Below, one piece after another: positions 1 to 64,000 of a stretch of 64,000 bases of DNA; position 1 is the first letter of the stretch, and every line of letters begins with the position of its first letter. Below the pieces are notes generated by a model. The model saw nothing but the letters and a program-made list of their open reading frames with translations, searched no databases and was not told the origin of the DNA. Origin of the DNA: Hyphomicrobiales bacterium (GTDB lineage: Bacteria; Pseudomonadota; Alphaproteobacteria; Rhizobiales; Devosiaceae); assembly GCA_900470445.1 (NCBI GenBank), contig UCAU01000045.1, positions 1 through 64,000 of the forward strand, written 5' to 3'. The translations under genes and the position numbers were made by a program.

Positions 1-19
1 TTTCCCACTCCGGAAGGCA

Positions 20-420
20 TCAGTCAGCAGTCGACCCCATCCCGGCCGAGCCGTCGGGCAGGAAGGCGAACTTATAGGCAATCCCGGCTTCGTCCGTAGC
101 GTCCAGATATACTGCGCGGGCCGGCCAAGGACCGATGAGCGGGCGTTGGCCGGTGGCTTTCATATCGACAATGTTGTCGCTGCCGGCATTCTTGCCTTCG
201 GTGAGCTGATCGATCAAAGGCGAGGTTTTCGTCCTGTTTGCTGGCCTAGATCCGACATTGGGATCTTCAGTTCAGATCGAGAGGTCCATACGGCTGTCGG
301 TGGACGACCTGCATGGCTTCGTCGGCACAGATGCCGATAGGGTCCTCGACTCCCGCAACAGATGGTTTTCCCGTCATGACAGCCGAATTGGCGTCGATAG
401 CTGATCCGGCCCTGTCCCAC
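20..420 (-). other. possible remnant of a decayed gene
   Basis: Two short minus-strand stretches read like protein but lie in different frames and are separated by stops. One is 65 residues (20-217) with a run GPWPARAVYLDATDEAG. The other, around 300-400, reads GKPSVAGVEDPIGICADEA. I recognise no family. The left edge of the window is close, so a real gene may be cut here. Treat this as a hint only. Confidence 0.15.
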
Positions 421-528
421 TCTGGTCCCGTAGATCATCATGTAGCTTGCGGTAGCCTTCTAGGACCAGCCAGAAGTAAGGGCCTAGTCGGCCTGCGAGC
501 TCTGCGCCCGAAAGGCGGCACAGCAAGG

Positions 529-1206
529 TTATCGGACGATGATCGCATCGCCGGGTCGCACTTTCTCATAAAGTTCGATGATATCCTCATTGAGCATTCT
601 GATGCAGCCAGACGAAGCCTCAGTACCGATTGTCCACGGCTCGGAGGTGCCGTGGATGCGATAGAGCGTGTCGCGGCCGCCAGAGAAGAGGTAGAGCGCC
701 CTGGCGCCGAGGGGATTGGCGGGGCCCGGCTCAATCCGCCGGGGGAGCCCGGGGGTCTGGCTGTGCATATCATCAGTTGGATACCACGCGGGCCATTTCG
801 CTTTCCGACCGACGATCGCCTCACCCTTCCAGCCGTGACCGGAAGCACCGACCGCCACGCCATACCGCATGACCATATCTGCAGTCTCGACGCGATAGAG
901 CTGAAAGCTGCCGGTGTCGACTATGATGGTGCCTGGCGCCTCGCCCGTAAGCAATCTAATACGCCTTGGCTGGAGGTGGTCCGCAAACCTTGCGCGATTG
1001 ACGAGACGGACTGGAAACTGCTCATCCGCATAGGGCTCTGGCGCAATGACCTGTGCATTGCGGACTGTCGGCGAACAGCCACTGAGCAGCGAAGCACCGC
1101 CAATCAGAAACGTCCGCCTGCTAAGGAGATGGCCACCAATAAGTTCGGCTCCCCGTCGGGGGAGCCGATGCGTAATCTGCGTTTTGACGGTGGTCAAGTT
1201 CACCAC
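529..1206 (-). CDS. L,D-transpeptidase (YkuD family), Tat/lipoprotein export
   Basis: This is a 225-residue YkuD-domain protein, predicted to form 3-3 cross-links in peptidoglycan or attach proteins to it. The catalytic region has HGTSEPWTIG followed by SSGCIRML, giving the family's His and Cys. The N-terminus carries SRRTFLIGG, a twin-arginine motif, then LLSGC, a lipobox, so the protein is probably folded before export and lipid-anchored. The only in-frame starts are GTG/TTG codons at 1206-1195, so the start is uncertain. They overlap the stop of the autotransporter gene by a few bases. The n-region of about 30 residues fits a Tat signal. The fold and role are family knowledge; export is inferred. 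Confidence 0.85.
   Translation of the reverse strand: MVNLTTVKTQITHRLPRRGAELIGGHLLSRRTFLIGGASLLSGCSPTVRNAQVIAPEPYADEQFPVRLVNRARFADHLQPRRIRLLTGEAPGTIIVDTGSFQLYRVETADMVMRYGVAVGASGHGWKGEAIVGRKAKWPAWYPTDDMHSQTPGLPRRIEPGPANPLGARALYLFSGGRDTLYRIHGTSEPWTIGTEASSGCIRMLNEDIIELYEKVRPGDAIIVR
1146..1167 (-). terminator. 9-bp hairpin after the autotransporter gene
   Basis: CGGCTCCCC (1146-1154) and GGGGAGCCG (1159-1167) form a perfect 9-bp stem with a 4-base loop. It lies about 33 bases past the autotransporter stop on the minus strand. The tail has only a short weak T run. It also lies inside the 5' coding part of the L,D-transpeptidase, so it may attenuate rather than stop transcription. Confidence 0.45.
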
Positions 1207-4202
1207 TGAACCCGCAGGCCAACCTTGCCGCCCAAAACATAGCTGTCACCGAAGCCTTCAAGGCTGGTGCTGGCATTTACTTCGCCATAGAGCGAATACT
1301 TATCATCAGCCCACTTATAAGTGCCGCCTAGACCAATCTCACCCCACAGCGGAGCGTTCTGCGACGAGAACGTCGTGCCCGAGACATTCACGCGCGTACC
1401 GTCAAGGAACTCATAGTGCAGGTTGCCAATTCCATAGACCGAGGCGCGCTGCACTTCACCCTGCTCGTCTTTCCAACTGCTCTGATGTTCAACGGCAAGA
1501 CCGATGCGCGCACGCAGGCTGTCGGCATAGTCGAGCGATACATTGGCGCCTGCCGGATCGGTGAAGCTATTGAAGCGGGTATTCGAGTAAATCAGCTGCG
1601 CCTGCGGCGTGATCGTCCAGCTCTCATCAATATCGATGCGCTGGCCCCCTTCGAGCGACAAGGCATAGCCGAAGCCGTCATTGCCGCTCACCAGGTTGCC
1701 GACCAGATTCGAGTTCAGATCGCTGCTGAACCAGGTCGCCTGACCCTGTGCATCAAGATAGAAGCCGTTGGTGCCATACCAGGTCGCCGTTGCGCCCACG
1801 CCATAAGCCTGGGTGCCGACACTACCATCGCCATAGAATGAGCTGATATCGGCCGAACCCAAACCGTAACGCGCGTTCAGCCCGGCAACCAGCTTGCCAT
1901 GTTCATTGTCGAAGATGAGACCGTCAACGCCAGCCCTCAGGCCCCAGGCGGTGAGCCCGTAGTCGGTGCCACTAGTGGTTGCCTGTGGCCTAAACATGCC
2001 ATGGGTGGCTTCCACCACGCCCCAGACCCCGTTGTCGTCGATGGTCACGCCGGACAAGCCGTCGGCATAAAAGCGGTTCTGATCTGGAGTGACGGTGCAC
2101 TGGAAGTTCTGGCTGGCGTCCTTGCAGAACACCGTCTCAACAGGTTCCTGCGCCTCGTTCCAGTAGTGATTGCCGACACGCTGCTGAAGGGTCGGCAGAC
2201 TGTTCATGCCGAGCAGAACCTGCGGATATGCTTCGTATACCGGCACGCCGGGCTGATAGAGCGGACCCTCGGGCTGGACCGCCGGGCTCAGCAGTTTGGA
2301 ACGCAGATACCAGTTGCCGTCCTGCGGATCGTCAACGCCATTGTGCCACAGGGTGTAGCCATAGGCGCCTGCGATCACCGCTTGCTGCCCCTCGATCACA
2401 TAATCTCCCAGCAAGGCGAACTGGCCCTCAGATATACCAGCAACATCGATGATTTTAATACCGTTGTGGGTCTGCGCCCCTGTCCCGCCAATATTGGTGA
2501 CCCTGACCAAAGAGCTGCCCGAGGTGTCACCCTGCACCCGGAGAAGGTCGGTCACGGAGGCGTCGTCGCCGAGCGATGTATTGAAGAGGATCGTTCCCCC
2601 ATTACCCGCATATTCGTTGCGCACAGTCAGAACGGTTCCGGGCGCGCCACCGAGATTGACGACGCCGGAATTGTTCAATGAGAATACCGTCTGGTCATAG
2701 CCCTGAAGGTCAAGAAGGGTGCCGGCGTCGACAATATGAGCGGAGTTTGCACTGAACGTCTCGGTGACGCCCGCGGCGAGCGTACCGGCCGCAACATGGG
2801 TGATGCCTGAGTAGACATTCGCACCGGTCACAGTGAGCTTGCCAGCACCCTGTTTCGTCAAAGCACCATCGCCCGACATCCCACTTTCGGCAACAACGTC
2901 GAGCCCGTTGGAATCGAGGTACATGCCCTCGTTTCTAAGAACAAAGTCACCTGCCTGGAAACCGTGGATCAAAGACTTGTTGTTGGCGGTCGCCCGCAGC
3001 GTGCCGTTGTCGAATGTCGCGACGCCATGACCCAAACCCGGTGCAAGTTCGCCGGTTTCCAGGGTGCCGGTACTGTCGACGACAAGAGCGCCCGTGATCA
3101 AAGGATCTTGAGTTGCGCTTCCTGTGACGCCCAGGACCACAGAGCGCGCGGAAACCAGCCCGCCATCGCTGATGGTCAAGGTTCCGTCACCAAGGCCAGG
3201 GTCAGCATACCAGGGGGACCGTTCGCCAATGCGGAGTACACCGGTGGTGGTGAACGTTGTATCGCTTCCTGTTACGAGAAGATCTGCCTGCCCGTTGCGC
3301 CCGATGCTGGCCGTCGTTGCATTGACAACGGCGCCGCTCGAAAATGTAACATCGACAGTATTGGTCGCTCCGCCAACCACGAATGAATTGGCTGTCCAAA
3401 CGGTTCCTATTCCGTCGACGAGAACTGTCACATTGGCAGAGTTTGTAAATCCTGGCCCTTCACCAAGCGCAGCCTCGCGCGTTGTCACCACCTGGGCACC
3501 GTCGGAAATCGTGACTTTGCTATCGTCAAGCCGCCCAACCGTAAAGAAGCTGGAACGAAGGCTCGTACCCTCACCGGTGATCGTTAGCACACCCGATCTG
3601 TGATCGAGCTGGCCATTGGGCTGTGTGTTGCCAGCAAAGTCGTTGATCGTAACTTGCGCCCCGCTGGAAAGCGTCAAGCCTCCGGCGAGCCCCCCGCTGA
3701 CGCCAATCGTTGTGTATCTGCCAGAATCCCAGACTGTGTCGTCGCCACTCAGTGTCAGAGTGAAATCCCCGGTGGTGTCGATCTCCACGCCCTGTGGGGC
3801 GATCGCGGGGGTGAAGACAGTCGGAGTGGCGACAAGCACATCGTTCAGCAAATGAATGTATGTGAGATCCGGGTCTGTGCTGGCATCGGTCAGCGCCTGC
3901 TCCAGCTCAGCACCGGTGCTGACATAGAAATCCACGGCATGGGCCAGTGGAGCAAAACTGATGCTAGCCACGCCTGTCAGCAACGCGGCCTGCCTCCGTC
4001 GGCTTGTGAATCTTCCGACTGGGCTATTTTGAGAAGCAAACACTCCCGAAGGCGCCGCTTCACAATCGGCCGCACGAGCGCGCACGTCTTTTTTTTCTTT
4101 GCCCCGAGCGAGCCCGCGTTTCCAGAAATGTTTGGGGTGAGCTTTGTTGGAGAGCAGGGCGTTGGGCGCACCGGGTACGGTCGGGGAATTGTTGTCAGCC
4201 AT
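1200..4202 (-). CDS. type V autotransporter, 1000 residues
   Basis: This is a surface-exposed or secreted passenger protein with its own C-terminal outer-membrane barrel. The N-terminus is unusually long: a charged stretch of about 70 residues, then RRRQAALLTGVASI and a signal-peptidase site after LAHA. The passenger (about 90-640) is Gly/Thr/Asn rich and holds a classical autotransporter-associated repeat (LTKQGAGKLTVTGANVYSG). A proline-rich linker YQPGVPVYEAYPQ leads to a barrel of about 280 residues that ends in an aromatic residue (RVQW). The linker and barrel closely match those of the 24.2-kb autotransporter, so the two are paralogues. No protease triad is recognisable, so an adhesin role is inferred. 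Confidence 0.9.
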   Translation of the reverse strand: MADNNSPTVPGAPNALLSNKAHPKHFWKRGLARGKEKKDVRARAADCEAAPSGVFASQNSPVGRFTSRRRQAALLTGVASISFAPLAHAVDFYVSTGAELEQALTDASTDPDLTYIHLLNDVLVATPTVFTPAIAPQGVEIDTTGDFTLTLSGDDTVWDSGRYTTIGVSGGLAGGLTLSSGAQVTINDFAGNTQPNGQLDHRSGVLTITGEGTSLRSSFFTVGRLDDSKVTISDGAQVVTTREAALGEGPGFTNSANVTVLVDGIGTVWTANSFVVGGATNTVDVTFSSGAVVNATTASIGRNGQADLLVTGSDTTFTTTGVLRIGERSPWYADPGLGDGTLTISDGGLVSARSVVLGVTGSATQDPLITGALVVDSTGTLETGELAPGLGHGVATFDNGTLRATANNKSLIHGFQAGDFVLRNEGMYLDSNGLDVVAESGMSGDGALTKQGAGKLTVTGANVYSGITHVAAGTLAAGVTETFSANSAHIVDAGTLLDLQGYDQTVFSLNNSGVVNLGGAPGTVLTVRNEYAGNGGTILFNTSLGDDASVTDLLRVQGDTSGSSLVRVTNIGGTGAQTHNGIKIIDVAGISEGQFALLGDYVIEGQQAVIAGAYGYTLWHNGVDDPQDGNWYLRSKLLSPAVQPEGPLYQPGVPVYEAYPQVLLGMNSLPTLQQRVGNHYWNEAQEPVETVFCKDASQNFQCTVTPDQNRFYADGLSGVTIDDNGVWGVVEATHGMFRPQATTSGTDYGLTAWGLRAGVDGLIFDNEHGKLVAGLNARYGLGSADISSFYGDGSVGTQAYGVGATATWYGTNGFYLDAQGQATWFSSDLNSNLVGNLVSGNDGFGYALSLEGGQRIDIDESWTITPQAQLIYSNTRFNSFTDPAGANVSLDYADSLRARIGLAVEHQSSWKDEQGEVQRASVYGIGNLHYEFLDGTRVNVSGTTFSSQNAPLWGEIGLGGTYKWADDKYSLYGEVNASTSLEGFGDSYVLGGKVGLRVQW

Positions 4203-5206
4203 TTGGTGCTTTCATTCTTAAAGAGTAATACGACGCAATCGGGCGCACGTGGCCAGGTCGCAGGCAATAAAACCTTGCAACGCAAAATGTTCGGCGGTGC
4301 GCCAAGCCATTTGGCCAGGCCGCGGACCGCGCGAGCGAGGTTGAAAGGACCAGGGCATGCGGTTAGGGCGTCGGCCAGCATGACGGCGCAATGCTGTTCC
4401 CGGTCGGCCTCACTCGATCTGAGATTGTTTTCTGGGCCAGACCCAACGTGACACGAGATTGGAGGTTTACGAGCTGCGTCAGTCGCGCAGACAGCGGTGG
4501 GGCCCCCCGCGCGATTGGGATGTCGGCCAAGTAAAAATAAGACGCAAATAAACATCCGCTTGACGCGGACTGCGTGCCGGCGTGCAATTCTCCTGTCCCC
4601 CCGCCCAATAAGAGCTTTCCCACAGACCGAACTCGAGAAGAACCCGGCTGGACTCAGTGCGGGTTGACCCGCAAGAAAAGATTCGGCCGCATAGTCATAG
4701 TTCTCTAAGTATTTTTTTCTGTCAACGGCGAAGCACGCTCGATGATGGCCAGTGGCTTTGACCTAAATCACGAAGATACAAGCGCCTTCGAAGTGAGTGT
4801 CCCAACCTCCATCTCGGGATTGAGCATAGCTAGCTAAAGGCTGCTCCATGTCCCTTCAACAATAGCGTATCGCGGCGTAACAGGTCAGGTCGGCGCGCCA
4901 TTGTGGTCCTTCGTGCCGCCTGGGTGCCTAACCAGAAGCCGTCGGTTAGCCAATGCGGCCTAGGTCGGACGTGCATGCGTCCGAATTGGCAAAAAGTTCT
5001 GATCGGAGAAGTGCTTGTAATCTGCGCCTCTCCGTTCCTCCGCTGGAAAGCGTTCTCCATTGGCGCGTGGAACGTTACCGAAAGGTCTTGCCTTCCGTTT
5101 CATCGAAGCCAGTATGTAAGCGTCTGGGGCGTGTGCTGCGTGCGCCTTGGGGATTCCCAAAACCGACGGAGGCTGCCGAAACCTCTTTGCCCAGGAATGC
5201 ACACTT
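4203..5206. other. gene-free stretch upstream of the autotransporter
   Basis: I see no supportable gene in this 1 kb. It must hold the promoter and leader of the autotransporter, which is read leftward from 4202. Open frames here are short and look like noise. I found no clear copy of the 48-bp sequence that precedes the other two autotransporter copies. Confidence 0.5.
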
Positions 5207-6407
5207 ATGGATAACCGAACGTCAGCAGGCGAACGGCCGGTCTTCTTCTAAGAGCATTTCTCGACAACGCCGCATCAGGCGGGATCGTTTTGATGGCGGC
5301 TGCGGCCTTAGCCCTCATTGTCGCCAACTCGCCACTTGCCACCGCCTATTTCGACGGATTGCACACCTATATCGGCGGGCTATCGTTCCATCATTGGATC
5401 AATGATGGCCTTATGGCGGTCTTCTTCCTGATGGTTGGCTTGGAGATCAACCGCGAGGTTCTGGACGGCCAGTTGTCTATGTGGCCCCGCCGCGTGCTAC
5501 CGGGTTTCGCTGCGCTAGGCGGCATGCTCGTTCCTGCGCTCGTGTTTCTTGCCCTTAATCTTGGGGATGGCGGGCATCCACGTGGCTGGGCAATTCCTGC
5601 GGCGACCGATATCGCCTTCGCGCTGGGTGTTCTCTCACTGCTTGGGCCGCGCGTACCGCTGACTCTTCGTGTGTTCCTTACCGGGCTTGCGATCATTGAT
5701 GACCTCGGTGCGGTTATCATCATTGCCTTGTTCTATACCAGCTCACTGAACATAGTGGCATTGGGAGGTGCTGCTCTCATTCTGGGCACCCTGATCGCCC
5801 TGAACCGCTTCCCCGTTCTGTCGCTCTGGCCCTATCTCGCGCTAGGCGCTGTCTTGTGGTTCCTCGTCCTCCAGTCGGGCGTGCATGCTACATTGGCCGG
5901 TGTTGCGCTGGCGCTATGCATTCCCTTGAAGGTTAGCCCTGCTACGCCCGACGTGGCGCACTCACCGCTTCATGTGCTTGAGCATGCCATTGCGCGTTGG
6001 GTAACGTTCCTCGTCGTTCCAATCTTTGGTTTTGCCAATGCCGGTGTGTCGTTTTTTTGTCTGTCCCCAGCGGCCTTGATCGATCCCGTGCCGCTCGGGG
6101 TTGCGCTGGGATTGTTTGTCGGCAAGCAGGTTGGTGTATTTGCCTTTGCGACAGCAGCGATCCGGCTGGGCTGGGCGGAACTGCCATGTATGCAAGCTGG
6201 CGGCAGCTCTATGGCGTGGCGCTGCTCTGCGGCATCGGCTTCACGATGAGCTTGTTCATAGGCCTGTTGGCATTCCCCGATGCTCCGCTTTTGCAGGACG
6301 AGGTCAAGCTGGGGGTGCTGCTCGGCCCGCTGCTATCGGCAGGTGCTGGAGCGATGCTGCTGCGTTCATCAGCAGCAAGGATACCCTCTGAGCGAGCGGC
6401 GGCCTGA
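5207..6407 (+). pseudogene. nhaA: Na+/H+ antiporter NhaA, frameshifted at both ends
   Basis: The 5290-6249 frame is plainly NhaA, an inner-membrane 2 Na+ or 1 Na+ : 2 H+ antiporter for pH and salt homeostasis. [20 protein letters not shown] and [10 protein letters not shown] are present, as is the Asp pair in [11 protein letters not shown]. Two breaks are visible. The likely start ATG at 5207 is in another frame from [16 protein letters not shown], with a shift needed near 5250. The 3' end ([20 protein letters not shown], to 6407) is in a third frame, with a shift near 6180. Full length would be about 400 residues. Either the gene is decayed or the sequence has two indel errors. Confidence 0.85.
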
Positions 6408-6610
6408 GGCGCGCGAACATGTCGTCCAATGGATATTTCTCAGTCCAACGAGCGCGACCAGATGGTAGTTTCGCGAAGCCGGTTGCATCTTTACACCCGC
6501 AGCGAGCGCGATAGCGGCGGCCGAGGGGTGGTAGGAGAGCCCTTGACGACCCATGGCCGAGGCCGCCAACTGCGTGCCAAAGTTGGTACCTTTCCGACGA
6601 CTTCTCCCCT

Positions 6611-6814
6611 GTGAGTGTCGTGTTCTATAGGCAGTCGGCACAAACGGTAGACGATATCCGTGGGAACAGTTTCCTACGGGACCTATTCAACCGGCCCCTT
6701 GGCATTTTTCGGGGTGACGACAAAAACGACGACTTTGGTGTCCTGCTGATCATTGCAATTTGCTGTTTGCCGGTGGCGATTGCGGCTGGGTTGGTCGCAG
6801 CATTCGGGAGATAA
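6611..6814 (+). CDS. small predicted membrane protein
   Basis: This 67-residue ORF starts with GTG. A charged N-terminal half (DIRGNSFLRDLFNR, then RGDDKNDD) is followed by one clear membrane segment, LLIIAICCLPVAIAAGLVAA, near the C-terminus. I recognise no family. It sits between two broken genes, so it may be the only intact survivor or itself a fragment. Confidence 0.35.
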   Translation: MSVVFYRQSAQTVDDIRGNSFLRDLFNRPLGIFRGDDKNDDFGVLLIIAICCLPVAIAAGLVAAFGR

Positions 6815-6890
6815 GTGCTTCGCTGCCACAGCCGAACGTCTCCTGCAAGCGTGAGACTGCGCGCTCAGGGATGGGTTTCAGCGGGACCCA

Positions 6891-7435
6891 ATGCCAGCCA
6901 AGGCCGCGCTGGGTTTCTCGAGCTTTGAGTATTTCTGGCTCACCGTGCTCGGCCTTTCCTGCGCTGCCCTAATCTCCTTGGGCGGCCTGCTGAAGGGTGC
7001 GCTGGCGTTGTTATTGGGCCTTTTCATCGCACAGGTGAGCATGGACCCCCTGACCGCGACTCCGCGCTCTACGGAATGTTCGCCGTGTCCGAGATCTTGC
7101 GCGCAGGACGCTGCGCGATGGCGGAAGTGCCGCAGATGAATCTCAAAAACCCCTTCAAGGGCACACTGGCGGCGCTATGGAAGTATCGCAAGAACCAGAT
7201 GCGCGGTTCGGTCATAGGCTCGCTGCTGGGCGCCCTGCCTGACGTCGGCGGCGATCTTGCCGCCTGGATCACCTATTCGCTGGCCAACCGCACGTCCAAG
7301 GAACCGGAAAAGTTCGGCAAGGGCCATCCTGAAGGTCTCGTTTGAGGCTGGCGCCACCAATAACGCGGCGCTCAGTGCTTCCCGGATTCCGGCCATGGTG
7401 TTCGGTATTCCTGGCGACGCGGTGGCAGTGTCAGC
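6891..7435 (+). pseudogene. TctA-type tricarboxylate transporter permease fragment
   Basis: This is a remnant of the large membrane subunit of tripartite tricarboxylate transporters. Three pieces in different frames follow the family order: LSCAALISLGGLLKGALALL and SMDPLTATPR (about 6960-7060); GSVIGSLLGALPDVGGDLAA with RTSKEPEKFGKGHPEG (7195-7340); then ASRIPAMVFGIPGDAVAV (7380-7435). The N-terminal and C-terminal parts of the roughly 500-residue protein are missing, and tctB and tctC are absent. The gene cannot make a working transporter. Confidence 0.75.
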
Positions 7436-7585
7436 AAGTGCCCGGAACTGTCATTTCCTGCGATTGTGAATAATGACAAGGATAACTATCTTCGTAGAGA
7501 TACGAAAAATTTTGCGTTCTATGTGCACTCGAATAGAGGCACGCGCGCATAGAAAGTGAAAGCGCTTCGGTTCGCAGAGGGCAAA

Positions 7586-7783
7586 ATGCACAACATATCG
7601 GAATGCTGTTTTGCGAGCTGTTCTATTTTAGCATTCACAACGATCTACATTAGCGTTGGCCCGGCTCTGGCGCAGGCGCCAACCGACGAGCAGCTCTGTC
7701 GGATGATAGCTGCTCCTAGCGTACCTGGCGTTGGATCGCCCGGAGCCGACGGTGCTGTGGAACCCTCCGGGTTCAGAAGCTAA
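7586..7783 (+). CDS. short ORF with signal-peptide-like start
   Basis: From the ATG at 7586 the ORF gives about 65 residues. A hydrophobic stretch (CSILAFTTIYISVGPALAQA) looks like a signal peptide with an AQA cleavage site. The mature part would be only about 35 residues (TDEQLCRMIAAPSV...). I do not recognise it. It may be the 5' end of a truncated secreted protein. Confidence 0.25.
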   Translation: MHNISECCFASCSILAFTTIYISVGPALAQAPTDEQLCRMIAAPSVPGVGSPGADGAVEPSGFRS

Positions 7784-7866
7784 TATTCACTACCTTAATT
7801 TTTAGTCAGGCCGCGTTGGTACGTGGCATGACTTGGTGTTGAATTCGTTTGAGGATATTAGAGACT

Positions 7867-8664
7867 ATGGCCGGCACGCGCCTTGATTGCATGATCCAGT
7901 CGGCGAATCCGCCTCAGCTTGTTGCTGCAGAAGGGACACGCGATTGGATGGATGCGACCTCCGATCATTTTGCCTACCGCTGCACGCCGCTCTCGATCGC
8001 CAATGCCAGCGGCTGGGAGCTGCTGAATCCCATAAGCGTGACGATCACCTGGAACGGTTATAACACAACCAACGATATCAGCTTCCACGTCAACGAATCG
8101 AATGTCACGCATCGTTTCATCAGCTCGACGTTCGGGCATGGCATTGTAACGTTTCATCCAGGGTATGTATTTCGCACCGATCCGGGTTGGATGTTGTGGG
8201 CTCGTGGCTCGCCGAACCGGATGAAGGACGGGATCGCGCCGCTGGACGGGTTGGTGGAAACCAATTGGCTGCCGTTCTCCTTCACCATGAACTGGCGGTT
8301 CACTCGACCGGGATCGGTGACTTTCGCCAAGGGCGAGCCATTTTGCTTCATCACCATGATGCCGAGCGTTGCTATCGAGCAGGTGCAGCCGGTTATCCGT
8401 CCGATGGAAGACGACCCCGAGTTTCACAAGGAACACAAGGTTTGGAGCAGCGAACGCCGCCGGTTTGCCGCCGGTTTGCAGATGAATGACGAACTTACCA
8501 AGGAACTAAAGTGGCAAAAGAATTATTTGAAAGGTGTTTCGCCGACAGGGAAAACCGTAGCCGATGAAAACCACCGGATAAAGCGGGCGCTGAAGGAGCC
8601 AATCCACATCGACCAGCTGCGGGCCGGAAATGTGGCCGTGGTTGACGAGACTGATCAAAGTTAG
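7867..8664 (+). CDS. DUF6065-like protein
   Basis: The ORF opens at a TTG (7849), but the ATG at 7867 is the better start and gives 265 residues. The middle is rich in Trp and aromatic motifs: TRDWMDATSDHFAYRC, then DPGWMLWARGSPNR, DGIAPLDGLVETNWLPF and FTMNWRFTRPG. This pattern matches my memory of the DUF6065 family, whose function is not known. The C-terminal 60 residues are charged and helical. There is no signal peptide, so it is probably cytoplasmic. A broken IS3 element follows on the opposite strand directly after the stop, so the 3' neighbour has been lost. Confidence 0.6.
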   Translation: MAGTRLDCMIQSANPPQLVAAEGTRDWMDATSDHFAYRCTPLSIANASGWELLNPISVTITWNGYNTTNDISFHVNESNVTHRFISSTFGHGIVTFHPGYVFRTDPGWMLWARGSPNRMKDGIAPLDGLVETNWLPFSFTMNWRFTRPGSVTFAKGEPFCFITMMPSVAIEQVQPVIRPMEDDPEFHKEHKVWSSERRRFAAGLQMNDELTKELKWQKNYLKGVSPTGKTVADENHRIKRALKEPIHIDQLRAGNVAVVDETDQS

Positions 8665-8985
8665 GCGGCCTTGTGTGGAAAACCACCCGTCGCAGGTCGC
8701 AGATTGAAGGTGTCGGGCGTGTTCGGCTGGGGTCAGCCAACCGAGTCGGGAGTGAGGTCGGTAGAGGTTATGGTTGGCCCGCCAAGACGCCACTGTCACC
8801 CTCACATGGGAGAGCGAGAGGACAGCGTCCTGTTGAGCAGCTCAGCCCGCAGCCGGCCGTTGAAGCTCTCGATAAACGCGTTCTGGATCGGCTTTCCCGG
8901 AGCGATGTAGTGCCAGTCGATCTGCTGCCGGTCGGCGAAGCCGAGGATGGTGTTCGATGTGAATTCGGTGCTGTAGCACATCGGG
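8665..8985 (-). mobile_element. IS3-family transposase (orfB) C-terminal remnant
   Basis: Read on the minus strand, this gives the end of an IS3-type integrase-core transposase: [39 protein letters not shown], then WRANHNLYRPHSRLGW and LTPAEHA. A frameshift near 8820 separates the [14 protein letters not shown] part from the WRANHN part. Everything upstream of the second catalytic Asp region is missing. It is inactive. Confidence 0.8.
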
Positions 8986-9069
8986 AACGGAAGCGGCGGA
9001 GATGGTCAGGGTTGCGCAGGCGCGCCGCTTTGCGAGGCAATGGCTGGCCAGCAGGTCTCTTAACTGGAG

Positions 9070-9165
9070 GCGTTCAACGCCTCGTTTTTGGAGACTGACC
9101 AACTATGACTGCCAAGTAGATTACGCCACTGGACCCCCGTGCTGGTAGCAATCGATATCGCCAAG
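9070..9165 (+). mobile_element. IS110-family transposase 5' remnant
   Basis: The frame TPVLVAIDIAKAR (about 9127-9165) is the characteristic start of IS110-family DEDD transposases, here followed at once by a stop. Just upstream is the palindrome GAGGCGTTCAACGCCTC (about 9066-9082), fitting the sequence in front of such a gene. Only the first dozen or so codons remain. Confidence 0.5.
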
Positions 9166-9239
9166 GCACGGTAAGCATCCGGCGAGCACCGCGGCGTGAA
9201 TGTCGCGCCGTTCAGTTGAAGCAGTTTCGGCTTTTTCGC

Positions 9240-9816
9240 ATGTGACCTTACCTTGGGCCCGGCGCCAGGCGAGTTTGGCAAATCGCTTGTTAATGCTGCT
9301 CAGTTCGATACCGTCCGGTTCGAATTGGCGACCATATCAGGTCATGATGTTGCCGTGCTCCGGGTCAGTTGGGGCGGTCATGACTCTGAGGAAGTCTTCG
9401 AAGCCCTGTGGGCCGCCAACATCTTCTGGCGGAGCGCGACGGGCACCCTCGACAAAGCGCGGATGGTCGATCATAGGGTCTGCCGCGCCAACGTCCTTGA
9501 TTATGATGCTATGGCGCCAGTCGTCGCCGAAATCATAGGTGTAGGTGAAGCGGGTCTCGCCGCGGGCGAGGATGGCACCGAGCCGGATATTGCGGGCGTC
9601 GCGCATATCGTCACCCCACTCCGGATCGGGGTAGCCATAGCGGCGGTCGCCGATCTCGAACTGGAAGAGATGATAGTCCTAAAATAGCATGGCGGCCTGG
9701 ATAACCTCGTGAATGGCCTTGAGACTGCTGGTCAGGGGCACCTCGACCCGCCGCCATATGGCGGGCTGCACATCATCGAGCTGAATATAGAGCCGGGCAA
9801 CGCGGTCGCTGGTCAT
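9240..9816 (-). pseudogene. plasmid pRiA4b ORF-3 family protein with two in-frame stops
   Basis: The start ATG at 9816 gives MTSDRVARLYIQLDDVQPAI and WRRVEVPLT, the N-terminus of the PF07929 family. After AAMLF an in-frame TAG (9679-9681) interrupts. The same frame continues with DYHLFQFEIGDRRYGYPDPE, YTYDFGDDWRHSI and RRAPPEDVGGPQGFEDF. A second in-frame stop, TGA at 9337-9339, falls where relatives have Trp in a WYGRQFEPDGIE-like tail. There is no frameshift, only these two stops. The family's function is not established. Confidence 0.8.
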
Positions 9817-9839
9817 GCGGACTTGCTGATCTGGTGCTG

Positions 9840-10060
9840 AGCCGCCCGTTCCACAGCAACAGGTCGTCAAGTTGATGGCTGGGATGATCGGCACCACAAG
9901 GCTTGGGGTTGAGCTTGGTGGTGACGATGAGGCCGCACGTGAAGGCGGCTCGCTGCACACGACGATCGGAGCCGGTGAACAAACCAGAGCCGCCGAAGAT
10001 CGGACAACGTCGTGCCCTTCTGTCGCGCGCCTATCTGGACGTTCCCGCTCAGGGCTACGT
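9840..10060 (-). mobile_element. IS66-family transposase (TnpC) C-terminal remnant
   Basis: The minus strand reads FTGSDRRVQRAAFTCGLIVT, then ADHPSHQLDDLLLWNG. This resembles the IS66 TnpC tail (GSD, LIETCKLN, ADHP..RIDELLPW). The reading is interrupted upstream and nothing else of the element is left. It abuts the pRiA4b ORF-3 pseudogene. Confidence 0.55.
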
Positions 10061-10103
10061 CAGCAGGGTAGTGGAAGAGCAATCAGCGAAGCTCAAATAG
10101 AAT

Positions 10104-10129
10104 ACGCAGGCAGCTTCAGCTGCCTGCGT
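10104..10129 (-). terminator. terminator after the collagen-like barrel gene
   Basis: ACGCAGGCAGC (10104-10114) and GCTGCCTGCGT (10119-10129) form a perfect 11-bp stem with a TTCA loop. On the minus strand it lies 23 bases past the stop at 10153 and is followed by ATTCTATTT. This is a good intrinsic terminator. Confidence 0.8.
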
Positions 10130-10152
10130 CAATTTCAGAGTTGACGGCCGGG

Positions 10153-11010
10153 CTAGAATTTGTAGCTCAAGCCTGCGCTAAAGACGGTCTGCGTCCAGCT
10201 TGATTCCACATCATTGCCGAAGCCGCCGAGATCATAGTTCCGGCTGCCGAAATCGGTGTAACGGGCTTCCAGGCGACCAACCAAGTTCGGCGTGAACGCC
10301 TTTTCGACACCGGCCCCAACCGTCCAGCCGATATGGGTATTGTCGTCGGATACCGAGGTGCCGCCACCTGTCGCTGTCAATTCCGCGTGGCCTATAGCGA
10401 CGCCGGCGGTTCCATAGAGGAGCCAGGTATCGGCGGCAATACCACCACGGAGACGCAGGGATCCCTGCCAGTCGCTCTTCATCCCAAGATGGCCTGTGAA
10501 CCCGCCATAGTTGAAATTGGATCCACCACTGATATTTGCGTAGTCAATGTCGCCTTCAATGCCGTAGACAAATGAGCCTTCTTGCCAGAGATAGCCGGCA
10601 TGAAACCCGCCTGTGAAGCCGTCCATATCGAAGAGGTCAGCGGCAAGATCTAAAGAACCCGGAGGGCCAGGAGGGCCAGGAGGACCCGGAGGGCCAGCCT
10701 CACCTGGAGAGCCCGGCTCACCTGGAGAGCCCGGTTCACCCGGAAGGCCCGGTTCACCTGGAGTGCCCGGTACACCTGGAGTGCCCGGTACACCTGGAGG
10801 ACCCGCAGGACCTGTTGTTGGAAAGAACTCGCTCTGATTGTCCCTCTCTTCACCCGAGCCATAGCCGCCATGCACACCAACATATGCGCCGCCCCAACTG
10901 AGCACAGGCTCATAGACTGGCTGCAGTGGCGCCTGATAGACCACCATGTCAGCGGCCATCACGTTTGTTATGGCAGTTGAAAGCAGCAGCGCGATTGTGA
11001 ATTTCTTCAT
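10153..11010 (-). CDS. outer-membrane beta-barrel with a collagen-like loop
   Basis: A 285-residue protein with a signal peptide ending near VMAA (residues 1-20). It has an Omp25/OmpA-like 8-strand barrel: [67 protein letters not shown], and a terminal Phe (SAGLSYKF). Where the first surface loop should be, residues 67-117 are 17 uninterrupted Gly-X-Y triplets rich in Pro ([12 protein letters not shown]). This loop would form a short collagen-like triple helix if three barrels meet. Collagen-like proteins in bacteria are known as surface adhesins; one set inside a barrel loop looks unusual to me. The gene is monocistronic with its own terminator. Confidence 0.85.
10660..10812 (-). repeat. Gly-X-Y coding repeat (17 triplets)
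   Basis: The DNA repeats in 9- and 18-bp units, for example two tandem copies of CCTGGAGTGCCCGGTACA on the plus strand near 10758-10793. Blocks of AGGGCCAGG-type units lie near the 3' end. Such short in-frame repeats can gain or lose units by slippage, always in multiples of 9 bp that keep the frame. Confidence 0.85.
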
Positions 11011-11289
11011 AAACGTCCCCCAGGAGTGAAATCACTATTCGAGTGCACCAAGAAGGCGAACTAATCGGACGCTATTTTGCCAAAGTAGTATTCACAATCG
11101 CAGAAACTGGCACAGAAAGGCACTTGCGGACAGTTGCCGACATCTTGGGGGTGCATTTGTCCAGGCCATGTGGCTTGGTCACGGATTAAAGATGGGGTAC
11201 TATGCGTGCGGGAGCGAAATTGCCGACGCGGCTCCACAAATACCGCGCATTCGGTAATCAAACGGGTTAATCCGTTGTTGACGACGCGC

Positions 11290-11690
11290 TCTGGTTCGCC
11301 AATCCAGCGCCTTCAACGACCCGCTCGACACTCGGCTATCGCTGAACACCGACCTTGATGTGCCGGGCCTGCAAAACGTGCTCCACAAGCTACGGAGGCC
11401 CGCCACGATAAGGAATTGTCGGGCGCGGCCGAGAAGATCAAAGGCAGGCTCCCCGAAACACTGGCTCACATCAAGCAGTGGAGCCAGTGTCGACGATCAC
11501 CACGCGTTCCTTCTTGGGCACCACATTGAGGAGGAGCTTCGCCACTGGTATAACAAGGGCATCGCATTTGCCGAACGGGTCCTCGTCGATATCGCCTATA
11601 TGGCGACCAATGCAAAGGATGACCTAGGGAAAAGAGTCTCGAAAATCTTTAATGTCAATCGGCGTCGGATATGCGCGCCGATAAGGGGTC
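11290..11690 (+). pseudogene. decayed gene of unknown function
   Basis: Plus-strand frames give protein-like runs in order: NDPLDTRLSLNTDLDVPGLQ, then NVLHKLRR; DKELSGAAEKIKGRLPETLA with HIKQWSQ; and HHIEEELRHWYNKGIAFAER with VLVDIAYMATNAKDDLG and KIFNVNRR. They lie in different frames. I do not recognise the family. Between 11011 and 11290, upstream of the barrel gene, I see nothing but its promoter region. Confidence 0.35.
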
Positions 11691-11769
11691 AATGTTCCGG
11701 GCGGATTGGCAGACACGCCAAATCGCGTTTGCGAGATCGGGGTCAAGTTTGGGGGCATCAGGGTCACGA

Positions 11770-12285
11770 TCAGGCTCCATCGCCGATGGCGGCGATCGAC
11801 GCCGCGATATCGGGGATAGACCGAAACAGCACCAGTGCATTGTCACGCGAGGGCATGAAACCCCTTCGGTTCCAAAAAGCGGCGGCCTCAGGATCGATGG
11901 TATTGACTACGAGGGCACGACCCCCGATCAGATTAGAGGCCCCGACGCAACGCCTCAGGGCGTGCTTGACGAGGCCGGTACCGATCCCACGTCCAGCCCA
12001 CGCGGTGTCCGTCGCTAACTGCCCCAGCAGTAGACACGGCACAGGGTCTGGCGGCTGCCCAGTTCGAATGGAGCGCGGCATGATTGCCGCAACGATGGCG
12101 GTCGGTGCGAGACCGTAGAACCCGACGACACGCCCGGCCTCATGCACCACCATCACGGCGGTAAAGCCCTTGGTCTGATTGGAGAGTGCCCGGTTTTGTA
12201 GCCAATGATCGAGGGCCGGCTTGCCGCAGGAGAACTCGGAAACATCATGATGTGAGGCAAGCGGCTCAGGCGAAGATAGGGGCAC
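11770..12285 (-). CDS. GNAT-family toxin (TacT-like)
   Basis: This 171-residue acetyltransferase has the compact layout of TacT toxins, which acetylate the amino group of charged aminoacyl-tRNA and stop translation. Seen in the sequence are EFSCGKPALDHWL near the start, GFYGLAP, the acetyl-CoA loop GQLATDTAWAGRGIGTGLV, and a C-terminal FWNRRGFMPSRDN. The start is GTG at 12285, three bases after the stop of the DUF1778-type antitoxin gene. Gene order (antitoxin, then toxin) and tight spacing fit a type II system. The exact tRNA target cannot be told from sequence. Confidence 0.85.
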   Translation of the reverse strand: MPLSSPEPLASHHDVSEFSCGKPALDHWLQNRALSNQTKGFTAVMVVHEAGRVVGFYGLAPTAIVAAIMPRSIRTGQPPDPVPCLLLGQLATDTAWAGRGIGTGLVKHALRRCVGASNLIGGRALVVNTIDPEAAAFWNRRGFMPSRDNALVLFRSIPDIAASIAAIGDGA

Positions 12286-12288
12286 GGA

Positions 12289-12585
12289 TCAGTCCCCGTC
12301 GCTCTCAGTCTCCCATGGCGCTGGACGCCGCATGACCTCGACCATTTCTGGCGCAGGCCGGCCCGGCTGGGCCAAGGCGACCATGAAGGTCCTGAACCCC
12401 TCCGCGCTCATACGAATGGGCATAGCTTCCATGACGACATTCTCCGCTTCCCGCACCGCCGCATCGCGTACGAAATCGGTCCTCGAGCGACCCCGCAGGC
12501 TGGCGGCACGGTCGATCATGGCAATGTCTGCTGACGACAGCCGCATTGAGAGGGGATGATCCTTGCGTTCGATGATATTGGGCAT
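12289..12585 (-). CDS. DUF1778 antitoxin (TacA-like)
   Basis: This 98-residue ribbon-helix-helix antitoxin pairs with the downstream GNAT toxin. The N-terminal RHH part reads PLSMRLSSADIAMIDRAASL with GRSRTDFVRDAAVREAE. The C-terminal tail (RPAPEMVEVMRRPAPWE) would wrap the toxin. A longer frame exists, but the ATG at 12585 is preceded by GGAGG seven bases away and starts at the family's usual point. Autorepression by the RHH domain is usual for the family; I could not define an operator. Confidence 0.85.
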   Translation of the reverse strand: MPNIIERKDHPLSMRLSSADIAMIDRAASLRGRSRTDFVRDAAVREAENVVMEAMPIRMSAEGFRTFMVALAQPGRPAPEMVEVMRRPAPWETESDGD

Positions 12586-12789
12586 GGCAATACCTCCATT
12601 GTTCATGACGTAATACGCCCGTGCCTGTGTGATCTCTTGCCATGATCCCTGGTCCTGATGGCCGCTCATGAGAAGATCGATCCTTGCCCCAAACGCCCGC
12701 ATCTGTGCGTCTGGCCATCGGGGGATCCGCCGCAGGGTGTCACATGTATCCTTGGCCCACATGGCGCTCATGGTTCGCTTGCTCTAAGG

Positions 12790-13737
12790 AGCCCCGCATT
12801 ATCCTGTCCGAAGGCGCGGATCATACGGCGGACGAACCCCAAGGGGAGGGGGCTGATCACACGATCGAGGCGATCTTCAGCGATCCGCGCGTCGATGCGG
12901 TCCTGGTGATGACGCCGCCCAATAATCACCTGGAAATGGTGCAAATGGCCGCCGCAGCCGGTAAGCACGTGCTGCTAGAAAAGCCACTCGAAATTAGCGT
13001 CGAACGGGCCGAGCAATTGGTGGCTGTCGCCGAGGCGGCGGGGATTACGCTGGGCGTCGTCCTACAAAATCGGTTCAGGCCCGCAGCGCGGGAACTCAAG
13101 GCAATCATTGGCGCGGGTCGCCTCGGCCAATTGGTGCATGTGAGCGCCCGCACCAGCTATTGGCGTCCTCAGAGCTATTATGACGAGCCCGGCCGGGGCA
13201 CCTTGGCGCGCGATGGCGGCGGCGTCCTGCTGACCCAGGCCATCCCTAATCTCGACCTGATGATCTCGCTCATCGGTGCCCCCGATACGGTAACCGGGTT
13301 CGTTTCCACCAGCCCGGTTCATGTCATGGAGGGAGGGTATGTTGCGGCGGCGACATTGCGGATCCGCAATGGTGCGCTGGGCAGCATCACCGCCACCACC
13401 TGCGCCTTTCCTGAGCACGCGGACGTCATCGAAATTATTGGAGACAAGGGAAGCCTCGCTCAATGGTGCTCAACTGCAGGTGCGGCTGCATGACGGCACC
13501 AACATCGATTTTGAAGGCGCCGACTCCAGTTCGGGATCGGGGGCCGCCCCGATGGCCTTTTCCAGTCAGGCTCATCGTGCGCTTATCGCAGATTTCGTCG
13601 ATGCACTCTCCGACGGACGGCTACCGGCAGCGTCCGGGCGCCAAGTCCTAAAAGTTCACTACTTGATCGCCGCGATCATCCAGTCCTGTGGACTAGCGAT
13701 CCGCCTTAAGAGTGGTTCGTTCTCGCGAGCGGAGTGA
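12790..13737 (+). pseudogene. Gfo/Idh/MocA oxidoreductase, truncated and frameshifted
   Basis: The sequence from ADHTIEAIFSDPRVDAVLV through TPPNNHL, GKHVLLEKPLEISVERAEQL and FRPAARELKAIIGAGRLGQL is a NAD(P)-dependent sugar/inositol dehydrogenase-type protein. EKP is the family's conserved core motif. The first Rossmann strand with GxGxxG is missing. A frameshift near 13455 puts the last 90 residues (LNGAQLQVRLHDGTNIDFEG to 13737) in another frame. It is not functional as read. Confidence 0.8.
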
Positions 13738-13934
13738 GTAACCGCTGTTCTCTGTATAGTGGAACCCAATTGAGGCTGGCTAAGCTCGGTTCGACGAACA
13801 GCTCAAGCATTGATGGCGGCAGCGGTTCCGGGGCGTTTGTTCCTTGCGCGTGCAAGACTGTCGACCGGCGTTCAGTTGGTTTGGCGTGATGCTGACGAAC
13901 GGTGCGCGCCGGGTTCGCTAGCAGGTGAGTCGCC

Positions 13935-16268
13935 TTAACTCTGCGCCTGAACTGCGTCGCGGTTCAGATCATTGAGGCGGGATGGTGATCCTTCGGTGGG
14001 CAGCGAAAAACAGAATGTCGATCCGGTGGCATCACTTGCCGCCAGTACAAGATCGCCACCGCTCTGCTGGGCGATTTCTCGTGAAATATAGAGTCCCAGG
14101 CCAGTACCTTTCATGCCCTGGCCGGCCGCGCGATAGTATTTCATGAATATGAGTTCACGGTCACGAGGCGCCACGCCACTGCCTCGGTCGACCACGTTTA
14201 CAAACGCCACGCCTCGATCGGTCGACAGCTGTACTGTCACGGGCTCTGTTGCAGCAGAGTATTTCAGAGCGTTCTGGATCAAGTTTTGCACCACGACCTC
14301 CAAGAGAATGCGATCCCCCTTTACCATTGCTGCGCCGCAGTGAATGAAGTCGACGCGCCTCCCGGCATCATCATCCAGCCCCGCTTTGGCGGTATGCAAT
14401 ACCTCATTCAGGTCGAACACCTCCATCCTCGCGAACGATGCCGGCCCGGCGGTGAGCCGGTCGCCAGCGAGGATATTTTCAATCAGCATGGACATCCGTT
14501 TGACGGTGCGACCGATCCTGTCGATGCGCAAATTAGTGTTTTCAGAGCCATCGGCCACCGAGGATCTCAGATTGTCGGCGGTTGCCGCGATCACGGCCAA
14601 CGGAGCTCGAAACTCATGCGAAACCATGGCCACAAAGTCCTGTTGCTGGGCCAAAGCATCGTTGACGGAGTTGAGGGATTGCCTGAGCATTGTCTCAAGC
14701 TGATGACGGCGATCCATTTCCGCCTTGAGAGAGGCGTTGCTTTCGGCAAGTTCTGCGGTCCTCTCGCGCACTTTGATTGTTAGGTCCCGCTCGGCTGCCT
14801 GGGAGATGGCGATAACGCGATCCTTCGCCGCTCGCAGGCTGTGCTCAGCAAGCCTCGCGCGCTGAGCGACCGCGGCACTGAGCAATATCAGATGAATAAC
14901 CGTCCCGCCGGCTAACAACCTGGATAGCGAAGTGTCCAGTAGGAACGGGTTTGCTCCAGTATACATCATCTGCATCACTAGTAGTACCGCGATCACGCAC
15001 AGGAATGCGACAGCCGAAAGAACATACTGATACTGTCGCCGCGCGATGAGCAGATAGAGCACGAAGGCAGCGATAAAGATGAGCGAAAGTTGCTGCAGCC
15101 GCGATACGAAAAACCCCACATCCCCATAGCGTCCCACGATGGCAAACACTAGGGCGATGCCGTTGAGCAGTATAACGCCTTGCGAGATCGCGGCTGCCCA
15201 GAACCAATGGCGCCGAAACTCGAACAGCCGATCCAGGAACAGCATCATGGCGATGCTATACAAACAGACGATAATGCCCCAACTGCGATGAATGCTTGTC
15301 GGGTCCAGGAACTGCAGGACTTCCGAAGCGTATCCCATGTGAAACAAGCTTATCAGCCCCGACTGCACGAGCAACCACGTGTAGATGACGTATAGCTGCT
15401 CCCTGAGCCAGACGGCGTAGAGAAGGTTTGTCACCGTCATGACGAAGATCGCGCCCACCACCATGGCCATAATCCAGTCGTCCAGCCTCCGATACCCGTC
15501 ATAGGCCTGGCTCTGCCAAATGTTCAGGGCGCTGGTAATCGATGTCGATGATTGCAAGCGGAGGTAATATTCGGTGGAGACGGGTGAGACCGGGATTGGG
15601 AATATGGTCGGATACGCGTCCGCGCCATCCGCCTTCCTTGATGAGATGCGGCCAGGGGGCAAGACAGCGTAATGTCCTGTCCCATCGGGCGCATAGAGCG
15701 TGACCTGCTCGATCAAGGGGCGCTCCACTTGTAGCATCCACTGCTTTGAAGCCGACGCAGCGGTCAGGGAGAACCGGACCCAGATCGCGCCTCGTAGGTA
15801 TCCCTCCGTGAGCATTGAGGGAATGGGCCTAAATTGGATGTGGTCGCGGCCGGAAACCATGTCGTCGATCGTAAGTGCCCCTGAGGAATCGTGAAATATG
15901 GCGAGATGACCACTGAGCGAGACCGGTTTCTCGATACCATCGGCCTGCTCCAATGTGAGCGCGGCTGACGATCGCGACATCAAACATGCGAAAAAGATCG
16001 ACAATGCAACGAGTAGGCAGAATCGAATGCCAGGGAAGCGTGTGGGGGCTCGTTCATAACTGCGGACCCGTTTAATTGAGACGACGGCGGGTGGGTGCGG
16101 AGCGTGATAGTCCACGGTCGCTGGTGCGCTGGACGTAACGAAACCTCTGGAAGACGTCGGCTGGCGGAAGCCTTGGCCGAAGACCGCTTTGAATTTAACG
16201 ACGTACTCCTGGCGCGCCATCATAAGTCGCCTTTGCCGGCGAGCCTGAAAGTCCAACACCCCTGTCAC
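13935..16268 (-). CDS. sensor histidine kinase with 7TMR-DISM input
   Basis: This is a 777-residue inner-membrane kinase. An export segment (FCLLVALSIFFACLMSRSSA) is followed by a periplasmic 7TMR-DISMED2-type domain (about 105-250), which probably binds carbohydrate, then seven membrane spans (about 255-470) and a coiled-coil linker. HisKA has the phospho-acceptor His in MVSHEFRAPLAVIA (about residue 550). The ATPase domain has the N box (QNLIQNALKYS), G1 (DRGSGV) and G2 (GTGLGLYISREI). The first 80 residues are poorly conserved in character, and the start could be Met16 or Met17. No regulator is adjacent on the same strand. The OmpR-type regulator at 19.3 kb and the degenerate EAL operon are plausible partners by proximity only. 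Confidence 0.9.
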   Translation of the reverse strand: MTGVLDFQARRQRRLMMARQEYVVKFKAVFGQGFRQPTSSRGFVTSSAPATVDYHAPHPPAVVSIKRVRSYERAPTRFPGIRFCLLVALSIFFACLMSRSSAALTLEQADGIEKPVSLSGHLAIFHDSSGALTIDDMVSGRDHIQFRPIPSMLTEGYLRGAIWVRFSLTAASASKQWMLQVERPLIEQVTLYAPDGTGHYAVLPPGRISSRKADGADAYPTIFPIPVSPVSTEYYLRLQSSTSITSALNIWQSQAYDGYRRLDDWIMAMVVGAIFVMTVTNLLYAVWLREQLYVIYTWLLVQSGLISLFHMGYASEVLQFLDPTSIHRSWGIIVCLYSIAMMLFLDRLFEFRRHWFWAAAISQGVILLNGIALVFAIVGRYGDVGFFVSRLQQLSLIFIAAFVLYLLIARRQYQYVLSAVAFLCVIAVLLVMQMMYTGANPFLLDTSLSRLLAGGTVIHLILLSAAVAQRARLAEHSLRAAKDRVIAISQAAERDLTIKVRERTAELAESNASLKAEMDRRHQLETMLRQSLNSVNDALAQQQDFVAMVSHEFRAPLAVIAATADNLRSSVADGSENTNLRIDRIGRTVKRMSMLIENILAGDRLTAGPASFARMEVFDLNEVLHTAKAGLDDDAGRRVDFIHCGAAMVKGDRILLEVVVQNLIQNALKYSAATEPVTVQLSTDRGVAFVNVVDRGSGVAPRDRELIFMKYYRAAGQGMKGTGLGLYISREIAQQSGGDLVLAASDATGSTFCFSLPTEGSPSRLNDLNRDAVQAQS

Positions 16269-17188
16269 CCTGGCTTGCGATTCGCGAAATGAGCATTGCG
16301 CGCGACTAGAATTATTGCGCTTCGTTCTGTCCAGGAATTTTGTCTTTCTGCAGCCGCATTATGGGGGAGCTTGCAATTATATCAAATATAAGTCCGTTTG
16401 GCTGGAAGTGTAATGAAGTGACTGAATGTGTAAGAATGTGAAAGTGTGAATAATAACGATAATGTATATTCTGATGGCAATGAGGGTAATTCGGGTGTTC
16501 GTGCGCGTCGGGCAATAGTAAGCCGCGTGCCGCGGGTGCTCCCAGCCGCCAGTGGGGAGCGCGGGTTCATTGCAGGTCACGGCCGAATTTCGCGCGAAAT
16601 TTTCGAAGAATCCGCCCTGTATAGCCGGGGAGGGCGCTTCGCCTGAGCAGCGGCTCGGCAGGCCCTTGTTGCGTCCTCGAATACCGCAACGGGACGATGT
16701 TCACCTCCTTGGTGGCAGGGCATCGCGCCGCCGGATCATCTCTATTACGACGCGTGCAACAGGTTTCTCGCCACTTCTTGACTTGCATGGGGCGCAAGAG
16801 GTAGTCGGATTTTCTACGCCATTATCTCTGGGCATCTCCTCTTCTGACAGCAATCCGCCTACACTGACGGACTCGACGCCGCTTCCGGTGAAGTCTAGCC
16901 CCGCACTCCTGTCGTTCGCGACCTATGCCGCGCAGAGAACTGCTCCCGCGCTAAACGGCCAGGCGCGGCGTACTTGCTTGGCCACACCCGCGACGCAGGT
17001 CGAACGCCGCATCATCTTGCGAGGGTATGTGAATTGTGTCCCACGGCCGCGGCGCCGCGGGATATCTCCACCAACGTCCAACCGACGCCGCTGCGGTGAG
17101 CTCGACCGGCGCGTGCCGCTTCGCCTGTGGCCAAGTTCGCGTCTTGCCCGGCACTCACACCTGGCAACGCCGTCAAACAGGATCTGCT
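16269..17188. other. gene-free leader before the chimeric autotransporter
   Basis: No gene is supported in this 0.9 kb. It holds the first copy of a 48-bp sequence at 16534-16581. Around 16380-16480 it is AT-rich and could carry promoters. The open frames here mostly arise from that repeat. Confidence 0.5.
16534..16581 (+). repeat. 48-bp repeat, copy 1
   Basis: This is identical to 23711-23758. It contains the inverted repeat GCTCCC/GGGAGC with an 11-base loop (AGCCGCCAGTG), then GCGGGTTCATTGCAGGTCAC. Weaker similarity extends about 70 bases upstream and a dozen downstream. It lies 608 bases before the start of the chimeric autotransporter. Confidence 0.85.
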
Positions 17189-17764
17189 ATGACCGCATCA
17201 ACCACTGACTCTTCAAGTAATGGTCATGAAAGTTGGTTCAGCCGACGGCTGCGGAATGTAGGGCCGGGGGCCACCTGGGGTGAAATCGTTCTCCGAGGTG
17301 GGTGCGTAACAAAGTACAAAGGGAACGTAGGCGGGCTTGCACCCCACGCCACTACGCTCGGCCAAATCGGGCTGACCGCTGCAGTGATGTCAGCTTTCTC
17401 TTTGGGGAGTGCATTGCTAGCAACAAATGTTGCTTTTGCCGGTGACTGCGGCCCGGGCCCCAACGTAGTTTGCTCAGGTCCTGCGGCGCCGGGGACCGAC
17501 ATACAGCAGACAATTAACTCCGCGGATGGAGACCTGACGATCACGAAGGCGCCTGGCTTTGGCCTCGACAGCAGCGGGCAGAACGGGGCGGTTACGTCCG
17601 TCCCTCTTCGGCCGGACGTTCTCGCCGCTTTGAAAGCAGGCTCCATCTTAGTGAAGATGCAGACCGCAACGGGGCGGAGCTTTCGATCCCGCTGTCATTG
17701 GCCGACTTCACCGCGGCGGTCGATCGTCTATCGGCTATCAAATAACTCGGCTGTAAACCCATAA
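17189..17764 (+). pseudogene. chimera: autotransporter 5' end joined to ialB 3' end
   Basis: The first 125 or so codons from the ATG at 17189 match the start of the 24.2-kb autotransporter: WGEIVLRGGCVTKYKG against WRGIVLRGGRVAKYKG, then a hydrophobic segment and AFAGDC against SLAGDC. From 17568 the DNA instead matches 28845-29041, the 3' end of the ialB-like gene and its flank, at a high level. SSGQNGAVTSVPL is in frame with the upstream part. One G lost from a run near 17671-17674 then shifts the frame. The simplest reading is a deletion inside a duplicate of the autotransporter-ialB module, removing the passenger, the barrel and most of ialB. Confidence 0.85.
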
Positions 17765-18068
17765 ACAGGCTGGCAACGTCGGTGGTTCAAGTCCCTTCAT
17801 TCTGCAACCCCAATAGCCGGCCGTGGCTACCCACCCGAGCGACCGGCATGGTCAATCAGCTCGCCAGATATGACCAAGTCTGGGGCGCGTAGCGATGACT
17901 GTCGCGAGCCGAACGGTGGCCCCTGCGTTTCCGGGCCGGCCGGGGCCTCCGACCAGTGCCAGCCGATGTGCGGGAGCCCTAAGCATCGCCGACCGCGTGC
18001 TATGACCGCCTCATGCGCCGGAAACGGCTAACAAAATGCGATGCGCTCGAAAAGCTAAGGGGGGACGG
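17765..18068. other. gene-free stretch before the AraC gene
   Basis: I see no gene. The stretch GGTGGTTCAAGTCCC near 17780 resembles a tRNA T-arm, but the stem does not pair well and no cloverleaf can be built. The rest is GC-rich and featureless. Confidence 0.4.
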
Positions 18069-19160
18069 ATGTCGATAGGGAATAATCGCCGTGCAGCGAG
18101 TTCAACAGACGAGGTTGTTGTTTCGACCGACCTGGTTGACGATGGCCTCAGGAGCGATTTCTGGCGAGAGGTGACGCGACCCTTCTACGAAACCACGCCA
18201 TTAATAGGAAGCGAAAGCCCGCTGCTGGAAGGAACGATAAGGGCGCGGCAGGTGGCGGGACTTCAGTTCGGTTCCATCACATTCAACGCACAGCGATATA
18301 ATCGCGATCGACGCATTATCGCATGGAGCGGCCTTGACCAATATCTTGTAGCGGTTGTTGCGGCGGATATGGCCGCTGACTTCGCCGGCATCAGCGTCAA
18401 AGCCCAGACTGGTGACATTTGCGTCCTAGATTTGGCGCAGGTCCTTCAAAGCGATGTGACCGCTGGTGCAATGTTCTCGACCCTCATTTCTCGCCGAACC
18501 CTCGCAAAGGCAACAGGCCACGCAAACCTGCACGGCCTATTGCTCAAGGCCCATCTGCCGATAACCAAGCTCCTCACGACTTATCTGAGTGGATTGAAGG
18601 ATCTTGGAGGGCAGCTGTCCGATGATGAAGCTACCGCCGTGCAGGAAGCGCTAGTAACGCTGCTCGCCGCGGCGCTGCGAGGGGAGCAGCCCGATGGTGC
18701 CGGGGACCTTCGGCCTTTGAGTGTGGCCCTGCGTCAACGGGCCTTGGACTTGATTGACAGCAATATCAACAATCCTAGCCTCAGTCCGGAGTTCATTTTC
18801 CGGCGCCTCGCTGTCTCCCGTGCGCACCTATATCGAGCGTTCGCGGAGGATGGTGGCATCTTAAGCGTGATCCAGGACCGGCGGCTGGACGCAGCGTTCC
18901 TCGAGTTGACGCGAAACGGTGTCACCACCCGATCCATCTCAGATGTCGCTTTTGCGCTTGGTTTTCCCAACGCCACCCATTTTTTGCGTCGCTTCCGGAA
19001 GCGTTTTGGTCTGACGCCCAGCGAAGCGCGGCGGGAGAGGCCTTTTGATCACTTGGCTCCCGAACTTCAAGCGCATTTCCTGGAATTCGAAAGAAGGGCG
19101 TCGGGTCTGGGGACCAGTATCCTGAGACACCTGGAGCATAAAAGTGAGACGATTGGATGA
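18069..19160 (+). CDS. AraC-family regulator with cupin-like N-terminal domain
   Basis: A 363-residue transcription factor. The ATG at 18069 is chosen over the in-frame ATG at 18036 because AAGGGGGGA lies just before it. The N-terminal 200 residues fit the AraC-binding-like domain that precedes the DNA-binding part in many proteobacterial regulators. The C-terminal double HTH shows RRLAVSRAHLYRAFAEDG and SISDVAFALGFPNATHFLRR with FRKRFGLTPSEAR, the AraC signature. Its genes are not known; it stands alone between the chimeric autotransporter and the OmpR-type regulator. Confidence 0.85.
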   Translation: MSIGNNRRAASSTDEVVVSTDLVDDGLRSDFWREVTRPFYETTPLIGSESPLLEGTIRARQVAGLQFGSITFNAQRYNRDRRIIAWSGLDQYLVAVVAADMAADFAGISVKAQTGDICVLDLAQVLQSDVTAGAMFSTLISRRTLAKATGHANLHGLLLKAHLPITKLLTTYLSGLKDLGGQLSDDEATAVQEALVTLLAAALRGEQPDGAGDLRPLSVALRQRALDLIDSNINNPSLSPEFIFRRLAVSRAHLYRAFAEDGGILSVIQDRRLDAAFLELTRNGVTTRSISDVAFALGFPNATHFLRRFRKRFGLTPSEARRERPFDHLAPELQAHFLEFERRASGLGTSILRHLEHKSETIG

Positions 19161-19324
19161 CGCGCCGGGAACTTCGATCATGTAATCAGTCTCGCACCTA
19201 TCGTCTCATCCATTGCCTGAGGTTTCTGGGGCGACATTCTTGGGATCAAGTTCAATTATTGTGAGCAAGACGGAAAATAAAAGAAGCAATAGAAAAATAT
19301 TGACGATCTCAGTGGGCAAAATTG

Positions 19325-20038
19325 ATGATCGATGGCGACCAAGAGAACAATAATACTGCGATTAATCCGCTAGTTTATCTTGTCGACGACGACGAAGATT
19401 TCCTCGAGGAAATATTGTTGGGTCTGTCGAGACTGGGAGTGAACGTACAAGGATTTGATAGCGCGGCGTCCCTCTACCGAGCTTACGTCGCAAAGCCGGC
19501 CGATATTGTCATCCTTGATATCGGTTTGGACGGAGAAGACGGCTTGTCTATTGCCGCCCATCTGCGAGCTTCGCAATCGGTTGGAATCATCATGGCGACG
19601 GCACGAGGCTCCGTAGATGACCGGATCGGTGGCCTTAAAACAGGGGCAGACGCATACCTCGTCAAACCCATTGACGTTCGAGAACTGGCCGCCGTGGTAG
19701 TAGCCCTCAGCGGCCGGCTCAGCAGGCGCAGCGTCGCTTCACCACGTCAGGCTCCCGGATGGTCCCTGGTGGAAGGCGGTTGGGTGCTGACCGACGGTCT
19801 CGGAAATCGTCTTCGCTTAACCACTTCTGAACAGCACTTGTTGGGACGTTTGTTCGTCGACCGCGGCGAGACTGTCGAGCGGCAGGCGCTTATAGAGGCC
19901 ATGGGCGAAGACGTCTATGAGTTTAATTATGCCCATCTCGACACCATAGTGAGTCGGCTGCGCCGAAGGGCGAAAAGGGCAAATATGGCGCTGCCCTTGC
20001 ATGCCATACGCGGAAGGGGCTTCGCCTTTACTGACTAG
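19325..20038 (+). CDS. OmpR/PhoB-type response regulator
   Basis: A 237-residue regulator. The receiver has the acidic cluster VDDDEDF, the phospho-acceptor Asp in VILDIGLDGEDG, a Thr in MATARG and the Lys in LVKPID. The C-terminal winged helix reads LTTSEQHLLGRLFVDRGETV, then LDTIVSRLRRRAKRA and IRGRGFAF, the OmpR signature. ATG at 19325 is preferred to a TTG one codon earlier. No kinase is adjacent; the 7TMR-DISM kinase 3 kb upstream on the other strand is the nearest candidate. Confidence 0.9.
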   Translation: MIDGDQENNNTAINPLVYLVDDDEDFLEEILLGLSRLGVNVQGFDSAASLYRAYVAKPADIVILDIGLDGEDGLSIAAHLRASQSVGIIMATARGSVDDRIGGLKTGADAYLVKPIDVRELAAVVVALSGRLSRRSVASPRQAPGWSLVEGGWVLTDGLGNRLRLTTSEQHLLGRLFVDRGETVERQALIEAMGEDVYEFNYAHLDTIVSRLRRRAKRANMALPLHAIRGRGFAFTD

Positions 20039-20087
20039 CGCGCCGGGACTTCACGCTAGCCAGCCGCGATTTTCACCCCTGCTGCGA

Positions 20088-20117
20088 TTGATGAATTGAG
20101 CACTTCATCAGTATAAT
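20088..20117 (+). promoter_or_regulatory. putative sigma-70 promoter for the EAL operon
   Basis: TTGATG (20088-20093) and TATAAT (20112-20117) are separated by 18 bases and lie about 90 bases before the EAL start. A small hairpin, GTCAG-AAA-CTGAC, follows near 20140 in the leader. Confidence 0.45.
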
Positions 20118-20208
20118 GATCGACAGTATGCGTCAGAAACTGACACTTGCTGAAGTTGTTGCCAATTCGACCCGATACTAGCCTGAACGCTGCCGGGAGG
20201 GCGGGGGA

Positions 20209-20994
20209 ATGTTTGGGCATCTTGATATTCTTGATAAAAAAAATGTGGGGATTGTCGCCGACGCCATCGCCGATGATCGCATAGGCTGTGCTGTTCAGGA
20301 CGTCTGTTCTGCAACTGCTCCCGGTAAAATTTTGTACGGCGAATGCTTGGCGCGACTGACCGGAACGGACGGATGCGTCTACCCGGCGAACGCATTTGTG
20401 CCCTGCCTGGAAGCCCTGCATGAAACGCCGATGCTCGACCGGCATATGCTCAAAATGGTTCTCGATCTTCTGGAGGCCGAGCCCACGAAAGTCCTGGGGT
20501 GTAACCTGTCCGCCGACAATATCGCTGATGCGGCGGCATGGAATGCCATTTTGAACCAAATCCTGGATCGCTCCCATCTTGCACGGCGGCTTGTCCTGGA
20601 AGTGACCGAGGCGCAGGAAATGGGCCGCCTGCCATTTTGTGCGGACGTGATAGCGGAGGTCCGGAGCCTTGGGTGCCGCGTCGCGCTGGATGATTTCGGG
20701 GCAGGTTCCGCCTCCCCTCGGCTCCTCCAATTGATCAACTTCGATATCGTCAAGATCAACCCGGCTTTCGTTCACGATATCCGTCCTTCGTTCAACGGGC
20801 GTGACAGCCTTCAGAATATTGTTGGTCTTGCGTCTAGTTTCGCACCGCTGATTGTCGTCCAGGGTGTGGAAACCGCAGCCCAGATCGATGCGGCGCGGGC
20901 AGCCGGCGCAACGCATGTTCAGGGACACTTCCTCTCGGTGCCAGCTCCATACATCAAGTCCCTTGCCCCCAAGCTAGAGGCGTTTCAGCGGTGA
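20209..20994 (+). CDS. stand-alone degenerate EAL-domain protein
   Basis: A 261-residue protein that is essentially only an EAL fold (c-di-GMP phosphodiesterase family). Preserved are ExLxR (GECLARL), the Asn in CNLSADNI, the Glu in LVLEVTEAQ, DDFGAGS, the Lys in DIVKINP and the Gln in HVQGHF. The usual EGVE metal/catalytic Glu is Gln (VVQGVETAAQ), and the KID Asp is Asn. Loss of catalysis with retained binding is likely, which would make it a c-di-GMP or protein-interaction sensor. It is the first gene of a trio joined by 4-bp overlaps with the next two. Confidence 0.85.
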   Translation: MFGHLDILDKKNVGIVADAIADDRIGCAVQDVCSATAPGKILYGECLARLTGTDGCVYPANAFVPCLEALHETPMLDRHMLKMVLDLLEAEPTKVLGCNLSADNIADAAAWNAILNQILDRSHLARRLVLEVTEAQEMGRLPFCADVIAEVRSLGCRVALDDFGAGSASPRLLQLINFDIVKINPAFVHDIRPSFNGRDSLQNIVGLASSFAPLIVVQGVETAAQIDAARAAGATHVQGHFLSVPAPYIKSLAPKLEAFQR

Positions 20995-21206
20995 CTTTCC
21001 GGGATAACTATCGTTCAGATTCTTCGGCGCCCAAAGAGCAGCCTCTAGAAAGCGCACCTGAGGTACTCATAGCTGTGGGTTGGTCGGCAATATCCGGGCC
21101 GGTCGTTGGTTTCCTGTTGGCGGGCAATGCCTTCGCCAGCGTCGTCCTGATCATTACTGCACTTTTGGCTGGCTGGATCGGTTGGTGGGCACGGGGGCTC
21201 GTATGA
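20991..21206 (+). CDS. small two-span membrane protein in the EAL operon
   Basis: A 71-residue ORF starting with GTG that overlaps the EAL stop by 4 bp (GTGA). Residues 1-23 are polar. The rest has two hydrophobic segments (VLIAVGWSAISGPVVGFLLA and VVLIITALLAGWIGWWA). No family is recognised. The overlaps on both sides imply coupled translation with the EAL and Fis-type genes, so it may anchor one of them to the membrane. Confidence 0.7.
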   Translation: MTFRDNYRSDSSAPKEQPLESAPEVLIAVGWSAISGPVVGFLLAGNAFASVVLIITALLAGWIGWWARGLV

Positions 21207-21829
21207 CCGAGGAAACCGCCCTGTTTGGTTCTTATGGCTTGCGCGCAGTCCTCCGCAGCTTCGGTCAACATGGGAGAAGAGAGGATTCGCGCGGCCCGGA
21301 AAAGGTCAAGCCGGTTTTTGGCAAGCGCATCAATCCTCCTCGCCAGAGTATTTCGCTCCAGCGCACGCGCCTATCTCATTTGTACGCGGAACTGAGGACC
21401 CTCTTCGAGGAGGAAGGCGCTCCTGACGGTCCTTTGTTCAAGCTCACAAACGGTGATGAACCTGAGCTTCTTATTAGGGATAGCGCTGTCATTCGGATTG
21501 ATGCCGAAACTGGTCTATTCGTCTTTCGGGAAGTATCGCCCCATTCCGATGTTATCATGGTGACCGCAAGCGGCGAGCGCATCCTTGACCACGCAATCTG
21601 TCATCTCGCAGCCGCCTCAAAGGCGACAGCTCCGGAGACGGTCAACGAAGCCGCGCGCAGGCTTGTTGGGCAGACGCTGGCTGATGTTGAGCGTAGACTG
21701 ATCCTGCAAACTCTGCGGCACTGTAACGGGAATCGGACCCGCACGGCCGAAACACTTGGCGTTTCCCTGCGTACGGTCCGAAACAAGCTTCGAAACTACT
21801 GGATCGAAGCCGAGGGTGGCGCACGATGA
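21203..21829 (+). CDS. Fis-type HTH regulatory protein
   Basis: A 208-residue protein starting at the ATG at 21203, which overlaps the previous stop (ATGA). The C-terminus carries a Fis/NtrC-like helix-turn-helix: LADVERRLILQTLRHCNGNR, then TRTAETLGVSLRTVRNKLRN. This is close in form to the end of FlbD-type regulators. There is no AAA+ or receiver domain. The N-terminal part includes LLIRDSAVIRIDAETGLFVF, of unknown fold. As the third gene of the EAL trio it may carry the output to DNA; targets are unknown. Confidence 0.75.
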   Translation: MTEETALFGSYGLRAVLRSFGQHGRREDSRGPEKVKPVFGKRINPPRQSISLQRTRLSHLYAELRTLFEEEGAPDGPLFKLTNGDEPELLIRDSAVIRIDAETGLFVFREVSPHSDVIMVTASGERILDHAICHLAAASKATAPETVNEAARRLVGQTLADVERRLILQTLRHCNGNRTRTAETLGVSLRTVRNKLRNYWIEAEGGAR

Positions 21830-22050
21830 ACGCCTTCTCGGTTTTTCCTGTCGATACTGCGTAGATGTGTTTAGAATGTGCGTGTTCAGCACATGCTCAG
21901 ATGCGTCACGCGGCTCTGGTCGCGGCGGATAGAAGACGGCCGCGCCGCTTGGGGGGCGTCCAGGTGCGAGAACTGATTTCTGCCACGAGGGGGATCCGTG
22001 GCAACTGCGGGTTCTTCCCGCGTAGGGTTGGGCTTCGGACAAGTCGGGCC

Positions 22051-22344
22051 TCAACCCTCCGGCAGATCGTCCGGCAATTGCTGAACGCCGTGCAAGACAC
22101 GAAGAACGCGAACTATGTCGCCGATTACCTGGTATGCCGCGACGCATGGCGTTCCACCGATGGCAAGCTCCCGCGTACCTGCAATACGACCCAGCCGGCC
22201 GCTTTCGGGAAAGTCACGTAGACGCCGGGTGGCACGGACGATCCGCTCGTCGGTATTGACAGCGGCGGCGGGACTGTCCGCCTCGATATGGGGGAAAATA
22301 CCGTCGCGATCCGAAAGCGCGAAGGCCGACCGGGAGAGCTTCAC
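22051..22344 (-). CDS. RelE/ParE-family toxin
   Basis: A 97-residue type II toxin. The motif series SRSAFALSDRDGIFPHIEAD, RRLRDFPESGRLGRIAGTRE and YQVIGDIVRVLRVLHGVQQL fits the ParE/RelE fold. It starts at an ATG that overlaps the antitoxin stop by 4 bp. ParE members poison gyrase and RelE members cut mRNA; sequence alone does not decide. The reading frame looks intact. Confidence 0.85.
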   Translation of the reverse strand: MKLSRSAFALSDRDGIFPHIEADSPAAAVNTDERIVRATRRLRDFPESGRLGRIAGTRELAIGGTPCVAAYQVIGDIVRVLRVLHGVQQLPDDLPEG

Positions 22345-22649
22345 GACTTCAGGTCGTCGACTCTACCGTGAGCTGCGGCGCAACGTTTTGCGAAATGTGC
22401 CTCGACCCGTTCGTCGGGAATATCTGGCCGACTATCCTCCAGCGCCTCGCGCACCTTGGCCCGAAACCAGTCATCGTGCGCCTCGATGTTCGTGACAAGC
22501 TCAAGGGGGAGCGTGCCCTCATTGGCGGTGTGGGTTAAAAGTATCCTAACGGCATCCGAGACCGTCAGCCCCATATTCTCCAGAACTGCCGAAGCGCGAT
22601 CGCGGACATCCGCATCGATCCGTGCCTGGACAAGTGCGTTTGCGGCCAT
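22341..22649 (-). CDS. RelB/DinJ-family antitoxin
   Basis: A 102-residue antitoxin with ribbon-helix-helix start QARIDADVRDRASAVLENMG and LTVSDAVRILLTHTANEG, typical of RelB/DinJ. The C-terminal half is acidic and would bind the toxin. AAGGAG lies nine bases before the ATG. It is followed by the overlapping toxin gene. The pair is probably autoregulated. Confidence 0.85.
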   Translation of the reverse strand: MAANALVQARIDADVRDRASAVLENMGLTVSDAVRILLTHTANEGTLPLELVTNIEAHDDWFRAKVREALEDSRPDIPDERVEAHFAKRCAAAHGRVDDLKS

Positions 22650-22687
22650 GTTTGTATCTCCTTCAATCCGCAGGGTGTGACCTCCAG

Positions 22688-23025
22688 GACGAGGATACTT
22701 TCCACATCAGCGTGCCGACGCTCGCCGAATACGACAAAGGCATTCACGATCTTCCACCTGCTCACGAGGACCGGCAGCGCTAAATAGCGGCCCGCGACTC
22801 GCTCGCGGAGCGTTTCGGTCGCCGTGTGCTGTCGCTCGATGACGATATCGTGGGGCATTGGGGAAGTATCTCCGGAGCGGTCACGCTCCGCACGTGATCG
22901 ACACGATGCTGGCAGCGACGGCGATCAACCACGATCTCTATCTCGTCACGCGCAATGTCCGGGACACCCGACCGTCCGGCGCGATGATCTTCGATCCGTG
23001 GAACGACGACGGGGAGAAATTCCCA
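22688..23025 (+). pseudogene. VapC-type PIN toxin, broken
   Basis: The plus-strand frame reads HISVPTLAEYDKGIHDLPPA, then an in-frame TAA where Tyr is expected (QR-stop-IAARDSLAERFG). It continues RRVLSLDDDIVGHWG, then shifts frame near 22890 into HVIDTMLAATAINHDLYLVT and RNVRDTRPSGAMIFDPW. This is the PIN-domain order with its late acidic residue (VIDTM) and a C-terminal TRN. The N-terminal Asp and the antitoxin gene are missing. A dead relic. Confidence 0.75.
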
Positions 23026-23710
23026 CTGAGCCCGCGCGGCAGATCGTGGCGCGCCGGACCAGTGCGCGGTCCGAGAGAGAACGGTTCAATGAACCCGCGG
23101 TGCGAGTAAGGATGATACCCGAACAAGGCCGTGACTTCGCCGCCGTCCAGATCCTGGGCGTGCAGGATGCGGTACTCACCACTGTAAAAAGAGGGCGGCG
23201 ATCAGCTGTTGTCCGCGCCCTTCACCAAGATCAAGCGCCTTCTCGACAATGATGCCGACATTGATCGAAGCTGACTGAAATGCTTACACGGACGCGGGGG
23301 ACCCCAGATCGCTCGCTTGTTGTGTGGAAAACTGCTGAGGGGTATGCTCAGGAAATCCTGTGGCGAAGACATTCATGGTTTTGACTAAGATCTTCCGGCA
23401 CACCACCGGGAGCTGACGTTGTCGGCGTGCTACAAAACCCAACATTGTATTCCCCATCTCGCCCGCATTTCGCGGAAGGATTTCGCGTTAGCGATTAGGT
23501 GATCGTGTCGCATTCTGTCCGGAGAACTTTTTCACCCTACAGTCTCTTGTGAGTACTATGAGAGTATTGATTTAATAATGGTAAGTGCCAGCAAGTGACA
23601 GTATCTGGCACTCACTGAAATTGTTGAAATTCCCCCGAATAGATAACCTAAAGATCGAGAGCAATTTCGGGGTTCGTGCGTGTGCAGGCAGCGACAGACT
23701 GCGCATTGCG
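23026..23710. other. gene-free stretch
   Basis: No gene is supported here. A short frame near 23190-23275 (QLLSAPFTKIKRLLDNDADI) looks protein-like but is not recognised. The sequence TGTGTGGAAAAC near 23322 also occurs beside the IS3 remnant at 8672, perhaps an old element end. Confidence 0.4.
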
Positions 23711-23758
23711 GGGTGCTCCCAGCCGCCAGTGGGGAGCGCGGGTTCATTGCAGGTCACG
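23711..23758 (+). repeat. 48-bp repeat, copy 2
   Basis: Exact second copy of 16534-16581, located 473 bases before the intact autotransporter start. The conserved GCTCCC/GGGAGC inverted repeat suggests a structured leader or a protein-binding site. Confidence 0.85.
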
Positions 23759-24231
23759 CCCAAATTTCGTTCGATCTGTTCCAGACAATCGACGTACAAA
23801 GCCAAAACCCAGGTTTCATCTGAGTGGCCATATCCGCGAGCGAAACACGAGCTCGGTGCTCGCCCTCGTGAATTTGGGGTGTCATACCGTCGAGTCGTCT
23901 CCGGCGCCCGCATCGGGCTGGGTTCCAGCTGTCCAGTTTCTCTCGAGAGAAGCCTCTTTTCTGGCAAGGGGCAACTTTCCGATGTCCTCGGTGGCAGCAA
24001 GCCTTCGGTGAAGCAGCTCGGAATAGCAGGTGAAATGATCGGGCACGCCCCCGAGGCGTCCGAATGCCCCCAGGCTCGCCTGATGGCGCTCCATTGCCAT
24101 AGCGAGCCATACTCATACGACCCGATACCAGCTCAATCCCCCACTTTTCAATTTGCCTCTCAGGCAATGTCGGGTCTTGCCCGTCAAGCTTTCACTCCCA
24201 CTCACCAACACGCCCCCGAAGAGGATCGTTC
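23759..24231 (+). other. leader of the intact autotransporter
   Basis: There is no convincing gene between the 48-bp repeat and the ATG at 24232. Short frames on both strands are not protein-like over any length. If transcription starts near the repeat, the mRNA would have a leader of over 400 bases. Confidence 0.4.
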
Positions 24232-27200
24232 ATGACCATCTCAGACACTGAGCCATCAAACCTTGGCCATATAGGCCGGTCCAACAACCAACCGAAGAAT
24301 AACGGAATGGGCGACGCATGGCGTGGCATCGTTTTGCGGGGTGGTCGGGTCGCCAAATATAAGGGCGTGGCTGGAGGGGTTGCTCCGCACGAGACGGCAG
24401 GGACGTCGCTCTTGTCCGGTTTCGCCACAACATCACTGATTGCACTGGCGTCTTTGGTCGCCATGCCATCAATCTCGCTTGCGGGCGATTGCACAACTGG
24501 CCCGGCATCGATTTGCTCGGGGGCCGCAGATGCCGCCGACACGACACAAGTGATCTCTGGAACTGCTGTGAACGTGACCACCGAACCGGGTTTCGGTCTC
24601 TCGGTAGGGTCCGGCAACGCGATGACGATAAACGGTGTCGGTGGGGTCACCTTCGACGACAGCAATGGGTCCACGATCCAGGGAAATGCGTACGGCCTGG
24701 AGATTGAGAATACGACCTCGGGCGACATCGTCGTAAACTCGAACGGGCAGATCGTTGGCGAAGAATGGGACGCGATCTCTGTACTAAACCACTCGGGCAC
24801 CGGCGGCATTGCCATCGATGCCAACGATCTTGATGCTGGCAGGCGTGGCATTGAAGCGCGGCTCAATGGTACGGGTGGAGTAGAAATTACGTCCACTGGC
24901 ACTATCACATCTGTCTGGGATGGCGTGGTTGCGGAAACCAGCGCGGCGTCTACGGGGGGCGTCACGATCAACGTGAACGAGATTAACGCCCAAGGGGCCG
25001 GTGGCAATGGCGCCGGCATTTACACGGCTAATCGTGGAACGGGTGACACGTCGATCACGGCGACCGGTACGATATCAACCAAAGATGGGCACGGCATTCA
25101 GATCGATGACAATGCCGATGGCTCGCTCACGATTGATGTGCAGGATATCGTGACTGGCAGCCGTGCCAGTTCTTCGGATCTCTTCACCAGTGGTGGCGGG
25201 GATGGCATCCAGCTGTCGGGCAGCGTCGGCGCGGCGGGGGCCCCGCAGGCCACCACCATCACCACGGGCAACCTTGACGTCAGCAATACCGGCGTAAACC
25301 TGGCGCGCACCATCAACCGCGTGGATGGCGACACCAACGTCACCACGGGCAATATCACGGCTGGCGGCATTGGCGTCGTGATTGATTCGATGGATAACGC
25401 CGACTACTACGCCCTTAACGTTAAGACCGGTAACGTCACTTCTGGCAGTACGGGCATTGCCGTCAACCAATCGGGCACCGGCAGCATCTCGGTCGAAACC
25501 GGCGACATCAGTGCGGGCATGGTGAATGCTCCCGACGTCAGCGGATACCAGGATGATGGCGGTTATGGTGTCCTACTGTCCAGCGATCCACACGGGCCCA
25601 CCGTCGCGGGCCTGGGCGGAGCCGATTGGGACCTTAAGACCGGCAATATTACCGTCACGAACCGTTCCACCGGCAACTTGGCAGGCGTGGGTATTGGGCT
25701 TGGCACGATCGCGGGCGGCGGCAACGGGAACACGACCGTAACGGCCGGCAACATTCAGGCTGGTACCGGCATCATCTACAGCCGTAACGGCACCGGTGCC
25801 GTCAGCATCACGACCGGTGATATCACCGCCACAACGGGCAACGGCATCCAGTACGGCACCAATCTGGTCAAGAACGACCTGGTTATCAATACCGGCGATA
25901 TTACGGCCGCGGGGAAGGGCATTACCGGCGACACCCTCGGCAGTACTGCTATCGCTAGCGTTACCACCATCAACGTCGGTAGCATCACCTCCGGCAGCCA
26001 TGGCATCGACATCATCCACAGCGGCACGGGCGCCGCGACGATCAATTCCACCGGGACGATCAAGTCGGACGGCATTGGGGTTAATCTGCTGAACGACTCG
26101 TTGGCGCTTACCCCGCCCGCGCCTGAGGGCCAGACCATCATCACGGTCAACAACATTGATACACCGAACAACACGGCGATCAATGTGGACTCCAATGCTG
26201 TTAAGGGAACAACGATCACCACCAACGGCGCTATCAATACGCTGGCGGCGAGTGACATCGCCGGCGATGGCATGCGCGTGATTGAACGCAAAGGCCCTCT
26301 GGTCGTTAACGTTGCGCAGGGCAGTACCATCACATCGTTCAACAATACGATGGAGTTGACCAACCACGGCACCGAAGGAACGACGATCAATGTCGATGGC
26401 ACCCTGCGGTCGACGACGCTGATGGGTGCGGCCGACGGCGTCATCTGGACTTGGGGAACGCCCGGTACGACGACGGTCAACATCAATGACGGCTCCACGG
26501 TCCAGGCGGCGGGCCGAGCCGGCTTCGCGATGACGGACAATGGCGGCGATTCGGTCGTCAACGTCGGTAATGCGACGGTGACGGGCGGTTTCCGCTTGGG
26601 AGCCGGGGATGACGCACTGACCTTCAACGGCACCGACATGACGAATGTCGGCACGTTGGATGGCGGCGCGGGCAGCACTGGCGGCGATGTGCTGACGCTA
26701 AACGCGGTTCAGAACTTCACGCGCAAGCTGCAGACTGCGGGTCAGGAAATCGGGAACTGGAATGCCGTCAACCTGAACGGTGGCACGGCCGATCTGGTTG
26801 GGACGCTGACAACCGATACCTTCACCCTGGGCAAGGATAACGCTGGCAATCCGGCCCTCCTTTCCATCGGGGCGGACAATGTGGGCGACACGCTCACCGT
26901 GACCGGCAATTACATCGGCGCCGGTGGCGCCATTGTGATTGACACCGTCCTTGGCAACGACAGTTCCGCCACCGACCTGATCAAGATCGGCGGGAACACG
27001 TCGGGCAGCACCAGTGTCATGGTGAACAATATCGGTGGCACCGGCGCGCCGACGGTCGAGGGCATCAAGGTTATCGATGTCGGTGGTGCCTCCAATGGCA
27101 CGTTCGCGCTGATCGGTGACTACGAAATTGCCGGACAGCAGGCGGTGATCGCCGGAGCTTACGGATACACCTTGTGGAAGAACGGTGTAGGTACGCCCAC

Positions 27201-28278
27201 CGATGGCGACTGGTACCTGCGCTCACAGCTAAAGCCGGTCGATCCTGTTGATCCCACGAACCCAACCAATCCCACCAATCCGACGGGACCGATTTACCAG
27301 CCAGGCGTTCCGGTTTACGAAGCCTACTCGCAAGTCATGCTTGGGATGAACGGCCTGCCAACCTTGCAGCAGCGCGTCGGCAACCGCTATTGGACCGAGG
27401 GACAGGCCGCGGCTGACGCGGCGGGGACGCCCGCCATCGACGAGAATGGCGTGTGGGGTATTGTCGAAGCCTCCCATGCCCAGTTCCGGCCCGATGACTC
27501 CACCAGCGGCGCCGAATATGATCTCGACATCTGGCGGCTGCGTGCCGGCGTCGATGGTCTGATCCTGCAGACCGATGACGGCAAGCTGATCGCCGGTCTC
27601 ACCGGTCACTATGGACAGGGCTCCTCGAGCATCTCGTCGGCGTTCGGCCCGGGCAGCATCTCGATTGATGCCTATGGTGTTGGCGCCACTGCCACCTGGT
27701 ACGCCAATAACGGCTTCTATCTCGATGGCCAGGCCCAGGTCTCTTGGTTCAACAGCGACCTATCCTCTGACTGGGTGGGTGGCCTGACCTCAGACAATGG
27801 CGGCTTCGGCTATGCCCTGTCCATCGAAGCGGGGCAGCGTGTCAACGTTTCGGAGAACTGGACGGTCATTCCCCAGGCCCAACTGGTCTATTCGAACGTG
27901 CGCTTTGATGGCTTCACCGACCCGTTCGGTGCTCAGGTTGGTGGTGGCTCGGCCGATACCCTTGTCGGCCGGTTCGGTCTCGCCGTCGAATACAGCAATA
28001 GCTGGACCAATGAAGCCGGGCAGAACCAGCGAGCCGCCGTTTATGGCATCGCCAACCTGCATTACGACTTCCTCGACGGCGCCTCGACCAACGTGTCGGG
28101 GACCACGGTTGGATCGCAGAACGACCCGCTCCGGGGTGAAATCGGGCTGGGCGGATCCTACAATTGGAATGACGACAAGTTCTCGCTCTACGGCGAGGTC
28201 TCAGCCAGCTCGAGCCTCAATAACTTCGGCGACAGCTATTCCCTGGGTGGCAAGGTCGGCTTCCGCGCCAAGTGGTGA
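24232..28278 (+). CDS. type V autotransporter, 1348 residues
   Basis: This giant surface protein has a long N-terminal extension (WRGIVLRGGRVAKYKGVAG), then a hydrophobic segment and a signal-peptidase site after ISLA, before GDC. The passenger (about 85-990) is a Thr/Gly/Asn/Ile-rich repeat of short strands (ITTGDITATTGNGI, VTAGNIQAGTGII), fitting a right-handed beta-helix. A linker of DPTNPTNPTNPTGP precedes YQPGVPVYEAYSQ and a barrel of about 280 residues ending FRAKW. The barrel and linker resemble the 1000-residue autotransporter at 1.2 kb. There is no protease motif. An ialB-like gene follows, and a deleted copy of both lies at 17.2 kb. Adhesion is the likely role. Confidence 0.92.
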   Translation: MTISDTEPSNLGHIGRSNNQPKNNGMGDAWRGIVLRGGRVAKYKGVAGGVAPHETAGTSLLSGFATTSLIALASLVAMPSISLAGDCTTGPASICSGAADAADTTQVISGTAVNVTTEPGFGLSVGSGNAMTINGVGGVTFDDSNGSTIQGNAYGLEIENTTSGDIVVNSNGQIVGEEWDAISVLNHSGTGGIAIDANDLDAGRRGIEARLNGTGGVEITSTGTITSVWDGVVAETSAASTGGVTINVNEINAQGAGGNGAGIYTANRGTGDTSITATGTISTKDGHGIQIDDNADGSLTIDVQDIVTGSRASSSDLFTSGGGDGIQLSGSVGAAGAPQATTITTGNLDVSNTGVNLARTINRVDGDTNVTTGNITAGGIGVVIDSMDNADYYALNVKTGNVTSGSTGIAVNQSGTGSISVETGDISAGMVNAPDVSGYQDDGGYGVLLSSDPHGPTVAGLGGADWDLKTGNITVTNRSTGNLAGVGIGLGTIAGGGNGNTTVTAGNIQAGTGIIYSRNGTGAVSITTGDITATTGNGIQYGTNLVKNDLVINTGDITAAGKGITGDTLGSTAIASVTTINVGSITSGSHGIDIIHSGTGAATINSTGTIKSDGIGVNLLNDSLALTPPAPEGQTIITVNNIDTPNNTAINVDSNAVKGTTITTNGAINTLAASDIAGDGMRVIERKGPLVVNVAQGSTITSFNNTMELTNHGTEGTTINVDGTLRSTTLMGAADGVIWTWGTPGTTTVNINDGSTVQAAGRAGFAMTDNGGDSVVNVGNATVTGGFRLGAGDDALTFNGTDMTNVGTLDGGAGSTGGDVLTLNAVQNFTRKLQTAGQEIGNWNAVNLNGGTADLVGTLTTDTFTLGKDNAGNPALLSIGADNVGDTLTVTGNYIGAGGAIVIDTVLGNDSSATDLIKIGGNTSGSTSVMVNNIGGTGAPTVEGIKVIDVGGASNGTFALIGDYEIAGQQAVIAGAYGYTLWKNGVGTPTDGDWYLRSQLKPVDPVDPTNPTNPTNPTGPIYQPGVPVYEAYSQVMLGMNGLPTLQQRVGNRYWTEGQAAADAAGTPAIDENGVWGIVEASHAQFRPDDSTSGAEYDLDIWRLRAGVDGLILQTDDGKLIAGLTGHYGQGSSSISSAFGPGSISIDAYGVGATATWYANNGFYLDGQAQVSWFNSDLSSDWVGGLTSDNGGFGYALSIEAGQRVNVSENWTVIPQAQLVYSNVRFDGFTDPFGAQVGGGSADTLVGRFGLAVEYSNSWTNEAGQNQRAAVYGIANLHYDFLDGASTNVSGTTVGSQNDPLRGEIGLGGSYNWNDDKFSLYGEVSASSSLNNFGDSYSLGGKVGFRAKW

Positions 28279-28296
28279 CCTCCTGACCACCAACCG

Positions 28297-28332
28297 TTGG
28301 GCCGGGGCATCAGAAATGGTGCCCCTGCCCAA
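28297..28332 (+). terminator. hairpin after the autotransporter
   Basis: TTGGGC-C-GGGGCA (28297-28309) pairs with TGCCCC-T-GCCCAA (28320-28332), with one internal mismatch and a 10-base loop. It lies 19 bases after the stop. There is no strong T run, so it may reduce rather than end transcription into the ialB-like gene. Confidence 0.6.
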
Positions 28333-28437
28333 TCCTGCGTTATCTTCAACACCGAAACCGCCGGAACGGAGCCATCCGAACCTGGAATGGTAGAAGATGG
28401 CACGCGCCCGACGTCCCAGCGAACATTTTTGCTTCGT

Positions 28438-28464
28438 TCCCGCCGGTGGTCCCCGCCGGCGGGA
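28438..28464 (+). repeat. inverted repeat before the ialB-like gene
   Basis: TCCCGCCGG (28438-28446) and CCGGCGGGA (28456-28464) form a perfect 9-bp stem with a 9-base loop, 34 bases before the ATG at 28499. It could act on translation or be a second terminator. Confidence 0.5.
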
Positions 28465-28498
28465 ACCGCGTGAATTCGAAGTGATCGGATCAGACAAG

Positions 28499-29026
28499 AT
28501 GCCAAGCTCGTTTAACTTCATTGTACGCCCATTGGCGGCGCTTCTGTTTCTTAGCTCCGCCTCGTTGTCCCTGGCTCAGGAGACAGCCGGTGGTTCGACG
28601 CCCACCCCGCCAGCATGGGCGTTGAACTGCGTAAGTCCGGACGCCGCATCGGGTGCATTGGACTGCCAGATTGCGCAGCGGTTTTATCGCCAGCAGACTG
28701 GAGAACTGGTCATGGTTCTGGCCATATCCAAAAAGTCTGAGGATGCGGCGTTCTCCATGGATTTGGTGCTGCCCCACGGGCTCAACCTGCCAAGTGGCGT
28801 ATCCTATCAGGTCGATGACGGCGAAACAAAAATCGCTGCTATAAACAGCAGCGGGCAGAACGGGGCGGTTACGTCCATCCCCCTTTCCCCGGATATTCTC
28901 GCCGTTTTGAAAGCAGGCTCCACCTTAACAGTGAAGATGCAGACCGCAACGGGGGCGGAGCTTTCGATCCCGCTGTCATTGGCCGGCTTCACCGCGGCGG
29001 TCGATCGTCTATCGGCTATCAAATAA
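28499..29026 (+). CDS. IalB-like (invasion-associated locus B) exported protein
   Basis: A 175-residue periplasmic or surface protein. The ATG at 28499 is chosen because a clean signal peptide follows (PLAALLFLSSASLSLAQ). The mature part has WALNCVSP, CQIAQRFYRQQTGELVMVLA, LPHGLNLPSGVSYQVDDGE and a C-terminal IPLSLAGFTAAVDRL, the IalB pattern. IalB was named from Bartonella, where it aids entry into red cells; its biochemical role is unclear. The pair of Cys residues that most members carry in a CDxNGC segment is absent (NSSGQNGAVT). The gene is downstream of the autotransporter, and its 3' part is duplicated at 17.57 kb. Confidence 0.75.
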   Translation: MPSSFNFIVRPLAALLFLSSASLSLAQETAGGSTPTPPAWALNCVSPDAASGALDCQIAQRFYRQQTGELVMVLAISKKSEDAAFSMDLVLPHGLNLPSGVSYQVDDGETKIAAINSSGQNGAVTSIPLSPDILAVLKAGSTLTVKMQTATGAELSIPLSLAGFTAAVDRLSAIK

Positions 29027-29041
29027 CTCGGCTGTAAACCC

Positions 29042-29635
29042 GATGCCATCGTCCAAGTCGAGGCCTTGTTGCGTTAGTTGCACGCGAGCGCGGTTCTGAC
29101 CCTGCTCGTTCCTCTCCGGTCCGCCCGCTTGTTTGCCGCGCTTTTCAAAGGATCCGACCTTCTGCTCATCGCACGCTTCGATGAAGCGAGAGCAGAGGAC
29201 GACCACGAAATCGAATCCCATTGCCGATCGGCCGTCGCCATGTTCATCGCCGCACATAGTGGCAATGACCACAAGGGCGGATAGCCCTGGACGAGGCCGA
29301 GAAGGCGAATGGCATTGGCCGGAATGGGCCGCGATGCGGGCCGGCACGTTTGGGCCCGAGGCTGTGTGAAAACCCCTTGATTATGCTGAGCCACCATTGG
29401 GTGGGCAGGTTAGCGAAATGGTATTCGAGACGGAGCTTCATTTCGAAGGATGGGGCCGATGCCCGACTCAAACCTGGTGCCATAAGGCCCGGACGGGCCG
29501 ACTGCAAACTGTGCGCCGCTCCGGCCTATCTTGAATGCCAGGTCTGCCCAGAATGGTCGTGGAGTTGCGGGCTCGCGAAGTGCTTATAATCCTCGGCGCG
29601 ACGGCTTACCTCGGCGGCTATGCCTTTGCGGGCGA
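29042..29635. other. gene-free stretch
   Basis: No gene is supported in these roughly 600 bases. Frames on both strands are fragmentary. The GTGTGAAAACCCC sequence near 29365 is reminiscent of transposon flanks, but no element can be defined. Confidence 0.35.
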
Positions 29636-30022
29636 TCAGAAGCGACGAACGGGCGCAGGATATTGAGCAACCAGATCGTCTACCGTCAGCAACGTAATGC
29701 CCTCCACAATAGACTGAGCAATCAAAATGCGATCGAACGGATCTTTGTGGATTGGTGGGAGCCCGTCCGCAGCAACGGCATGCTCACTTGTAATCGGTAA
29801 CTCATGATAGCCATTGTCGACTAGCCCCCGCCGTAAAAGGCGTGGATCGACGGTAAAATCCTGGCGGCCAAGCCCCCGTTTAATAGTAACTTCCCACAGG
29901 CTTGCTGCACTAAACATGAGGTCGTTATCACGGTTCTCGATTTCGGTTAGTGCCGCAAGCGGAAGTCGATCAGGCTCGCCTGCCGCCCAAAGCAGGAGGC
30001 GGGTATCGAGCAGAAGCTTCAT
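29636..30022 (-). CDS. PIN-domain ribonuclease toxin (VapC-like)
   Basis: A 128-residue PIN protein. Acidic residues are seen in LLLDTRLLLWA (Asp), AASLWEVTIKR (Glu), KDPFDRILIAQ (Asp) and TVDDLVAQY. It belongs to the PIN group whose antitoxin is Phd/YefM-like. The ATG overlaps the antitoxin stop by 4 bp. Family members cut tRNA or rRNA; the target here is unknown. The frame is intact. Confidence 0.9.
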   Translation of the reverse strand: MKLLLDTRLLLWAAGEPDRLPLAALTEIENRDNDLMFSAASLWEVTIKRGLGRQDFTVDPRLLRRGLVDNGYHELPITSEHAVAADGLPPIHKDPFDRILIAQSIVEGITLLTVDDLVAQYPAPVRRF

Positions 30023-30258
30023 GTGTTGCCGCCAAACAGCTTCTCGATTTCCTCACTTCGATCGACATCGTCCGGAATGGCTATCTGTCCATTCATAAAT
30101 CCGACACGGCGAACATCAGCGGCTGCTGGTGTGTCAATCGCGACTACCTTGACCATCGGCTTGCCCGATTTAGCAATAATGAAAGATTCGCCCTTGGCGG
30201 CCTCCTCGATCAAACGCGAGAGATGCGTTTTGGCCTCGTGGATGTTAACGGTCTGCAT
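30019..30258 (-). CDS. Phd/YefM-family antitoxin
   Basis: A 79-residue antitoxin. The N-terminal DNA-binding fold reads MQTVNIHEAKTHLSRLIEEA and GESFIIAKSGKPMVKVV, typical of Phd/YefM. The tail (DVDRSEEIEKLFGG) binds the toxin. The start is the ATG at 30258, with AAGGAG nine bases upstream. Two copies of ACTAAGT spaced 7 bases apart lie just upstream and may be the operator. Confidence 0.9.
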   Translation of the reverse strand: MQTVNIHEAKTHLSRLIEEAAKGESFIIAKSGKPMVKVVAIDTPAAADVRRVGFMNGQIAIPDDVDRSEEIEKLFGGNT

Positions 30259-30410
30259 CAACGACTCCTTGACTTAGTTCAGTAAACTTAGTCTGTTTTG
30301 GATTGGCCTTCAAGCGCACTTACCACCGTCACGCGACTACTTAGTGCGTTCCACGGTAGGATCGTGGATGGCCCTCAAACCAATCCCCGGTTCCATTCTG
30401 AGGAATATGA

Positions 30411-30922
30411 ATGACCACGCTTTATATCATCACCGGAGCCATGGCCGCCGGAAAGTCGACGATCGCAAAGGAACTGGTGCAGCACTTCGAGAGGTCCGCT
30501 CATGTCGGGGGCGATGCCTTCCTACGCATGATCGCTAGGGTGGTGCTGTTATGGGGCCAGTGCTTGATAGCGAGGCCGTCTTGCAGCTCCACCTCCGGCA
30601 AGACATTGCCATGGACGCTGTGCGCCGATTCATCGGGGCAGGATTCGCCACGGTCTATCAAGACATTCTGATAGGTGACGATTTCATTCGCGTCACAAAA
30701 GCGCTCGCTGACCTTGCTCCCCGAATAGTGGCGCTCAATCCCAGTGTAGAGACCTTAGCAGAGCGTGATGCTAACCGATCTAAGACTGGCTACAGTGAAC
30801 AGTTCCGGCCCAACGTCTTGGCCGAAGCACTTCAGTCGAACACCCCTCGTCAGGGGTTATGGCTGGATACCTCCGAAATGACGATCGAAGTCGTCATCAA
30901 GACAATCCTAAAGAACTGGTAG
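30411..30922 (+). pseudogene. P-loop kinase (zeta-toxin/CPT-like), one frameshift
   Basis: The first part reads LYIITGAMAAGKSTIAKELV, a Walker A motif, then VGGDAFLRMI. Past about 30535 the gene goes on in the +1 frame: MGPVLDSEAVLQLHLRQDIA, DAVRRFIGAGFATVYQDILI and a tail TPRQGLWLDTSEMTIE. Together these make a normal small nucleotide- or antibiotic-type kinase of about 170 residues. A single indel near 30535-30545 breaks it, so it is recently dead or a sequencing error. Confidence 0.75.
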
Positions 30923-31022
30923 GCCCATCCGGACGGCCCTCTCGTGTCTGTGTTCTTGTCGCGTTGACCCTCAATCCGCTCTCCACCCATTGCGGTCATT
31001 GCGACTTGCATAGCTGGCAGTT

Positions 31023-31262
31023 TTGGCAAATGCGAACAGGACACTCTCAGACGGTCTCGGTCCATTCGAGTGGTTCGCTATCGCAACCTTGTTCGCCATT
31101 AGTGGCCTGGCCGTTTTCATAGTGTGGCCCTACGCGCAGCATAAGTTTCGTTTCAGCCCGGAAATGCTATCGAGTCAGTTTGTCGATCGGAACGCGTCCG
31201 CGAACCTGTCGGGTATGCATCCCACGCTAGCGCCGCGTATAGAGGGCACGCCCCCCAGATAG
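31023..31262 (+). CDS. possible small membrane protein
   Basis: A 79-residue ORF from a TTG start. It has one membrane segment (WFAIATLFAISGLAVFIVWP) and a polar tail. No family and no good ribosome site are seen. The 30923-31260 interval otherwise holds nothing but the promoter of the GntR gene. Confidence 0.25.
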   Translation: MANANRTLSDGLGPFEWFAIATLFAISGLAVFIVWPYAQHKFRFSPEMLSSQFVDRNASANLSGMHPTLAPRIEGTPPR

Positions 31263-31267
31263 ATACG

Positions 31268-31290
31268 TATAATACCAGTTGCTAAGTGGT
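31268..31290 (+). promoter_or_regulatory. promoter -10 and operator of the GntR gene
   Basis: TATAAT (31268-31273) runs directly into ACCAGTTGCTAAGTGGT (31274-31290), an imperfect 17-bp inverted repeat matching the perfect one at 32087-32103. A regulator bound here would cover the transcription start, giving autorepression. I see no good -35. Confidence 0.55.
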
Positions 31291-31296
31291 GACTCG

Positions 31297-32085
31297 ATGC
31301 GTATCGATTTTGTGGCTGCGGGACTGGATGATGTTATGAGCACCGACGACTTCATAGAGTGGTTGAAACGCAATATGGCGGACGCTGATTCCGGCCAGCC
31401 CCTTCACAAGCGGCTCAAATTTTCCATCGAGGGCGCGATCCTTAGCAACAGTCTCAAGCCTGGTGCAGTCCTGCCCGGTGAACGGACCTTGTCGGACGCG
31501 CTGGCACTGTCACGGGTAACTGTTCGCAAGGCCATCGCGCTGCTTGTGGAGGAGGGGCTAGCCCATCGACGGCAGGGGGCGAGAACGGAAGTCGGCTCGC
31601 GTGTCGAGAAGTCGCTGGCGACCTTGACCAGCTTTTCAGAAGATATGTCGGCCCGTGGTCTGGAGCCGGGATGCATCTGGATTTCCAAGCAGATGTGCCG
31701 TCCTTCGCCCGCTGAAATGATGGCGTTGGGCGTATCGGCGGACAGTCAAGTCATCCGTATGAAGCGCATACGAACGGCCGACGGCATCCCCATGGCAGTG
31801 GAGACCTCCGCTGTTCCGGCCCGCTTTATTACCTCGCCGGATCTAATCGGGGATTCGCTCTATGAAGCGCTTGAGCGGCTTGGCGCCATGCCGCAGCGAG
31901 CCATCCAACGCATGCGCTCGCGTCCCGCTTCCGCTAACGACGCGCAGCACTTGCAATGCGATCTGGGACTGCCCTTGCTCGTCATGGAGCGACGCTGCTT
32001 TTTGGCCGACGAGCAGATCGTGGAATTCACGGAATCGCGTTACCGCGGGGACGCCTATGATTTCGTGCTGGAGCTGAAGCGCTAA
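31297..32085 (+). CDS. GntR/HutC-family repressor of the sugar operon
   Basis: A 262-residue regulator with an N-terminal winged helix (PGAVLPGERTLSDALALSRV, TVRKAIALLVEEGLAHRRQG) and a C-terminal UTRA ligand domain (from about 100), the HutC/NagR class. The ATG at 31297 is favoured because TAAGTGGTGA precedes it; TTG at 31279 and ATG at 31336 are alternatives. Members with this fold often bind phosphosugars such as GlcNAc-6-phosphate. The following gene's predicted product would be exactly that, which suggests the inducer. Two similar 17-bp inverted repeats flank the gene. Confidence 0.9.
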   Translation: MRIDFVAAGLDDVMSTDDFIEWLKRNMADADSGQPLHKRLKFSIEGAILSNSLKPGAVLPGERTLSDALALSRVTVRKAIALLVEEGLAHRRQGARTEVGSRVEKSLATLTSFSEDMSARGLEPGCIWISKQMCRPSPAEMMALGVSADSQVIRMKRIRTADGIPMAVETSAVPARFITSPDLIGDSLYEALERLGAMPQRAIQRMRSRPASANDAQHLQCDLGLPLLVMERRCFLADEQIVEFTESRYRGDAYDFVLELKR

Positions 32086-32086
32086 T

Positions 32087-32103
32087 ACCAGTGAAAAACT
32101 GGT
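32087..32103 (+). promoter_or_regulatory. operator before the NanE-NanK gene
   Basis: ACCAGT-GAAAA-ACTGGT is a perfect 17-bp inverted repeat. CTGGTATACT follows at 32110-32119 and may be a half-site with a -10 element (TATACT). The repeat resembles operators of NagR/DasR-type regulators (TGGT..ACCA type). The likely ligand is the adjacent GntR protein. Confidence 0.65.
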
Positions 32104-32152
32104 TGTAATCTGGTATACTCTCGATATCGTTGCCGGCAATCAGGGGTTGCCG

Positions 32153-33733
32153 GTGCAGCGCGAAGCTCTCAAGAACGTACTTATTGTATCCTGCCAGCCG
32201 GTTCCCGGTGGGCCGATGGATAATCCCGAAATGGTGGTCGGGTTCGCTCTTGCCGCCCTGTCATCGGGCGCGGGCGCGTTGCGGATCGAGTCGCTGCCCT
32301 ATCTGCGCGCCGTCCGCGCCGCTACCAGCGCTCCGATCGTCGGCATTATCAAACGTGATCTTAGCGATAGCCCCGTGCGCATCACTCCCTATGTCGAGGA
32401 CGCCATAGCGCTGGCCGAGGCGGGCGCCGATATCGTGGCTTTCGACGCCACCGACCGCATTCGGCCCGCCAGCGTTGCCGAACTCATCGCCGCCGTCAAA
32501 GCCAAGGGCAAACTCACCATGGCCGACTGCTCCTCTCTTCAGGATGCGCAGCGTGCTCTCGCGGCAGGCATCGATTTTGTCGGTACGACCCTTTCAGGCT
32601 ACGTCGGTGAAGCTGAGCCGGTCGATCCCGATCTCGGGCTTATCGCCGACATGGTTCGTCTCACGCCCTTCGTAATTGCCGAAGGCCGCATCCGCTCGAC
32701 TGACCAGGCTAGTGCTGCGGCACGGGCGGGTGCCTATGCCGTCGTAGTTGGCTCGGCCATCACGCGCACCGAACATGCAACCTCCTGGTTCAAGGAGGCC
32801 GTCGAGCACGGTTTTGCTGATCGCCAGCCATCGAGCAAGCCCGTGCTGGCCATCGACATCGGCGGCACCAAGATCATCGCCGCTCTGGTCGAAAACGGCA
32901 CGGTCCGCGATGAGGTCACCCTGTCGACGCAACGCGACGCCGGACCTGATCGCTGGATCGATGATCTGGTTAAAAAGTCCGCTGCCTGGCGCGGCCAGGT
33001 GGAGAGGGTCAGCATTGCCGTCACAGGCATCATCGACAATGATCTGTGGTCCGCACTCAATCCTGCTACTCTGGCCATCCCGGAAGCCTATCCGTTGGTC
33101 GATAGGCTCCGGCAGGCATTCGATCTGCCTGTCTTTGCCGCCAATGACGCGCAGGCCGCCGCCTGGGGCGAGCATCGATTTGGCGCGGGGCAGGGGCAGG
33201 ACATCGCTTTCCTCACCATCTCCACCGGCATTGGCGGCGGTCTTGTGCTCAATGGCAAGCCGCTCCTGGGCATTGCCGGCCATTTCGGACTGCTGCAATC
33301 GCCGAGCGCCGGCGCTGGTCCGCTGGAAGATCAGGTTTCTGGCCGTTGGATTGCCGATCAGGCATCCAGGGCTGGACATCAGGTCGATGCGCCCGCCGTC
33401 TTTGCCGCCGCACGCCAAGGCGCGACCTGGGCAAATTCCATCATTGATCAGTCCGCCGGCAGAGTGGCGCTGCTGTGTCGGGACATCCAGCTAATGTTTG
33501 ATCCGGACAGGATCGTCATCGGCGGGGGCATTGGTCTGGCCGACGGTTATCTCGACCGGGTCATCGACAAAATTCCAGCTGAGCCCGTTCGGCTCAAGCC
33601 TCGAATCGTGGCCTCCCGGCTTGGACGCCATGCTGGTGTGATCGGCGTGGCCGATCTCGCTTTTCGATCCAAGGGAACCGACTGGACGGCTGAGGGGCTG
33701 CCCGGCGCAGAATACAGGGACAAAGGGAAGTAA
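32153..33733 (+). CDS. nanEK: fused ManNAc-6-P epimerase (NanE) and ROK kinase (NanK)
   Basis: About 526 residues with two enzymes. Residues 1-225 are a NanE-type TIM barrel (SGAGALRIESL, IVGIIKRDLSDSPVRITPY, AGADIVAFDATDR, GIDFVGTTLSGY), converting ManNAc-6-P to GlcNAc-6-P. Residues 230-525 are a ROK kinase (AIDIGGTKIIAALVENG, NDAQAAAWGEH, ISTGIGGGLVLNG), which would phosphorylate ManNAc. The ROK zinc motif CxCGxxGCxE is missing; after GIAGHFG comes LLQSPSAGAGPLED. GTG at 32153 is preferred over TTG at 32147 because AGGGG is at proper distance. It heads an operon with a sugar ABC transporter, so it likely handles the imported amino sugar. Confidence 0.88.
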   Translation: MQREALKNVLIVSCQPVPGGPMDNPEMVVGFALAALSSGAGALRIESLPYLRAVRAATSAPIVGIIKRDLSDSPVRITPYVEDAIALAEAGADIVAFDATDRIRPASVAELIAAVKAKGKLTMADCSSLQDAQRALAAGIDFVGTTLSGYVGEAEPVDPDLGLIADMVRLTPFVIAEGRIRSTDQASAAARAGAYAVVVGSAITRTEHATSWFKEAVEHGFADRQPSSKPVLAIDIGGTKIIAALVENGTVRDEVTLSTQRDAGPDRWIDDLVKKSAAWRGQVERVSIAVTGIIDNDLWSALNPATLAIPEAYPLVDRLRQAFDLPVFAANDAQAAAWGEHRFGAGQGQDIAFLTISTGIGGGLVLNGKPLLGIAGHFGLLQSPSAGAGPLEDQVSGRWIADQASRAGHQVDAPAVFAAARQGATWANSIIDQSAGRVALLCRDIQLMFDPDRIVIGGGIGLADGYLDRVIDKIPAEPVRLKPRIVASRLGRHAGVIGVADLAFRSKGTDWTAEGLPGAEYRDKGK

Positions 33734-33734
33734 A

Positions 33735-35066
33735 ATGAAGATTCGGAACGGGACAAGCGTTTCATTGGCCGCCATCATGTCGGCGTCGCTCGCACTGGTC
33801 GGCACCGCCCAGGCGGCGGTGACTGTATTGGGTTGGCCCGGCGGCTCGGAAGAAACTGCGCTACGCGCCACCGTCGAAGCCTATAACGCCCAGGACAGCG
33901 TTGCCGCCGACGATAAGGTGGAGTTGTTGTTCTTCAACCGCGAAGGCTTCTACGACAAGCTGCAGGCCGACATGGCTGCCGGCTCGGACGCCTTCGACGT
34001 CAACCTGATCGCTACCTATTCGATCGGTCGCTACGCTCCGTATATGGAGCTGATCGACCTCGGCGACGCGGCGGTTGCGACCTATGGCGAGTCTACGCTC
34101 AGCACCATGCAGTTTGAGGGCAAGCAATTTGGCGTGCCAACCGATCTGTCGGCCCACTTCATGTATTTCCGCAAGGATCTAATCGACCAACTTCTGGCCG
34201 ACGATGGCGCCAAGGCTAAGTACGCCGAGATCTCTCAAAAATATCTCGGCACGGCGCTCGAGCCAAAAGACCCCGATAGCTGGACTTGGGAGGACTGGGC
34301 GGCAACCGCGCTCTATTTCACGCAGTCCATCAATCCTGATAGCCCAGTCCGGTACGGCACCGTGTTGCAGCTGAAGAACCTGCTGTTCAACATGATGGTC
34401 TTCCAGTCCCTTCCGCGCTCCTATGGCGGCGATTGGCGCGATGCATCGGGCGCGGTAACAGTTGACTCCGAGGCTTATCGCGAGGGGCTTGAACTCTATA
34501 AGACGCTCTATGACGCCGGCGCTACGCCAAAGGATTCGCTGAGCTACGAATATGCCGAAACCAATGCCGCGTTTGGCGCTGGCCAGGCCGCCACGGCCCT
34601 GCAATGGAATGCCGCGGCAGCCGAATTGACCGACCCGGAAAAGTCCCCCGCAGTGGCCGACGTCGTCGGGATCGTTGCCCCGCCGGCCGGTCCGGAAGCG
34701 CGCGCCGATCACATCCACGGTCTTGGTCTGGGTATAAATAAGAACGCCAAAAACAAGGAAGGCGCCATTCAATTCCTGCAGTGGCTCGCGACCGAAGATG
34801 CGGCGCTCACCTATGCGCGGGCCGGTGGTTCGCCGGCCCTGGCGCCAGACGTGGTCGCCAAGATTGCCGAGGAACGCCCCGACCTCGTCCAGCTTGGTGA
34901 ATTCGCCAGCGCCTATGGCTATGTGATGAATGGTGCAACATCGGCCAATGCCCTGTCCATCTATGAGCTGCAGGCCAAGGAGTTCACCGCCTATTGGTCC
35001 GGCCAGCAGGACCTCGACACCACCTTGGCCAACACCAAGGCCGGCATGGAAGAAATGCTGAAGTAG
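33735..35066 (+). CDS. sugar ABC transporter substrate-binding protein
   Basis: A 443-residue periplasmic protein of the family 1 extracellular solute-binding class. The signal peptide ends at GTAQAA (about residue 25). Typical elements follow: VTVLGWPGGSEETALRATVE, YDKLQADMAAGSDAFDVNLI, QFGVPTDLSAHFMYFRKDLI and a C-terminal GGSPALAPDV. It starts one base after the NanE-NanK stop, so the two are one operon. The substrate is inferred to be an N-acetylated hexosamine or its oligomer from the neighbour enzyme. Confidence 0.92.
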   Translation: MKIRNGTSVSLAAIMSASLALVGTAQAAVTVLGWPGGSEETALRATVEAYNAQDSVAADDKVELLFFNREGFYDKLQADMAAGSDAFDVNLIATYSIGRYAPYMELIDLGDAAVATYGESTLSTMQFEGKQFGVPTDLSAHFMYFRKDLIDQLLADDGAKAKYAEISQKYLGTALEPKDPDSWTWEDWAATALYFTQSINPDSPVRYGTVLQLKNLLFNMMVFQSLPRSYGGDWRDASGAVTVDSEAYREGLELYKTLYDAGATPKDSLSYEYAETNAAFGAGQAATALQWNAAAAELTDPEKSPAVADVVGIVAPPAGPEARADHIHGLGLGINKNAKNKEGAIQFLQWLATEDAALTYARAGGSPALAPDVVAKIAEERPDLVQLGEFASAYGYVMNGATSANALSIYELQAKEFTAYWSGQQDLDTTLANTKAGMEEMLK

Positions 35067-35081
35067 TCAACGTCACGCAAC

Positions 35082-35106
35082 GGGCCTGGCCACTATGGTC
35101 AGGCCC
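35082..35106 (+). promoter_or_regulatory. intercistronic hairpin between binding protein and permease
   Basis: GGGCCTGGCCA (35082-35092) and TGGTCAGGCCC (35096-35106) form an 11-bp stem with a three-base CTA loop and one G-T pair. Such hairpins protect the upstream mRNA and let the binding protein be made in excess over the permeases. There is no T run, so it is not a full terminator. Confidence 0.7.
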
Positions 35107-35122
35107 CACATGATCTTGAGGT

Positions 35123-35995
35123 ATGATGGAACGCATCCGTAGCCACGATTGGGCGATTTTGACGGCGCCGATGGTGGTGTTTCTTCTGCTGTTCCTGGGC
35201 TTCCCGGCTCTGGTGAACGTTGTCTATTCGGTGTCCGAAGTCCGTTTCGAAACATTGCGCAGTCCCACCCTGTCGGGCCTTGGCAATTATCTGGCCGTAC
35301 TCACCGACGACGACTTCTGGCGCGCCAGCTGGTTCTCCCTGCGCTTCGGCGTGGTTACGGCTTTGGCCGAATGCCTGATCGGGCTGTTCCTCGCCATCTT
35401 CCTCGCGCCGCTTCTGGCCAAGCGTTCATGGCTTCTCGCCCCCCTAATGTTGCCGCTGATGGTGGCACCCGCCATGATCGGGCTGATGTATCGCCTGGTG
35501 CTGCATGAATTCGTCGGGCCGATCCCATTTTATCTCTACGATTGGTTTGGCTCGAGTCCGGCCTTCCTCGATGTCGGCAGTGCGTTCTGGACGCTCAGCG
35601 TGATCGAAACACTGCAGTGGACGCCGTTCGCTTTCTTGCTTTTTCATATGGCCTACCAAGCCATTCCCCAGGATGTGCGCGACGCCGCGCTAATCGATGG
35701 CGCCACCTCCTGGCAGATCCTCAAGCGCATCGAATTGCCGCTGATGGCACCCACGATCGTGGTCGCTCTCTTCATTCGCTTCATCGATGGCTTTCGTGTC
35801 TTCGACAATGTCTACACACTCACGGGCAGCGGCGCAGGCGGCAGCACCATGTCGCTGTCGATCTATATCTACGAAGCTTTCTTTAAACAGGGTGCGATTG
35901 GCAAAGCCGTGGCGGCCTCGGTGGTGCTGTTCATCGCTTCGTTTGCTGTGCTCTGGGGCTTGAACGCGCTGGCTGCCAGTCGGAGAAAAGCATGA
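35123..35995 (+). CDS. sugar ABC transporter permease (MalF-like)
   Basis: A 290-residue inner-membrane protein with six spans. The EAA loop that contacts the ATPase is DVRDAALIDGATSWQILKRI. The start is one of two adjacent ATG codons (35123, 35126) after TTGAGG. It overlaps the next permease by 4 bp. It probably forms a heterodimer with the next permease. Confidence 0.92.
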   Translation: MMERIRSHDWAILTAPMVVFLLLFLGFPALVNVVYSVSEVRFETLRSPTLSGLGNYLAVLTDDDFWRASWFSLRFGVVTALAECLIGLFLAIFLAPLLAKRSWLLAPLMLPLMVAPAMIGLMYRLVLHEFVGPIPFYLYDWFGSSPAFLDVGSAFWTLSVIETLQWTPFAFLLFHMAYQAIPQDVRDAALIDGATSWQILKRIELPLMAPTIVVALFIRFIDGFRVFDNVYTLTGSGAGGSTMSLSIYIYEAFFKQGAIGKAVAASVVLFIASFAVLWGLNALAASRRKA

Positions 35996-36813
35996 TCAAG
36001 GCATTGCGTTGGCTGGTGCTGGTCGTGGCAGTCCTTGCCATGAACTTCCCCGTTCTGGTGACGTTGATCACCTCGTTCAAAAGTGCACGAGAACTATCGA
36101 CCAATCCCGGTTTTTGGATCAATGCGCCAACGCTCGACAATTATGCCCGCGTTCTGCAGGTCAGCGATCGGCTCAACATATTCGCCTATCTTGCTAACAG
36201 CGTTGCTGCCGCAATCATTGGCACGACCCTGGCGATCATTCTTGCCTTCCCTGCAGCTTACGCTATTGCGCGCGGTGATTTCGGCCGCAGAACGCTAATG
36301 CCCGTCATCGTCAATCTGCGCGCGGTGCCGCTCATCATCTTTGCCATTCCGCTCTACATGATGTTTCAGTGGCTTGGGCTACTCGACACCCAGCTCGGGC
36401 TGGGGCTGATCCTGACCATCGTCAACCTGCCCCTGGCACTGATCATTCTTGTCAACGCCATTGCCGAAGTCCCCATCGAGCTCGACGAAGCTGCAAAAAT
36501 CGACGGTGCCAACACCCTCCAGATTATGTGGCGGATCATTCGGCCGGTGGTACGGCCAGCGCTAGTCACCACCTTCATTTTCGGCTTCATCACCGCCTGG
36601 AACGAATTCCTCTTCGGTCTCATGCTGACCACCAACAAGGCCGTGCCGATGACGGTGGGCGCCTCATTCTTCTTCTCGGCTAGCGGTGGTGGCATTCAGT
36701 GGGGCATGGCCTCCGCGGTCATGATCCTGGGTGCCCTGCCGCCTATGTTGCTGGGCCTTGTGATGTATCGACAGATTTCGGGCTCGATGACGGCCGGTGC
36801 AGTAAAAGGCTAG
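35992..36813 (+). CDS. sugar ABC transporter permease (MalG-like)
   Basis: A 273-residue permease with six spans. The EAA loop is IELDEAAKIDGANTLQIMWR. It begins at an ATG overlapping the MalF-like stop (ATGA). It is the last gene of the operon. No ATP-binding subunit follows, so the transporter must borrow an MsmK/UgpC-type ATPase encoded elsewhere. Confidence 0.92.
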   Translation: MIKALRWLVLVVAVLAMNFPVLVTLITSFKSARELSTNPGFWINAPTLDNYARVLQVSDRLNIFAYLANSVAAAIIGTTLAIILAFPAAYAIARGDFGRRTLMPVIVNLRAVPLIIFAIPLYMMFQWLGLLDTQLGLGLILTIVNLPLALIILVNAIAEVPIELDEAAKIDGANTLQIMWRIIRPVVRPALVTTFIFGFITAWNEFLFGLMLTTNKAVPMTVGASFFFSASGGGIQWGMASAVMILGALPPMLLGLVMYRQISGSMTAGAVKG

Positions 36814-36844
36814 ATCGGCCAGATCGGCCGCCGGTTGCTGACGG

Positions 36845-37030
36845 CTAACGGCCCGGCGTTCCGCAAACGATCACCTGTACTCCGCTATGGCGCAGGCTTT
36901 CTTCGTTCTTTTGCTTCATCCGATCGGTCACAAAAGCGGTGAATTCGGAAAATGACACCACCCGCACCGCAGCGGTTCCGGACCACTTGTTGACGGTGGC
37001 ACCGAGGTAACCACCAGTTGCAACTCTCGG
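36845..37030 (-). pseudogene. DeoR-like regulator C-terminal fragment
   Basis: The minus strand reads VRVVSFSEFTAFVTDRMKQK, then NEESLRHSGVQVIVCGTP and a stop. The TDR and VQVIV pattern resembles the end of DeoR-family sugar regulators. An in-frame TAG lies just upstream of the fragment, and there is no HTH. It may be all that is left of an older operon regulator. Confidence 0.35.
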
Positions 37031-37053
37031 TAGAACCTAGATAGAATCTGTCC

Positions 37054-37707
37054 ATGACACCCACGCCTCAACTCAGCCTAGGCTTGCTGCTCACCGCGGC
37101 TGCTGGCTTTGTCGATGTGGTGGGCTTTGTCGAACTGGGCGGACACTTCACCTCTTTCATGAGCGGCAATATCACCCAGTTGGGCGATGCGCTGGCGCTG
37201 GGCGCCTGGCCGGTGGCGCGGATCACCGCTTCGCTGGTGGCACTGTTCCTGCTGGGCAGCGTTGCCGGTTCCATGCTGGCCCTGATCGCCGGCACGCGCT
37301 GGGGTTCGGCCGCCGTGACAGGTTTCGTGGTGGCGACTTTTATCGCTACGCTGGTCCTTGCCTATTTGGGCTTTCCGCCCGACCAGTTCATGCTGGCTTT
37401 GGCCGCAGGCGCCGGCGCCCAGAACGCCATTTTACCCTCGACCGGCTCGGTGCGGCTCGGCACTACGTTCGTCACCGGCACCTTGTTCGCAGCCGGCCAA
37501 GACCTCGCCCGCGCCCTTTACCGCCTCGCGCCGCCCTGGCGATGGGCACAGCACATGCTGGTCTGGATATCGCTGCTGCTCGGCGGGCTGCTAGGGGGAC
37601 TGGGCTATAAGGTCTTGGGCATCAATGTCTTGGTGGTTCCAGGGGCAGTGTATCTGGGATTTCTTGTGGCATTTGTAGTGAGGCGGCCGAGCAAGGTAGT
37701 GCCGTAG
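37054..37707 (+). CDS. DUF1275 (YoaK-like) membrane protein
   Basis: A 217-residue inner-membrane protein with six predicted spans. The family signature GFVDVVGFVELGGHFTSFMS, followed by GNITQLG, is at the N-terminus, and GAGAQNAILPSTGSVRLGTT with FVTGTL lies in the middle. The family's function is unknown. It stands alone between the sugar operon and fnr. Confidence 0.9.
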   Translation: MTPTPQLSLGLLLTAAAGFVDVVGFVELGGHFTSFMSGNITQLGDALALGAWPVARITASLVALFLLGSVAGSMLALIAGTRWGSAAVTGFVVATFIATLVLAYLGFPPDQFMLALAAGAGAQNAILPSTGSVRLGTTFVTGTLFAAGQDLARALYRLAPPWRWAQHMLVWISLLLGGLLGGLGYKVLGINVLVVPGAVYLGFLVAFVVRRPSKVVP

Positions 37708-38032
37708 CGCACCTAAATGGCAGCTTCTCTATCGTCGTTTATGTCCATGGCCGCGCGAAGTCATCTGCCGCCGAGAGGCGGCATCGATGGCTTCGAAACA
37801 CCGACTACGACAATCGCAGGCCAATGACAGTCCCCGGCCTTAAGGCCCGCCTAGATGGAGTATCGCAGCCAGTGGCGGGATGAGCCGGGCAGGCGGCCAA
37901 CTCCAATCTCTATTAGGATGTACTGCACCGCGCCCGCAGCTATGCATGCGACAGGATAGCACTGCGACAGCTGATCGGCTTAACGGGCGCTTCGCGCCGG
38001 TTTAAAGCATAGATCGCCCAGGAGGCGCCAAA
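37708..38032. other. gene-free stretch upstream of fnr
   Basis: No gene is seen in these 325 bases, which should hold the fnr promoter. I found no FNR box of the TTGAT-N4-ATCAA type here, so self-control of fnr is not supported by the sequence. Confidence 0.5.
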
Positions 38033-38755
38033 ATGCTGTCTGTTTCAACTTGCTCTGAAACTATCGATATTCCGCTTTTTTGCCAGAACTGCCCGTCGCG
38101 GCGAACGGGTAGCTGCGCGGCCCTAAGCTCCGACCAATTGGGTCGGCTGGCGAGTCAAAGCCGGCGGGTGCACTACGATGCCGGCGAGGCGCTGGCCGCC
38201 GACGCGATGCCGATCGGTGGCTATGGTAGTTTGCTGCATGGGGTGGTTAAGCTGTCAAAGGTGCTTGAGGACGGCCGCCAGCAGTTGGTGGGGTTGCAGT
38301 TTGCTCCCGACCTAACTGGGCGGCTCTTCGCCAATGAAAGCCGGGTAACGGCCGAAGCTGCATCGGATGTCGATCTTTGCGTTGTATCGAGATCGGCGAT
38401 GGAAGCGGTGCTCCGCGACAGCCCCGATTTCAAACACCGCATCATGCTGCAGACGTTGCGGGAATTGGACGAGGCGCGCGACTGGATGGTGACGTTGGGT
38501 AGGAAGACGGCGGCCGAAAAGGTGGCCAGCTTCCTCTGTCTTATTGCCAGCCATGCGACCCCCGACCAGGACAAACCTCGCACCAGCTTTGACCTACCGT
38601 TGAGCCGGGCTGATATCGGCGATTTTCTGGGTCTGACCATCGAGACGGTGAGCCGGCAGATGAGCAAGTTCAAGGCCGATGGCGTGATCGGGATTGAGAA
38701 CTACCGCCATGTAACGGTGCCAGACCTAGCGCGGCTGCGGGTGCAGTGTGGGTAG
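38033..38755 (+). CDS. fnrN: FNR/FnrN-type oxygen-sensing regulator
   Basis: A 240-residue Crp/Fnr protein. Cysteines at 17, 20 and 28 (FCQNCPSRRTGSC) plus Cys116 (DLCVV) can hold an oxygen-labile [4Fe-4S] cluster. The effector domain is about 35-150. The HTH reads LSRADIGDFLGLTIETVSRQ, and the E..SR recognition pattern binds TTGAT-N4-ATCAA. The only perfect such box I found nearby lies between cydD and cydA, so control of the cyd genes when oxygen falls is well supported. Two other names (Anr, FixK-like) are possible; the N-terminal cysteines argue against FixK. Confidence 0.92.
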   Translation: MLSVSTCSETIDIPLFCQNCPSRRTGSCAALSSDQLGRLASQSRRVHYDAGEALAADAMPIGGYGSLLHGVVKLSKVLEDGRQQLVGLQFAPDLTGRLFANESRVTAEAASDVDLCVVSRSAMEAVLRDSPDFKHRIMLQTLRELDEARDWMVTLGRKTAAEKVASFLCLIASHATPDQDKPRTSFDLPLSRADIGDFLGLTIETVSRQMSKFKADGVIGIENYRHVTVPDLARLRVQCG

Positions 38756-38832
38756 GGCTGCTTTCTTCTAAACACCCCTTGGCCCTACCGGATCAAAGTG
38801 GGGCCAGGAGGCATGCGCGCGCGTTGTGCGAA

Positions 38833-40488
38833 TTACTCCCCCAGCACTCCGTTCCTGATGCTAACCACGCGGTCCACTGTCCCATCGGGGATGGCGGCGT
38901 GAGTGACAAGGATGGTGGTGCGGCCCGCCATGGCGGTTTTGATAGTGGCGAAAAAGGCCAGTTCCGCGTCACGATCCAGGCCCGTAGTGGGTTCGTCGAG
39001 CAGGATGACCGGTGCATTGCTGAGCAGGGTGCGGGCGAGGCAGAGACGCCGGCCCTGGCCGGCCGAGACGGTTTTGCCCGCTTCACCCAGAAGACTGTCG
39101 AGGCCGCGCGGCAGGCTATCCACGAAATCGGCAATCCCGGCATCGGTAAGCGCTGCCCAGAGGTCGGGCTCGCTGGCATTGGCACGGCCGATCAGCAGAT
39201 TGGCGCGGATGGTGTCATGGAACACCGGGCTGTCCTGGCCGAGCAGGGCAATATGGGCATGAAGGTCGGCTTGCCGCAAATTGGCGAGCGGCACGCCCCC
39301 CAGGGTGATGCGGCCCGATTGCGGATCGCTCAGGCGCAGCAGCAGCTTGAGCAGGCTAGATTTGCCGCCGCCGCTTGGGCCGACAATGGCAATGTGCTCG
39401 CCGGGTATGAGGGTCAGGTTGATATTGCTGAGGGCCGGTGCGCTGCCGCCATAGCAGAAGGTGACGTTGTCGATGACAATAGCCGCTTGCGTTGGAATGG
39501 GTTGCGGCTGGGCGGGGTCGGCGACGCTGACCGGTGTTTCTGCCATGGCCATCAACCGCTCGGCGGCCGCCATGGCGGTACTGAGCTTGCCCACGCTGCG
39601 CACGATGGCATTAGACGCCTCAAAGCTGCCGAGCACGGCCAGCAGTAACCCAACCAGCAGCGGAGCATCGATTTCGCCGCGGCTGAAATGGTCAAGGCCA
39701 ATCCATAGCACGCCGACCAAAGCCAGTGCAGCTAGGGTCTGCACGATTGCGGCCGCAATGGCAGTGAGGCTTGCTAGTTGCCCACGCGCCTCGGCGAGTT
39801 GCGTCGCTTTGATCGCCAAATTGGCGTGGGTGGTCCCTAGCAGGCCCATGGCCAGCAAGTCGGTATGACCATCAATGCCATCGAGCGTTGCAAGGCGCGC
39901 GTCGGCCGCGCGGGCAACCACCTGGCGACCGGCACGGCGAGTGTACAGGACCAGCAGGACTGGTGCGGCGAGAACGGCGAGGGCGTAGCAAAGAGCATAG
40001 ACCCATGCAGCGGCCGGCAGCAGGAATACGAGGATGGTGGAAACAGCTCCGGCGATAACGAGCGCGGCAGTGACTGGACCAACGGCGACAAGGAAAGCCG
40101 TATCGAGCGCATCAACATCGGCGGTGAGCCGGCTGACCAGGTCGCCATGCCGCATATTGCGGTCAGCAAGCGGCAAGCGGGGAAAGAGGCGAGCAAAAAG
40201 CCAGCCGCGAATATCGGCCAGCAGGCGCAAGGTGGCGTCATGTCCGGTGAGGCGCTCGCCATAGCGCGCCAGGATGCGGATAAAGGAAAAGCCGCGCACC
40301 AGCGCCGAGGGGGCAAAAAGATTGAAGGCCAGGCCCGCTGAGGTGAGCGCGGCCGCGGTGATGAACCAGCCCGAGGTGCCGAGCAGGGCAATGCCGGCAG
40401 CCAGTGTCACTAGCGACAGGATGAGCGCCAGTAACAGGCCGCGCGCCTGTCTTGCAAAGAGGCTGCGAAAGGCCAGGAGTGCCTTCAT
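38833..40488 (-). CDS. cydC: CydC subunit of the cysteine/glutathione exporter CydDC
   Basis: A 551-residue half-transporter with six membrane spans, then an ATPase domain: Walker A GPSGGGKSSLLKLLLR, a modified signature VSAGQGRRLCLART, Walker B VILLDEPTTGLD. CydDC exports reduced thiols to the periplasm and is needed to assemble cytochrome bd. The ATG overlaps the cydD stop by 4 bp. The signature LSGG is VSAG here; asymmetric CydDC sites are known, so this subunit may be the less active one. Confidence 0.93.
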   Translation of the reverse strand: MKALLAFRSLFARQARGLLLALILSLVTLAAGIALLGTSGWFITAAALTSAGLAFNLFAPSALVRGFSFIRILARYGERLTGHDATLRLLADIRGWLFARLFPRLPLADRNMRHGDLVSRLTADVDALDTAFLVAVGPVTAALVIAGAVSTILVFLLPAAAWVYALCYALAVLAAPVLLVLYTRRAGRQVVARAADARLATLDGIDGHTDLLAMGLLGTTHANLAIKATQLAEARGQLASLTAIAAAIVQTLAALALVGVLWIGLDHFSRGEIDAPLLVGLLLAVLGSFEASNAIVRSVGKLSTAMAAAERLMAMAETPVSVADPAQPQPIPTQAAIVIDNVTFCYGGSAPALSNINLTLIPGEHIAIVGPSGGGKSSLLKLLLRLSDPQSGRITLGGVPLANLRQADLHAHIALLGQDSPVFHDTIRANLLIGRANASEPDLWAALTDAGIADFVDSLPRGLDSLLGEAGKTVSAGQGRRLCLARTLLSNAPVILLDEPTTGLDRDAELAFFATIKTAMAGRTTILVTHAAIPDGTVDRVVSIRNGVLGE

Positions 40489-42212
40489 GCCGCGCTCCGT
40501 TTGCCGGCGGCGGGAACTGGGGTGGCCAGCAAGCGGCCGCCGGCAATGCGATAGGCCTTGCCCAAGTGGGCCGCTACGGCGAGCGAATGGGTAGCCACGA
40601 TCAGCGTGCGGCCCTGGGCATAGCGCAGCAGGTTGTTGAGCACCGCCTGTTCGAGCTCGCCATCAAGATGGGCCGTAGGCTCATCTAGCAGGATCAGTCC
40701 GGCATCGCGCAGGAAGATGCGCACCAGCGCCACGCGCTGGGCCTGACCGCCGGAGAGGCCGACGCCATCCTCACCTAGCATGGTATCGAGACCATCGGGC
40801 AGGGCATCGGCAAAGGGCAGGACATGCGCCAGCTCGGCCGCCCGGACGATTTCCGCTGGCGTGGCACCGGGCCGAGCCAGGGCGATATTATCGGCCATGC
40901 TGGCATGGATGATCCGGGGCTTCTGGCTCAGCAGGGTGACGCGGCCGCGCAGGTCGGATTCGGCCCATTCGGCCAGTTCGATATGATCGAGATGTGCCGA
41001 GCCCTCATGGGGGCGAAGACGGGCGATGGTTTCGAGCAGGGTGGATTTGCCGCTGCCGCTGGGACCCAGAATGGCGACATGTTCCCCCGCGGCGACCTGC
41101 AATGCCGCGTTGACCAGAATAGCGCGGCTGCGATCGGGCGTGCGGATGGTGAAATCACTGAACGCCACGGCAATGGCGGCACTGTAGGGCAAAGCCGGAG
41201 CGTCGCTGGGCCGGGCAATGGTGGTGGGGAGGACGCCGAGTTGCGCCTCGATTTCGCCGATGGCTGCCTTGGCGCTGGAGCGATCATGATAGCAGGCGGC
41301 GAGCTGGCGCAGGGGATTATAGACCTCCGGCGCCATCAGCAGCAGGAAAAGACCAAGCTGCAGGCTGAGCGGCTCGGCGCGTAATTGCAGATAGCCGATA
41401 TAGGTGAGGCCCACATAAAGTGCGATGCCTGCCACACCTAGGGCCGCAAAAAATTCCAGCACGGCCGAGGAGAGAAAGGCGATGCGTAGCACGCGCAGAG
41501 TGCGTCGCCGCAATTCGTCGCTGGCGGCGACGATGCTCGCGGTTTCCGCCTCGGCGCGGCCGAACAGTTTGAGTGTGAGCAGCCCCCGCAGCCGATCGGC
41601 GAAGCGCCCATTGAGCTGGCTGAGGGCGCGGGCCTGCCGCGTCGTCGCGATCTGGGCGCCCCAGCCGACCAGGGCCATGAAGAGTGGGATCAAGGGCGCA
41701 GTGACGAGAAACAAGAGGCCCGCCAGCCAGTCGAGCGGCAGGATAACGGCGCCGAAGGCCAGCGGTAGCACGCTCGCCTGGATCATGGCAGGCAGATAGC
41801 GGGCGAAGTACCCGTCCAACGCCTCGGTCTGGTCGATGATGGCGGAGGCGGCGGAACCCGATGCGGGCTGGCCGGCGGCGCGGGGCGGGCGGGAGAGCAT
41901 TTGAGCAAACAGGGCTTGGCGTAACTGGAGCTTGATGGCCTCGGCTGCGCTGACGCCAGCCCGTTCGCCCAGTGCTCCGAGCATGGCGCGGATGACTAAT
42001 AGGGCAAGGACGAGGCCAATAGCCGGAGCGAGGGCGACAAGCGGCCGGTTATGCTCGATGGCCTGACCCAGAATATCGGCAAAGAGCCAGGTCTGGCAGA
42101 TCAACAGGACCCCGCCGAGGAGGGGCGCTGCGATCGTCAGGCCAATCCATGGGCGGCCACGATGAGTGAGGGCGGAGAGTGCCTTGGCATGCAGGCGATC
42201 CTTGGTCGTCAT
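40485..42212 (-). CDS. cydD: CydD subunit of CydDC
   Basis: 575 residues from the ATG at 42212. The open frame runs on to 42677, but that part would cover the FNR box and cydA start and does not look like CydD. Six spans are followed by an ATPase domain with Walker A GPSGSGKSTLLETIAR, signature LSGGQAQRVALVR and Walker B LILLDEPTAHLD. It is the first gene of the minus-strand pair and diverges from cydA, with which it shares a 200-bp promoter region. Confidence 0.93.
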   Translation of the reverse strand: MTTKDRLHAKALSALTHRGRPWIGLTIAAPLLGGVLLICQTWLFADILGQAIEHNRPLVALAPAIGLVLALLVIRAMLGALGERAGVSAAEAIKLQLRQALFAQMLSRPPRAAGQPASGSAASAIIDQTEALDGYFARYLPAMIQASVLPLAFGAVILPLDWLAGLLFLVTAPLIPLFMALVGWGAQIATTRQARALSQLNGRFADRLRGLLTLKLFGRAEAETASIVAASDELRRRTLRVLRIAFLSSAVLEFFAALGVAGIALYVGLTYIGYLQLRAEPLSLQLGLFLLLMAPEVYNPLRQLAACYHDRSSAKAAIGEIEAQLGVLPTTIARPSDAPALPYSAAIAVAFSDFTIRTPDRSRAILVNAALQVAAGEHVAILGPSGSGKSTLLETIARLRPHEGSAHLDHIELAEWAESDLRGRVTLLSQKPRIIHASMADNIALARPGATPAEIVRAAELAHVLPFADALPDGLDTMLGEDGVGLSGGQAQRVALVRIFLRDAGLILLDEPTAHLDGELEQAVLNNLLRYAQGRTLIVATHSLAVAAHLGKAYRIAGGRLLATPVPAAGKRSAA

Positions 42213-42315
42213 ATAGTCCTCAGCGTATCCCAAGTGCATCCCCATCCGGCTCGGTCTGTTGCGGCCGGTGAAAGCTCCTGTCCGGGCAACATTAGCCAAG
42301 CTGCAGCCCCAACCT

Positions 42316-42329
42316 TTGATCTGAATCAA
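42316..42329. promoter_or_regulatory. perfect FNR box between cydD and cydA
   Basis: TTGAT-CTGA-ATCAA is a perfect FNR/Anr consensus site, 104 bases from the cydD start and 84 bases from the cydA start. One symmetric site could activate both operons. The fnr-type gene 4 kb away is the obvious source of the regulator. Confidence 0.9.
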
Positions 42330-42413
42330 GGCGGCTCGCCTCCCGACCCGGCAAAAGGGCCTCGGGACAGCCACGAATCGGCGGCTGAGCTTATTCACAG
42401 GGGCATTCGCGCC

Positions 42414-44018
42414 ATGATCGACATGACGGTTGTCGAAGTCTCGCGGTGGCAATTTGCCGCCACCGCCATGTACCATTTTCTTTTCGTGCCGCTGACCCTG
42501 GGCCTGTCTTTCATGATGGCCATTATGGAGAGCGTCTACGTGATGACCGGGCGCGATATCTGGCGCAAGGCGACTCTTTTTTGGGGCACGCTGTTCGGCG
42601 TCAATTTTGCCATGGGCGTGGCTACCGGCATCGTCATGGAGTTCCAGTTCGGCATGAACTGGAGCTATTACAGTCATTACGTGGGCGACGTGTTCGGGGC
42701 GCCGCTGGCCATAGAAGGGCTGATGGCCTTTTTTCTAGAAGCCACGTTTATCGGCGTCTTCTTTTTCGGCTGGGACCGCCTGAGCAAGGTGGGGCACCTC
42801 GCCGTCACTTGGCTGACCGCTTTGGGGGCTAATTTCTCGGCCCTGTGGATCCTTATCGCCAACGGCTGGATGCAGAACCCGGTCGGCGCAAAATTCAACC
42901 CCGATACCATGCGCATGGAAGTTACCGACTTTATGGCGGTGATCTTCAATCCGGTGGCGCAGGCCAAATTCGTGCATACGGTGAGCGCGGGCTATGTCTG
43001 CGGCGCCGTCTTCATCTTCGCCATTTCCTGCCTGTTCCTCCTGCAGGGTAAGCACGCGGAACTGGCCAAACGCTCTATGGTCGTGGCGGCCAGCTTTGGC
43101 CTCGCCTCGGCGCTGTCGGTCGTGGTGCTGGGTGATGAGAGCGGCTATGTCGCGACCGAGCAGCAGAAGATGAAGATCGCCGCGATGGAGGCGATGTATC
43201 ACACCGAGCCCGCGCCGGCGGCGCTGACCCTGTTCGCCATTCCCAGCAGCATACCGGGCGAACCGGTATTCGAGGTGCGTCTGCCCTGGGTGCTAGGCAT
43301 CATCACCACACGCTCGCTCGATATGGAATTGCCCGGCATCACCGAATTGGTCGAACGTGCGGCAATCCGCATCCAGTCCGGCATGATCGCCTATGGCGCG
43401 CTGCAGGACGTCAGGGCCGATGGAAGCAATGCCGAGGCACGCGCGCTGTTCGAGCAGCACTGGGCCGATCTCGGTTATGGCCTGCTGCTCAAGAAATACC
43501 GGACCGATATCGAGAATGCGACGGGGGAGGAAATTGCCCTGGCCTCGTTTGACACTGTGCCCGATGTGTGGCCCCTGTTCTGGAGCTTCCGCCTGATGGT
43601 AGGCGTGGGTTTCTTCTTCATTGCCTTTTTTGCGGTGTGGTTCTACCGCGCCTCGCGCGGCTGGCTCGACACTAACCGGACCATGCTGTGGATCGGGGTG
43701 GCAACACTGCCGCTGCCCTGGCTCGCCATCGAAGCGGGCTGGTTCATCGCTGAATATGGCCGCCAGCCCTGGGTGGTCGAGGGCGTGCTCCCGACCTTCT
43801 ATGCCGCCTCGGGGCTGCGCTTCTGGGATCTGGTGATCTCACTCAGCTTCTTTGTCGCGCTCTATACCGTGCTACTGGTCATCATGATCCTGCTGATGAT
43901 CAAGATCATCAAGGCCGGGCCGCAGGAAAAGCTCTTTGCCACCAGCCCCACCGATGACGAGGACTTCGTCATTGCCGCGCTTCCGGCTACTCCCGCCAAT
44001 AAGGAACTTGGATCATGA
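42414..44018 (+). CDS. cydA: cytochrome bd oxidase subunit I
   Basis: 534 residues from ATG 42414 (AGGGG upstream); an open frame extends further 5' but is not CydA-like. This membrane subunit carries hemes b558, b595 and d and oxidises quinol. The heme ligand His lies in TAMYHFLFVPLTLGLSF. GRQPW, in EYGRQPWVVEGVLPT, is the family motif. The quinol-binding Q loop is in the middle. It is followed by cydB with a 4-bp overlap. FNR activation under low oxygen is expected from the upstream box. Confidence 0.95.
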   Translation: MIDMTVVEVSRWQFAATAMYHFLFVPLTLGLSFMMAIMESVYVMTGRDIWRKATLFWGTLFGVNFAMGVATGIVMEFQFGMNWSYYSHYVGDVFGAPLAIEGLMAFFLEATFIGVFFFGWDRLSKVGHLAVTWLTALGANFSALWILIANGWMQNPVGAKFNPDTMRMEVTDFMAVIFNPVAQAKFVHTVSAGYVCGAVFIFAISCLFLLQGKHAELAKRSMVVAASFGLASALSVVVLGDESGYVATEQQKMKIAAMEAMYHTEPAPAALTLFAIPSSIPGEPVFEVRLPWVLGIITTRSLDMELPGITELVERAAIRIQSGMIAYGALQDVRADGSNAEARALFEQHWADLGYGLLLKKYRTDIENATGEEIALASFDTVPDVWPLFWSFRLMVGVGFFFIAFFAVWFYRASRGWLDTNRTMLWIGVATLPLPWLAIEAGWFIAEYGRQPWVVEGVLPTFYAASGLRFWDLVISLSFFVALYTVLLVIMILLMIKIIKAGPQEKLFATSPTDDEDFVIAALPATPANKELGS

Positions 44019-45163
44019 GCTCCATTCCGCTCGACTATGAAACCCTGCGCCTGGTCTGGTGGCTGCTGCTGGGCATATTGCTGATTGGCTTTGCCATTAT
44101 GGGTGGGCGCGACCTTGGCGTGGGGGCGCTGCTGCCCTTTGTCGCCCGTACCGATGAAGAACGGCGCTTGCTACTCAATCTCGTCGGGCCGACCTGGGAG
44201 GGCAATCAGGTATGGCTGGTGCTGGGGGGCGGGGCGATCTTTGCCGCCTTCCCGCCACTCTATGCGGTGAGCTTTTCTGGCTTTTATCTGGCCATGATCG
44301 TGATCCTCTTGGCGCTGATCCTTCGGCCGGTGGGCTTCAAGTTCCGTGGCAAGGTGAAAGACCCACGCTGGCGGGCGGCCTGGGACTGGGCGCTGTTCAT
44401 CCGCGGTTTCGTGCCTTCGCTGATCTTTGGTGTGGCGGTGGGCAACGTGCTGCTGGGCGCTCCATTCCACCTCGATGACACGATGCGGGCCTTCTATACC
44501 GGCAACTTCTTCCTGCTGCTGATGCCCTTTGCCCTGCTCTGCGGATTGGTGAGCCTGGGCATGATCACGACGCAAGGGGCGAGTGTAATCGCCGGGCGGA
44601 CCACCGGCCCTTTGGCCGAACGGGCACGGAGCTATGGCACCATTGCGGCCATGGCGACCATTGCCCTTTTCGCGCTGGCCGGCGTGTGGATCGCGCTGGG
44701 CGTTGATGGCTATACCATTACCAGCGTTGTCGACCCCAACGCGGCAATCAATCCGCTGGCCAAGACTGTGACGCTGACGCGGGGCGGGTGGCTGGCCAAT
44801 TATGGACTCTATCCCTGGATGATCCTTGCCCCAGTGCTGGGCTTTGCTGGCATGATCGGCGCCTTGCTGGCGCTACAGGCGCGCTGGCGGTTGCCGGCAC
44901 TGCTGGCTTCCAGCCTCGGCATTTTCGGCATCACTTCAACGGCGGGCCTGTCGCTATTCCCGTTCCTGTTGCCATCCTCAACGGTGCCGGAGGCGAGCCT
45001 GACCGTCTGGGACGCCTCGTCCAGCCATCTGACGCTGTTCATCATGCTGCTGGTGACCTGCTTTTTTCTGCCCATCATCCTCCTCTATACCGGCTGGGTG
45101 TTCCGGGTGATGCGTGGCACGGTGAGCACGGAAAGTCTCGAAAAGAACCCCAACGCCTATTAG
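44015..45163 (+). CDS. cydB: cytochrome bd oxidase subunit II
   Basis: 382 residues with about eight or nine spans. It starts LDYETLRLVWWLLLGILLIG and has GFAIMGGRDLGVGALLPF near the start. It pairs with CydA, and the overlap ATGA means coupled translation. Its length is normal for the family. Confidence 0.95.
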   Translation: MSSIPLDYETLRLVWWLLLGILLIGFAIMGGRDLGVGALLPFVARTDEERRLLLNLVGPTWEGNQVWLVLGGGAIFAAFPPLYAVSFSGFYLAMIVILLALILRPVGFKFRGKVKDPRWRAAWDWALFIRGFVPSLIFGVAVGNVLLGAPFHLDDTMRAFYTGNFFLLLMPFALLCGLVSLGMITTQGASVIAGRTTGPLAERARSYGTIAAMATIALFALAGVWIALGVDGYTITSVVDPNAAINPLAKTVTLTRGGWLANYGLYPWMILAPVLGFAGMIGALLALQARWRLPALLASSLGIFGITSTAGLSLFPFLLPSSTVPEASLTVWDASSSHLTLFIMLLVTCFFLPIILLYTGWVFRVMRGTVSTESLEKNPNAY

Positions 45164-45172
45164 GAGACGAGC

Positions 45173-45286
45173 ATGTGGTATTTTTCCTGGATTCTCGGGG
45201 TCGGCCTCGCCTGTAGTTTCGCCATTCTCAATGCCATGTGGTTCGAGATGCGCGAGGACCGGCATGGTGCAAAAGCAAAGCGCTGA
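45173..45286 (+). CDS. cydX: CydX small subunit of cytochrome bd
   Basis: A 37-residue single-span protein, MWYFSWILGVGLACSFAILN then AMWFEMREDR, nine bases after the cydB stop with AGGAGACG as ribosome site. The MWYFSWILG start is the CydX hallmark. CydX stabilises the hemes of cytochrome bd. Confidence 0.93.
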   Translation: MWYFSWILGVGLACSFAILNAMWFEMREDRHGAKAKR

Positions 45287-45597
45287 CTTTTGACGGCAGG
45301 GGCCATCGGGGCTTACCTGCCGCCACTATGTTCTTGCCGATGACAGCTGCTGCGGTATCGCAGCCGTGCTTTCGCTCGAACAGCGGACCGCCATGCGCCA
45401 GTTCAGCGCAGGCGATGAAGCGGATACACAGCGCACCTGAAGGTCCATCGTCACCGGACCGCCCTTCCACTTTGGCGCGTAAAGATCATCGCGCTATCTA
45501 CCTCGCTATGATGTCGAGCTTGACACCTTGTCGGCTGGTAAGGGCGATAGCATGAAAACACAGCCGGCATTCACGACGCGTGTTTCGCCTCACTGCC
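45287..45597. other. gene-free stretch between cyd and the GH130 operon
   Basis: No gene is seen. An inverted repeat CGGCAGG/CCTGCCG (45294-45300 and 45316-45322) follows cydX and may help end transcription, though it lacks a T run. Confidence 0.4.
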
Positions 45598-46899
45598 TCA
45601 GGACACCGGGCTCATGGCGCCCAGCAACGCTTCGATCTTGATGGTGGCGAAATTGGAGAATGTGTCCGATACGGCATAGGGCAGAATGATGCGGCTGCCG
45701 TGCCGGATAGCGCCGCAGGTATAGACGACATTGGGCACATAGCCTTCGCGCTGGGACGGATCAGGATGAACCAGCGGCTCGCGGGAGCGGGCAATGACCT
45801 TGCTCGGATCAGCCTTGTCGAGCAGCGCCGCCCCAATGGCATAGCGGCGCACCGGACCGACGCCGTGGGTGAAGAGCAGCCAGCCCTCATCCAGCTCGAT
45901 GGGCGATCCGCAATTGCCGATCTGCACGAATTCCCAAGGCCATTGCGGCCTGAGGATTGGCTTGCCACCATCCCAGGTCAGCAGATCGTCGGAATAAATG
46001 AGATAGAGGTTTTCATTGTCCTGCCGACCGATCATGGCGTAGCGGCCATCGATCTTGCGGGGGAACAAGGCCATGCCCTTGTTGCGGGCGGCGCTGCCCT
46101 TGAGCGGGGTCATGCGGAAGCTCAGAAAATCCTGCGTCTCGATGAGCTCGGAGCGGATGCCGCGGCCGTCATAGGCGGTGTAGGTGGCGTAATAAGTGCG
46201 CTCGCCCTCATCCTCGAACAATACAAAGCGGGCATCCTCGATGCCGTTGGATTGCGCAGCGGTGACCGGGAACAACACGCGTTCGCTGATGTCCTGGGTA
46301 TCGAACACGACGTCGACCGGTCCATCGACCTGCGGGTCGAAATTGTCGGGCAGTTTGGCCGTTGCCGCCAACCGTGCGGTGGGGTCGATGGAGACGGCGC
46401 CATCCTTGGAAAGCGTGCCGGCCCGGAAGGTCAGCGAGGAAACATGCCCCTCCCCCACCGCCCGCAGGCTGAGTACGAAGCGCAGGCCGCCGGGCGGGGC
46501 CAGCGACTGGTCGGGATGCGGGACGATGCTGGGATTGAACAAAGCCGAGGCTTCGAAAGAATATTCGTTGAGAAAATAGGCACCGACCAGCTGGCTTTGC
46601 AGTTTGGTGAAGGGCGCATGATCAAACAGCGCCTCCTCCATTTCCGCCGCGCGGGTTTCAAAACTGCGCAGCAGATTGCGATGCCGGCCCTGAAAATTCT
46701 CCAGCACGTCGGCCAATTGGCTCGCTACGGTCGCGTCGTCCAGAGCCAGGACCCGGTCGACAATATGGTTGGCGCGGGTCTTGTCGGTCGGCTTGAAATC
46801 CTTGGGCTCGGTGGCCGGCTTGAAGGGCCGCACGATGACCCGGGCGGGATCAGGACGGAGATAAAGGGCCTGCCGGTTCAGGAATGTTGCTTGCGACAA
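45598..46899 (-). CDS. GH130-family mannoside phosphorylase-like protein
   Basis: 433 residues from TTG at 46899 (CGAGG upstream); the frame is open further but that part is a shadow of the glycosyltransferase. GH130 enzymes phosphorolyse beta-mannosides with a five-bladed propeller. Seen here are YYATYTAYDGRGIRSELIET, FPRKIDGRYAMIGRQDNENL, GNCGSPIELDEGWLLFTHG, then VRRYAIGAALLDKADPSKVI. The 5' end overlaps the glycosyltransferase gene by 50 bp. Operon context (mannose-6-P isomerase and a GT4) supports mannan or mannoside turnover. Substrate linkage cannot be read from sequence. Confidence 0.8.
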   Translation of the reverse strand: MSQATFLNRQALYLRPDPARVIVRPFKPATEPKDFKPTDKTRANHIVDRVLALDDATVASQLADVLENFQGRHRNLLRSFETRAAEMEEALFDHAPFTKLQSQLVGAYFLNEYSFEASALFNPSIVPHPDQSLAPPGGLRFVLSLRAVGEGHVSSLTFRAGTLSKDGAVSIDPTARLAATAKLPDNFDPQVDGPVDVVFDTQDISERVLFPVTAAQSNGIEDARFVLFEDEGERTYYATYTAYDGRGIRSELIETQDFLSFRMTPLKGSAARNKGMALFPRKIDGRYAMIGRQDNENLYLIYSDDLLTWDGGKPILRPQWPWEFVQIGNCGSPIELDEGWLLFTHGVGPVRRYAIGAALLDKADPSKVIARSREPLVHPDPSQREGYVPNVVYTCGAIRHGSRIILPYAVSDTFSNFATIKIEALLGAMSPVS

Positions 46900-49198
46900 G
46901 GCGACCTCGAAATTGTGGTTTTGGGAAAGACTGGATATCGCTGCGGTGCAGCGGCTGCGAGCGGTCGGGCACGAGCGCGACACGCTCGAACTGGCGCATA
47001 TCGGCCAGGCTGAGCAGGTAGGAGACGACGGATTCCCCACCCCGATTTTCGTTGCGGCGGTCGGGATGCAGGCCATCCCGGCATGAGCCGGTTTCCGGAT
47101 CGACCAATGGCAGGCCCAGATCATTGCTGCCCAGGAACCAGGCAAAGGCCCGGCTGGCATAGTCGCGCCAGCGCGGCTGGGCGGTCATGCGCCAGGCGGC
47201 GAGGCAGGCGGCGATGGTTGCAGCGGCTTCCACCGGCTGCTGATCGAAGGGTTTGGGCGGCAGGCGGATATCGGAAAAGCCGGTGCTGCCCACCGGGCGG
47301 AACTGGCCGCTGGGGCTGGTCTGGCGGGCCATGAGCCAGCCGAGCATGCGCAATCCAGCAACGCCATAGGCCTCGCTGGCCGTGGCGCGCCCGGCCAGGA
47401 TCAGCGCCTCGCAGAGGCGTGCATTGTCGTAGGAAAGACCTTCTTCGAGCCAGACCCAGTCGGGCGTTTCCACCTTTTGCAGCAGGGCAACGAGGCGGTC
47501 GGCGAGCACCAGCCGCAGCCGGGCGGCGAACGTGTCATTGGCCGTAACGGCGCAATAGGCATGCAGGCCCAGCAGGGTGAACGCCCAGGCGCGGGGAGAG
47601 GCAAAGTTTTCGACGACGGGCAGCGCCTGGGCAAAGAGTGCGGAGGCCCATTGCCGCCGCGATGCCGAAGCGCCGCTACGGGCGGCAACGCCCAAGGCCC
47701 ATAGGGTGCGGCCGTGGCTATCCTCTGAGCCTTGTGCTTCCAGCCAGCGGCGGTCAAAGCTCATGAAGTTGCGGAAGCGGCCGCTATCGGGGTTGAAAGC
47801 GTGTTGCACGAAGGCGGCATAGGCCGATGTGAGCCGGTCGGGCAGGCTTTCGCGGCCATCGACGTCGAGCACGCTGGCCAGCAACAGGCCGCGCGCATTG
47901 TCATCGACGCAATAGCCATGGGCGCGGTCGGGCACGCAGTGAACGGCGTGCTGGAACAGCCCGGTGCCATCGCTCATGGCCTCCAGATGATCGAGCGCCA
48001 TGGCCGGTAGCTTGGGTGTTTGCTGGCCGCGAAGCAGGTTATGCGCACGCTTCGGCGCACTCGCCTCTTCCAGCACGGAGACATAGCGCTCGGCCGTGCG
48101 CTCCCAGGTCATGTGGCGGCTATCCGCATAGGCGCGCCGGCGCATGGCCTGGCGCCGGGGCTCGTCATTCAGCAGTCCGGCTATTGCCTGGCCGGTGGCA
48201 TTGGCATCGCCGAAGGGCACCAGGATACCCTTCTCGCCATCGAGCAGCTCTTGCGCGTGCCAATAAGGTGTCGAAACCACCGCATTGCCCAGGCCAAAAC
48301 TGTAGGCCAGCGTGCCCGAAGTCATCTGCGCCTGGTTGAGATAGGGCGTCACATAGACATCGCACATGGCGATATATTGCAGCAGCGTGGGCCGATCGAC
48401 GAACTGGTCGAGAAACACAACATGCTCGCCAATGCCCAGCTCCGCGGCACGGGCCTGCAGGCTTTCGCGATAGGCCTCGCCCCGGTCGCGCACCAGGTTG
48501 GGGTGTGTCGCGCCCAGCACGACATAGATGGCATCGGGCCGGCTTTTGAGCACCAGCGGCATGGCGTCGATCATCACCTCGATGCCCTTATTGGGCGAGA
48601 GCAGGCCAAAGGTGAGGATGACGGTTTTGCCGGCATAGCCCAGGCTCAGCTTGGCCGCATCGGGCTCGACAAAGGCGAAGTCGGGAATGCCGTGGGGGAT
48701 CACCTCGATCTTGGCGGCATTGGCGCCGTCGATGGCGAGCAGCAGCTCACGACCCTTTTCGGCCATGACGACGACGCGCGCCGACATGGCCACGATGCGC
48801 TCCAACACACGCCGTTGGGCAACGCTGGGTTCCGCCAAAACGGTGTGCAACGTGGTCACCACCGGTACGGTGAGCCGATCGAGCAGGTCCAGGATATATT
48901 CGCCGGCCTCGCCGCCGAAGATGCCGAATTCGTGCTGTAGCGAGACCGCGTCGAAGCCGCCCCTATTGATGAATTCGGCGGCCCGCACATAGTCCTCGAG
49001 CCGGTCTTGCTCGACCTCGAAGGTCACAACCTTGGGGTAGGTATAGCTGCGGCCGGCATCGGTCATGGCGATGATTGCCGTTTCGAGCGGCAAGGGCGAG
49101 GCGGCGACGGCCTGCTGCAAATCGGTGGTGAAGGTGGCAATGCCACAACGGCGCGGCAGGGAATTGCCGATAAAGGCGATGCGCTTGATGCGTGTCAT
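46850..49198 (-). CDS. GT4 glycosyltransferase with C-terminal toroid domain
   Basis: A 782-residue two-domain protein. Residues 1-390 are a GT-B, GT4-type enzyme: GNSLPRRCGIATFTTDLQQA, IPHGIPDFAF, ILTFGLLSPNKGIEVMIDAM and the nucleotide-sugar Glu region TSGTLAYSFGLGNAVVST. Residues 400-782 are all-alpha with repeated GLHAYCAV, LSYDNARLCEAL and GGESVVSYLL segments, as in alpha/alpha toroid glycoside-processing domains. The ATG overlaps the manA stop (4 bp). With GH130 and manA it probably makes or trims a mannose-containing polymer. Confidence 0.85.
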   Translation of the reverse strand: MTRIKRIAFIGNSLPRRCGIATFTTDLQQAVAASPLPLETAIIAMTDAGRSYTYPKVVTFEVEQDRLEDYVRAAEFINRGGFDAVSLQHEFGIFGGEAGEYILDLLDRLTVPVVTTLHTVLAEPSVAQRRVLERIVAMSARVVVMAEKGRELLLAIDGANAAKIEVIPHGIPDFAFVEPDAAKLSLGYAGKTVILTFGLLSPNKGIEVMIDAMPLVLKSRPDAIYVVLGATHPNLVRDRGEAYRESLQARAAELGIGEHVVFLDQFVDRPTLLQYIAMCDVYVTPYLNQAQMTSGTLAYSFGLGNAVVSTPYWHAQELLDGEKGILVPFGDANATGQAIAGLLNDEPRRQAMRRRAYADSRHMTWERTAERYVSVLEEASAPKRAHNLLRGQQTPKLPAMALDHLEAMSDGTGLFQHAVHCVPDRAHGYCVDDNARGLLLASVLDVDGRESLPDRLTSAYAAFVQHAFNPDSGRFRNFMSFDRRWLEAQGSEDSHGRTLWALGVAARSGASASRRQWASALFAQALPVVENFASPRAWAFTLLGLHAYCAVTANDTFAARLRLVLADRLVALLQKVETPDWVWLEEGLSYDNARLCEALILAGRATASEAYGVAGLRMLGWLMARQTSPSGQFRPVGSTGFSDIRLPPKPFDQQPVEAAATIAACLAAWRMTAQPRWRDYASRAFAWFLGSNDLGLPLVDPETGSCRDGLHPDRRNENRGGESVVSYLLSLADMRQFERVALVPDRSQPLHRSDIQSFPKPQFRGRLVASNIPEPAGPLSPS

Positions 49199-50094
49199 GC
49201 CGACACCTCCAAATGGGTTGCGGCTTCGAGAAGGCCCGCGGCCACATCGGGGCCGGGATAGGCCACAAGGACGATAGCGCCTGCGGGGCCGGAGGCCAGT
49301 TCGGTGCGGCCGGCGGACATGAGGGCGACTTCCCCGACATCGAGATCGACACCGCCCAAAGCCAGCCTGCCGGATATGGCCATGATCCAGGCCTCGCCCG
49401 AAGCGGTCATGCGTTGGCTGGATGCGGGGGGCAGAGTGAGGCGTTCGAGGACAAAAAACTCATTAGCGACCAGAACCTTGCGAGCCTCGCTCAGCGTGCT
49501 GGCGGGCGCCTGCGGGGCGGGCGGATTTGCGTCTGCCACGGCAATGGCATTGTCGAGATGCAGTTCACGATCCCGGCCATAGTCGAACATGCGGAATGTG
49601 GCGTCGCTGCGCTGCTGGATTTCGGCAATCACGAGGCCCGGGCCGATGGCGTGGATGGTGCCGGCCGGCACGTAAATGACCTCACCCGCCGTCACGTCAC
49701 GCCAGCCGATCAGCTTGGCGACCGAGCCATCAAGGATCGCCGCGCGCAGCTCTGCACGCGTCAGTGTACGCTTAAGTCCGATTGCGACCTGTGCGCCGCG
49801 CCGGGCCGAAAGGATATACCAAGCCTCGGACTTGCCATTGGGCAAGCCGATGGATTGAGCGAAGGCGTCATCGGGATGCACCTGCACCGAAAGGCGCTGT
49901 TCGGTGAACAGCAGCTTGAGCAACAGGGCCGGCGCCTCAGCATTTCCGTCGGCCGGCTCGTACCACAGCTCGCCCACCGGCTCGCCGCGTACAATTATGT
50001 TGCTCCAGGGCAGCAGGTGGCGGCTGCCCCAGGGCTTGCGGACAATGTCGATGCGGGCGCGCTGGGCCCGGCCGACAGCTGGTACAGCGGGCAA
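49195..50094 (-). CDS. manA: mannose-6-phosphate isomerase, class I
   Basis: A 299-residue cupin enzyme converting fructose-6-P and mannose-6-P. Zinc ligands are in LSVQVHPDD (Gln, His), GKSEAWYIL (Glu) and VPAGTIHAIGPG (His). It is the short form of the family. The best available start is TTG at 50094, so the exact N-terminus is uncertain. It leads the operon with the GT4 and GH130 genes and would supply mannose-6-P for GDP-mannose. Confidence 0.85.
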   Translation of the reverse strand: MPAVPAVGRAQRARIDIVRKPWGSRHLLPWSNIIVRGEPVGELWYEPADGNAEAPALLLKLLFTEQRLSVQVHPDDAFAQSIGLPNGKSEAWYILSARRGAQVAIGLKRTLTRAELRAAILDGSVAKLIGWRDVTAGEVIYVPAGTIHAIGPGLVIAEIQQRSDATFRMFDYGRDRELHLDNAIAVADANPPAPQAPASTLSEARKVLVANEFFVLERLTLPPASSQRMTASGEAWIMAISGRLALGGVDLDVGEVALMSAGRTELASGPAGAIVLVAYPGPDVAAGLLEAATHLEVSA

Positions 50095-50132
50095 CCCTGT
50101 CGCGGGCGGCCTGGCTGGCAGCGTGGAGAGTG

Positions 50133-50261
50133 TCAGTGTTTCGCCTTCGGCGCAGAGATCGCTGCGACCGTCCCCTTCACTGCCGTGGTCTCGACGGCCG
50201 GGAGCTTTACGGCCTTTGGTTTCTTGGCTTCGCGATTGCCGTTTTTCCGGTCTTTTGACAT
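50133..50261 (-). CDS. very small basic protein
   Basis: A 42-residue lysine-rich ORF (MSKDRKNGNREAKKPKAVKL) with GAGGAAA eight bases before the ATG. The good ribosome site and regular codon use make it likely real. No function is known; it may lead the manA operon transcript. Confidence 0.6.
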   Translation of the reverse strand: MSKDRKNGNREAKKPKAVKLPAVETTAVKGTVAAISAPKAKH

Positions 50262-50288
50262 GGCTATTTCCTCGGTTTGATTGCAGGT

Positions 50289-50522
50289 CTATTCGAACAG
50301 GCCGGGCGGAAGTCGCCCGATTTCGAGCAACACGATGGGCGTGTCATAGGCGTCGGTTTCGATGTCGACTTCCTGGGAGAAGGCAACCACCCCGGCGCGG
50401 ATCGGACCGAGCCGTTCGGCGGTCGCGATTGCCGATTCTTCGGTTTTGCAGGGCCTCACGACATCCGCGACGAGCTTGGAGCCCTTAAGGGTGAACCCCT
50501 GGACAAGATAGGCAGTCGTCAT
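50289..50522 (-). CDS. small conserved-looking protein
   Basis: 77 residues from the ATG at 50522, with AAGGAG seven bases upstream. It looks like a compact alpha/beta protein: AYLVQGFTLKGSKLVADVVR, ESAIATAERLGPIRAGVVAF and IVLLEIGRLP. I do not recognise it. It resembles short rhizobial proteins of unknown role. Confidence 0.65.
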   Translation of the reverse strand: MTTAYLVQGFTLKGSKLVADVVRPCKTEESAIATAERLGPIRAGVVAFSQEVDIETDAYDTPIVLLEIGRLPPGLFE

Positions 50523-50578
50523 TTTGGCTCCTTGAGAGCGTGATAGGCTAAGCATTGGGTCGAGCGTTGCAGGGGCCT

Positions 50579-50728
50579 CTAGGCGATGACCACCCAGCCG
50601 CCGGCCAGGAGCAAAATGCCCAGTACCAGCATGAAGCCGGAAGCGAAGGCTATCGGGCGCCCATAGCTGATGGCTGGGCGAGAAATGGTTACAGCCCTGC
50701 TCTTGGCCGGCGGCAGTTCAACCGGCAT
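50579..50728 (-). CDS. small single-span membrane protein
   Basis: About 49 residues from the ATG at 50728. A basic N-terminal part is followed by one hydrophobic span (FMLVLGILLLAGGWVVIA) ending at the stop. It overlaps the upstream small gene by 11 bp. No clear ribosome site is seen, so it may depend on coupling. Confidence 0.45.
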   Translation of the reverse strand: MPVELPPAKSRAVTISRPAISYGRPIAFASGFMLVLGILLLAGGWVVIA

Positions 50729-50981
50729 GGCTGGAGCTGGGCAGCACCTCAGTCGCTTTGGTCGCATCACCATCGATAAGCGTGCCGATGAGGCGCACTA
50801 GGCTCTGCTTTTCGGGCCCAAGACCGCCAGCCCGCAGGAAATCGAGCAATTCGGCATCGCTGGTCGCGCCGCCCGAGGGCTCGTTGGCCCGGTGGCGCAC
50901 CACGACACGCCCATCGATCCGCACCAGGGTCCAGCGGTCGCCATTGCTGCTTTTGTAAATGTCTCGGCTGTTCTGAGTCAT
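50718..50981 (-). CDS. small protein of unknown function
   Basis: 87 residues: NSRDIYKSSNGDRWTLVRID, then GRVVVRHRANEPSGG and SDAELLDFLRAGGLGPEKQS. The character is that of short Rhizobiales proteins with an N-terminal beta-hairpin and a C-terminal helix. It starts 14 bases after the receiver gene ends, so it may be in the same transcript. Confidence 0.65.
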   Translation of the reverse strand: MTQNSRDIYKSSNGDRWTLVRIDGRVVVRHRANEPSGGATSDAELLDFLRAGGLGPEKQSLVRLIGTLIDGDATKATEVLPSSSHAG

Positions 50982-50995
50982 TGCGGAGGCCTTTC

Positions 50996-51388
50996 TCAGG
51001 CTTGGGACTTCTGGTCGGCACGAATGCGAAGAATGGCACTTTTGAGCGCCGCCACCGAAAACGGCTTCGCCAAGACGGTCTGGCGCCTGTGCCGGGACGG
51101 CAGCACGCCGATATCGTGGCAGGAGGTGAAGATGAACGGGATCGCCGCATCATCCAGCGCATTAGCAACACGGAACTCGGGACCAGATTGGTTCAACGAG
51201 CATTCCACCAGTGCCATTTGTGGAACAAAGGTCTTGATAGCCAGGAGCGCCTGCTCGGCAGTGGCAGAGGTCACTGACATCCGGCAGCCCAACTCGGCTG
51301 CGAAATCTTCCAGGAGAATGGCAATCAGCGTCTCATCTTCGACGATGAGAAGGCGAATATCGGACAATAAGCTTCTGGTTCGAGCCAT
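50996..51388 (-). CDS. single-domain receiver with Glu at the phospho-site
   Basis: A 130-residue CheY-like protein. The acidic pair is in LLIVEDETL (Glu17, Asp18), the switch residue is Thr88 (FIFTSC) and the Lys is in VLAKPF (Lys108). At the end of strand 3, where family members have Asp, the sequence is MALVECSL, with Glu62. A Glu there often mimics the phosphorylated state, so this protein may be always on. No output domain and no kinase gene are adjacent. Confidence 0.8.
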   Translation of the reverse strand: MARTRSLLSDIRLLIVEDETLIAILLEDFAAELGCRMSVTSATAEQALLAIKTFVPQMALVECSLNQSGPEFRVANALDDAAIPFIFTSCHDIGVLPSRHRRQTVLAKPFSVAALKSAILRIRADQKSQA

Positions 51389-51884
51389 CTGCTCCTCCGT
51401 TGCGGAAGAGCGATCAAGGTTCTCTTAATCGGAAACGCCCGTGGCCTTGCTTCCGATAGCCTCACTGTGCGCCTTGCGGAGGCACATAGCAAATGACTTC
51501 GCAAATCGGTCGGCTCATAGGCCGGACGTATCGATGGGCGTGCACCCGAGTTCGCCTGTCTTGCCTTACAATTAGTTTGTGCCCCGTCTGGCCAAAGCAA
51601 TCCCAGGTGCCGCCCAGCGCGGGGATTTCGGCGTCGGCGTTGCTCCCCGAAAGCTTCGCTGGGTATCGCAGATACATTTTTGGCCAAGAGTGACAGTCTG
51701 GGTTGTGTTCTCGCCCAGTTTCGGCTAGCTGAATAATCAGTCGTATACGTGCGGGTTAGGTGACGAAGTTCGTTCCTCAACCGTTGGGTTCATGTTCGCC
51801 GGTGGTGATCGTGGAGTGAAAAAGAGCCTAGATTGACACCGTGAGTGAGGGATATTCGGTTCCTTGCAATATCGCACACAAGAT
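51389..51884. other. gene-free stretch before tRNA-Arg
   Basis: Nearly 500 bases with no gene-like frame over 75 codons that looks real. The tRNA promoter should be within the last 60 bases. Confidence 0.5.
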
Positions 51885-51961
<77 letters not shown>

Positions 51962-52023
51962 TCCCTTTTTCACCGGATAAAATTTGCCCTAACACCTTGA
52001 AAGGTAAGGCCAAATTTGGTGTT

Positions 52024-52505
52024 CTAATCCTCATTTCGCTGATAGGTCAATGGTCCTGAAAATGCCAGTTTAAGCACGGCTTGACGGCTTTCAACTTGAC
52101 CGGATTCCCAAAGTTTCCAGGGGCTTGCGAGGAACATTAGGGAGTTTCTAAGTGCATCGTCGAAGGTGCGGGCGGGGGCCGGAAGTTGCGAGCTTCTCAG
52201 CGACTGCCAGCTTGTCAGCTTCCAGTTTGCGAAAGCGAGCTTCGTAGGCATTAATAACGCTCACAACGTCGGTCTCAACGATCCGATCAAGTAACTGCGA
52301 TGCCTGGCGCTCGATCTTGATCAGCTCTGCACCCAAGGCAGCCTTCTGTGCCGCGCCTTGCGACAAACGATGCTCCCAAATATCTTTGAACATGAGAGAC
52401 GCGGCCCTGAATAAGGATTCGCTTGGAACAAGCTTCCGCAAGAGTTGATCGAATTTCGTGTGGAGCTTCTCCGCCGGAATGGATTTGCCGTATGGCCCGC
52501 GCCAA
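52024..52505 (-). pseudogene. serine recombinase C-terminal remnant
   Basis: The minus strand reads KLHTKFDQLLRKLVPSESLF, IWEHRLSQGAAQKAALGAEL, IKIERQASQLLDRIVETDVV and YEARFRKLEADKLAVAEKLA, a recombinase coiled-coil. A frameshift near 52185 follows, then RTFDDALRNSLMFLASPWKL and [19 protein letters not shown], the usual end of large serine recombinases. The catalytic resolvase domain and the zinc ribbon are gone. It lies directly next to tRNA-Arg. Confidence 0.75.
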
Positions 52506-53600
52506 CCGCGTGAAGGAGGGCAAGAACAACGGCCTGATCGTCGACTATTGCGGCATCTCGAAAAACCTGGCAAAGCCCTGGCGACGTTGGCCGGGCACAC
52601 AGGTGACGACACGATGGGCGGTCAAGGGGGGCCGGAGACCGATCCTCTGCACCCTGAAGAGAGCTCTTGGAAGAACTCTCCGATGCCATCGAGTTTATCG
52701 GTGAGCAGCTAGAAGACAATGGCTTCGACCTGGCCATCCTTAAAACCGCAATGGGATTTGCGAGAAATAAGGCCTTGGTTGATGCCAGGCGGTCAATGTC
52801 GATGATGAAAGCCGCAAGAAGTTCGAGATATCGGCGCGCTCGGTTTTCAGGAAGTACAAGGCCTGTCTCACCTTCGAAAGCGTGCAGAAACACCGAGCGG
52901 ACAGCGAAGCCATCGCCTTTCTCTATAATACCCTGGAGGAAGACCGCGATAGCGCAGACACCTCTGAGATCATCCAGAAGCTGAACGCCATTGTCAGCGA
53001 AGCTATTGATGTAGCCGCGGACCCAGCGGCAGGCGACAAAATATTCGACATCTCGAAAGTCAACTTCGAGCTGCTCCGTCGGGAGTTTGCCAAGAGCGAA
53101 CAGAAGCACACGGATGTTCAGGACATGAAGACCGTGATCGAGAACAGGCTTCGCAAGATGCTCGCAGAAAATCCGCTTTGCGTCGATTTCCAGGAGCGCT
53201 TCGACGACATCGTCCGTGAATACAACAAGGAAAAAGACAAGAACACGATCGAGGCGACGTTCGAGGCCTTGATGCGGCTCACGGCGGAATGTCAGAGGAA
53301 GAAAAGCGTCACGTTGCAGAGGGACTCGATACCGAAGAGCAATTGGCAGTCTTCGACATGCTACTCAAGCCCGACCTCTCAAAGCCAGAAATTAAGAAGG
53401 TCAAGTCAGTCGCCGTTTCGCTTTTGCAAGAGCTTGAGCGGCAAATGCTCGACGTCCAGGGCATATTTGACAAGACGGCAACACGCGACCGCTTCCGTCA
53501 GTCCATTTACGACTATCTCTATGACGACCGAACTGGCCTGCCTGCCGAGAGCTATAAGCCCCATGACTGGGAGGAAGTATTCATTGCTGGCAAAATTGGA
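52497..53600 (+). pseudogene. hsdR: type I restriction enzyme HsdR remnant
   Basis: Plus-strand pieces in three frames follow HsdR order after the helicase motor: NRVKEGKNNGLIVDYCGISK (52510-52570), LEDNGFDLAIL (about 52707), a charged helical part VSEAIDVAADPAAGDKIFDI and FELLRREFAKSEQKHTDVQD (53000-53130), and TRDRFRQSIYDYLYDDRTGL (53480-53540). The N-terminal nuclease and the motor are missing, as are hsdM and hsdS. It joins the recombinase remnant head to head at 52.5 kb. Confidence 0.75.
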
Positions 53601-53766
53601 GTTCGCCCGCAGATGATCTGCAACGCTCCAAAGTCTCTTCTCAATTTCACCGACATGATCCATTGGTCTTCGCTCAACTCCCGCACTTAACAACTTGATA
53701 TTGATTGTATTTATATTGATGCCACAGCTAAGCGGCGGTAAGAGCCTTTTCTGGCGAGCCGTGGCG

Positions 53767-54822
53767 CTAGCCCCGCGTGTACCAGGTCGCCCTTGCCTTG
53801 CCGTGCCTTTTGATCCGACCGGCCTCGACAAGCTCCCGCAGGCGCACCTTGAGGGTATTGCGGTTGGCCCCGAGCTCTCGCTCGATGGCAGCCGGGGTTA
53901 GTCGCTCATGGGCTTTGAATAGCGCCAGGATTTGCATGGAAAGCTCCGGCAGCGCATCGTCTGCGCTTTCCTGCTCGCGCTCGCGGTCAAGACGCTTCGC
54001 CAGACTGTCCTTTTGTTTCTTGAGGGCGCGCAGGAAAAATCCAAGCCATGGCTCCCAGTCGGGGGCTTCGCCTTTGAGCGTGGTCTGCGTCCGCCTTAAG
54101 GCTTTGTAATAGAGGTCCTTGTTTTCTTCGATTACGCGTTCCAGCGAGGCATAGGGCACATAGACGTAGCCCGCCCGAAGAAGAAGCAAGGTGGTGAGGA
54201 CGCGTGAAAGCCTTCCGTTCCCGTCCTGGAATGGATGGATCGCCAGAAACTGGACGATGAAGACCGCGACGATCAGCAGAGGATGCAGGCTTTCTTCATC
54301 AATCGCTTTACGGGTCCAGGCAACCAGCGCTTCCATATCGCGCGGCGTGTCGAATGGTGTTGCCGTCTCAAATACGACGCCAAGCTCTTTGCCGTCCGCA
54401 TCGAAAGCCACGACGTCATTGCGCAGGGTCTTGTATCCCCCGCGATGCCGCTCATCTTTCACACTGTGACGCAGCAGCGTCTGGTGAAGCTGGAAGATGT
54501 GGTTTTCGGTCAGGCGCAGATCGTCGAAGGCCTGAAAGACAAGGTCCATCGCCTCGGCGTAGCCCGCGACCTCCTGCTCGTCCCGCGTATTGAACGATTG
54601 CATCTTGATGTTGGAGAGAAGCTCTTCGACCTGCGCGTCGGAAAGCTTCGCCCCTTCAATGCGTGTGGATGAGCCCACGCTTTCGACCGTCGCGACTTTG
54701 CGCAGCGCGTCCAGCCGGTCGGGCGAGAGTGTTTTCAGGGCGTCCCACCTCCCCTTAAATTCATCGATTTCAGCGATGAGTTTAACGAGGTCCTGGGTTA
54801 GTATGATCTTGGGCTCCCTCAT
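53767..54822 (-). CDS. Fic-domain AMPylase with N-terminal inhibitory helix
   Basis: 351 residues. The catalytic motif is HPFQDGNGRLSR (about residue 216), matching HPFx[D/E]GNGRxxR, so it should transfer AMP or another nucleotide to a hydroxyl side chain. The inhibitory motif SSTRIEGA lies about residues 51-58, upstream of the Fic core, which makes it a class II, self-inhibited Fic protein. The C-terminus is a winged-helix-like tail (LTPAAIERELGANRNTLKVR). The ATG at 54822 follows a 10-bp triple repeat at 54851-54880. It appears intact while all neighbours on its left are broken. Confidence 0.9.
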   Translation of the reverse strand: MREPKIILTQDLVKLIAEIDEFKGRWDALKTLSPDRLDALRKVATVESVGSSTRIEGAKLSDAQVEELLSNIKMQSFNTRDEQEVAGYAEAMDLVFQAFDDLRLTENHIFQLHQTLLRHSVKDERHRGGYKTLRNDVVAFDADGKELGVVFETATPFDTPRDMEALVAWTRKAIDEESLHPLLIVAVFIVQFLAIHPFQDGNGRLSRVLTTLLLLRAGYVYVPYASLERVIEENKDLYYKALRRTQTTLKGEAPDWEPWLGFFLRALKKQKDSLAKRLDREREQESADDALPELSMQILALFKAHERLTPAAIERELGANRNTLKVRLRELVEAGRIKRHGKARATWYTRG

Positions 54823-54850
54823 GATCGGGTCGCCTGCATATCCAATTCCA

Positions 54851-54880
54851 TACCCGATTATACCCGATTATACCCGATAA
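54851..54880 (-). repeat. three 10-bp tandem repeats before the Fic gene
   Basis: TACCCGATTA repeats perfectly twice and then with one or two changes (TACCCGATAA). On the minus strand this reads GGGTATAATC in tandem, so each unit carries a TATAAT box in phase with the helix turn. It lies about 30-60 bases before the Fic ATG and is probably its promoter/operator. Confidence 0.75.
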
Positions 54881-54942
54881 TGCATCAGCATTTTCAGGGT
54901 CGGTGAAGAGCAGAAATCTGCCAAGACAGACCTGAGAGGCAT

Positions 54943-55305
54943 CCAACCGGCGGACGGTTGGCCGTGGGTTGGAAGGGGGAGCGGCCTCCCCTTGCCCTGT
55001 GGTCCGGCGGCTGCACGCCTGTCAGGGGGGGTTCTTAGGGAGGGGCTGGAACGCCCCGCCTTAAGCGCGATGAAACGGCGGACGTTTCTCCATGGCCCGG
55101 TGCGGGTGGAGAGGTAAATCTCCAGGACCCGCGAGTGGTGAACCGGCGATACGGTTCGATGGTGTGGATGGGGCTCAATGCCCGATCCACACCAAGGCCT
55201 GGGGGATGCAACGGGGGGCGCGCAGCGGTCCCCTTGCCAAGATTGCGGTACTACACCGCACATCGCGAGGAATACCGGATTTGGAAATCCAGAAACTGAC
55301 GTTTC
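54943..55305. ncRNA. candidate structured RNA: array of perfect hairpins
   Basis: There is no gene in these 360 bases, but at least nine perfect short inverted repeats. 54943-54961 CCAACCG-GCGGA-CGGTTGG. 54973-54993 (AAGGGGGAG with CTCCCCTT, one bulge). 55042-55057 GGGGC/GCCCC. 55072-55088 GAAACG-GCGGA-CGTTTC. 55102-55132 (GCGGGT-GGAGA and TCTCC-AGG-ACCCGC). 55140-55157 GAACCG-GCGATA-CGGTTC. 55161-55193 (GGTGTGGAT/ATCCACACC). 55244-55260 TGCGGT/ACCGCA. 55277-55290 and 55292-55305. Two loops are the same, GCGGA. Strand and transcription are not known. It may be a structured RNA or a cluster of palindromes from a mobile element. Confidence 0.35.
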
Positions 55306-55325
55306 ACCTGCCACTCTGCAACAGA

Positions 55326-55347
55326 AAGGGCCCCAATCGGGACCCTT
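55326..55347 (-). terminator. terminator after the CsbD-like gene
   Basis: AAGGG-C-CCC and GGG-A-CCCTT (55326-55347) pair around an AATC loop, five bases after the stop on the minus strand, followed by TTTCT. It also bounds the hairpin array. Confidence 0.65.
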
Positions 55348-55351
55348 CGCA

Positions 55352-55555
55352 TTACCAGGTCTGTCGATCATACCAATCGTCGACGTCCTTTTTCACTTCA
55401 TCCTTGGCCTTGCCGTAGCGTTCCTGGATCTTGCCCTCGAGCTGCTCGCGGTTGCCGTTGATCTCGGTGATGTCGTCGTCGGTGAGCTTGCCCCACTGCT
55501 CCTTCACCTTGCCGGTCATCTGCTTCCAGCTGCCTTCAACGCGGTTCCAGTCCAT
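55352..55555 (-). CDS. CsbD-like stress protein
   Basis: 67 residues from ATG 55555, with AAAGGAG eight bases upstream. It reads MDWNRVEGSWKQMTGKVKEQ, then WGKLTDDDITEINGNREQLE and GKIQERYGKAKDEV, the standard CsbD pattern. CsbD proteins are small, charged and abundant under general stress; their action is unknown. The gene points to the hairpin array. Confidence 0.9.
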   Translation of the reverse strand: MDWNRVEGSWKQMTGKVKEQWGKLTDDDITEINGNREQLEGKIQERYGKAKDEVKKDVDDWYDRQTW

Positions 55556-55657
55556 GACGATCTCCTTTTTCGGTCTTATGGGACAACGGTTCCGGCCCGA
55601 GGACGTTCCAGCTCGGTTCATGTTGAACGCGCAGGCGGGAGAGCCTACTTGAGAGCC

Positions 55658-56296
55658 ATGCCATCAAAACGCAAAGTCGAAGCGCCTCATGCCCTGGTCC
55701 AGGAATGGACGCTGCCGGCCGGGGCGACGTTGGGATCCTCGGTCAGGGCCAAGGGCATTCTGCTCGAAATGCGCGCTCGTCTCCCTTCCGCAGTCAAGAA
55801 ATCGCTCAATGTCACCGGCGTGGTACTGACTCTCCAGATGCCTGAGGGCTTAGAGGGCGAATTCAAGACCGCATCCTCCATCGTTTCGAAGGCGCTGGAA
55901 GGGATCGAGAGCCTGCCGGTGATCCCGCGCGAGATCCAGGACATCCTGTCGATATCGACCACCGAGCGGCATCGCTGGCTCAAGGACGGTCGCCTTCCGA
56001 GCGCTGGCACACGCACGGTCAAACTCCGGGGCCGCGCCAAGAAGATAACCTTTCACGTCTTCGATCCTCGTCGTGTGGAAGAGGTGCTGAACGAGGACAT
56101 GGTCTCGGCATGGCGCGAAGACGATGCGATCGCTAAAGCCGAAAAGCGACGGCAGGCTGCCTGGAACAGAAAACTGGTTCGCGAGGAGAAGTCAGCGACC
56201 AAGGGCAAGCCGGTTGCCGATGGCAGTGCCGAAGACTCCGCGCGTCACCAGCTCAAAGGGTGGGCAGAGTTCGAACGCAGCGGACTGCTTCGCTAA
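55658..56296 (+). CDS. unknown protein with possible HTH region
   Basis: 212 residues from ATG 55658. The middle (EIQDILSISTTERHRWLKDG, RLPSAGTRTVKLRGRAKKIT, FHVFDPRRVEEVLNED) looks like a winged-helix or MerR-like DNA-binding core. The C-terminus is highly charged (KAEKRRQAAWNRKLVREEK). I do not recognise the family. After its TAA the same frame stays open and protein-like to 56617, so it may once have been longer. Confidence 0.6.
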   Translation: MPSKRKVEAPHALVQEWTLPAGATLGSSVRAKGILLEMRARLPSAVKKSLNVTGVVLTLQMPEGLEGEFKTASSIVSKALEGIESLPVIPREIQDILSISTTERHRWLKDGRLPSAGTRTVKLRGRAKKITFHVFDPRRVEEVLNEDMVSAWREDDAIAKAEKRRQAAWNRKLVREEKSATKGKPVADGSAEDSARHQLKGWAEFERSGLLR

Positions 56297-56617
56297 TCTC
56301 CGCTGGGCATCGAAGCATCGATCGATTGCTGTCTCTCCGTCGCTGCCTCGATTCCATGCGCTCTCGCCCATCTCTCCCTCATATTTCGGAAAAACGCGCT
56401 CCCTGAGCGCCTGGACGCTTTCCGTCTCTGCACGACGTTGGGATTGCCGCCCGACGCGGTCCGCGATCTGTGCAGGGTCGGCATGGTGGAAGACTTCGCT
56501 GGTCCCAGCAGATCGACTGCCGTCGATCTTATGGGCAGAGGCACCTTCTATTCGAAGACCTCTGCCGACCGCTTTGTGGACGTGGTGGCCAACCACAGGT
56601 TGTTCGCTAAGCAGTAA
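56297..56617 (+). pseudogene. in-frame continuation after the stop at 56296
   Basis: The same frame gives FRLCTTLGLPPDAVRDLCRV with GMVEDFAGPSRSTAVDL and SADRFVDVVANHRLFAKQ, then TAA. The composition is that of a real protein with an HTH-like segment. There is no start codon with a ribosome site nearby. It may be a 3' remnant of the upstream gene or of another island gene. From 56618 to 56801 I see nothing. Confidence 0.4.
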
Positions 56618-56801
56618 TTTGAAGGTCCTTGAGGTGGCTTCTGGCGCTTCGAGCGGCCACTGGGCAATCGAGCGGCGAACCGCGATGCCAGTTGCATCTA
56701 CTGCAAGAACTAAATTGCAGAAGTGCGTGAGTGTAAAGGCTTACGCTTCCTCCACCGAATTTTGTAGTGGGACAAGGTGCATGGTGCTTGTAGCAGTCCG
56801 G

Positions 56802-57677
56802 CTAACTCAGGCCAATTAGCCGCTTGGCGCCTTTAATCATCCGATAGCGCCAGAAGCGGTAAAACAGCTCATTGGTCATCGTGTGGCGATAGGTTCTGGC
56901 ATAGGCGACATTCGGCTTGAGTGACCAAGGCTTTTCTACGCCAGAATAGTGCACGATCAGGGGATTGAACGCCTCGTGCGCCGGTTCGGGGTTCTGCAGG
57001 TTCCAACGCGCCTCCAGTTCCAGAATATCATCGGCGAAGACGATGTTGAGGATGTCCTGATCGTAATATACGCGCTCGATTTGAGCCGGCGTCAGCAGCT
57101 CCGTCAGCCTGCTGACGATGTCGACTTTCCTATATCGTTCGAGATCGATGAGCAGGACGCCGGCGTTGAAATAGGGCTTAGTCATACTGAGCCCTTTGTT
57201 GGCGCGAAGATCATGGCCGCCGGCCTGTTTGAAGCGTTCCGGCTGCTGAACGGCGGCAATCGTCTTTCCTGCCATATCCATTTCGGCGAGCTGCTCGATC
57301 GGCGTGCGAACCGCGACATCGCAGTCGAGGTAGATCACGCGCTTGGCCGAGGCAGGCACGACATGTTGAATGAAGAGCCGTGCATAGACGATGTTGTGGA
57401 GGCGGCGCACCTTCACCTTCGGCAGCACTGCAATTCGCTCGCCCAAAAGGTCAGAATTTTCCAGCGGATGATAGACGAGTTGTGCCCCATATTCCTCGGT
57501 TATGGCATCCAGGTCTTTCCTGTGCTCGGCCGTTAGCCCGAGATTGAGTAGGTGGAAGACAAGGTCGGCCTTGCGATCGGTTGCAACACAGACGCTTCGC
57601 ATCGTTGCATAGGCCGGCGCCCAAAAGGCATCGTCGAAGGTCAAGGCCACATGGATGGCTTTGTCGGTAATGCTCAT
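56802..57677 (-). CDS. GT8-family glycosyltransferase
   Basis: A 291-residue GT-A enzyme. The DxD metal motif is in VIYLDCDVAV; further family blocks are YFNAGVLLIDLERYRK, YYDQDILNIVFADD and HYSGVEKPW. GT8 enzymes transfer glucose or galactose with retention of configuration, as in LPS outer-core synthesis. It has no membrane span and probably works at the inner face. It lies downstream of rfbA on the same strand. Confidence 0.92.
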   Translation of the reverse strand: MSITDKAIHVALTFDDAFWAPAYATMRSVCVATDRKADLVFHLLNLGLTAEHRKDLDAITEEYGAQLVYHPLENSDLLGERIAVLPKVKVRRLHNIVYARLFIQHVVPASAKRVIYLDCDVAVRTPIEQLAEMDMAGKTIAAVQQPERFKQAGGHDLRANKGLSMTKPYFNAGVLLIDLERYRKVDIVSRLTELLTPAQIERVYYDQDILNIVFADDILELEARWNLQNPEPAHEAFNPLIVHYSGVEKPWSLKPNVAYARTYRHTMTNELFYRFWRYRMIKGAKRLIGLS

Positions 57678-57767
57678 TATTCCCCCAAAAACAACGCCGC
57701 GAGACTCTCCTAATGAGCGGGCATACGCGGCGTAGCGGAGTGGCCTGACGGTACGGCAACTCTATTT

Positions 57768-58673
57768 TTAGAACCGCCTTGGGCCTTGTTGGGATTTTCC
57801 GGCATGACGCTTCATCTCGGTGGAGATGGATTGCAGATAGGTCCGATACTCGCAGTTCGGCATCCCCGTTGTCAGGGCTTCAAACTGTTCTAGGGTAAGA
57901 AAGCCCCGCGTCAGCGCCGCTTCTTCCGGGCAGCCCAGCTTTACTCCCTGCCGGCGTTCGATTGTCTCAATATAAGCGGATGCCTCCTGTAGCGACTCGC
58001 TGGTACCAGCGTCTAGCCATACAAATCCTCTGCTGAGGCGGCGCACAAATAGTTCCCCGTGCTCCAGGTACGTCCTGTTGATGTCAGTAATCTCGAGTTC
58101 GCCACGTGCTGACGGTACGAGCCCCTTTGCGATCTCCACTACCCGGCTATCGTACAGGTAGATGCCCGGCACCGCGTAGCTGGACTTCGGCTGCACTGGT
58201 TTTTCTTCGATCGACAGAGCCCTGCCAGTGTCATCAAATTCCACAACCCCGTAGTCTTGGGGGCGCTTAACTTGATAGGCGAAGACGAACGCGCCCGTGG
58301 AAAATTCCGCCATCGCGCGCGGGAAGGCGTCGCCGCCAAAAAATAGGTTGTCGCCCAGCATCAGCGCGACACTTTGACCATCAACGAAGTCTTCGGCAAT
58401 TATGAAGGCTTCGGCGATGCCTTTCGGCTTGGTTTGCTCGCGATATTCGATCTTGACACCCCACTGGCTGCCATTACCAAGAAGGCTCTTAAACCGCGGC
58501 TGATCATGCGGAGTGGTTATGATGCAGAAGTCGCGAATTCCAGCGGCAATTAGAACTGTCAGTGGGTAGTAGATCATAGGCTTGTCGTAGACTGCCTGCA
58601 GTTGCTTGCTCACGACCTGCGTCAGTGGGTACAGTCGCGATCCGTTTCCGCCTGCCAGAACAATGGCTTTCAC
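57768..58673 (-). CDS. rfbA: glucose-1-phosphate thymidylyltransferase
   Basis: A 301-residue enzyme making dTDP-glucose, the first step to dTDP-deoxysugars. It starts MKAIVLAGGNGSRLYPLTQV; the metal/nucleotide sites are in VALMLGDNLFFG and YLYDSRVVEIA, and GFVWLDAGTSESL is the family's late motif. It is full length. The next step, rfbB, starts at 63.5 kb on the other strand, so the pathway genes are split around the cluster. Confidence 0.95.
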   Translation of the reverse strand: MKAIVLAGGNGSRLYPLTQVVSKQLQAVYDKPMIYYPLTVLIAAGIRDFCIITTPHDQPRFKSLLGNGSQWGVKIEYREQTKPKGIAEAFIIAEDFVDGQSVALMLGDNLFFGGDAFPRAMAEFSTGAFVFAYQVKRPQDYGVVEFDDTGRALSIEEKPVQPKSSYAVPGIYLYDSRVVEIAKGLVPSARGELEITDINRTYLEHGELFVRRLSRGFVWLDAGTSESLQEASAYIETIERRQGVKLGCPEEAALTRGFLTLEQFEALTTGMPNCEYRTYLQSISTEMKRHAGKSQQGPRRF

Positions 58674-58786
58674 TTGTAAATCCTCGTTTAGGGGAATGCT
58701 CGTCGTTTTGGCTGAAATCGCTTCCGAAGGGAATGGATTTCTGCCATGCAGGTCGAGCTGCCAGGGGTCTCGGTATCGGAGGTTTT

Positions 58787-59512
58787 ATGAGCTTTGACCG
58801 CCGTGTTGCCATTCTTCAGTCGGCCTATATCCCATGGAAAGGGTATTTTGACATCATCGGGTCGGTGGACGCGTTCGTCATCTACGACGACGTGCAGTAT
58901 AGCAAGAACCACTGGCACAATCGCAATCAGATCAAGACCCAATCCGGCCCGAAATGGCTCACCATTCCCGTCTCGATGGAGCAGGGGAGTTTTCAGCCGA
59001 TCGACAGGGTGAAGGTGGCGCAGCCTTTCGCCGCAAAGCACTGGCGCAGTATCGAGCAAAGTTATGCACGCGCGCCGTTTTTCAGCCTGTATCGCGAATG
59101 GCTGGCGGAGCTTTATGCCCAGGCAGCGTCGCTGGATTCCCTGAGCGCGGTCAATCTGCTATTTCTCAAGGCGATCTGTGAACAGCTTGGGATCAAGACG
59201 CAATTCTTGGCATCCAACGAGATGAATATCGGCGGTGGACAGACGGAACGACTGGTGAATATCTGCCGCGAGCTTGGCGCTTGCACCTATCTGTCCGGGC
59301 CGTCTGCAAAAAGCTATCTGGATATCGGGCAATTCACTACGGCAGGGATTGCCGTGGAGTGGATGGACTATGCTAACTATCCAGAGTACGGGCAATTGCA
59401 CGGCCCGTTCAGTCACGCGGTGTCAGTTCTCGATCTAACTCTCAATACCGGCCCGGAGGCTCGCAAGTATATGAAATCGCCGACCCGGTCGCCGCAGGGT
59501 TCGACCCTGTGA
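58787..59512 (+). CDS. WbqC-like protein
   Basis: 241 residues from ATG 58787, with GGAGG five bases upstream. VAILQSAYIPWKGYFDIIGS, then YDDVQYSKNHWHNRNQIKT, is the WbqC family's N-terminal signature; LSGPSAKSYLDIGQF follows. WbqC-like proteins are found in O-antigen clusters, often beside aminotransferase or acyltransferase genes for dTDP-amino sugars, and their exact reaction is not settled. It heads a tight plus-strand operon, with a 4-bp overlap with the next gene. Confidence 0.88.
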   Translation: MSFDRRVAILQSAYIPWKGYFDIIGSVDAFVIYDDVQYSKNHWHNRNQIKTQSGPKWLTIPVSMEQGSFQPIDRVKVAQPFAAKHWRSIEQSYARAPFFSLYREWLAELYAQAASLDSLSAVNLLFLKAICEQLGIKTQFLASNEMNIGGGQTERLVNICRELGACTYLSGPSAKSYLDIGQFTTAGIAVEWMDYANYPEYGQLHGPFSHAVSVLDLTLNTGPEARKYMKSPTRSPQGSTL

Positions 59513-60363
59513 CTCTAGATGAGTTCGACAACTGGTGCCTTGCAGCATCTGGTCTGCAACGCGACGCTGAGGGAAACTGGGCGGCGGCTCATAGCGGAGA
59601 AGTATCCTTCCCAGAGGAAGCCCATGCCGATTTGGCGGTGATCGAAGATAGTTCATACTGGTTCGCGCATCGCAACGCTGTCATAGCCTCGATTGTTGGG
59701 CAATTCCCACCCGGCGGCACCATCTTTGACGTTGGCGGCGGCAATGGTTTTGTGAGTAGAGGCCTTAGCCGAGCCGGTCAGGACTGCGTCGTGATCGAGC
59801 CCGGCATTGCCGGCGTGAGGGTGGCGCGGCAGCGCGGCCTGAAAGCAATACACTCCAGTTTTGAAGCTCTTCTGGCCCCCCCTGAATCCATTCCCGCAAT
59901 AGGGCTCTTCGATGTTCTTGAGCATATCGAGGACGCTGGCGCGGCGCTGTCGGCGCTAAACCGCTCGCTATGTCCCGGCGGCATGATCTATGTTGCGGTA
60001 CCTGCCTTCAGTTTTCTTTGGTCGGTCCAAGATAGCTATGGCGGTCATTTTCGGCGATATACGCTGGGGAGGTTGGCCAGGAACCTGCGACAGTCAGGGT
60101 TCGATCCTCTTTTCGGAACATATTTCTTCTCGTCACTCGTTGCGCCAGTGTTTCTACTGCGCACACTGCCGAGTGCTCTAGGCTTCCGACGTGGCGAGAA
60201 TGCTGCCAGCAATGGGGCCAACGAACATCGCCTGCCGGCGGGGGCAATCGGCCGCGCCCTTCAAGGTAGTTTTGAGTGGGAAGCTCGACGAATTTCTGCT
60301 GGTCGCACTGTGCCAGTCGGAGCCAGCTGTGTTATTGCGGCGCGCAAAATCTCGGGAATATGA
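59509..60363 (+). CDS. SAM-dependent methyltransferase
   Basis: A 284-residue class I methyltransferase from a GTG overlapping the WbqC stop. The SAM loop is IFDVGGGNGFVSRGL; the acidic and motif II parts are VIEPGIAGVRVA and IGLFDVLEHIEDAGAAL; FLWSVQDSYGGHFRRY is typical for sugar-cluster methyltransferases. A likely substrate is a hydroxyl or lipid-linked sugar of the polysaccharide. Confidence 0.85.
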   Translation: MTLDEFDNWCLAASGLQRDAEGNWAAAHSGEVSFPEEAHADLAVIEDSSYWFAHRNAVIASIVGQFPPGGTIFDVGGGNGFVSRGLSRAGQDCVVIEPGIAGVRVARQRGLKAIHSSFEALLAPPESIPAIGLFDVLEHIEDAGAALSALNRSLCPGGMIYVAVPAFSFLWSVQDSYGGHFRRYTLGRLARNLRQSGFDPLFGTYFFSSLVAPVFLLRTLPSALGFRRGENAASNGANEHRLPAGAIGRALQGSFEWEARRISAGRTVPVGASCVIAARKISGI

Positions 60364-61355
60364 TATTGGCAACCCCCCCCGTCCTCTCGATCGTCGCGAC
60401 GCTGTATCGTTCTGCAGCGTATGTGGAGGAGTTCTGTCGCCGGGCCGCCGATACTGCCCGTGAGCTAGTCGGTGACGAGTTTGAAATCATCTTGGTAAAC
60501 GACGGGTCGCCTGACGACAGCCTCGATATCGCTATCAATCTCATAAGACATTCCCCTGAAATCGTCCTTGTGGACCTCTCGCGCAATTTTGGGCACCACA
60601 AGGCGATGATGACAGGCTTGCAGCACGCGCGAGGGAATAAGATATTTCTTATCGACAGCGACCTTGAGGAGGAGCCGGAATGGCTCATTCCGTTTGCCGC
60701 CCAGATGGGCAAGCAGGGTTGCGATGTCGTTTACGGCGTGCAGAACACCCGAAAGGGTGGTCCCTTCGAGCGTTGGACCGGGCACTGGTTCTATTCGATT
60801 TTCAACGCTCTAAGTGGTCTCGACTTGCCTCGTAACATCGTGGTGGCGCGGTTGATGAGCCGCCGTTATGTCGACGCGCTGCTGCGCCATACCGAGCGCG
60901 AGGTGTTCATGGCCGGTTTATGGCAACTGACGGGCTTTGACCAGCGTTCTCATACAGTCGTCAAACATAATACCAGCGAAACCACGTATTCGCTGCGGCG
61001 CCGCGTAGCGATGCTGGTCAATTCGATCACCTCTTTCTCTAACCGACCGCTGCATGCGATCTTCTATGTTGGCGCAATTATCTCTTTGGTCGATCTGATC
61101 TACATTTTGGTCATCTTCTGCAACTGGTTGGTATGGGATAACCAGGTTGAAGGTTGGACATCGCTCATTGCATCGGTTTGGCTTCTAGGGGGGCTAATCA
61201 TCTCCTTCATTGGGGTGATCGGGATATATTTGGCCACGATGTTTTCGGAAATTAAATCGCGTCCCTACACTATTGTCAGGGCGATCCATGGTTTGGATTC
61301 AAAAATCTATGACGCGACAGATAGTAGCAACGACCTGGATACGAATTCGCCATGA
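60360..61355 (+). CDS. GT2 glycosyltransferase, DPM1/GtrB-like
   Basis: 331 residues from the ATG at 60360, which overlaps the previous stop (ATGA). The GT-A domain has VNDGSPDDSLDIAI, LSRNFGHHKAMMTGLQ and the DxD-type IDSDLEEEPEW. Two C-terminal spans (FYVGAIISLVDLIYILVIFC and ASVWLLGGLIISFIGVIGIY) fit enzymes that load a sugar onto undecaprenyl phosphate. It serves the polysaccharide operon. Confidence 0.9.
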   Translation: MILATPPVLSIVATLYRSAAYVEEFCRRAADTARELVGDEFEIILVNDGSPDDSLDIAINLIRHSPEIVLVDLSRNFGHHKAMMTGLQHARGNKIFLIDSDLEEEPEWLIPFAAQMGKQGCDVVYGVQNTRKGGPFERWTGHWFYSIFNALSGLDLPRNIVVARLMSRRYVDALLRHTEREVFMAGLWQLTGFDQRSHTVVKHNTSETTYSLRRRVAMLVNSITSFSNRPLHAIFYVGAIISLVDLIYILVIFCNWLVWDNQVEGWTSLIASVWLLGGLIISFIGVIGIYLATMFSEIKSRPYTIVRAIHGLDSKIYDATDSSNDLDTNSP

Positions 61356-62017
61356 GCAATCCAATTGTTATATTTGGTGTCGGCGAGATGGCGCAGCTGG
61401 CCCATTATTATTTCGAGCGGGATAGTGATCGCAGCGTCGCCGCTTTTGTATTGGACAAGCAGTATATCGAGGAAGCTACCTTCTGTGGTCTGCCCGTTGT
61501 GCCTTTCGAAGATGTCCGACGCCACTACGCCCCTGCGGACTATGACCTGTTCGTCGCCTTGGGCTATTCGAAGGTGAATTCTCTGCGCCAGGAGAAATAT
61601 CTGGCGGCGAAGGCGCAAGGCTACGCCTTGGCGAGTTATATCAGTAGCCGGGCTTCAATCCTCAATGACGGCGCCATTGGCGAGAACGCCTTCATCCTTG
61701 AGGACAATACCATTCAACCCTTTGTTACCATTGGGAATAATGTTGTGATGTGGAGCGGTAATCATATCGGCCACCACTCCACCATCCGCGACCACTGCTT
61801 TCTCGCCTCCCACGTTGTGGTGTCGGGCGGTGTCGAATTGGGTGAAAACTGTTTTGTCGGCGTCAACGCGACCTTCAGGGATCGCATTACTGTAGGTCCC
61901 CGTTGCGTTATAGGGGCGGGGGCCCTGTTGCTCTCTGACGCTGAGGCAGACGGCGTCTATGTCGGGACCGCCACAGAGCGCTCAAGAGTTCCCAGCAATC
62001 GGTTGAAGCGGATTTAG
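61352..62017 (+). CDS. NeuD/PglD-like hexapeptide acyltransferase
   Basis: 221 residues. The N-terminal Rossmann-like part starts IVIFGVGEMAQLAHYYFERD. A left-handed beta-helix follows from about residue 105 with hexapeptide repeats (ILNDGAIGENAFILEDNTIQ, GNNVVMWSGNHIGHHSTI). The His pair in HIGHHS supplies the likely catalytic base. The family N-acetylates amino sugars. Four-base overlap with the GT2 gene. With rfbA and rfbB this points to an N-acylated dTDP-amino deoxysugar. Confidence 0.88.
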   Translation: MSNPIVIFGVGEMAQLAHYYFERDSDRSVAAFVLDKQYIEEATFCGLPVVPFEDVRRHYAPADYDLFVALGYSKVNSLRQEKYLAAKAQGYALASYISSRASILNDGAIGENAFILEDNTIQPFVTIGNNVVMWSGNHIGHHSTIRDHCFLASHVVVSGGVELGENCFVGVNATFRDRITVGPRCVIGAGALLLSDAEADGVYVGTATERSRVPSNRLKRI

Positions 62018-62021
62018 TCAG

Positions 62022-62942
62022 ATGCAGTGGCGGCGGCTTGGGCATATATTTGTAGCGGATCAACAAAGCGACTGGATGTACTCACACGCAATGATACCGG
62101 TGGCTGAACGTCTCGGGGGCAGCGACCGTTATCGCATCTATTTTTCCCCGCGAGACAGCCGCAACAGGGGACATGGCGCGTATCTGGAAATTGACATACG
62201 CGACCCGCTTAAGGTGCAATATTTGCACCCCACGCCCGTTCTCGAACCGGGAGAACTCGGTTGCTTTGACGATAGCGGTGCCCTGCCCAATTCTCTCGTG
62301 ACCGTCACTGGCCGGAAGCGGCTCTACTACACAGGCATAAACTTGGGCCTTACCGTCAAAATCCGCAACTCGATCGGCGTTGCGGAGTGGGATGAAGCAC
62401 TTGGTCGGTTCGTTCGCCTGTTTCCCGGTCCGGTCATCGACCGGACCCGCAGTCTTCCTCACTTCGTAGCGACCCCAGAGGTTCATTTTGTAGATGGCCG
62501 CTTCCGCGCCTGGTTTACTTCATGCGTGAGGTGGGTCGCCGGCGATCCGGAGGCCAAACACTTCTACCATCTCGAATATGCGGAATCCGAAGATGGCATC
62601 GATTGGCAACGAGACGGTACGGTGGCAGTCGAATTCGCTGACGAGCATGAGTATGCTCTCGGGGTTCCACGCGTTCTGCGAGACGCCGACTGCTATCGGA
62701 TGTGGTTCTGCGCTCGCGCCACCGCAAGCGAGCCCACCTATCGTATCCGCTATGCAGAGTCAGACGACGGCGTCGTCTGGCAACGTCGCCCTGATGGTCC
62801 CTGGCTCGACGTTGCCGAGAGCGGTTGGGATTCTGAAATGGTTTGTTACCCCTTCGTATTCGATCACGATGGGCAGCGTTTCATGCTGTACAATGGCAAT
62901 GGCTATGGTCGTAGCGGATTTGGGTTGGCCGTGCTCGACTAG
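62022..62942 (+). CDS. five-bladed propeller protein (glycoside hydrolase-like)
   Basis: 306 residues with repeated blade motifs: YRIYFSPRDSRNRGHGAYLE, RKRLYYTGINLGLTVKIRN, SLPHFVATPEVHFVDGRFRA and YRMWFCARATASEPTYRIRY. This is the arrangement of GH43/GH32-type propellers. No signal peptide is seen, so it is likely cytoplasmic, which is odd for a hydrolase. It may act on a lipid- or nucleotide-linked sugar. It starts four bases after the acyltransferase stop. Its end overlaps the convergent DMT gene by 4 bp. Confidence 0.7.
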   Translation: MQWRRLGHIFVADQQSDWMYSHAMIPVAERLGGSDRYRIYFSPRDSRNRGHGAYLEIDIRDPLKVQYLHPTPVLEPGELGCFDDSGALPNSLVTVTGRKRLYYTGINLGLTVKIRNSIGVAEWDEALGRFVRLFPGPVIDRTRSLPHFVATPEVHFVDGRFRAWFTSCVRWVAGDPEAKHFYHLEYAESEDGIDWQRDGTVAVEFADEHEYALGVPRVLRDADCYRMWFCARATASEPTYRIRYAESDDGVVWQRRPDGPWLDVAESGWDSEMVCYPFVFDHDGQRFMLYNGNGYGRSGFGLAVLD

Positions 62943-63319
62943 CTGGCGGTGCTAGATACGAGCAGTATGCCAAACACGATGACAATATTGCCGGCCACCG
63001 CCTGCCAGTGGAACGGCTCTCGAAGCAAGAACACTGATCCCAGCAAAATGAGCGGATAGGACAGGGCCGCGAAAGGGTAGGCGATCGACAATGGCAGGCG
63101 CGAAACCGCGGCGTACCAGCACAGGCTGGACAGCAGCAGACCGAGCCCGCCAAGCCACATACGCCAGTCGAGAAGAACCTCGAGCATGTAGCCCAGCAGC
63201 TGCCGGTCGAATGGCACGACACCGTGCACGCTCAGGCGGCTTTTGATCAGCAGTTGGGCGCCAGTGAGAACCAGCACTGCGAAGATAATAAGCGCTAGTC
63301 CCACGCTGCGTACTTCCAT
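62939..63319 (-). CDS. small EamA/ArnE-like membrane protein
   Basis: A 126-residue protein with four spans: ALIIFAVLVLTGAQLLIKSR, WLGGLGLLLSSLCWYAAVSR, SIAYPFAALSYPLILLGSVF and VAGNIVIVFGILLVS. PLSIAYPFAALSYPL is the small DMT signature, as in ArnE/ArnF flippase subunits for undecaprenyl-linked amino sugars. In this cluster it could move the lipid-linked sugar made by the GT2. Confidence 0.8.
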   Translation of the reverse strand: MEVRSVGLALIIFAVLVLTGAQLLIKSRLSVHGVVPFDRQLLGYMLEVLLDWRMWLGGLGLLLSSLCWYAAVSRLPLSIAYPFAALSYPLILLGSVFLLREPFHWQAVAGNIVIVFGILLVSSTAS

Positions 63320-63488
63320 GCGATCAAACCCTTTTCGCCCTTTTGCATGAGACTGGTCAGAACACGCTTGCCGCGTGGAATCCGGCCATTGGCCTCAATC
63401 ATTTCCTGCAGGACCACTTACGCTCTGTCGGTTGTCGCGTCACCAATTTCTGTTAAAGAGGGAGCGATATGACCCTGGGTTGGCTTGC

Positions 63489-64000
63489 ATGACGATTATC
63501 GTTACCGGTGGAGCCGGCTTTATCGGCGCGAATTTCATCCGCCTTTGGGTTTCAGACAGTGACGAGCCCATCGTGAATCTCGACCGGCTCACATATTCGG
63601 GCAATCCTGAAAATCTTGCGGCGCTGACCGGCCCGGGCCATCACACCTTGGTCCAGGGCGATATCAGAAACCGGGACCTGGTTTCGGCGCTTCTTGCCGA
63701 GCACAAGCCTCGGGCGATTATCAACTTTGCAGCCGAAAGCCATGTGGACCGCTCGATTACGGGGCCGGCCGAATTTGTTGATACCAATATCGGTGGGGCC
63801 TTTAACCTGCTCGATTGCACCGTCGCCTATCTGCGCGCCAATCCCGAGAGCGGCAGCAGCTTCCGGTTTCTTCAGATATCCACTGACGAGGTCTATGGCT
63901 CACTTTCTGCTGATGAGCCACCATTTTCCGAAGCCCGCCCCTTTTCGCCTAATAGCCCCTATTCGGCGTCGAAGGCAGCAGCCGACCACTTGGTCAATGC
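63489..64000 (+). CDS. rfbB: dTDP-glucose 4,6-dehydratase, 5' part
   Basis: At least 170 residues, cut by the window end. MTIIVTGGAGFIGANFIRLW is the NAD-binding start, NFAAESHVDRSITGP contains the HVDRS motif, and ISTDEVYGSLS holds the catalytic TDE. YSASKAAADH supplies the Tyr-x3-Lys pair. It makes dTDP-4-keto-6-deoxyglucose from the RfbA product. Confidence 0.93.
   Translation, partial: MTIIVTGGAGFIGANFIRLWVSDSDEPIVNLDRLTYSGNPENLAALTGPGHHTLVQGDIRNRDLVSALLAEHKPRAIINFAAESHVDRSITGPAEFVDTNIGGAFNLLDCTVAYLRANPESGSSFRFLQISTDEVYGSLSADEPPFSEARPFSPNSPYSASKAAADHLVN

Follow-up and report, generated by a model that had tools for sequence, protein, structure and literature searches.

What a tight row of perfect hairpins is for, between a Fic-family and a CsbD-family gene of a Hyphomicrobiales bacterium (Devosiaceae), is the question raised by this locus on contig UCAU01000045.1; the whole stretch of 64,000 nt that was analysed is called the window. 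An earlier note had proposed a structured RNA. The structure of the interval, its relatives, their gene neighbours and the place of the window copy among them were taken in turn.

Structure of the hairpin array in the window

The tight succession of hairpins was confirmed at 54943-55264. Fold energies of the hairpin interval were -191.7 kcal/mol, z -5.16 (plus strand) and -164.5 kcal/mol, z -5.39 (minus strand), both below 100 of 100 dinucleotide shuffles; the row is real and beyond chance on both strands. The array, which is the 5' part of an oriT-like element, occupies 54943-55194 (plus strand; by folding, its last hairpins covarying in relatives). Its main hairpins by folding are 54943-54961 and 55072-55088 (loop GCGGA in both), 54974-54993, 55034-55065, 55102-55132, 55140-55157 (loop GCGATA) and 55160-55194 (a nested stem); the repeated loop, the single GCGATA and the nesting are all present as first described. 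Hairpin A (55208-55237, plus strand; GCAAcGGGG..CCCCTTGC) follows, found by the exact-module pattern in genomes of the order and covarying in the outer stem of its variants, and then hairpin B (55238-55264, plus strand; inverted repeat TGCGGT..ACCGCA within GAT..ATC), helices 5 and 6 of which covary. A and B form the conserved 3' module; the element ends at about 55264, beyond which the flank is unique to each relative.

The 5' neighbour is a Fic-family gene (53767-54822, minus strand; PF02661, E 2.7e-17) transcribed away from the array, as cargo or as a neighbour; the 3' neighbour is a CsbD-family gene (55352-55621, minus strand; PF05532, E 1e-23), not shown as part of the element. Three tandem 10-bp copies of ATACCCGATT/A, possibly an operator, were observed at 54850-54881, just upstream of the Fic gene. 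An inverted repeat at about 55317-55347, taken earlier for a terminator-like right boundary, lies just beyond the 3' end of CsbD, which is on the minus strand, and the terminator scan did not pick it out; for these two reasons it more likely belongs to CsbD, and the boundary was given up.

The interval had also been called free of genes. No Pfam family was found for the two interval-crossing frames searched (54868-55371, minus; 55178-56296, plus), and no gene is listed between Fic and CsbD in the incomplete gene table of a Devosia neptuniae plasmid; this much of the claim stands, whereas open frames do run across the interval in the ORF list.

At gathering, Rfam gave only a tRNA elsewhere in the window, nothing for the array, and only tRNAs on 17 related loci, which agrees with the former statement that no standard RNA family fits. 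A HEARO/omega-type RNA found no covariance-model match at gathering in the window or in these 17 relatives and was set aside. Rfam matches to sX14, PhotoRC-I and a miRNA (E ≤ 10) were far below gathering and were discarded; identity with the DUF3800 motif was considered and dropped, no Rfam match having been found. A CsrA-sponge RNA does not fit the loops: GGA is not in most of them, the commonest array loops being GCGATA, GCGAAG, TCAAT, AGGAAC and GCGAAA, with GCGGA found 3 times.

Relatives, covariation and linkage of array and module

The Devosia neptuniae plasmid matched a 600-bp stretch at 99.2% and the surrounding 7.5 kb at 98.0%, so that the window is Devosia-like. Relatives were found by blastn in 9 other genomes out of 61; 7 plasmid records matched, 2 of them only via the Fic gene and 1 via a stretch at the Fic end of the query, and the plasmid search with a related locus (L134) as query gave 9 records. 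A search of a phage collection gave no match. Common to the relatives is mainly the 3' end with its two hairpins: A reads GCAAcGGG..CCCTTGC, and B is an inverted repeat, often GTTGTA..TACAAC, inside CAAGATG..CATCTTGC; past hairpin B the sequence differs between copies. The pattern GGGATGCAACGGGN{6,24}CCCTTGCC was present in 40 of 397 genomes of the order (reversed control pattern: 0) and in at least 117 stretches of a species-wide collection, among which those listed were mostly Alphaproteobacteria by record title, with some from other phyla, many of the latter metagenome bins. The module also occurs in 7 viral-contig stretches (L048-L054), perhaps islands beside, or mistaken for, proviruses. 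Altogether 158 distinct copies were collected, the module search having fixed GGGATGCAACGGG..CCCTTGCC in its pattern.

The last two array hairpins were aligned together with A and B in 37 sequences chosen for the upstream motif TC[A/G]A[T/C][A/G]CC, so that the constancy of this loop is partly the result of selection. Paired cells made up 94.9%, and double changes were found in 18 of 28 pairs; there were 151 compensatory cells, against 48 ± 7 in shuffles and 12-33 with slid structures. The 6 unvarying pairs of hairpin A are so by construction, because the search pattern fixed those letters; in variant copies its outer stem reads GAAAC/CTTTC, GGAAC/CTTCC or TTTAAC/CTTAAA. Homologues with covarying stems, named at the outset as a check, do therefore exist.

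Structure lies on the 5' side of the module: the median fold z of 250-nt flanks was -2.5 upstream (n = 157) vs -0.35 downstream (n = 151). In 58 strictly chosen arrays out of 78 the density was 5.9 hairpins per 250 nt (shuffles: 3.2); a few of the 58 (L101, L104, L108) consist of nikA coding sequence that folds. GAA is present in 39% of the loops (shuffles: 8.5%), and the consensus of the 140 hexaloops is G-C-G-A-[A/T]-[A/G].

For model R1 only the final two hairpins of the array were used (36 sequences, the window being one of these training rows; it is matched at 55137-55194 with E 1.7e-14, the only match in its genome). At E ≤ 1e-3 the model had 49 matches, spread over 42 of 397 genomes. 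At E ≤ 1e-5 there were 36, about 10 of which are training sequences: 24 had the exact oriT pattern within 43-162 bp, and of the other 12, none of them a training sequence, 11 were followed by a variant oriT (with CATCTGGC in place of CTTG at L203) and 1 runs off its contig. Of the 13 weaker matches 4 were genuine; the 9 without oriT are the weakest and look like chance. Among R1 matches, array and oriT share a strand and are a short, near-fixed distance apart. A second model, R2, which covers the array end together with the oriT, matched 24 of 367 genomes drawn from across the class, the window's own included, in 23 of 270 genera (E ≤ 1e-4). At the relaxase-bearing loci L058, L059, L133 and L158 the hairpins fill the space from nikA to oriT; at L088, L092, L101, L104, L108, L110 and L114, also relaxase-bearing, there is no array and nikA abuts the oriT, and the array is thus dispensable for some such oriTs.

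Transfer genes, the nic-like motif and the decayed window copy

Nearest 5' ORFs (n = 139) were NikA-like (10), relaxase (9), MobC (8), N6_Mtase (8) and HsdM_N (7); nearest 3' ORFs (n = 136) included the coupling protein T4SS-DNA_transf (10) and resolvase (7). The ORFs were called naively and some are spurious, two clusters being spurious ORFs over the array itself; cluster members were named from one Pfam-checked representative each. The NikA-like cluster has 22 proteins, 16 of them at 200-660 bp on the 5' side and on the opposite strand; the relaxase cluster, 29 proteins at 27 loci, 22 of them at 1-2 kb, likewise 5' and on the opposite strand; the coupling-protein cluster, 31 proteins, 27 on the 3' side; the serine-recombinase cluster, 45 proteins at 40 loci. 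As a side observation, restriction-modification domains stand among the nearest 5' ORFs (type I methylase or HsdM domains at 7-9 of 139), and ArdC-type antirestriction domains (2) and ankyrin proteins (7) among the nearest 3' ORFs; the neighbours are distributed as if cargo were placed on the trailing side.

Among the 40 genomes with the pattern, 33 were matched by a relaxase profile built from 15 rows, against 70 of all 397 genomes of the order (odds ratio 41, p 5e-22). With relaxase matches down to about E 1e-97, weaker ones being excluded, 36 of 55 pattern copies share a contig with a relaxase, in 36 of 36 cases within 0.5-32.6 kb; the other 19, the window among them, have no such relaxase on their contig. 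That orphan oriTs are the general rule was an idea given up once relaxases turned up as far as 33 kb away.

Hairpin B is followed by CTTG[C/T] in 149 distinct copies; the motif is missing in 8 of 158, the window included. In the conserved CACAT-CTTG[C/T] the five bases before the anchor have 0.9-1.9 bits and the positions after it begin with 0.43, 0.09 and 0.15 bits and show a single peak of 0.77 further on, CTTG[C/T] itself being the anchor of the count. Weak conservation in the relatives (0.5-0.77 bits; consensus about GTTAA) was also observed at +11, +14 and +15 from the C of CTTG. The nic consensus of MOBP systems is (C/T)ATCCTG(C/T), with an inverted repeat just upstream, in an excerpt of PMC3772185, and nics of the CTTG↓C type (arrow: nick) are listed for other elements in an excerpt of PMC7755788. 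The motif found here is one base off the quoted consensus, and the inverted repeat 5' of the nic position is hairpin B, with its two covarying helices, present in the window too.

An inverted repeat followed by a nic motif is how an oriT is built, and for this reason the A+B module is read as an oriT, with a presumed nick after CTTG on the plus strand; gene neighbours, relaxase linkage, the repeat and the edge of conservation make the assignment a strong one. Hairpin A, which also holds CTTGC, was considered as the nic site and rejected: its outer stem changes on both sides, as in GAAAC/CTTTC and GGAAC/CTTCC, which makes A a hairpin and B, where CTTG is kept in most copies, the nic-bearing part. 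As in MOBP-type oriTs (RP4, Ti), the site is intergenic, with the inverted repeat right 5' of a short conserved nic-like motif and a NikA/TraJ-type gene and a relaxase on the 5' side and the other strand; the oriT of R64 is of the MOBP type as well. Unlike them, it has CTTG↓C where they have ATCCTG↓C and is preceded on its 5' side by a long row of covarying hairpins, and the window copy is without the nic motif. The reading as an RNA gene, put forward in the earlier note, gives way here: relatives adjoin relaxase and NikA genes and end at a nic-like motif, and the structure is on the presumed transferred strand, which together point to an oriT folding as single-stranded DNA.

In the window GCGAGG stands after CACATC, and the CTTG↓C motif is missing, as it is in D. 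neptuniae; the relaxase profile gave no match in the window's genome at E ≤ 1e-15. Two marks of a MOBP oriT, nic motif and relaxase linkage (at this threshold), are thus absent from this copy, while the family has the linkage. A large serine recombinase fragment (51870-52588, minus strand; C-terminal pieces in changing frames by tblastn, best E 8e-38) is the probable integrase of the island. It overlaps a tRNA-Arg (CCG) gene (51885-51961, plus strand; Rfam, and the layout in relatives), which is antisense to the recombinase 3' end and probably the integration site; a site-specific integrase at a tRNA gene is in this form present. The recombinase match in the D. neptuniae plasmid starts only at about residue 289, and no second copy of the tRNA region of 13 nt or more, as a flanking att repeat would give, was found within the window. 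In the window, as at L094, the recombinase is on the other side of the array and on the opposite strand, whereas in 14 of 14 uncut large recombinases of relatives it is downstream of the oriT on the same strand. From this placement and the absence of nic motif and relaxase, the window element is taken to be decayed and perhaps rearranged; with its nic motif lost and its integrase broken, the copy is probably a dead remnant, a relative of working oriTs and not one itself.

In relatives a tRNA gene was found at the recombinase 3' end in 14 of 45 recombinase ORFs, and in 11 of the 14 uncut ORFs of at least 520 aa. The recombinase 3' end overlaps or abuts an opposite-strand tRNA (Arg, Ala, Ser, Val) at L061, L065, L122, L125, L132, L144, L149, L151, L154, L157 and L166; with this layout the site of integration itself seems to encode the integrase C-terminus. 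Integrase at a tRNA gene, oriT and helper dependence recall the integrative and mobilizable elements, including those having an oriT without relaxase, in an excerpt of PMC5704250; the overlap of a large serine recombinase with the tRNA gene sets the present elements apart, the serine-recombinase elements of that excerpt being from Firmicutes. All in all, the interval is likely to be the decayed oriT of an integrative mobilizable element at a tRNA-Arg gene.

Possible role of the array beside the probable oriT

Strands were compared by folding, the hairpin-coverage test having too strict a cut-off (3 of 155 passed). Of 78 arrays, 70 fold deeper as the plus strand, on which 11.8% of the pairs are G.U, vs 4.4% on the minus strand; z-scores favour the plus strand in only 49 of 78 (Wilcoxon p 0.005), a modest bias. 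In the 37-sequence alignment G.T and A.C cells number 34 vs 11 (array helices alone: 21 vs 8). The deeper folds and the G.U and G.T excess indicate that the structure is mainly that of the plus strand, the presumed transferred one; a plus-strand RNA would give the same picture.

Gene context, the inverted repeat and the edge of conservation suggest that hairpin B is where, in intact relatives, a NikA-type protein and a MOBP-type relaxase would work, the plus strand being cut at CTTG↓C. The part 3' of this nick would then be first into the recipient and the array, 5' of it, last, its hairpins forming once the plus strand is single. The array may serve single-strand initiation, as the zone at which synthesis of the complementary strand starts, comparable to the sso upstream of a rolling-circle nick. 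In most rolling-circle plasmids, according to an excerpt of PMC4595007, the sso is upstream of the double-strand origin and so does not become single-stranded until the leading strand is nearly complete; it is active in one orientation, and structure can matter more than sequence, a variant that differed in sequence and kept the structure having been functional. Like the single-strand origins (the sso of rolling-circle plasmids and of ICEBs1; ssi), the array would be a cluster of stem-loops on the strand presumed to become single, just upstream of the presumed nick; unlike sso1 of ICEBs1, which is downstream of oriT and has three stem-loops, it has more hairpins with a shared hexaloop. Single-strand initiation is preferred because the array, entering last, would sit at the place equivalent to the sso; the assignment is a tentative one, ranked above relaxosome binding, a transcribed RNA and a promoter like Frpo.

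The hairpins might instead be double-strand or cruciform sites for relaxosome proteins (NikA-like or other), loading the nickase and not priming. The array does adjoin hairpin B and nikA, and its constant loops suggest recognition by a factor; stems that vary with compensation while loops stay constant fit folded single strands better than duplex, and with the plus-strand bias they make this an unlikely role. To the same degree improbable is that the mobile element transcribes the array, beside the oriT, into a structured RNA acting as a regulator or as partner of an element protein: conserved loops, compensatory stems and plus-strand G.U pairs are what an RNA would be expected to show, but at the four loci where the array fills the gap between a divergent nikA start and the oriT there is little room for a plus-strand promoter outside nikA, a crude sigma-70 scan found no plus-strand promoter in 54700-55700 (those of this group may differ), and the array is tied to the oriT in distance and strand.

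Folded single-stranded DNA near the oriT of the F plasmid, Frpo, is proposed in an excerpt of PMC7690428 to serve priming and early expression, and the 5' gene points away from the array in the window and at nikA-bearing loci, as a single-stranded-DNA promoter would have it. The likeness ends with the side: Frpo is on the leading side in F, the array on the presumed trailing side. The nearest 5' ORF of the 158 copies is on the opposite strand in 83 cases and on the same strand in 62 (naive ORFs, some spurious), no strong bias, and such a promoter is accordingly quite doubtful. That selfish repeated palindromes accumulated beside the oriT and are functionless there is very improbable, since compensatory change with constant loops and co-occurrence with the oriT in fixed order and strand outweigh the repeating modules and the array length varying by locus. 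The mobile palindromes named in the earlier note nevertheless came nearest in spirit, because the array belongs to a mobile element.

Single-strand initiation is thus retained as the preferred role, and the constant loops suggest that some factor reads them. No description of such an array beside an oriT was found in the portions of the open-access literature consulted. It may be, and this is put forward with reserve, that alphaproteobacterial islands carry by their oriT a modular array, its GCGA[A/T][A/G] hexaloops kept by compensation, that works as single-stranded DNA or RNA, and that some trans-acting factor recognises these loops and so converts or manages the strand coming in; such arrays would then be conjugative single-strand origins of a new class. 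A covarying array also makes oriT sites findable in islands in which the relaxase is kilobases away or absent, a number of which lie next to restriction genes. Priming or protection of the transferred strand after conjugation is known for few elements, and the covarying array offers a testable part of it.
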